IMG/VR virus record: IMGVR_UViG_3300025128_000313
Span: 1-24,983 of that record
Length of the DNA stretch: 24,983 nt
Reading direction: 5' to 3' (one strand)
Origin: a virus
Made by a program: the position numbers and the translations under genes. Position 1 is the stretch's first letter. Every line of letters begins with the position of its first letter. This document shows positions 1 to 24,983 of this stretch, one piece after another. The notes beneath the pieces were generated by a model. That model had not been told where the DNA came from. It worked only from the letters and a program-made list of their open reading frames with translations, and did no database searches.

Positions 1-2
1 CG

Positions 3-122
3 GATTGGGCTTTCGATAACCCATATGACGACGATGAGGTTTTGTGTGACGATTGTGGCCAGCCACTATACGAGGTCGAAGATGAAGACGGCAAAAGATT
101 ACATTGTGAGTCGTGTGACTAA
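3..122 (+). CDS. Zinc-ribbon protein, C-terminal part (5' end outside window)
   Basis: Only the last 39 codons are visible, in the third frame of the window, ending with TAA. The sequence has two CxxC pairs (CDDC near residue 15 of the visible part and CESC just before the stop), separated by 16 residues that are rich in Asp and Glu. This spacing is that of a small treble-clef or zinc-ribbon fold binding one zinc ion. The knuckle suggests nucleic-acid or protein binding, but no function can be assigned. The real start lies to the left. A hairpin with a T tract follows directly, so this may be the last gene of a rightward transcript. A competing frame across the same bases is listed separately. 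The call rests on the cysteine pattern only. Confidence 0.6.
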   Translation, partial: DWAFDNPYDDDEVLCDDCGQPLYEVEDEDGKRLHCESCD

Positions 123-195
123 AGCTTGGGATCGCTGTGGCTACGATTGCATGGCGATCTTTTTGTTTTTGATGATTGGAGTTGAACTGATATGA
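82..195 (+). CDS. Possible 37-aa protein with hydrophobic C-terminus (doubtful)
   Basis: This short frame overlaps the last 41 bases of the zinc-ribbon gene in another frame. In its favour, GAGG at 72-75 sits six bases before the ATG, and its TGA overlaps the ATG of the next gene in an ATGA arrangement, a coupling seen repeatedly elsewhere in this genome. The product would have a basic N-terminal half and a hydrophobic end (AIFLFLMIGVELI), like a tiny tail-anchored peptide. Against it, the hydrophobic codons coincide with the stem and T tract of a good terminator candidate, which would produce Phe and Leu codons by chance. I consider the terminator reading more likely. Confidence 0.22.
   Translation: MKTAKDYIVSRVTKAWDRCGYDCMAIFLFLMIGVELI
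130..170 (+). terminator. Rho-independent terminator candidate after the zinc-ribbon gene
   Basis: GATCGC at 130-135 pairs perfectly with GCGATC at 154-159, and is followed at once by five T, a G and five more T (160-170). The loop is 18 bases. It lies eight bases beyond the zinc-ribbon stop codon and 22 bases before the next start, so it could end or attenuate the rightward transcript. The short stem and long loop make it a moderate candidate. Confidence 0.5.
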
Positions 196-413
196 ACGCA
201 CAACGGAATTGGGAGATGATCTTGACGTTTCAAGAACCTTCCAACATGTACAAGACTGAGGTTTACCAAGGTTTGACGTTGGAACAAATCAACGATGCGA
301 TGGAAATGAAGTTCGAACAGAACAAAATCATCGGCATGACGATGCGATCGATGCCGATGGACGCTGTTGCGCTGCAGTCGCATAACAAATATCTAAACGG
401 CGAGGGTTTATGA
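192..413 (+). CDS. Small unknown protein, 73 aa
   Basis: I do not recognise this protein. It is a small soluble polypeptide with no clear signal peptide or membrane segment; its middle is predicted helical and rich in Met, Gln and Glu. A GGAG about ten bases before the ATG supports the start. Its TGA overlaps the ATG of the following gene (ATGA at 410-413), so the two are probably translated together. It belongs to the short rightward cluster that ends with the RHH regulator. Small genes at such a position in phages are often early accessory or host-interaction genes, but nothing in the sequence shows that here. Reality as a gene is supported by its ribosome site and the coupling. Confidence 0.6.
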   Translation: MNAQRNWEMILTFQEPSNMYKTEVYQGLTLEQINDAMEMKFEQNKIIGMTMRSMPMDAVALQSHNKYLNGEGL

Positions 414-613
414 AGCATCACGATCTTGAGATCTTGATTACGACGCGTAAGTTTTTTGCGTGCGACGCAGAAACAGTAGAAGAAGCAGTGAAGATTGCGA
501 CGACAGAGGCGCGTAAGCACCTCGGGCAAGACTTTTACTCGCTAGAAATACGTGACCCGAGCGCCGGGTGGCCTGAAACGGTACACGAGGCCACAAACCC
601 CGAGATTACTTGA
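410..613 (+). CDS. Small unknown protein, 67 aa
   Basis: This is a 67-residue soluble protein of unknown function. The visible pattern is a beta-type N-terminus (LEILITTRKFFAC), then a helix beginning after AETVEEAVKIA, then a short strand, which would fit a compact alpha/beta fold. It starts by an ATGA overlap with the preceding gene, with GAGGG just upstream. Its stop codon lies inside the TTGACA box of the promoter for the next gene, so transcription of the RHH regulator can begin exactly where this gene ends. No catalytic motif is visible. Confidence 0.6.
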   Translation: MKHHDLEILITTRKFFACDAETVEEAVKIATTEARKHLGQDFYSLEIRDPSAGWPETVHEATNPEIT

Positions 614-639
614 CATACAGTCTTATAGGATCAGATAAT
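610..639 (+). promoter_or_regulatory. Sigma-70-type promoter for the RHH gene
   Basis: A perfect TTGACA at 610-615 is followed after 18 bases by GATAAT at 634-639 (five of six matches to TATAAT). Transcription would be expected to start about seven bases further on, at or within a base or two of the ATG at 645. This makes the RHH message leaderless or nearly so. The -35 box overlaps the stop codon of the upstream gene. Confidence 0.65.
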
Positions 640-644
640 AGCGC

Positions 645-815
645 ATGGATACATCAAAATGGAAATCGGTTCTGGTGCCTGTAGAGGTCTATCGGGACAT
701 CAAAAAGATCGCATTTGAAGAAGATCGCTCGATCAGTGGTCAACTGCGGAAAATTTTTAAAGAGTGGCAAGAAGATCGGTTGCAAGAAGCGCGAGATCTT
801 GGTGTACTCGACTGA
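645..815 (+). CDS. Ribbon-helix-helix DNA-binding regulator, 56 aa
   Basis: This small gene encodes a 56-residue protein with the classic ribbon-helix-helix layout: a short strand (KWKSVLVPVEVY), a first helix (YRDIKKIAFEEDR), the turn SISG, and a second helix (QLRKIFKEWQEDRL). In Arc/MetJ/CopG-type proteins the strand from each subunit of a dimer inserts into the DNA major groove, and this protein very likely acts as a transcriptional regulator in the same way. It has its own promoter, and the ATG lies where transcription should begin; the only AGGA (627-630) is 14 bases upstream and would be outside the transcript. A strong terminator follows the gene. No toxin partner is adjacent, so a phage repressor or early-gene regulator is more likely than an antitoxin. 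Its targets are unknown. Confidence 0.8.
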   Translation: MDTSKWKSVLVPVEVYRDIKKIAFEEDRSISGQLRKIFKEWQEDRLQEARDLGVLD

Positions 816-872
816 CGGGTCTAACTCGTCTCCTTATCAGGCCAAGGCAACATCACAGCCTTCCAACACGTC

Positions 873-909
873 CCCCACCCGTGCGGCCTATCAGGTGGGG
901 TTTTGCTTT
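873..909 (+). terminator. Rho-independent terminator downstream of the RHH gene
   Basis: CCCCACC at 873-879 pairs with GGTGGGG at 894-900 and is followed by TTTTGCTTT. The stem is seven pairs and mostly G-C. The T tract is on the rightward strand, so it mainly ends the RHH transcript coming from the left. Confidence 0.75.
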
Positions 910-910
910 A

Positions 911-960
911 GGTCAGGGCCTTGATCAGCCCCCGTAGCGCGTTCCCGTCCGCGCCTGACC
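911..960. repeat. Inverted repeat in the convergent intergenic region
   Basis: GGTCAGG at 911-917 is the reverse complement of CCTGACC at 954-960, and a second small hairpin is nested inside (GCGCG 937-941 with CGCGC 950-954, eight-base loop). It lies between the rightward RHH terminator and the stop codon of the leftward polymerase gene. The leftward transcript would fold here right after the polymerase stop, but no T tract follows on that strand. The rest of 816-969 holds no gene that I can support. Confidence 0.5.
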
Positions 961-969
961 GAAGGCGGG

Positions 970-2877
970 CTAGACCTCGACGGCTTCACCCCAACTAGGC
1001 CCAAGATCGATATCGCACTTGTTCGGCACCTGTAACGTGATCGCCGCTTCCATCACCTCTCGGATCTTTTTAGCGTGCTCTAGATCGCGCACACTGCACC
1101 CCAGTTCATCGTGAACCTGCAATAACGGACGCTCGCCGGCTTCATACAGATCGACCATCGCTTGCTTGGTCATGTCAGCCGCAGACGCCTGTATCAGACG
1201 ATTCAGTGCTTTGTACGTGAACGCACGCCGCAGGGGCGTTGTGTCGCCGTACTGGGCGCGTGCTTCTTTCTTCGGCAGTGCTTTCTTCAGTTCGTAGCCT
1301 AGCGGCTCAAACATGTCGAAGCGGCACTTGCGGCCTTTTAAACTTCGGATCGAGCCATCGTCTTTCTGATCCACGGCCCGTGATACGCCATTCATCAACT
1401 CTTTAACGAAAGGCACCCGGTTGTGGTACTGCTTCGTCAGTTCTTTGGCAGTGTCGACATCGACGTCTAGCTGGTCTGCGAGCTTGTTTACACCCATGCC
1501 GTACATCATGCCCAGATTGATCGTTTTGGCCTGCTTACGCGGAATTTGGGCCATCTCAGCGACCATCGTATGGAAGTCCATGCTCGCGTCACTGTTGTAG
1601 CCGTCTACAAACTCTTGAGCGCCGCCCAGCGGCTTGCTCTTCCACTTGCCGAAGATCTGTGCGTAATGCACCAAGATCCGTGGTTCTTGCTGACTGAAGT
1701 CGATTGCAGCCCACTGTTCGTCTTCTTCTGGCAGGAACAGACTGCGAATCATAGGTCCCAGTTCGGGATCACGAGCCGGGATCTGTTGCAGATTGGGGTT
1801 GGACATAGACAGGCGCCCGCTGACGGTGCCCCCATCATCACTGCGCAACTGGTTAATGTGGCCGTGTATTCGGCCCTCTTTTGACACGTAGCGCATAATC
1901 GACGACACAAACGTGCCCTGCACCTTGTTGAGGTTGCGGGCCTCGACGACCATTTTTGCAAACTCGTGTGGGTTGTCACTCAAGAAGGACTTGGTAAACG
2001 AAGGCTGACCGGTCGCAGTGCGGGGGTATTTGATATTCAGTTTGTCGAACGCTTTCGCAAGTGACGATGCGGCCCAGATCTCTACGTCGCCACCGGCCTG
2101 TGCTTCGATCTTCTTGAGCACCGCTTTCTCGCGCTTGATCAGCGCCTGCTTTGTCCGCTCGCACCGATCCATGTCCACCCGGATACCCCGGAAGGTCATG
2201 TCGATCAGGCAGGGCGTGAGCCGCGTTTCGAGATCCCAGACCGTGTTGAGGTCTTGCTTGGCAATCTCTAGCTTAAAAAACTTATACAAATCAAAGGCTA
2301 ACCGGGCGTCCATCTCGGCATAGGGCCCGACGAACTGGCTAGGCAGCTTCCAGAGCTCGGCTTTTGGATCGACACCAAAGTCTACTGCCGCTTGAGTCAA
2401 TAGCTTCTCTGACTTGGCTTCGCCCAGATAGTCGTAAGACAGGGCGTTCAGACTGTAGCTGTAGCGGTTCTCGTCCAGCAGCGCCGCCATGATCATCGTG
2501 TCGATGATCGGGCCATTGACCGGGATGTCCAAAGCTTTGAGCCAGCCTAAGTCGTATGGGGCGTTGTGCATGATCTTCGGACAGTCTGTGGATAACTGCT
2601 TCTTCAGCCAGCGCAGCACGACGTTCTTGTCGAGGTTGCCGCCGCCAAGGTGTGCGATCGGGTAGTAGGCTTCCCAACCGTCTGTCGCGACGGCGATGCC
2701 GACGACGTCACCGTCCTTACGAGGCCAGCCGGGGCCGTACTCTTTGAGGTGTGGATCGCGTGTCTCGAGGTCGATCGCAATCTCTTTTGCGTCGGTTATG
2801 TCTTTCAGTTCAAACGGTGCAGTCCATTCCGCGTTTGGTGTAAACAGCGGAAACTGCAAGCGGGTTTCTTTTTCCAT
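970..2877 (-). CDS. DNA polymerase family A with 3'-5' exonuclease domain
   Basis: This 635-residue enzyme replicates the phage genome. The N-terminal proofreading domain shows Exo I (DLE, residues 36-38), Exo II (HNAPYD, about 104-109) and Exo III (YAEMD, 186-190). The polymerase domain shows motif A (DFSQQEPR from 393), motif B (R447, K451, L455, Y459-G460) and motif C (VHDE, D590). There is no 5'-3' exonuclease domain, as usual for phage enzymes. The residue equivalent to E. coli Phe762 is Leu455. I chose the third in-frame ATG because AAGGAG lies five bases before it and it directly follows the DUF3310 stop; the two earlier ATG codons would overlap that gene. It is the last gene of the leftward replication operon. 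Confidence 0.95.
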   Translation of the reverse strand: MEKETRLQFPLFTPNAEWTAPFELKDITDAKEIAIDLETRDPHLKEYGPGWPRKDGDVVGIAVATDGWEAYYPIAHLGGGNLDKNVVLRWLKKQLSTDCPKIMHNAPYDLGWLKALDIPVNGPIIDTMIMAALLDENRYSYSLNALSYDYLGEAKSEKLLTQAAVDFGVDPKAELWKLPSQFVGPYAEMDARLAFDLYKFFKLEIAKQDLNTVWDLETRLTPCLIDMTFRGIRVDMDRCERTKQALIKREKAVLKKIEAQAGGDVEIWAASSLAKAFDKLNIKYPRTATGQPSFTKSFLSDNPHEFAKMVVEARNLNKVQGTFVSSIMRYVSKEGRIHGHINQLRSDDGGTVSGRLSMSNPNLQQIPARDPELGPMIRSLFLPEEDEQWAAIDFSQQEPRILVHYAQIFGKWKSKPLGGAQEFVDGYNSDASMDFHTMVAEMAQIPRKQAKTINLGMMYGMGVNKLADQLDVDVDTAKELTKQYHNRVPFVKELMNGVSRAVDQKDDGSIRSLKGRKCRFDMFEPLGYELKKALPKKEARAQYGDTTPLRRAFTYKALNRLIQASAADMTKQAMVDLYEAGERPLLQVHDELGCSVRDLEHAKKIREVMEAAITLQVPNKCDIDLGPSWGEAVEV

Positions 2878-2878
2878 G

Positions 2879-3184
2879 TTAGCTCCTTGGGTCATCACCC
2901 TTAGCGAAGCGCAAGTACCAGATAGCTTTGTTCAGATCTTCTTCTGCATCGAACTTCTTGCCTGCACGCCAGTTGTATTTGAACGCAGCGAGGCGGCAAT
3001 AAGTAGCGACGGCATCTTGCCCGAAGGCCGCGACCATCGCGTCTATGCACTCGATCTCGGAATCAGCGTAATGAGGCGGCGAGTTCACCATATCCGGTAA
3101 TATGCCTGCTGACCCGTCTGGAATGTCTTTGTAATAGACCCTTTCCTTCCGGTCGCCAACACTGACCTCAAAGTAATCGCTCAT
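2879..3184 (-). CDS. DUF3310 family protein, 101 aa
   Basis: The C-terminal two thirds match the DUF3310 pattern well: VNSPPHY near residue 33, IECIDAM, the alternating stretch ending FKYNWRAGKK, then EEDLNKAIWYL. This family includes small proteins common in phages and is related to T7 gp1.7, which has been linked to nucleotide metabolism as a nucleotide-kinase-like protein. The reaction of this member is not known; a role in precursor supply would suit its place between a helicase and the DNA polymerase. The start overlaps the helicase stop in ATGA. The N-terminal 30 residues look unrelated to the family core. Confidence 0.85.
   Translation of the reverse strand: MSDYFEVSVGDRKERVYYKDIPDGSAGILPDMVNSPPHYADSEIECIDAMVAAFGQDAVATYCRLAAFKYNWRAGKKFDAEEDLNKAIWYLRFAKGDDPRS
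2883..2888 (-). promoter_or_regulatory. Ribosome binding site deciding the polymerase start
   Basis: On the leftward strand this reads AAGGAG, five bases before the ATG at 2875-2877. It lies within the last codons of the DUF3310 gene and favours the 635-residue form of the polymerase over the longer reading that would begin at 2898. Confidence 0.7.
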
Positions 3185-4704
3185 AACGTGTAGCTCCGAT
3201 AAAAGTTTTCTGGCAAGACAGTGAACAGGTTCTGCTTTGTGCGAGTAACCGCAACGTAGAACACGCGGTGCATGCTGTCTGGATCTGAATCCATAGACCG
3301 CTCTGCAGCGACCGTCAAATCCGTAAACAACACCACGTTGTCTGCTTCACCACCTTTTGCGCCGTGGATTGTTGATAGTTTGATACGGGGAGGCGCTGTG
3401 AGGTCTTCGCCTCGTCGCACCAGTGCGTTAACGTACGCGACGTCAACACCCGGCACTTTATCCAGAGCCTCGTTCCACGACATATCGAGCGTTGCCAACA
3501 AGCCGTTGGTGTCCCGCAACTCTTCGAACGTGAACGTATCGTCTTCTTCCCCAAGAATCTTTTTGTGACCGCGTGCAACACGCACGCCGTTACCTGTCAT
3601 GTAACTGTACAGCACCTTTGCCAGATCGTATGTGATCGGGTTACCGCGCTGCAATGTCCGCCACGCCTCAAGGGCCTCGCGCACTTTTAAACGTAAGCTT
3701 TGTCGCCCCTGTATCTCAAAGAAATAGCCTTGGCTTTTGAGATGATCGCGCACTGGGTTTAAAAAGTACGCCGCCTGCGACAAGAAGAGCCAAGAGCCGT
3801 GATCCATGTCCAGTTCTGCAAAGGTCGAGATGTTTTGTATGCGACCCTCTTCTGTCTTGGGCAGATACGACTTCGGGAACCGGTTACGAATGCGCCGTGA
3901 GATCCGGTCAGCCACCTCATGCACAAGGCGTGGGATGCGAAAGCTTTGCTCGAGCACCTCGCTGCCGCCGGGCAGGTTGATGAAATGCTCCACGTCGGCC
4001 CCAGACCACTTGTAGATCGCTTGGTCGTCGTCGCCTGCACAGTACATTCGCTCAGACTTTGCATCGATCGCGTGGGCAATGTCCCACTGCAGCGGGCTTA
4101 GATCCTGCGCTTCGTCCAACATGGATAGCTTGAATGACGGACACGTCTCATGGGCAGATTGTGCAAAGAGCTCAAGCATGTCTGTGTAGTCGTAGACCCC
4201 AAACTCTTTCTTGTACTGGGCCAAGGCCCGTGCTGCGTAGTCCACTTCAAGCCACGTATATTCTAGGTCGCTTGCGTTGTACTCGGCCTGTAGCTCTGAC
4301 TTCTTGAGCCGGGACAGGGTGATCAACCGTAAGATCGGTGACTCTTTGCGCAGGCTGTTGCTTAGATCCTCTTCGACCTCGTACATGGGGACGTCACCGC
4401 TGACCAGTGCGATCCCAATCTTGCGCTCTACTTCACGGTAGTGCTGGGCGGTCATCAACTGCTCAGACTTCAGTCCGGTCAGATGAAACGCCAGACTGTG
4501 GATGGTTCGAAAGAAAGGCAGGTCAGTCTTTGGATCGAGGTTGAAACGTGCGGCAGCCCGTTCTTTTGCTTCGGTGGCGGCCTTGCGTGTAAACGCGAAG
4601 AACGCGATCTGTGTGGGCGGTACACCGTCAGCCAATGCTTTGTCGACCAGATTGAGCAACGTGGTTGTCTTGCCTGTACCGGGTGGGCCAAAGATGCGCT
4701 GCAT
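3181..4704 (-). CDS. Superfamily 1 UvrD/Rep-like DNA helicase
   Basis: A 507-residue ATP-dependent helicase. Motif I is GPPGTGKTT (residues 6-14), Ia FTRKAATEA (about 38-46), II DEAQD (197-201), III GDDDQAIY (224-231), IV QSFR (253-256), V TIHGAKG (445-451) and VI VAVTR (484-488). These are the motifs of the UvrD/PcrA/Rep group, whose members move 3' to 5' on single-stranded DNA. It is shorter than UvrD (about 720 residues), with a reduced 2B region. It follows the primase with only a 75-aa gene between, and no ring helicase is in the operon, so it may be the replicative helicase; that is inference. The ATG overlaps the preceding TAA (TAATG). Confidence 0.93.
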   Translation of the reverse strand: MQRIFGPPGTGKTTTLLNLVDKALADGVPPTQIAFFAFTRKAATEAKERAAARFNLDPKTDLPFFRTIHSLAFHLTGLKSEQLMTAQHYREVERKIGIALVSGDVPMYEVEEDLSNSLRKESPILRLITLSRLKKSELQAEYNASDLEYTWLEVDYAARALAQYKKEFGVYDYTDMLELFAQSAHETCPSFKLSMLDEAQDLSPLQWDIAHAIDAKSERMYCAGDDDQAIYKWSGADVEHFINLPGGSEVLEQSFRIPRLVHEVADRISRRIRNRFPKSYLPKTEEGRIQNISTFAELDMDHGSWLFLSQAAYFLNPVRDHLKSQGYFFEIQGRQSLRLKVREALEAWRTLQRGNPITYDLAKVLYSYMTGNGVRVARGHKKILGEEDDTFTFEELRDTNGLLATLDMSWNEALDKVPGVDVAYVNALVRRGEDLTAPPRIKLSTIHGAKGGEADNVVLFTDLTVAAERSMDSDPDSMHRVFYVAVTRTKQNLFTVLPENFYRSYTL

Positions 4705-4931
4705 TAGCTAATCCGCCACAGTCGAACGAGGACTTGATCGTCTGTTGAGTCTTTATGGTTCTTGCGTTGTACGACCTTGTAGCCCGCATCGACCATCGCT
4801 TTGCGTAAAGCGTTACGTTCTTTGCCGTCTGGCACTTCAATGCTATCGCCGACTTCCATGTCTCTGACCAGCTTGACCCAGCGTCCCCAGCCCGCTTTGG
4901 ACGGAATATCTAGTCCTTTCTCAATCTTCAA
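4704..4931 (-). CDS. Small unknown protein, 75 aa, TTG start
   Basis: A small basic protein of unknown function between primase and helicase. The centre (MEVGDSIEVPDGKERNALRKA) looks like a strand-turn-helix, followed by a basic segment (GYKVVQRKNHK) and a C-terminal strand VLVRLWRI. I have seen similar short proteins in marine phages, without a function. The start appears to be TTG: it overlaps the primase TGA in a TTGA arrangement, and GAGG (4939-4942 on the other strand) lies seven bases upstream. The next ATG would remove the first 25 residues. It may be a DNA-binding accessory to primase or helicase, but this rests on charge and position only. Confidence 0.7.
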   Translation of the reverse strand: MKIEKGLDIPSKAGWGRWVKLVRDMEVGDSIEVPDGKERNALRKAMVDAGYKVVQRKNHKDSTDDQVLVRLWRIS

Positions 4932-6457
4932 AACGGAACCTCTTCATCTGCCGTGAACCGTGGGTCGCGAATGACCGTCTTTGTAACCTTGTGCGCTGGG
5001 ATCTTCCACAGCCGCACGACCTTGCTTTGAATCCGTAGCTGCGTGGCTTCGCCGTTGATGTCTCGCAGGCGCTGTGCAATCTGATGCGTCTTAAAATGCT
5101 TGAAGTTGGCCTTGAGCAGGTGACCTTCCAGATCTTTGAGCCGGAAGTATGTCTCGTTCTTTTCTTCGTCCGTCCAAGGGCGCTTGAGCAGGATCTGTTC
5201 TTTCTCTTCAGCCGCTTGGTGCCCAGTACAGAACTCTTCCAAGTGCTCGTTGAATATACCGTTGACGCTGACGTCTTCGGACACTTCGATGATAGAACCG
5301 TCTGTCTCTTGCATCTCAGTCAGCAGGGCGTTGATGCGTGTCTCCCACATGTCTTTCTTCATGGTGCGTGGGTAGAAGTTAAGCTGCTCGACGCAGGCTC
5401 GCTGGAACGCCATCTGGTTCAACAGGTCGTCTGTGCCCATCTCCAGTGGCTTGCCCTCTACGTCCAGAAACCAGACCGGGGGTACGGAGTTGTACTTGCG
5501 TAGGTTGGCGATCTGAACGCCTGACACCACTGCCTCGATCCCAAACTTGCGCGTCATGCACAGTTCTTTGTTACAGACCGAGTTGATCGGAGCGTCTTTG
5601 CACTTGTATGCGTAGTCTTTGCGCTGTAGCTGCTTGGCGACCGCGTTGACTTCACCCAGCGGCAGAGGCGGGTGGATGAACTGCATGTTGTGCGTCAGGA
5701 TCTCTGACTCCCACGTATCTGGGAAAGCTTTGCGTAGGTACACGCCGACGTTAAACAGGCCGTTGTTGCGGGCGCCCTCGCCAATCCCGTCTTTGCACAA
5801 TGTCTGCAGGCACGGTGGGCCGTCCTGTATCGGCAGACTACTGTCCTGCTCGACGATCAGGGCCAGCGCCTGTTCGCGTGTCTGGACGTTTTCAGCAACC
5901 AGTTCAAAGAACTCTTCTATGGTTGCAGCACTGCTATCTGGGTTGAACGCGTAGCGCAGGCTGTTCTCATGGTCGAAGTACGGCATGTTCAAAAAGTTGC
6001 CGACGTCGCCTCTATCTAGGTTCAATGCGATCTGTTTTGGGAAGATCTCGCTGCCACCGTACCCCAGACCGACAGAGAGGCGCGTTAAGACCTCTTGCAT
6101 GTCTTTGGCGGGTATGAAGTCGGTTGTAAACAAAAAGACGTGAGCGCCGCCAGATTTGCTTCTACAGACGACTAGGGGCAGCTTTAGATTCTTGAGCTTG
6201 TTGATCAGTGCGGTGTGGTCGAAGTTGTATTCGTCTATGTCGATACAACCCCAGCGGCACATGTTGTCTTCGTTAATCGGGATGATCCCGACAGACTGCG
6301 TTCCATCAAGGTGGGCTTGCCACGTTTCTTCAGTCCGCTCTTCACGGACGATCATCGCTTTACCGGTGGCTTTGCCTTTTGCGTTGCGATCTTCGATCTT
6401 GAACGTGCCGTAGGCCAGCCGCAATCCATCGAATATCGTTGAAAACTTATCTATCAT
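4928..6457 (-). CDS. Archaeo-eukaryotic-type (AEP) DNA primase
   Basis: A 509-residue primase. The AEP catalytic core is visible: metal-binding DxD in CIDIDEY (D73, D75), the SxH motif in SKSGGAHVF (H106), and a candidate third acidic residue at D162 in LNMPYFD. After it comes a helical domain starting near residue 216 (RNNGLFNVGVYLRKAF) and a cysteine set C216, C221, C286, C295, C300 that could bind zinc or an iron-sulphur cluster. The extreme C-terminus is DEEVPF, like the tip of SSB proteins. AEP enzymes make primers and some also polymerise DNA; the lack of another primase makes primer synthesis the likely role here. It is followed by overlapping genes for a 75-aa protein and a helicase. 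A structured 79-base gap precedes it. Confidence 0.85.
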   Translation of the reverse strand: MIDKFSTIFDGLRLAYGTFKIEDRNAKGKATGKAMIVREERTEETWQAHLDGTQSVGIIPINEDNMCRWGCIDIDEYNFDHTALINKLKNLKLPLVVCRSKSGGAHVFLFTTDFIPAKDMQEVLTRLSVGLGYGGSEIFPKQIALNLDRGDVGNFLNMPYFDHENSLRYAFNPDSSAATIEEFFELVAENVQTREQALALIVEQDSSLPIQDGPPCLQTLCKDGIGEGARNNGLFNVGVYLRKAFPDTWESEILTHNMQFIHPPLPLGEVNAVAKQLQRKDYAYKCKDAPINSVCNKELCMTRKFGIEAVVSGVQIANLRKYNSVPPVWFLDVEGKPLEMGTDDLLNQMAFQRACVEQLNFYPRTMKKDMWETRINALLTEMQETDGSIIEVSEDVSVNGIFNEHLEEFCTGHQAAEEKEQILLKRPWTDEEKNETYFRLKDLEGHLLKANFKHFKTHQIAQRLRDINGEATQLRIQSKVVRLWKIPAHKVTKTVIRDPRFTADEEVPF

Positions 6458-6472
6458 TTATAATTCCAAGGT

Positions 6473-6523
6473 CCCGGACGGCCCTGCGGTTGAGAACGGC
6501 ATGCAGGGCCTTGAGACACCGGG
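6473..6523 (-). other. Structured leader between the SSB-like and primase genes
   Basis: The only sizeable gap inside the replication operon (6458-6536) holds a nested inverted repeat. GGCCCTGC at 6480-6487 pairs with GCAGGGCC at 6503-6510 (eight pairs), and CCCGG at 6473-6477 can pair with CCGGG at 6519-6523 around it. No T run follows on the leftward strand, so it is not a simple terminator. It may stabilise the upstream message, act as a processing site, or tune primase expression. Confidence 0.5.
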
Positions 6524-6536
6524 TTGCCTATAGCGG

Positions 6537-7313
6537 TTAGAAGGGGAGATCATCCCCTTCTGGTTGTTGAGCGTCAGCGGTGTGCTTGACCGTTACTTCT
6601 CCACCACGAATGGATTCGTAGAACGCTTTTGCACTCCGGTAGACGTTCGCGTCCCCAACCTGACCGTCCAGTTCGATGTTCCACCCATGCCAAGAACCCT
6701 TGGAGTTCTCTTCTTTGATGGTGGACATCTTGTACACATGTGAAAAACGCGGCGGCTGAAACGCTTCACCCTTCGCATTGAGCATGGTGCGTGACGCAAT
6801 CATGCTATTCCACTTGCGACTCTTCTTGAGTTGCGTGGACTTCATCGGGATCAGCGCAGTGCTGAACGTACCGTCGTCTTCTACGACAACAACATAGTGC
6901 TGGTGTGTTTCTTCAAGGTACTCGCCCTCGCCACCAACCACGTAGTCTTTGTTATCGCTCTCGTCACGCTTAGTTTCCGGGCGCTCGTCCTCTATGCCGT
7001 AGTTCTGAAGCGGTGCGCCAGAGCCACTGCCCCGTGGTGCCCACATCAAAAACCGACGCTCATAGTGACACGGAATAACTTTGCAGCCTTCCTTGCTCTT
7101 GTAGATCGCACCCGTGACTGTGTTGTACACGTCACCCGGCTTTGCGTCGATGACCTCTAGGATCTCGTCATTGCCAGACAGAATCTTTAGAAATGGCAAT
7201 GCCAAATCGTCTTGATCCATCTGCATGCCAACACCGGCATCCGCTTCGAACATGGTGGCGTCGACTACTGCGACGTCCTTGTTCTTCTCTTCACTTACTT
7301 CTTTACTAGCCAT
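6537..7313 (-). CDS. Single-stranded DNA-binding-like protein
   Basis: A 258-residue protein that ends in an acidic tail with GDDLPF, the hallmark C-terminal tip by which SSB proteins recruit partners. The body is rich in beta segments and aromatic residues (ALPFLKILSG near residue 40, ERRFLMWAPRG, PPRFSHVYKM, GSWHGWNIEL) as expected of an OB-fold, but I cannot show the fold from sequence alone. Its position just before the primase supports a role in coating single-stranded DNA. The ATG at 7311-7313 is chosen because AGAGG lies six bases upstream; an in-frame TTG two codons earlier lacks suitable spacing. The start lies three bases after the upstream stop. Confidence 0.7.
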   Translation of the reverse strand: MASKEVSEEKNKDVAVVDATMFEADAGVGMQMDQDDLALPFLKILSGNDEILEVIDAKPGDVYNTVTGAIYKSKEGCKVIPCHYERRFLMWAPRGSGSGAPLQNYGIEDERPETKRDESDNKDYVVGGEGEYLEETHQHYVVVVEDDGTFSTALIPMKSTQLKKSRKWNSMIASRTMLNAKGEAFQPPRFSHVYKMSTIKEENSKGSWHGWNIELDGQVGDANVYRSAKAFYESIRGGEVTVKHTADAQQPEGDDLPF

Positions 7314-7315
7314 TA

Positions 7316-7876
7316 TCAACCTCTCTTGATTTCTGCACGTTGGCCTACCCAGACACCAAAAAGCTCCATATCAATCTCTTTGCCTTCTTCAATGCGGCCC
7401 TTAGCCCAACTGCGTAGAGTTGCACTGTGTATTTCCGCCTTGCGTTCGGGATCGAGTTGTTGCTTTTGCAGGTCAGCAAACAGCGCAGACGCTTCATTGT
7501 CCTGTTCTTTGTTGAACCGGCAGGTGATGGTGTTCTTAATAAGATCACCCTCGTTGCGAGCACGTAGCCATTCAAAGGCTTTGTTCTCGTTGTCCTTGCT
7601 GATGCGTGCGCCGTAGGTAGGCTTTATGGTGACTTTGGACCCGTCGTGCAAACTAAACGTAGAAAGGTTGAGTTCCTGCATCGCAGACGGCAGATCTTCA
7701 TCTGTCATCTTCAAAAGCGAGGCTTTCGCACCTTTTAGTTCAAGTTCTAGTTGTTTGACGTGCTTCTCTTGCGCGATAATTTTTTCGGCAAGCTTTGCAA
7801 CTGCGCCAAGACCAGAATCGTTTGGAACTTCAAGTGAGCTATTGCTGTCACCCTCCATCTCGTCAAGTAGACCCAT
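7316..7876 (-). CDS. Conserved-looking early protein, 186 aa, coiled coil
   Basis: First gene of the leftward replication operon; function unknown. After a short acidic, Ser-rich start, residues about 25-60 form a likely coiled coil (KIIAQEKHVKQLELELKGAK), then comes a beta segment (LSTFSLHDGSKVTIKP) and a helical half with charged residues. I recall similar proteins beside phage SSB-like genes in marine phages but know no function; a recombination or replication accessory is possible. The ATG has AGGA with good spacing upstream (GAGGA, seven bases). Its stop lies three bases before the SSB-like ATG. Confidence 0.7.
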   Translation of the reverse strand: MGLLDEMEGDSNSSLEVPNDSGLGAVAKLAEKIIAQEKHVKQLELELKGAKASLLKMTDEDLPSAMQELNLSTFSLHDGSKVTIKPTYGARISKDNENKAFEWLRARNEGDLIKNTITCRFNKEQDNEASALFADLQKQQLDPERKAEIHSATLRSWAKGRIEEGKEIDMELFGVWVGQRAEIKRG

Positions 7877-7978
7877 TTCGTTGTCCTCGGTCGTGTTTAA
7901 TGAATTAAGCGCCTTTCGACACTTCCCAAACGCAGGTTAATCTTATATTGTCCTTTATGTCAACGAAAAAGAAATCAA
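7877..7978. promoter_or_regulatory. Divergent control region between the replication operon and the SNF2 gene
   Basis: This 102-base gap separates two divergent start codons and must hold promoters in both directions unless they are read from afar. On the leftward strand TTGACATAAAG (7953-7963) resembles TTGACATACAG of the RHH promoter, but no good -10 box stands 16-18 bases away. On the rightward strand TATATT at 7944-7949 could be a -10 box, without a good -35. A 12-base palindrome, TTAATGAATTAA at 7897-7908 (two five-base arms around GA), is a possible operator. The SNF2 start has no strong ribosome site. Confidence 0.4.
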
Positions 7979-9424
7979 ATGTACGAATTTAAAACTGAGC
8001 CTTATGAACACCAGAAAATTGCCTTTGACAAATCGTGGGAGCGCAACGCCTACGCCTTATTCATGGAGATGGGCACAGGTAAAACAAAGGTGGCGATCGA
8101 CACTTTAGCGGCGTTGTACGAAGCCGGACAGGTAGAAGCCGCACTGGTCATTGCGCCGAAGGGCGTGTACGCAAACTGGGTAAACAAAGAAATCCCGCAA
8201 CACCTGCCTGACCGCATAGAACGTAAGGTTGTGCTCTGGCAGCCAAACATGACGCAGAAGTTCAAAGCAGAGCTACGAGACGTGGCCGTGCGTAAAGCCT
8301 CGGGCATTCTTAGAATCTTTGTGATGAACACTGAAGCCCTGTCTACAAAAAAAGGCAAAGACGTGGCCAGTAAGTTTTTGGACTACAACCCCGACAGCTT
8401 TGTGGTTGTGGATGAAAGCACGTCCATCAAGAACCGAGCGGCGCAACGCACCAAGAACATCATCGCGTTGGGTAAGAAAGCCAAGTACCGCCGCATTCTC
8501 ACAGGGTCACCTATCACAAAGAATCCTATGGACCTGTTCTCGCAGTGTGGTTTCTTAGGCTCGAAAGCCCTTGGCTTCGACAGCTATTACGCCTTTCAAG
8601 GCCGCTATGCCCAACTGCAGCAACGTAAGTTTGGCGCCCGCAGCTTCCAACAGATCGTAGGGTATCGGAATCTAGAAGAGCTCAACGAGCGGCTCGAACG
8701 TTTCAGCCACCGCGTGCTGAAAGAGGACTGCCTCGATCTGCCAGATAAGATCTACACCCAGCGGTCAGTTGAGCTTACAAAAGAACAAAAGCAAGCGTAC
8801 GAGCAAATGCGTCAATACGCACTGGCGATGCTCGAACAAGGTGAGTTATCCACAACCCAAAGCGTGCTTACACAGATCATGCGTCTGCAAGAGATCTGCT
8901 GTGGCCACCTACGCACTGACGACGGTGAGATACAGGCGCTGCCAAGCAACCGCATGAACGAAATGCTTGAAGTGATCAGTGAGATGATGGGCAAGGTCAT
9001 TATCTGGGCATCTTACGTTTACGACATACAAGCGATAGAGCAAACCCTCAAAGACACTTATGGCCCAAGTTCCGTGGTCACTTTCTACGGTGCCACGCCT
9101 GCTGAAGAACGTGCCGACATCGTGGCGAAGTTTCAAGAGCCGGACAGTGAGGCGCGTTTCTTTGTGGCTAACCCACGCACCGGGGGCTATGGACTGACGC
9201 TAACGGCTGCGACCAACGTGCTGTACTACAACAACTCGTACGACCTTGAGATCCGGCTGCAGTCAGAAGACCGCGCACACCGAATCGGACAGGAACATCA
9301 CGTGCTGTACGTGGATCTGGTCAGCCCGAAGACTGTGGACGAAAAGATTATTCAAGCGTTAAAAGGCAAGATCAATCTTGCTCAACAAGTGCTGGGAGAG
9401 GAAGCGCGTAGTTGGCTTATCTAG
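7979..9424 (+). CDS. SNF2-type superfamily 2 helicase/ATPase
   Basis: A 481-residue ATPase with both RecA-like domains of the SNF2 group. Motif Q-like EPYEHQ (residues 7-12), I MGTGKT (31-36), II DEST (145-148), III LTGSP (174-178), V GGYGLTLTAA and VI QSEDRAHRIGQ are all present in the last third. Such phage enzymes are DNA translocases or remodellers thought to help replication or recombination by moving proteins off DNA; the substrate here is unknown. It is the only rightward gene between 970 and the window end. Its 3' end overlaps the leftward 392-aa gene by eight bases. No extra DNA-recognition domain is fused to it. The ribosome site is weak (AAAGAA only). Confidence 0.92.
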   Translation: MYEFKTEPYEHQKIAFDKSWERNAYALFMEMGTGKTKVAIDTLAALYEAGQVEAALVIAPKGVYANWVNKEIPQHLPDRIERKVVLWQPNMTQKFKAELRDVAVRKASGILRIFVMNTEALSTKKGKDVASKFLDYNPDSFVVVDESTSIKNRAAQRTKNIIALGKKAKYRRILTGSPITKNPMDLFSQCGFLGSKALGFDSYYAFQGRYAQLQQRKFGARSFQQIVGYRNLEELNERLERFSHRVLKEDCLDLPDKIYTQRSVELTKEQKQAYEQMRQYALAMLEQGELSTTQSVLTQIMRLQEICCGHLRTDDGEIQALPSNRMNEMLEVISEMMGKVIIWASYVYDIQAIEQTLKDTYGPSSVVTFYGATPAEERADIVAKFQEPDSEARFFVANPRTGGYGLTLTAATNVLYYNNSYDLEIRLQSEDRAHRIGQEHHVLYVDLVSPKTVDEKIIQALKGKINLAQQVLGEEARSWLI

Positions 9425-9434
9425 GCACTTTTTC
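9387..9434 (+). terminator. Weak terminator candidate at the end of the SNF2 gene
   Basis: AAGTGC at 9387-9392 can pair with GCACTT at 9425-9430, followed by TTT and a further T-rich stretch. The loop is 32 bases and the stem lies partly inside both overlapping genes, so this is only a weak candidate for ending the rightward transcript. Confidence 0.25.
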
Positions 9435-10595
9435 TTCTAGTTTTTGAACGGCTGTATACGCCTGTTTGCCTGTTTCGGGATCGGCGGTTCGGTTGAGGTA
9501 TTCGCCGAAATACAAACTCATAGTTTCTAAATCATACAAAAGTTTTCGATCTTCTGCATCGAAGCCAACTCGCCGTGCATATTGATGCAGTGGGTCTTCA
9601 CCTTTCTCAATCGCTTGTAGCATCAATACAGCGGTATCTTGGCCCTCTTGGTCGAGCCCTTGTTGCAAAACGTCAGGGGATAACAAGGCGTCGGCGTTTT
9701 CTACTAGGTATTGCACAACATTGTTTTCTTGACCCTTACGATAGTTTTCTGCGTAACGCTTGAGAGGCCCTGTGTATCTATGTTGGTTGTATGCCATTCT
9801 ATAAAAATCTGTCTGCACCGTTTCTGGAAGCTGTTTGAAATCTTCAGAAAGTTGGAATTCCTTAAACCGGGGGTGATTAGCCCCAGCGTGCAGCAGTTCA
9901 TGTTTATAAGTAGCCGCTCGCTCCGGCTGATATTCCGGAAAAGGAAGAAGCATTTCATTCAACTCAACGTTGACTGATGGCAGTGATGGCCCTGTCAAAA
10001 ACCCGGGGTAAGATTTGTCGGGCTCCACGTCATAAACTTGGAAGCTTTGCGCTTCCATATTTGCAAGACTTTCGCCGACAAGTCTCTTCTCTGGCCTTTC
10101 GGGGAACCCTCGTGGGGAAACTCGTATTTTATACTGGTCCCCTATTCTTAAACGTGGATCATTGTATTTCTCTGCCATTTCCTCACGTTCTTTGCGTTTT
10201 TTTGGATCAGCATATTGTTTTACGCCCTCCGGCATAAAAAGGCCAAGCACAGAGCCACCCTTTTCACCAACGGACACCTCGGGGTAGTAATAAGGCGTTG
10301 CTTCTTTCAACTCGTCATAACCTAGTTCTTTGCGGAATTTTTCTCGGTCTGCAAAATCAACACGGGCTTCGGCAGGCACCGTGCCAAAAGTGTGGTATTC
10401 CAAGTTGGGCAACGATTTACCGAGATCGGTAAACAAAGCATAAATGCCGCCGGTACGCATCGCTGGGGGCAGTTCCTTATCGAATTCTAGATCCATTTCC
10501 TGAGACATCATTTGCTCAGAAGCCTTGCGAGCCAGTTCTAACGCTTCGGGGTCTTCGTAGTAGGGCAGAGAACCGATGCCTTCTTTCTCAGCCAT
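9417..10595 (-). CDS. Putative zinc metallopeptidase, late gene, 392 aa
   Basis: The last gene of the late operon. It carries the zincin motif HELLH (residues 232-236) in YKHELLHAGANHP, preceded by predicted helix and following a likely edge strand (SVNVELNEM). In zincins the two His bind zinc and Glu activates water. The third ligand is not certain: H241 follows at a spacing one short of the metzincin pattern, and E290 or E299 in the downstream helix (QENNVVQYLVENADAL) could serve as in gluzincins. The rest is charged, with no signal peptide. Location behind four giant virion-type genes suggests a virion or maturation function. The start lies five bases after the 1257-aa stop. Overall family not recognised. 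Confidence 0.6.
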   Translation of the reverse strand: MAEKEGIGSLPYYEDPEALELARKASEQMMSQEMDLEFDKELPPAMRTGGIYALFTDLGKSLPNLEYHTFGTVPAEARVDFADREKFRKELGYDELKEATPYYYPEVSVGEKGGSVLGLFMPEGVKQYADPKKRKEREEMAEKYNDPRLRIGDQYKIRVSPRGFPERPEKRLVGESLANMEAQSFQVYDVEPDKSYPGFLTGPSLPSVNVELNEMLLPFPEYQPERAATYKHELLHAGANHPRFKEFQLSEDFKQLPETVQTDFYRMAYNQHRYTGPLKRYAENYRKGQENNVVQYLVENADALLSPDVLQQGLDQEGQDTAVLMLQAIEKGEDPLHQYARRVGFDAEDRKLLYDLETMSLYFGEYLNRTADPETGKQAYTAVQKLEEKVPR

Positions 10596-10600
10596 GCGTG

Positions 10601-13600
10601 TTAGACCCGAGGGGCTTGGGGCAAAGCCCCTATACCCTGCACATCGATCAATGCAGAGATTGGGTCATTTGGATAAAGAGCCGCGTACCGTTGTCTGTCA
10701 GTAGATGGCGGTGTCAACGCAGCTTGCGCGGGTGGCGCGATAGGCGGTGCCGGTGCTGGCGCTGGCGTCGGAGCAGCTTGTCGTCTTGGCATGATCGCAC
10801 GGCTGTCTGGTCTGCCGGGCGGTGTCAATTGTCTCGGACGCAGCGTACCAAAAGGGCTTTCTTCAAAACGGTTCATCGCCGCTCTTTCTTCGTCTGTAAG
10901 TTCTTCTGCTCCAAGCATTTCCGTGCCGGTAATGCCCAAAGCGTTTTTGAGGTAGACGTTTATCTTACGAACATTCAAAAGGTTTTTAGCCAATTGTTTG
11001 GGCGAAAAACCGCCCTTTGGCTCGACCAATAGACCCTTTTCAAGCAACAACGCAAGAAAATCCGGGTCTTCAATAGCTTTTTCTAAAATCTCGTTTGTCG
11101 TGGTTACTGGTATGGCTTCCATTAACTTTTGCGCGGCTCGTGAACCTCCCGAAGCCGCGATCAAAGTAGACTGCCCACCGGGTAATAGTCCCGCTGCTCT
11201 CGTACCAAGACTCGCACCCGTAGATTTCACAAGCAGGCCGGTCAGCAAGTCGCCGGGCGTTTCTAAGTCCTCGACTAAATCCGCACCTTCCGACAGTCTT
11301 TTCTGGGCAGCCTCTGCCGCTTTCAACACTTTGTTAAGACGTACCTTTTCGGCTTCTGTGAACAAATCCGCTTTCACCAAAGTGTTCATCAAAGATGGCG
11401 ATTCGGCAGTCGACTCAAAGAAATACGCTCGCATGTCACCAAAATTAGGTGCAACCCGCTCCACGGGCGCAGAACCGCTATCACCTATTGCTGTTGTCCT
11501 GCCGCCAGCTTTGGCGTTTGCGTTAATAAAAAACATGTCTCGCAACTGGCGATTTACTTCTTCCACAGACACCCGACCAGTTCTAGCAGCGTCCGCCCTG
11601 ACTTTATCTACCAACTCAAGAATGTTACGAGTCGCTTGTTTCGGTGACGACAACGCAAGGTTTATTGCAGTCGATGGCGTTTCGCCAGTGAGCCGGTCAA
11701 AGATCTCTTCTGTCTCAAAACGGTTTTCAAAGAAATTAGTGTCGGCCCGGTCTTGCGCTCTTCGTAACAAGGTTTCTGCGGTGGCTGCGTTTGAAAGATC
11801 CGCCTTTAATGCCGGTAACAAATCCAAAGTTCGTTCGTTGTCACGAACAAAACGATCTAAAGCCGCCGCATCGATCCGCCCTTCTTTGACAATCTTAGAG
11901 TCAGCGAGGGATCGCATGATGATTTCATTTGCATCAGATAGATCGTTCAAGCGAATGGCAGATTGCGCTAAATCAAAAGGTGCTTCGGGCGTCAACTGTG
12001 TCGCCAAAAACGTCACCGCGTCTTTCATTTGGTCCATGCGCAAGCGAGTCTCGTCATCACCGCCCTGTATGACCTTTTTGTACAAAAGCTCAGGCACAAC
12101 AAAATCTTCACCACTGCGCTTGTCACGTAAAGCGACGTTTGGAAACGCGCGTCGGAAAACGTCGCGCATAGCTTTGCCGTAAGCCTTGGCTTTTCCTAAA
12201 GCGAGCACCGTGTCCGTCGCCATATCTGCACCGTTGAACTCGGTAAGTTTGGGCAAGTCTTCCATGTCGACTCGGATCGATTCAGCGATATCACCAAAAA
12301 CACGCGCTTGTTCCGGATTCGGTGCTTCGCCGCTGGCCGCTGCTCTTGCTTGTGCAAGGAAAGAACGACGTAAACGGTCCATTTCTCCGAAGGTAATTAT
12401 TTCCTCTTCAACGTCTGCTGTTTCTGCAACAGTCGCTGCCGTATCGCGTACGTCTCCGGTCGGGAAAAGTGCGTCACCTAACTCATCTGTTTCATCTTCT
12501 TGTCTGCTGAATCGTTTAGCTACTTTGCGAGCGAGATCGGGGAACTCTTTTTCAAACTGCTCAATGCTCAAGTCGTCTTTGTATTGATCAACCATCGCAA
12601 CAAGATTATCGGTGCCGACCCGAATGTTTTGAGGGATGTCTTTATACAACTCGTTTTCTTGAGCTCGCACATCAGCAAAAGCCCTTTGCAAGATTCCATC
12701 TATCTTTTTACTGGCTTCAACTCGGGCGTCCGCACTGTTGGGGTTAATGTTTTGAACAGTTCGATCTACGCGAGCAAGTGCATTTGCTAACCGTTTTGAC
12801 ACCACATCTTCAAAGTATTCTTTGCGCAATCCCGCCGCAAGTTGCACGGCAGCGGGGTTATCTTTGCCCGTTACCGTCAACGCTACAATCAAGTTATCAA
12901 TAGCTTCTAACTGACCGTCAAAAGCGTTTTGCATGCGCACGTCAAAGTTGTCCCCAGCGGTGCCTCTGCTGGTTTGACGCAGCTTCGCTTCCAACAACTC
13001 TAAAGTTGCACTGTTTGTGATGGCACGCGATGTCGGAGCATCCAAACCGGGTTGTGCTTGAAGCAAGGGCCGTGTGGCGTCTTTCGCGTAGCCGTCAACA
13101 GCTTCACCTAAGATGTTTCGGAATGATGGGTCACGTAACCCTTCGAGCAACGCTTGCGGGTCCTCCCCGCGTTCTTCTAAAAGTTGAACCAAAGCAAAGG
13201 CGACACGGCTCTCGGCACCACTTGCCGTCGTGTCCTCGGCCAGCTTCATCAAATCTTGGTTTAATGTTTCTTTCGCAGCAGTGATATAGGGGGCAAATCG
13301 CAAAGGTCCCAAAAGATATTGAGTAAGCATACCGCCGCCAACTTCCCCAGCGACGCGTCCGTAAGGGTCGTTAGGGTCACCGCGCATCGCAATGTTAGCA
13401 CCGACTGACGCACCGGCCACGCCCAGACTTTCTTGCATCAAAGTTTGTCTAGGCGACCTGTTATAGCTTTGAAACATCTTAAACAGAGCGGGTTCGTCCA
13501 CTGGCAAAAACTTTTGCGAGCTTATGACGTCGCTTACGCCTTCCATCCCGTAAAGAGGGTTGGGCTTTTGATTGTACGGTCGAGTCATAATCGCTCGGCC

Positions 13601-14374
13601 AAGACGGTTTAAAAACCCTGCTTGATCAGCCAGCGTGGGCTGTGCTGCTTTTACAGCAGCTTTTGCGACTCGACGCCCGACAACAGGCGCAAACAGGCCT
13701 GTCGCGCCTTCGCCTAAAACTTTGTAAGCCTCAATCGTTGCCAAAGCTTCGTCATTGAGGACAGGATCGGTGGGAAACAAAACTTCCTCTACTTCTTGAG
13801 CGCCGACCACCCCGACACCAAGGCCGAATAAACCACTAAAAGCGGCGATGTAAGGATTGCCCGTTTGCATGCCAATAGCTGCGCCAGCCAGCGCGCCTGC
13901 TGTCGCGCCCGTTCCTAAAACTAAACCTCGGCCCGTGCCCTCCAATCGAGCTTCAACCGGTGTGAGCTCCCGGCCTTTAACAAAAGTCGCAAAGAACTCG
14001 TCTTTAGAGATGCCCGCTTTTAATAAGTCATCGTCAAGGTCTAAATACAAGTCGGTAAGAAAGCTATTTACAATGTCGTCTTTTGACAAACCCTCTGCTC
14101 GCAAGCTTTCGATCGGCACGTCTACTTTTGGTAGTTGAACATGTCTTTGTATAATTTCTAGATCGTTCATACCGGCATTGTTACGCAGATCTTCGTACAC
14201 ACCGGGGCCATCCATCACGGACACAATGCCTTCAACCGCTGCAGATAAGCCCTTGCCGCGTCGTAACATAGGCACGAAATGATCACCAAAGGTAAGAACA
14301 GGGCGCGTTGGGATATCTGGCGCGCCGACCGGTGTGACTTCAGCTTGCGTTGGATCTAAGGGGTTTTCAGCCAT
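10601..14374 (-). CDS. Giant probable internal virion/ejection protein, 1257 aa
   Basis: The largest gene of the window. Residues about 149-192 are Gly/Ala-rich and hydrophobic (LVLGTGATAGALAGAAIGM, then AAFSGLFGLGVGVVGA), fit for one or two membrane helices. The long middle is mainly charged helical sequence. Near the end is a Pro/Ala tract (about 1200-1224) and the ending YAALYPNDPISALI (1230-1243), which I recall from other marine phage virion-type proteins. No enzymatic motif is evident. Size, membrane-like segment and place among other large late genes resemble ejection proteins such as T7 gp16 in role, without visible homology. It starts 11 bases after the 819-aa gene, one of the few uncoupled junctions in the operon. 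Confidence 0.75.
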   Translation of the reverse strand: MAENPLDPTQAEVTPVGAPDIPTRPVLTFGDHFVPMLRRGKGLSAAVEGIVSVMDGPGVYEDLRNNAGMNDLEIIQRHVQLPKVDVPIESLRAEGLSKDDIVNSFLTDLYLDLDDDLLKAGISKDEFFATFVKGRELTPVEARLEGTGRGLVLGTGATAGALAGAAIGMQTGNPYIAAFSGLFGLGVGVVGAQEVEEVLFPTDPVLNDEALATIEAYKVLGEGATGLFAPVVGRRVAKAAVKAAQPTLADQAGFLNRLGRAIMTRPYNQKPNPLYGMEGVSDVISSQKFLPVDEPALFKMFQSYNRSPRQTLMQESLGVAGASVGANIAMRGDPNDPYGRVAGEVGGGMLTQYLLGPLRFAPYITAAKETLNQDLMKLAEDTTASGAESRVAFALVQLLEERGEDPQALLEGLRDPSFRNILGEAVDGYAKDATRPLLQAQPGLDAPTSRAITNSATLELLEAKLRQTSRGTAGDNFDVRMQNAFDGQLEAIDNLIVALTVTGKDNPAAVQLAAGLRKEYFEDVVSKRLANALARVDRTVQNINPNSADARVEASKKIDGILQRAFADVRAQENELYKDIPQNIRVGTDNLVAMVDQYKDDLSIEQFEKEFPDLARKVAKRFSRQEDETDELGDALFPTGDVRDTAATVAETADVEEEIITFGEMDRLRRSFLAQARAAASGEAPNPEQARVFGDIAESIRVDMEDLPKLTEFNGADMATDTVLALGKAKAYGKAMRDVFRRAFPNVALRDKRSGEDFVVPELLYKKVIQGGDDETRLRMDQMKDAVTFLATQLTPEAPFDLAQSAIRLNDLSDANEIIMRSLADSKIVKEGRIDAAALDRFVRDNERTLDLLPALKADLSNAATAETLLRRAQDRADTNFFENRFETEEIFDRLTGETPSTAINLALSSPKQATRNILELVDKVRADAARTGRVSVEEVNRQLRDMFFINANAKAGGRTTAIGDSGSAPVERVAPNFGDMRAYFFESTAESPSLMNTLVKADLFTEAEKVRLNKVLKAAEAAQKRLSEGADLVEDLETPGDLLTGLLVKSTGASLGTRAAGLLPGGQSTLIAASGGSRAAQKLMEAIPVTTTNEILEKAIEDPDFLALLLEKGLLVEPKGGFSPKQLAKNLLNVRKINVYLKNALGITGTEMLGAEELTDEERAAMNRFEESPFGTLRPRQLTPPGRPDSRAIMPRRQAAPTPAPAPAPPIAPPAQAALTPPSTDRQRYAALYPNDPISALIDVQGIGALPQAPRV

Positions 14375-14385
14375 GATTGTGATAC

Positions 14386-16845
14386 CTAACGGCCATAAAT
14401 TAGTTTACGCGCATCTTCCGCATCTGAACTTGCACTACCCGGTGCGGGCGTCGTTAAACGAGGCACGCCTTGGTCCTGTGCGCCTTCGACAGTTGCCGAC
14501 AGGCTGTTTATAAGGTTGTCATAACTCTCCAAAAGCACGGGCATGTCGTATTTAAGCAAGTTGCGAGCTTGCTTGATCTCATCGCTAGTGCTATCGCGGG
14601 CGGTGAGCACCCCTTCCAACTCTGCTTTCATGTTTTGCAAACGACCTTGCAATGCACGAGCAGTGCTCAACACCTTGGTGTCTGTCTTAGCAGCACCGGG
14701 CAAAATGCCTTCAACTTCCTTCTGAATTGCGTCAACGATACTTTTAATTCTTGGAGCACTTCCGAAGTCTGCAAAACGTAACTTCAAAGTTTCACCCTGC
14801 AAAGTGGTGAGGTAAGTGTCAGATTTCACAACGTTCGACGGATCGTCGCCACCGTAATCAAAGCCGATAAGACCCTCGGTGAAATCTCTAACTTGGTCAT
14901 TTACAAACCTCAAAGACCTCTTCAGACCACTCATAGCCCCGAAACTTGCTTCCATGTCAGCACCTGCGGGCACGTATGCTCGTATGTTTTGTTGGGTTTG
15001 AGCCCCCTCTGCTTGGATGTCTTTCATCCGTTGCTCTAAAGCTGCACCCGTGTTACCCATCAAGTATTCAGCTTCGTCGATAATTTTTCCGTTAAGGTTC
15101 AGTTCAAAACCGGCTTTTTGTCTGTCGACGATAGCTTTGGCGACAGTTAACGGCATGGGGTTCACGGTGCCTTTTTCCGCTCCGCTCTTTGGAGCGTACA
15201 AGGTGCTAATCGCTGTGAACATGTCTGCTTTGGCTCGTCCACCATCATCCAGACCGTCGAGGGTGCCGTCTGCAAATCCAATTAGATTTCTAGAAATTCC
15301 GGCCCGCATCGATCCATCAGAATCCAAGCTCATCATGTATTGACTAGCCGCCGTCTTGTCGCTGACCAATTTGAAGGTGTTGTCTGCAGGGTTATAAACA
15401 CCAATGGCTTCGGTTCCGTCAGGCCGTTTGATTGTTCTGACTTCAACTTTATTGTTAATTTGAGCCTGCTTAATCATGTCCCCAAGCAAGCCTACGTTTT
15501 TTTCTTGCAAAGCTTGTTGACCTTTCAAAGTTTGCAAATCTAAAGCCGCTTGTGCCGCTGTGGCCGCTTGTTGCTTTTCAATCGCACTTTGTGCCGCCAG
15601 CGTCCGCACAGCACGATCCTGTGTGCGTGCATCGGTACGAAGTTTTGCGACATCTTCAACGTAGTCCTGCCCGACAGTGCCTAGTTGCGACAGCATGGAA
15701 GACCCAGCAATGTTTTTACCAGCCGAGTCCCGACCGGAAGCAAATTGAAATCCTGCTTTAGCCAAAGCTAGTGCGCGATCTTTCTCTCGGTCTTCTTCAT
15801 TTACTTCTGCGATGTTTTGAAAAAAAGGGAGATAGTCAGCATAGGCTGACTCCAAATCTACAGTAGTCCGAGTAGGAGCGGTTGGATTTTCAACATTACC
15901 CAAAGCTGTTTGGAAAAGCTGCATCATCGACGGATCGGTCCCTTGTGACATGTACACAGGCTGCACCGCACCGCCGTTGGCGAATTGCTGTGGCGCAGCT
16001 TCCATAGGAGCACCGGCCATCATTAACTGCCCAACGCCTTGGCCCATGTCCGTGGGCGCTCCACCCTCAGTTGCCATATCGATGTCTGAGGTCATACCCT
16101 GCATCAGGTCGCCTATACCACTGTTCATGGCGCCTTCTTCTGACAGCATGATCGTGGGTTGCACCATCGCAAGAACAGACTCAGGCGTCGCCATAGCGTC
16201 GTCTTGTCCTACAAACTCAGCCAGTTCCGTGCGCCGTGCTTCGATCGGCATGTCATTACCACGTATGGCGTTGATCATGCTTTCAACGTCTTCGGCGTTG
16301 TCTATGCCGCCCAAGGTCTTCGCAACGTAGTCAAGACCGACTTGCTGACCCTCGGCCTCAGATGCCATCTGCACCTGTCCAGCAGCCTCTTGCGGCATGA
16401 TCGGGCCGCCTTCTTGCTTGGCAATCACGCCACGGCCCATCAGAATGTCTTTTTGTGTGATCTTGCCGTCGCCACTTAGATCGGGAAAACCATTTACGGG
16501 GCCGCCCTCCGCGCGGTTGACCCCCTGTGAGTTTATTAAATCTTTTATAAAATTTTGGTCTACGTCGCGTTTATTTATTTTTCTAAGTCGGCCTTTAGCG
16601 CCACCCTTCAAAAAACGACCCAAATCTTCGTTATTCTTTTGTATAGACTCCATTATCGTCAGAGGCGCTTGTTGCAGTTCTCGTACTAGCAACTTCATGT
16701 CGTGATCGGCGCGTGCTTGCGAAATGACTTCGTCTTTTACGAGTTGATCAAGCTCACGTATTTCTGAGCGTATTTCTGCCTCTGAGCGGCCCCCGCTTAC
16801 GGAACCACCGTTCGCACGAAACAAAGGTCTATTCATTACGCTCAT
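14386..16845 (-). CDS. Large virion-type protein with Ca-binding loop, 819 aa
   Basis: An unknown late protein. Residues 122-133 (DLSGDGKITQKD) form a loop of the EF-hand/dockerin type with oxygen ligands at D122, S124, D126 and D133, so it probably binds calcium. The N-terminal 300 residues also hold four short GG motifs (ANGGSV, AEGGPV, QEGGPI, ANGGAV) set in Met- and Gln-rich linker-like sequence. Around 395-475 is a long helical, Ala/Gln-rich stretch that could be a coiled coil, and the C-terminal half is mixed helical. It starts at ATG overlapping the preceding TAA (TAATG). It is probably a structural or ejected protein; exact role unknown. Confidence 0.75.
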   Translation of the reverse strand: MSVMNRPLFRANGGSVSGGRSEAEIRSEIRELDQLVKDEVISQARADHDMKLLVRELQQAPLTIMESIQKNNEDLGRFLKGGAKGRLRKINKRDVDQNFIKDLINSQGVNRAEGGPVNGFPDLSGDGKITQKDILMGRGVIAKQEGGPIMPQEAAGQVQMASEAEGQQVGLDYVAKTLGGIDNAEDVESMINAIRGNDMPIEARRTELAEFVGQDDAMATPESVLAMVQPTIMLSEEGAMNSGIGDLMQGMTSDIDMATEGGAPTDMGQGVGQLMMAGAPMEAAPQQFANGGAVQPVYMSQGTDPSMMQLFQTALGNVENPTAPTRTTVDLESAYADYLPFFQNIAEVNEEDREKDRALALAKAGFQFASGRDSAGKNIAGSSMLSQLGTVGQDYVEDVAKLRTDARTQDRAVRTLAAQSAIEKQQAATAAQAALDLQTLKGQQALQEKNVGLLGDMIKQAQINNKVEVRTIKRPDGTEAIGVYNPADNTFKLVSDKTAASQYMMSLDSDGSMRAGISRNLIGFADGTLDGLDDGGRAKADMFTAISTLYAPKSGAEKGTVNPMPLTVAKAIVDRQKAGFELNLNGKIIDEAEYLMGNTGAALEQRMKDIQAEGAQTQQNIRAYVPAGADMEASFGAMSGLKRSLRFVNDQVRDFTEGLIGFDYGGDDPSNVVKSDTYLTTLQGETLKLRFADFGSAPRIKSIVDAIQKEVEGILPGAAKTDTKVLSTARALQGRLQNMKAELEGVLTARDSTSDEIKQARNLLKYDMPVLLESYDNLINSLSATVEGAQDQGVPRLTTPAPGSASSDAEDARKLIYGR

Positions 16846-18914
16846 TAAAACGCCCTCGATAAACCAGCGGCACCCACACCCAACCCAGCTACCGTTTGAG
16901 CAAAGCCCGGACTAGGCGCCGATTGTTGGAACACCGCACTTTGTGATGATGGCAACGCTTTAGTCATGTCGCCCAAGAAACCAAGCTGCTGCAGCGGCTG
17001 ATCGTACGCTTGACGCTCTGCAGCGTACTGCGCATTCAGCACGTTTTGAGCCTGCTGTTGTTGTGTACCGCCGAAGCCCATCAGTTGAGACACGTCGGCT
17101 GCGCGTTGTTGTTGCGCCTGTTGACCCAAGCTTGCTTGTATTTGACCCATCGAAGCCAGACGTCCGCCTAACTGACCGGCCTGACCCGCCAACGCGCCAA
17201 TGCCTTGAGCCGCTTGCTGTTGTTGACCCGCTAATGCGGCCAGTTGTGACACGTCTGCTTGGCCTAATTGACCAAACTGTAGTCCTAATTGACCACCTGC
17301 GCGCGCTAGATCGGCTCTTTGTCCTGCCATTTGCGCTAGTGACTGTTGTCCCTGCATGCCGAGTTGTCCGCCTTGCAACGCGCCGCGCTGTGCCATTTCT
17401 GCTGCAGACATACCAAGCTGACCGCCCTGTAGCGCAGCTTGTTGTCCCATCTGACCCGCCTGCAAGCCAACTGAACCGCGTAGCTGTTGAGCAGCCTGTG
17501 CGGCTTGTGCCTGCGCCTGCGCGTTCGCAGCCGCCTGTTGTTGAGCAGCCATGCCCAACTGACCGCCTTGTTGTGCAGCAGCCATACCTAGTTGTGCTTG
17601 CGATTGACCCAAACCAGCGGCTTGCTGTGCAAGCTGTGCCTTGAGTTGCTGTGTACTGATACCCATTTGAGCCGCTTGAGCCGAGAGCCCTGCTTCGGAC
17701 TGCGCTAACTGACCACCAAGACCTGCCGCTTGTAATTCACGGCCCTTACCTGCTTCGAAGGCTTGTTGTGACGCTTGCAGTGCTTGTCCATAACCTTGGC
17801 TCAATAGTCCTGCAGTTTGTCGAGCAATCTGGTCGCTGGTGGCGCGGTCGATTTCTGCAGCTTGTACCGCACCTCTGGAACCGCCAAAGGCGCCCGCCGC
17901 CACTTGTTGTGCCCGAGCTTGTTGTTTTTGCAGTTCACCGGTACGTAAAGATTCTTGTCGAGCGGCTTCAACTACTTGCTGCGTGTAGGGGTCCATAAAA
18001 GACGCTATACCGCTAGGATCAAACTGCTGCCCAGCGTCTGTAAGTCCTGTTCTTATGGTGCCTATGTCGCCGCGTGATCCGAGGATACCGGCCTGTCCGA
18101 CAGTAGATTCTCTTTCCGCTTGACGCCCTGCTGACCCCAAACGACTCATAGCACCCGCAGTGGTGCCTGCAGACCTGCCTGCTTGCCGTAATAGCTGTTG
18201 TTGAGTTTGTCCGGCTGTCTGTAAACCGCCCCGCGTTGCTGCACCAAGCTGTCCGCCTAGCGCCTGCGCTGTGCCAAGAGCCCCGATTCCTACGTCAGCA
18301 GCCAGTTGCCGCCCTTGTTCAGCACCAAGTCCTAAACGTGTTGCGGTGTCGGTAGCTGCACGTTGAGCAGATACGTCAGCAGCAGAAAGACCACGCTGTG
18401 CAGCCTGTACTTGTAAAGGTATGCCAGCAGCGGCTCCTGTAATGTCACTAGCCGCCCTAGAAAGCCCTTGTATGGCCTGATCGCGGAAGCTGTACGGCTC
18501 CGCACGTGTGTCAGCGGCGAGCCTTTGCGCTTCACCTAACGTGCCCAAACCTGTTTGTTGAGCTAAAAGTGCGGCTTCAATACCGGGTAAAGCGCCTGCG
18601 GTAATAACGTCTTGACCCGCCTGAGTTGACTCTAAAGCGCCCTTTAAAAAGGGCTCGTAACCGCCAATACCGGTGCGAATTAAATCGCCTGCAGCAATCT
18701 GATCGGCAGTCATGCCCGCTACGGCTTGAGTTGGTAAAGCGACCGGACCCGTAGGTAGCCCTGTTTCGGGATCTAAAATCTGTTGCCCGGTTGCGGGATC
18801 GATGCCCTGCAGGCGTTTAATGTAGTCTAAAGAGTCTGCGTACAGACCCGCTTTGTACGCTTCAATCTCTGGCGCTTCGCGGACAATCTGCGTTGTGGTT
18901 GTATTCTCTGCCAT
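16845..18914 (-). CDS. Ala/Gln/Gly-rich virion-type protein, 689 aa
   Basis: An unknown late protein of strongly biased composition. The first 100 residues look globular (EIEAYKAGLYADSLDYI, then PETGLPTGP). From about residue 385 to 625 the sequence is almost only Ala, Gln, Gly, Leu and Met, with recurring GGQLGM (three times, twice within ALQGGQLGM) and spacing that suggests a long helical rod. The central part has similar Ala/Gln helices (SRGAVQAAEIDRATSDQIAR). No membrane segment or enzyme motif is visible. It is joined to both neighbours by TAATG overlaps. A rod-like internal or tail component is likely; a tape-measure-like role is possible but unproven. Confidence 0.72.
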   Translation of the reverse strand: MAENTTTTQIVREAPEIEAYKAGLYADSLDYIKRLQGIDPATGQQILDPETGLPTGPVALPTQAVAGMTADQIAAGDLIRTGIGGYEPFLKGALESTQAGQDVITAGALPGIEAALLAQQTGLGTLGEAQRLAADTRAEPYSFRDQAIQGLSRAASDITGAAAGIPLQVQAAQRGLSAADVSAQRAATDTATRLGLGAEQGRQLAADVGIGALGTAQALGGQLGAATRGGLQTAGQTQQQLLRQAGRSAGTTAGAMSRLGSAGRQAERESTVGQAGILGSRGDIGTIRTGLTDAGQQFDPSGIASFMDPYTQQVVEAARQESLRTGELQKQQARAQQVAAGAFGGSRGAVQAAEIDRATSDQIARQTAGLLSQGYGQALQASQQAFEAGKGRELQAAGLGGQLAQSEAGLSAQAAQMGISTQQLKAQLAQQAAGLGQSQAQLGMAAAQQGGQLGMAAQQQAAANAQAQAQAAQAAQQLRGSVGLQAGQMGQQAALQGGQLGMSAAEMAQRGALQGGQLGMQGQQSLAQMAGQRADLARAGGQLGLQFGQLGQADVSQLAALAGQQQQAAQGIGALAGQAGQLGGRLASMGQIQASLGQQAQQQRAADVSQLMGFGGTQQQQAQNVLNAQYAAERQAYDQPLQQLGFLGDMTKALPSSQSAVFQQSAPSPGFAQTVAGLGVGAAGLSRAF

Positions 18915-20743
18915 TACGCCATTCTCTCAAACTTACTCATTAGGTCGTACATGTTTTGCATTCCGTTTTCTCGACTGCCGTTACCGGCGCCGCGCACGGC
19001 TTTTGCCGTAAATACAAACTCGCCGTCACTCAGCATAGCTGGGATATCGTCGCTGGTTTCTGTGCCGGGACCTTCGATGCGCCCGTTCATGCGAGGGAAG
19101 TTTTCTATTTCGCCACCGTCTGCTGAGTAGGCTACAGGCTTATAAACCGGAGTTTGCAAAGGTTTGTATTGGTCAGAAACGTCTTGAATCGTGTAACTCG
19201 CGGGTAACCGCATGGTGTTTGGCCCGAGGCGGTATTTATAGCCTTCGGGCCCTTCGAGATAATCAAAACCGGTTACTTGCTCGGCAACGTTAAAATCTTC
19301 TGGCTCTTTTCTAGTTAAAGAATCAAACGCGGCTAACCCAACAATACCCGGTGCATACCTGCGAATCGCGCTAGGCGCAAGACTCGCACTTGCTTTCATT
19401 CCTTCTGCAACAAACTTAGTAAACTCAGGAGTGCCCCTAGAAAGTCCAGCGTCTAAAGCCGATCGCTCGATAGCCGCTCGTTGACCGGCTCCGGGCATGA
19501 ATAAATCGCGCGTGCCACCAAACAAGTCCATGCCTCTTTCGGCACCGGTAACGGGGTCTGGGCCAATACCAAAGGTTCTTTTAAAACTGTCGATTACGCC
19601 GGGCGCTTCAGTTGCGGTAGGCACCGCAGAGGCTGTTGTGCCCGCTGCGGCACCGGCACCCGTACCGGCACCCGCAGTAGTTGTAGTGCCTGTAGCTGGG
19701 TCAAAAGTAGCCTTGCCCGCATCGTAATAACCCGTACCGGCACCTGCAGTCGTTGTAGTGCCTGCAGTGCTTGCGGTGGGTGCTCCGGTAGCCAAAGCTC
19801 GTATTTCTGCATTCGTAGTGCCCGGAGGAGCTATTCTAGCGAAAGCAGCTTCGGTTGCAGGATCTAAAGGTGTTGATGCGATAACCGGAGGAGGTGCCAC
19901 GGCCTCTACAGGAACTGCCGTCCCGTCAGGCATGTAAGTAAACTGAGCTTGCTGTGTTGACGCCGCTTGCGAAGCGGCAGTTGGAGATGCTGCAACACTT
20001 TCCAGAGTCGATGCGGCTTTTGCAGCTTCAGCAGCTTGCGCACCACCGGCAGCGGCAGCCTCACCTATTGTTCTTGTGAACGCACCCTCTCCAACCGCAC
20101 CGGCCTTAAAGCCTTTGAAGAAACTACCGCCTTCACCAGCAGCAGACATACCGCCACTGATACCGTTCATCACACCGGCTGTCAGCCCGCTAATCGCCGC
20201 TGACTTCAACGCGTCCTTCAAGTTACCGCCATTTATCAAGGTGGCTATGCCTGATCCGGCAGCCGCGCCTAAAGGTCCGAGGAAAGCAGCACCCACAATC
20301 GGTAATACGACCGTGACAGCTTTCTTTACAAACTTTTTAAGCCCCTTGAACAGCTTCTTCAAGAAGAATTCTGGTTGCCCGGTGACCGGGTTCAGAGAGT
20401 TAAGCTCGTTACCTACCACATAACGCTCGGGCTCGATGCCCATGTCGCGCATTTGCTGGAAGATACGGTCTTTAAGAATTGGGTTTTTGCGGAAGACCTC
20501 CATCGGTATGACGGTTTCGCCTTCTGCAGCGTGAATCATGTATTCGTCTTCGTGACGACCAAACGTTGCTAATTGATCGGCTACGCGTTTGACTTGGGCA
20601 ATGCCCGTTTGAGGCAAGTCATCTTCGTCGTCCGTGGCCCAAGAGCCCTCAGTCGCGGTCAAAAACGAAGCGATACCGCCAGCAGGAACCTCTATCGGTT
20701 CAATATCGTCAAATTCGTCGTATTGAAGTGCAGCTTGTCCCAT
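18914..20743 (-). CDS. Virion-type protein with GExV motifs and membrane-like segment, 609 aa
   Basis: An unknown late protein made of recognisable blocks. Residues 70-135 contain IHAAEGETVIPMEVF, ERYVVGNE and PVTGQPEFFLKKLFKGLKK; then a hydrophobic Gly/Ala segment (about 141-170, VTVVLPIVGAAFLGPLGAAA) could cross a membrane. The middle is low-complexity Ala/Thr/Gly with the repeated TTTTAGAGTG. The last 70 residues carry DGGEIENFPRMNG and AMLSDGEFVFTAKAVRGAG, a block I have seen at the ends of marine phage virion proteins. The basic KKLFKGLKKFVKK before the hydrophobic segment resembles membrane-active peptides. Role is probably structural or in DNA ejection. It begins three bases after the 112-aa gene. 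Confidence 0.75.
   Translation of the reverse strand: MGQAALQYDEFDDIEPIEVPAGGIASFLTATEGSWATDDEDDLPQTGIAQVKRVADQLATFGRHEDEYMIHAAEGETVIPMEVFRKNPILKDRIFQQMRDMGIEPERYVVGNELNSLNPVTGQPEFFLKKLFKGLKKFVKKAVTVVLPIVGAAFLGPLGAAAGSGIATLINGGNLKDALKSAAISGLTAGVMNGISGGMSAAGEGGSFFKGFKAGAVGEGAFTRTIGEAAAAGGAQAAEAAKAASTLESVAASPTAASQAASTQQAQFTYMPDGTAVPVEAVAPPPVIASTPLDPATEAAFARIAPPGTTNAEIRALATGAPTASTAGTTTTAGAGTGYYDAGKATFDPATGTTTTAGAGTGAGAAAGTTASAVPTATEAPGVIDSFKRTFGIGPDPVTGAERGMDLFGGTRDLFMPGAGQRAAIERSALDAGLSRGTPEFTKFVAEGMKASASLAPSAIRRYAPGIVGLAAFDSLTRKEPEDFNVAEQVTGFDYLEGPEGYKYRLGPNTMRLPASYTIQDVSDQYKPLQTPVYKPVAYSADGGEIENFPRMNGRIEGPGTETSDDIPAMLSDGEFVFTAKAVRGAGNGSRENGMQNMYDLMSKFERMA
19659..19764. repeat. 34-base direct repeat inside the 609-aa gene
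   Basis: A 34-base unit at 19659-19692 recurs at 19731-19764 with two mismatches, 72 bases (24 codons) apart, so it keeps the frame. It encodes the repeated TTTTAGAGTG of the low-complexity linker and probably arose by slippage or recombination. Confidence 0.6.
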
Positions 20744-20746
20744 AAT

Positions 20747-21085
20747 TTATCCGACGGTTACAACAATCGCGCCCTTATTTATTACCTGTACACTACCTAC
20801 AAGTCCTTGCGCTTCCAAGGGGTCAGTTGTGTACGGCAACTCTTGCGACAGGCTGATCCAATTAGCCCCATCGTATACCTGCAGCAGGTTTAAAGTTAGG
20901 TTCCAAATCAAATCCCCTGTGGCGAATTTTAGTTGGTCCCTCTTCGTATTCGTAAACTGCGGCGTAGAATCCGGATCGACTGAGTCTAAACTGATCTCTA
21001 ATAAACGTACAGCCTTGTTATAGGTGTTGGAGTCGACGGCTTGTCCAGCCGCAAACGGAAGTCTGCCTTGTAAAAGCTTACTCAT
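20747..21085 (-). CDS. Small fibre-like virion protein, 112 aa
   Basis: A small late protein. The central segment TGDLIWNLTLNLLQVYDGANW has the pattern of short beta domains at the ends of phage fibre and head-decoration proteins (hydrophobic strand, Asn-Leu-Gln, aromatic, Asp-Gly, Trp). This suggests a trimeric or repeated surface-exposed beta domain, but family assignment is uncertain. The N-terminus (KLLQGRLPFAAG) is similar to starts of other virion proteins. Its ATG overlaps the stop of the 630-aa gene (ATGA), implying matched production with it. No signal peptide or membrane segment is present. Confidence 0.65.
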   Translation of the reverse strand: MSKLLQGRLPFAAGQAVDSNTYNKAVRLLEISLDSVDPDSTPQFTNTKRDQLKFATGDLIWNLTLNLLQVYDGANWISLSQELPYTTDPLEAQGLVGSVQVINKGAIVVTVG

Positions 21086-22974
21086 CGTCGACCGTTAGCT
21101 TGCAGGTCTAAACGAGTCGCGCCCAACCTAAAACCGACACCCAAACGCACGTCTGTAGAGGCATCATCGTCAGATTCAAACCGCACTGCGGCCTGTCGTG
21201 CTCTCGCCCGCATGTCTACTTTTGTGGTCGTAGCCGTGAAACTAGTGGTCTGGTCCGTGGTCAGTGTGCTGCCGGGGAAGTTGCGTGCTTTCAACACCAC
21301 ATTTATAGCCTGATCGCTGCCGCCGGTTCCGTTGAACTTAACGTCTGGGATCATACGGCGTATAAATTGAAACTCTTCGCCATCGCCAATATCAAAGTCA
21401 GCCGATTCAATAAACACGTTGTCCATCGGGCTACCGTCGTTATCATTACCCGTTTCGTGTTGGTATAGGTAATTTACCGACGAATCTGCACCCGCAGCGC
21501 GTGGGAACGCGACGATACCCTCGTCCAACCACGCTGTACGAGACAACTGTCCGATGTTCCACGTTTGCTCTAAGTAGTTGTAAACCACGTACCGGTCAAT
21601 CACATCGCTATCGGAAGAGCAATAGAACCATCCGACTTCGTTGAATTGCTTATTTAAAAAAGCAAAAAACTGAAAGGCTTGACCTTCGTTTATGTCAGAA
21701 AACACGTACGAATGCACACTGCATGGAACAACGGAAACGCCGCCGTTGTACATGTAAAAGCCTTTTTTATCCATCCAATACACGCCCGACGGGGTATTTA
21801 CAGCGGCATTCGGGCCCATAAGGCTGACGCCCTCGTTGACGAGATTGAGTCCGAAAGTAAGCGGAGTGCCGATAAACTGCAGGCTGTACAACGCAACGTC
21901 GGTCCATATAAGAGTTTCTTGGCGGGCCCTTAGACCACCAATAATCTCTGAACCTGCCGAACAACGCAGTGATCCCGCCGTAGTGTCTGCTCTAGGTTCC
22001 CACTCTGCTGCGTTTTCTTGGTCTGAAAAAGCAATTAATAACGGATCGATCGTGCCTGTTCGGGTTGTTCCGGCAACGTCCGTCAACGGATCGGCGCCCA
22101 ACACCAGCACGTGTCGATCTACATCCGACACAATGACTTGCAAACCTTTAGTCGGCGCAGCGTTAGCCCCGGCCAATGAGCTCAAAGCTACGGCTCTTGT
22201 GTTCAAGCCGTTTGTCTTGTCCCAATAGTAAATACTGCCCGCACGCGGGTTGGAGATCAGGTCTTCACCAAAGTTGTCCATTGACCACAAACGTAATTGA
22301 TTTGAATCGCCCAAAGACGTCGTAGATCCCCATGTGCCCGAGGACCATGTGCCAACACCCCAACCGGTGCCGTCTACAAACACGTCCAACCCCGAGTTTA
22401 TTTGATATGTTCCAACAACAGAGCCGCCACCATTGCCGCTGTCACTGCTATTTGCCGTGACGGCCACACCATCGGTGTCTTTTGCCGTAATTGTGAAGGT
22501 GTTAGCGGTGGGTACTGTAAGGACTTGATATTCTTGATTAAGAACAGCCGCAGTAATGTTGCCTCCAAGGGTTGCGGCACCTGAAAACGTCACAAAATCG
22601 CCGTTGACAGCACCGTGACCAGTATCTGTAACCGTAAGTGTGCTGGACTCGTTGGTCGCAGCAAACGTCACATCTCCAGCAGCCGTGGTGGCCCGTATCG
22701 GTGTTATGTCGTTGTACGAAGAGCCCTCTTGGATGTACAGCTTGTTCCGTGTGCCGAGGCCCAAGAGCTTTGTACCGTCAAGGTCGACCCACCCAAACAG
22801 TTTGCGGCCAGTGCCTTCGTATGAAGCTTGTATGTATTTCTGCCAACCACCTATCTTTTCTGGCAAGCCCTTACGAAACCGCACCAAATTGCCATCGAAC
22901 CAACCGCCTTCTGCGGTGTAGTCTGTGCCTTCTTTGTTGATACCGGGGTTAAAGATAAACTTTTGCAACGGCAT
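21082..22974 (-). CDS. Probable tail nozzle/DNA-stabilisation-type protein, 630 aa
   Basis: A beta-rich late protein. It opens with PLQKFIFNPGINKEGTDY and EGGWFDGNLVRFRKGLPEKIGGW, a signature I associate with podovirus-like marine phage tail proteins often compared with P22 gp10 or T7 gp12, the tail nozzle or stabilisation proteins; this is from memory. Residues about 95-190 form a Thr/Val/Gly-rich inserted beta domain (FTITAKDTDGVAV, GNGGGSVVGTYQINSG). Later repeats such as VALYSLQFIGTPLTFG, GVYWMDKKGFYMYNGG and YVVYNYLEQTWNIG fit blades of a beta-propeller. The C-terminal part (SADFDIGDGEEFQFIRRMIPDVKF) closes the fold. The start overlaps the lysozyme stop (TAATG). The exact position in the tail is inferred. 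Confidence 0.72.
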   Translation of the reverse strand: MPLQKFIFNPGINKEGTDYTAEGGWFDGNLVRFRKGLPEKIGGWQKYIQASYEGTGRKLFGWVDLDGTKLLGLGTRNKLYIQEGSSYNDITPIRATTAAGDVTFAATNESSTLTVTDTGHGAVNGDFVTFSGAATLGGNITAAVLNQEYQVLTVPTANTFTITAKDTDGVAVTANSSDSGNGGGSVVGTYQINSGLDVFVDGTGWGVGTWSSGTWGSTTSLGDSNQLRLWSMDNFGEDLISNPRAGSIYYWDKTNGLNTRAVALSSLAGANAAPTKGLQVIVSDVDRHVLVLGADPLTDVAGTTRTGTIDPLLIAFSDQENAAEWEPRADTTAGSLRCSAGSEIIGGLRARQETLIWTDVALYSLQFIGTPLTFGLNLVNEGVSLMGPNAAVNTPSGVYWMDKKGFYMYNGGVSVVPCSVHSYVFSDINEGQAFQFFAFLNKQFNEVGWFYCSSDSDVIDRYVVYNYLEQTWNIGQLSRTAWLDEGIVAFPRAAGADSSVNYLYQHETGNDNDGSPMDNVFIESADFDIGDGEEFQFIRRMIPDVKFNGTGGSDQAINVVLKARNFPGSTLTTDQTTSFTATTTKVDMRARARQAAVRFESDDDASTDVRLGVGFRLGATRLDLQANGRR

Positions 22975-23399
22975 TACTGATAGTCTCCTGTACGGATTAT
23001 TTCAGTCACTTCCAACGCACGATTGCCTACCTGAGTAGCCCACCGACTGTCCATAAACTCATCGGCTGCAATGTCAAACTGCTCGCGGCTCATTGCTTCA
23101 ATCGCTTTTACAAAGCCGCGCAATCGTGTCAGACCAAGGTTAAAACAGATGTCGATCATGGCATCTTTTCGCGCCTCATTGAGGGCGGCAAACCAGTAGT
23201 AAGTGTCGTCAAGCTCTTCTCGCACACGCCGGATGTCGTTAGCCAATAAATACTCGATTTCTTCTTCAGACAGTCCTAAACCGCCGTTTTCGTCGATATT
23301 GCGCCCAACACCTACAGTGATCATGTTTTCTGAGCATTTGTACGCATGGCTACGCACACCTTCGTGACGCTTCAACATTCCTATTAGCTCAATACCCAT
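22974..23399 (-). CDS. Endolysin, T4-type lysozyme (GH24)
   Basis: A 141-residue muramidase that cuts the bacterial cell wall at lysis. It has the GH24 triad E13-x8-C22-x5-T28 in KRHEGVRSHAYKCSENMITVG; the usual aspartate is replaced by cysteine, a substitution known among phage endolysins of this family. The C-terminal helical lobe follows (EARKDAMIDICFNLG, residues about 73-87, then GFVKAI). There is no signal peptide or SAR anchor, so it should depend on the holin for release. GGAG lies five bases before the ATG, which overlaps the holin TAA (TAATG). Size is somewhat below T4 lysozyme (164 residues). Confidence 0.92.
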   Translation of the reverse strand: MGIELIGMLKRHEGVRSHAYKCSENMITVGVGRNIDENGGLGLSEEEIEYLLANDIRRVREELDDTYYWFAALNEARKDAMIDICFNLGLTRLRGFVKAIEAMSREQFDIAADEFMDSRWATQVGNRALEVTEIIRTGDYQ

Positions 23400-23782
23400 T
23401 ACTTCTCCCTGCTTACGCCTTGGACCTTCTCGTAGGATCGCATTGCGCCGAGACCCAACATGCCCATCATAACGGGAACGAGCAACGTGGTATCGATCTC
23501 AGGCACTTCAACCCAGATGCCCAGTATATTGGAAAGGATGGTGTTGTAAAAAAGCCCTAGCGCACACACCCACCCGATACAAGGTCGCCATCCAGCGACA
23601 AACAAAGACTTAGAAGCAGCCTCAACCTTGTTGACCTCTAGCTGCCCTTTAGCGAGCTCTTGAGCATGGCGCTCTGCAAGCGTGCTCAACTCAAAAGCGA
23701 TGCGATTCTTCTCGTCTTTGTCCTCAATTACCTTATCTAGTAGCTGAGTGGCTGGGCCTATGATTGATCCAAGTATGCTCAT
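23399..23782 (-). CDS. Holin, three-transmembrane type (GTA holin-like)
   Basis: A 127-residue membrane protein. The N-terminal half is an amphipathic helical region (DKDEKNRIAFELSTLAERHA, then QLEVNKVEAASKSLF) and is followed by AGWRPCIGWVCALGLFYN, a signature of the 3TM holin family found in phages and gene transfer agents (PF11351). Further hydrophobic stretches lie around 75-88 and 96-112. It should permeabilise the inner membrane at lysis and release the lysozyme encoded next. I start it at ATG 23780-23782, which overlaps the TAA of a newly noted zinc-ribbon gene, rather than at a GTG three codons upstream that would run into that gene. Confidence 0.88.
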   Translation of the reverse strand: MSILGSIIGPATQLLDKVIEDKDEKNRIAFELSTLAERHAQELAKGQLEVNKVEAASKSLFVAGWRPCIGWVCALGLFYNTILSNILGIWVEVPEIDTTLLVPVMMGMLGLGAMRSYEKVQGVSREK

Positions 23783-23913
23783 TACGCCCACCCGCTATAT
23801 CGGGCAAAACACTTGCCACAAAGTAGTTTTACTTTTAGATGCACAAAGTCCATTACTGCTCCCGGTTTTTTGCAACCAGCACAGCGCAATGTAACGCGCC
23901 TTTCATCGCTCAC
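23782..23913 (-). CDS. Hidden 43-aa zinc-ribbon protein between EF-hand and holin genes
   Basis: A short gene in what would otherwise look like a 118-base gap. It starts with GTG, overlapping the stop of the EF-hand gene in GTGA (23910-23913), and its TAA overlaps the ATG of the holin (TAATG), so it is tightly coupled on both sides. The 43 residues contain CAGC (11-14) and CGKC (32-35), separated by 17 residues, the spacing of a zinc ribbon or treble clef. The rest is basic (SDERRVTLR, LKVKLL). GAAGGG lies a few bases upstream of GTG. Function is unknown; it has no membrane segment and could regulate late expression or lysis. Confidence 0.72.
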   Translation of the reverse strand: MSDERRVTLRCAGCKKPGAVMDFVHLKVKLLCGKCFARYSGWA

Positions 23914-24233
23914 CGACCCTTCGCCATGTACGCTGTAGCGCCAAAGTATAGCCCCACAATGCTCGCCTGACTAAGAAACAGCATGTCGCTCAGAGAAGCC
24001 ATAGTGGACAGACGGGACTCAGGGATAAATGGCATAAGTGGTAGTAAAGCGTAAACCACCATACTGCCAAGAGACACCCAAGCCATTCGGCGTTGACTAT
24101 CTGCTTTCTCTTCACGCAGTTCGATTTCAACAAGCTCTTGATTTCGTGCCAATTCTTCATCGCTCACGACCCCATCTCCATCTAGGTCATACTGAGCATA
24201 CCGCGATTTAGGCTCTAGTTTCTTAGGACTCAT
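23910..24233 (-). CDS. EF-hand protein with two membrane helices, 107 aa
   Basis: A small late protein that joins a calcium loop to a membrane part. Residues 16-27 (DLDGDGVVSDEE) are a canonical EF-hand loop with ligands D16, D18, D20, S24 and E27. A charged helix follows (ARNQELVEIELREEK), then two hydrophobic segments, about 50-70 (MAWVSLGSMVVYALLPLMPF) and 84-103 (MLFLSQASIVGLYFGATAYM). A single EF-hand would need to pair with another copy or bind weakly. It lies close upstream of the holin, so it may take part in lysis timing, or be a second holin or antiholin; this is inference. Its start overlaps the 83-aa TAA (TAATG). Confidence 0.8.
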   Translation of the reverse strand: MSPKKLEPKSRYAQYDLDGDGVVSDEELARNQELVEIELREEKADSQRRMAWVSLGSMVVYALLPLMPFIPESRLSTMASLSDMLFLSQASIVGLYFGATAYMAKGR

Positions 24234-24484
24234 TAGTCATCATCCTGTTTGGCTGGGTCACGAAACAGTATCTTGGTACCTGCTTCTGAGGTAGGTATCT
24301 CTCTTACACGGCAGTAGGTCTTGAAGTAGCTGTTATTACTTAGTAGCTCATTTATCTTGCCTACAGATTGTGCGTTAAGCGCCTTGGAGTATTCTAAGCA
24401 CGAGGTCAGTTCTCTAAAGTACAACTCCTCGCCCGTGGGTTGCCCACGCTCAAGAACAATCAATACAAAAATCATCATGGTCAT
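24233..24484 (-). CDS. Small probable secreted or membrane-anchored protein, 83 aa
   Basis: The N-terminus is short and hydrophobic (MTMMIFVLIVL) with no positive charge before it, followed by a hydrophilic chain with C29 and C58 and an acidic end (KQDDD). This could be a short signal or anchor with the rest outside the cytoplasm, where the two cysteines might form a disulphide. I recall similar small genes next to lysis genes in marine phages. It might be spanin-related, but no lipobox or typical coiled coil is visible, so the function stays unknown. The start overlaps the upstream stop (ATGA). Confidence 0.6.
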   Translation of the reverse strand: MTMMIFVLIVLERGQPTGEELYFRELTSCLEYSKALNAQSVGKINELLSNNSYFKTYCRVREIPTSEAGTKILFRDPAKQDDD

Positions 24485-24708
24485 GCGCGTATGTCCAATG
24501 AAAGCTGATCTTCAACCTTTACAATAGTAGAAAGAACTTCGCCGTTTTTATAGTAATAATACGTTTCGCTGTAATGCGTTGTGGCTTCTACTTTGTCGGT
24601 GCGAGTGCGACTGATCTGATCTAAACGCAGCAGCCTGTGTATCTTGTCCTTGACCACCACCTCTGACGGTGCGTTAACGCTGTTGGGAAATACTGGTGGG
24701 ACATCCAT
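24481..24708 (-). CDS. Small unknown protein, 75 aa
   Basis: A small soluble protein with a Tyr-rich beta-like centre (HYSETYYYYKNGEVLS) that could be a hairpin. No known motif is seen. An upstream GTG is also in frame, but GGAGG (24714-24718 on the other strand) lies five bases before the ATG at 24706-24708 and only two before the GTG, so ATG is preferred. The preceding stop overlaps this ATG (TGATG). It sits in the run of small genes upstream of the lysis genes; function unknown. Confidence 0.6.
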   Translation of the reverse strand: MDVPPVFPNSVNAPSEVVVKDKIHRLLRLDQISRTRTDKVEATTHYSETYYYYKNGEVLSTIVKVEDQLSLDIRA

Positions 24709-24932
24709 CACAGCCTCCGCTTTTTCTGCACAGCCTGAGCACGCACAGCTTTTGGCTTAACAAGTTCCCAAGTAAGCAGTTCTACATCAAGCTGGTGGGC
24801 TGTGCCTAAAACACGCGGCATCGTGTTCTGTATGTAGATCTGAGCGCCGTACCCGCACTGGCGGTGGTTGTATCGTAACCATGCCAGCGCAAGGCAATGA
24901 CGGTATGCAGGAGGATCGACTAGCTCTAACAT
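24708..24932 (-). CDS. Small basic unknown protein, 74 aa
   Basis: A small protein with a basic C-terminus (KPKAVRAQAVQKKRRL) and a Cys/Tyr segment (HRQCGYGAQIY) in the middle. No family recognised. The ATG has GGGAG six bases upstream and overlaps the TAG of the preceding gene by seven bases (ATGTTAG). The frame stays open to the window edge, so a longer form starting outside cannot be ruled out, but the overlap with the previous stop argues for this start. Basic tails like this often bind nucleic acid or membranes; nothing more can be said. Confidence 0.55.
   Translation of the reverse strand: MLELVDPPAYRHCLALAWLRYNHRQCGYGAQIYIQNTMPRVLGTAHQLDVELLTWELVKPKAVRAQAVQKKRRL
24714..24718 (-). promoter_or_regulatory. 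Ribosome binding site deciding the start of the 75-aa late gene
   Basis: On the leftward strand this reads GGAGG. Its spacing of five bases to ATG (24706-24708), against two to the in-frame GTG, supports the ATG start. Confidence 0.65.
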
Positions 24933-24983
24933 TCGCCACTCCCGTAAATCGCAAAACAGATTCGGGCTGGCGGGGTTGTATTC
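24926..24983 (-). CDS. C-terminal end of an unknown late gene (5' part outside window)
   Basis: The last 18 codons before a TAG are visible, reading NTTPPARICFAIYGSGEC. The gene would run leftward from beyond the right edge and overlap the start of the next gene. The composition fits the end of a structural protein, but this is too little for identification. Another frame over the same bases is also open, so the assignment is tentative. Confidence 0.4.
   Translation of the reverse strand, partial: NTTPPARICFAIYGSGEC

Follow-up and report, generated by a model that had tools for sequence, protein, structure and literature searches.

Matching C-terminal tips on an AEP primase and a gp34-like protein suggest a common docking site in mostly marine phages

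The window is the whole of the viral record IMGVR_UViG_3300025128_000313, which is 24,983 bases long and possibly a fragment. An AEP-type primase and a gp34-like protein are encoded in the same operon (Table 1). The original prediction that the primase ends in DEEVPF and the SSB-like protein of its operon in GDDLPF was borne out by the ORF translations: the primase, 509 aa in length, terminates in FTADEEVPF and the gp34-like protein, 260 aa in length, in QPEGDDLPF.

Table 1. Genes and smaller features of the window discussed in the text, with the basis of each assignment.
Feature	Position	Strand	Basis
Family A DNA polymerase (candidate receptor, as in T7)	970..2898	minus	PF00476, E 1.1e-64
UvrD-type SF1 helicase, to which the primase tip may dock	3181..4704	minus	PF00580, E 1.6e-30
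Small ORF, possible TTG start overlapping the primase stop	4704..4931	minus	without family match
AEP-type primase CDS	4928..6457	minus	PF22548, phrog_21866, prim-pol fold
Codons of the primase tip DEEVPF	4931..4948	minus	sequence; Pro-Phe kept in near homologues
Codons of primase residues 488-509, the C-terminal tail predicted to be free	4931..4996	minus	model, low confidence
gp34-like protein CDS, putative ssDNA-binding (OB) type	6537..7319	minus	PF23977, model
Codons of the gp34-like tip GDDLPF	6540..6557	minus	sequence; kept in near-homologue loci
gp33-like protein (DUF7307), always next to gp34 and a candidate partner	7316..7876	minus	PF23984, E 7.2e-26
SNF2-type SF2 helicase, to which the tips may dock	7979..9424	plus	PF00176, E 6.2e-27

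Annotation of the primase is based on its similarity to PF22548 (AEP-TOTE; E 3.7e-15, 56.6 bits against a curated cut-off of 27) and to phrog_21866, described as primase (E 1.4e-101), while no helicase family match was obtained for it. Its structural model has the prim-pol fold and aligns with the CRISPR-associated prim-pol 7nqe over 185 residues (Z 20.0, rmsd 2.8), and the sequence matches 7nqf at E 2.1e-14. Among 66 sequences D73, D75, K101 and S102 are invariant and H106 is nearly so; the acidic pair D73/D75 (DxD) and the conserved Ser and His are presumably the active-site residues. The AEP domain comprises approximately residues 1-200 and is followed by PriCT-like and other C-terminal parts up to residue 487 and then by the tail, the placement of these domains being uncertain at the pTM of the model (0.56). 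The last strand stops at residue 487. Everything beyond it, residues 488-509, is modelled without secondary structure and at low confidence (block pLDDT 71 and 57), so the tail is predicted to be free or disordered and not, as would have spoken against a docking role, buried in the primase itself. Many primase tails of the window clade also have a P-x-F element (DPRF, TPKF, EPSF or TPEF) upstream of the tip (within 4931-4996 in the window), perhaps a second contact.

The gp34-like protein matches PF23977 (Pam3_Gp34) at E 2.2e-57 with 195.1 bits (curated cut-off 27) and also phrog_2402. Its tip is a close form of the SSB tip D-D-x-[IL]-P-F. Membership of the bacterial SSB family was considered and rejected, the protein belonging to PF23977 and PF00436 giving zero matches across the whole 24,983-base record. 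The model of the protein (pLDDT 91.0, pTM 0.83) was aligned by VIA-align with a chain of the phiC31 integrase-RDF complex (Z 8.0), with BRCA2 (Z 6.2) and with the RB69 gp32 core (Z 5.6), and, at Z 3-4.5, with numerous chains of SSB and RPA, such Z values being common. A viral model named recombination directionality factor also matches it, at E 0.016. Foldseek gave nothing at E < 0.001. With OB-type matches in the one search and none in the other, SSB-like is a fair label for gp34, not a proven one. Judged by chain length, the match in the phiC31 complex is probably the RDF chain, and a common OB-type origin of gp34 and the recombination directionality factors is possible. As in the primase, the tail (residues 241-260) lacks secondary structure in the model (block pLDDT 71 and 55).

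The gp34 family is matched by 505 phage records at E up to 1e-3, mostly annotated as hypothetical, and occurs more broadly than the AEP primase. In seven records with no AEP primase seen in the gp34 region read (L387-L393), gp34 ends in EEF, PVF, DEM, EFA or PPF. In MW202510 (L568), two minus-strand CDSs are annotated at 13810-14663, where the plus strand encodes a gp34 ending in KDIPFA.

Conservation close to the window was assessed in viral contigs encoding a close primase, 80 in number. Each of these primases terminates in Pro-Phe after a variable linker, and the gp34 ORF, which is present in 62 of these loci, ends in Pro-Phe or Pro-Trp in 60. In the 63 loci counted, the window included, Phe at position -1 and Pro at -2 of the primase are invariant (63/63), with an entropy of 0 bits at both positions and of more than 2 bits at 15 of the 16 positions from -7 to -22. 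The last residue of gp34 in the same loci is Phe in 44, Trp in 18 and Pro in one. Over its ten C-terminal residues the primase has an average net charge of -0.97, and primase tails are thus only weakly acidic. Among the 97 kept primases that end in Pro-Phe, Pro is encoded by CCG (52), CCT (25), CCA (15) or CCC (5) and Phe by TTT (51) or TTC (46), and all three stop codons are used. It is the residues of the tip that are under selection. Overlap with the next gene, the possible TTG start of which lies within TTTTGA, was rejected as the reason for the invariant Phe, since the homologues vary in codons, stops and the bases downstream, and the overlap is not general.

A wider survey comprised 567 loci from scans of viral contigs with other primases, genome contigs and phage records. 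Of these 466 were kept, the remainder having no gp34 ORF (80), a primase cut by the contig end (12) or no primase ORF (8), or being short (1), and clustering at 80% primase identity gave 104 clusters, each represented by one locus. No near relatives of the Kokobel2 primase were found in the viral contigs scanned. Phe, Tyr or Trp is the last residue of 72 of the 104 primases and 87 of the 104 gp34 proteins, compared to 43 of the 807 other genes of at least 100 aa in the same loci; for Pro followed by an aromatic residue the corresponding figures are 38/104, 59/104 and 3/807. The frequency of tips on the primase and gp34 is far above the background. In addition, in three phage genomes with 64, 77 and 50 listed CDSs, none besides gp34 and the primase carries the tip of the lineage. 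Outside the window clade the tips take the forms EF, NY, NF, NIV, DIL, PI and PFV. What is common to most of them is a terminal large hydrophobic residue, acidic-x-x-Pro-Phe being the form of the window clade. The predicted conservation of acidic-x-x-Pro-Phe was thus found for Pro-Phe in the near homologues (80/80) and did not extend to these other lineages.

Across lineages the tips of the two proteins come in pairs, given here as primase/gp34: PF/PF, NIV/DIV, NY/NY, EF/EF, PI/PI and PFV/PFA. In a set of 41 lineages, composed mostly of primases scoring at least 350 with four lower-scoring loci added by hand, the last residue is identical in 28, and none of 20,000 shuffles reached the pairing score, kinship being ignored; at 80% clustering it is identical in 67 of 104. 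Both proteins have a Pro-aromatic tip in 35 of the 104, an aromatic tip without Pro in 23 and an aliphatic one in 11. The odd tips common to both proteins are the most telling matches. NIV/DIV is found in HTVC027P and its kin and ENIV/QDIV in L176-L255, EF/EF in Kokobel2 and Bhz20, and PFV/PFA in L083 and MW202510. DNY/SNY and EAPY/KQPY (that is, NY/NY and PY/PY) occur in L394-L473, a clade near Pelagibacterales contigs, while single loci have TPI/VPI (L504), EVV/EVL (L527) and GEFS/EFAD (L508). In one close clade, the primases of which average 82% identity between the groups, the tips are either DPF/VPF or DIL with DIL or DII, having changed together.

There are also lineages in which the tips do not match. 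In the HTVC023P clade the primase ends in TGKFRT, whereas gp34 ends in VPF, and in Nanhaivirus the primase has no tip (DGEA or NGQD), whereas gp34 has EIPF or EVPF. Further mismatches are DGII against DDIPF (L543-L547 and L565), DVL against DVPF (L549, L551 and L556) and EAYE against EAPF, the primase being given first. These exceptions indicate that the tip is a more general feature of gp34, and that on the primase it can be lost or follow with a delay. In HTVC023P (L094) the genes of the primase and the UvrD helicase overlap by 35 bases (2892-2926), and TGKFRT is nearly invariant in the clade.

In tests that correct for kinship, the last two residues were in favour of the own partner in 15 of 52 disjoint sister pairs and against it in four, many pairs being ties. 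With other tip lengths the counts for and against were 8 and 2 (one residue), 18 and 9 (three) and 15 and 14 (four). Locus L357 was left out of the repeat of this test and of the tests with 103 lineages, since its gp34 ORF ends early, and the last two residues then gave 14 pairs for and four against (sign p 0.031). Control dipeptides at ten positions further in were near even, with a lowest p of 0.16. As 300 repeats of the sister-pair test resulted in identical pairing, they count as one test and not as 300. Independent-pair tests of binary traits gave no value near 0.05 with 103 lineages, on the tree of which the class changes 19 and 18 times, and with 41 lineages five pairs, 4.6 of them in the same direction and none in the opposite one (p 0.06). 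Tree-corrected support for a joint change of the tips is only suggestive. Taken as a feature of the sequences, the conserved, lineage-matched tip on the primase and gp34 is well supported.

A separate small SSB is encoded in eight of 20 records, and all eight of these proteins end in DDD[IL]PF. In the same eight phages the gp34 tips are not Pro-Phe, and neither are the primase tips of the six that have an AEP primase; primase tips of the SEF or AEF type occur in phages of Providencia, Klebsiella, Salmonella and Acinetobacter, which have DDD[IL]PF on an SSB of their own. Six of the eight SSB-bearing phages fall into one primase clade, so that they count as few events. In the six with an AEP primase the host-type SSB end is kept while the ends of the primase and gp34 differ from it, which argues for a phage-encoded dock distinct from the receptors of host SSB; one phage thus has two tip codes, and this speaks against host SSB receptors as the common dock. 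The phages with the small SSB (L570-L577) comprise six related ones with Providencia, Klebsiella, Salmonella, Pseudomonas and Acinetobacter names, Vibrio QH and Alteromonas ZP6, and the latter two also have adenylosuccinate/diaminopurine synthetase genes.

Matching tips of a few residues in a large group of mostly marine phages suggest one common socket in the copying machine. A common docking partner was already part of the original prediction, and it is the best reading because the tips of the primase and gp34 match lineage by lineage; the HTVC023P clade and Nanhaivirus, in which the primases have no such tip, do not conform to it. We consider one phage-encoded receptor, docking both tips, to be the best explanation and a fairly probable one. 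The last few residues of the primase, at the end of a flexible tail, would serve as a short linear motif for docking, and since gp34 of the operon carries the same motif, both could be held by one phage-encoded site of the replisome, either one after the other or simultaneously on separate copies. A pocket would take up the hydrophobic side chain at the end, and basic residues would face the acidic ones that precede it. The two tips may compete for the partner or share it. Binding of the tip, the existence of a single, phage-encoded dock and the identity of the protein that has it are all points that we infer. A more specific version, which is plausible though somewhat short of probable, would have the AEP primase and gp34 carrying a lineage-specific C-terminal address (PF, EF, NY, NIV, DIL, PI or PF plus one residue) for one phage-encoded receptor, address and receptor changing together and apart from the host SSB code even in phages with a host-type SSB.

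Three other explanations have to be weighed. Both proteins could mimic host SSB, copying DDDIPF in order to recruit PriA, RecQ, DnaG or chi. DEEVPF and GDDLPF of the window clade do resemble this tip, which E. coli DnaG and others bind according to PMC5872125, but the tips of other lineages are unlike it in both proteins (NIV, DIL, NY, PI and PFV) and the phages with SEF or AEF tips keep DDD[IL]PF on a separate SSB, and we regard mimicry as improbable. Resemblance through descent or composition alone, that is, through habits of the lineages and without a common binding site, would agree with the weak tree-corrected tests and the many tied sister pairs. However, the match sits at the last two residues while the control dipeptides further in are near even, other genes of the same loci seldom have such ends (43/807), and no other CDS has the tip of its lineage in the three phage genomes, which makes this explanation quite improbable.

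It is also conceivable, if unlikely, that gp34 itself is the receptor. Its own tail would lie in the ssDNA groove or on a neighbouring subunit, and the primase tail would mimic it and dock on gp34-coated DNA. Matching tips would then need no third partner, and the gp34 tips of phages without an AEP primase (L387-L393) would be accounted for; moreover, the acidic tails of T4 gp32 and T7 gp2.5, described in passages of PMC5892887 as regulating DNA binding, are thought to act in this way. Against this stand the gp34 tail, which is unstructured in the model, the weakly acidic character of the primase tails and the lack of a clear excess of fixed differences in gp34 between relatives with PF and IL tips.

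For the preferred reading, a phage-encoded receptor common to both tips, several candidates are encoded in the window. The SNF2 helicase and gp33 are present in every one of 17 complete gp34-bearing phage records (17/17 each), the family A polymerase in 15 and the UvrD helicase in ten, PB1 having a family C polymerase; gene presence across these records does not decide between the candidates. When close relatives with PF tips were compared to those with IL tips for six proteins in the same 4 and 5 loci, 7.8-10.3% of columns showed fixed differences and none of the proteins stood out. PolA and then the SNF2 helicase had seemed to be favoured with unequal sets, an excess that vanished with equal loci. 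Trp at position 20 of the SNF2 helicase, which differs in the PF/IL clade, does not follow the tip class in 251 loci. The SNF2-type helicase or its neighbour gp33 is a reasonable if tentative choice, whereas the family A polymerase, by analogy with T7, may be the receptor with rather less likelihood. It is doubtful that the core of gp34 takes this part, with the primase tail mimicking that of gp34, and equally doubtful that host or other proteins do, and the UvrD-type helicase is a distinctly unlikely receptor.

In the same 17 records the UvrD-type helicase accompanies every AEP primase (10/10) and is found in none of the others (0/7), as if the two were one unit. The SNF2 helicase, gp33 (DUF7307) and gp34 (6537-9424 in the window) always occur as a trio, even in such diverse phages as PB1, Wifcevirus, Yuavirus, Vibrio QH and those of Pelagibacter, and in the two records checked a small phrog_5888 protein belongs with them.

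If a common socket exists, the primase of widespread marine and other phages would be recruited through a tip that is common to a protein of the ssDNA-binding type, independently of T7, and this would point to a role for the mostly hypothetical gp34 proteins of the 505 phage records. Lineages with different tips would be ready natural variants for finding the receptor and for seeing how a docking code changes without the replisome being broken.

Among the known systems, bacterial SSB is similar in that the tips of the window clade are of the same type as DDDIPF and in that gp34 is also predicted to have a free tail after a putative OB-type fold. It differs in that here the tip is also on the primase, non-PF forms are found elsewhere, and gp34 belongs to PF23977 and not to PF00436. 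The closest solved structure to the catalytic domain of the window primase is that of a CRISPR-associated prim-pol (CAPP; 7nqe), and CAPP is not known to have such a tip. Human PrimPol is an AEP primase tied to an ssDNA-binding protein (RPA) by its C-terminal tail; there, however, the tail binds the SSB, whereas in the window one tip is common to the primase and the SSB-like protein. No description of an SSB-type tip on an AEP primase was found in the titles and abstract openings of open-licence papers. The broader claim made at the outset, that no primase is described with such a tip, was wrong in kind given the precedent of T7 gp4 and gp2.5, although the primase family here is unrelated. T7 gp4 combines a TOPRIM primase and a hexameric helicase in one protein, and its tail uses the same site of the polymerase as that of gp2.5. 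According to passages of PMC12230644 and PMC12593628, two positive regions of T7 DNA polymerase are bound by the gp4 tail, which is acidic and the terminal Phe of which is essential, and the C-terminal Phe of gp2.5 is called essential in the title of a reference listed in PMC3997047 and PMC9917605. The resemblance to T7 is that flexible tails, acidic in T7 and ending in Phe, are found both on the protein with the primase and on the SSB of the replisome; the primase and gp34 of the window both end in an aromatic residue on a tail that is predicted to be free. Unlike gp4, the window primase is an AEP without a helicase domain and has Pro before the Phe, and tips of its type vary between lineages in step with gp34. 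A similar arrangement is known so far from phage T7, to the proteins of which those described here are unrelated.
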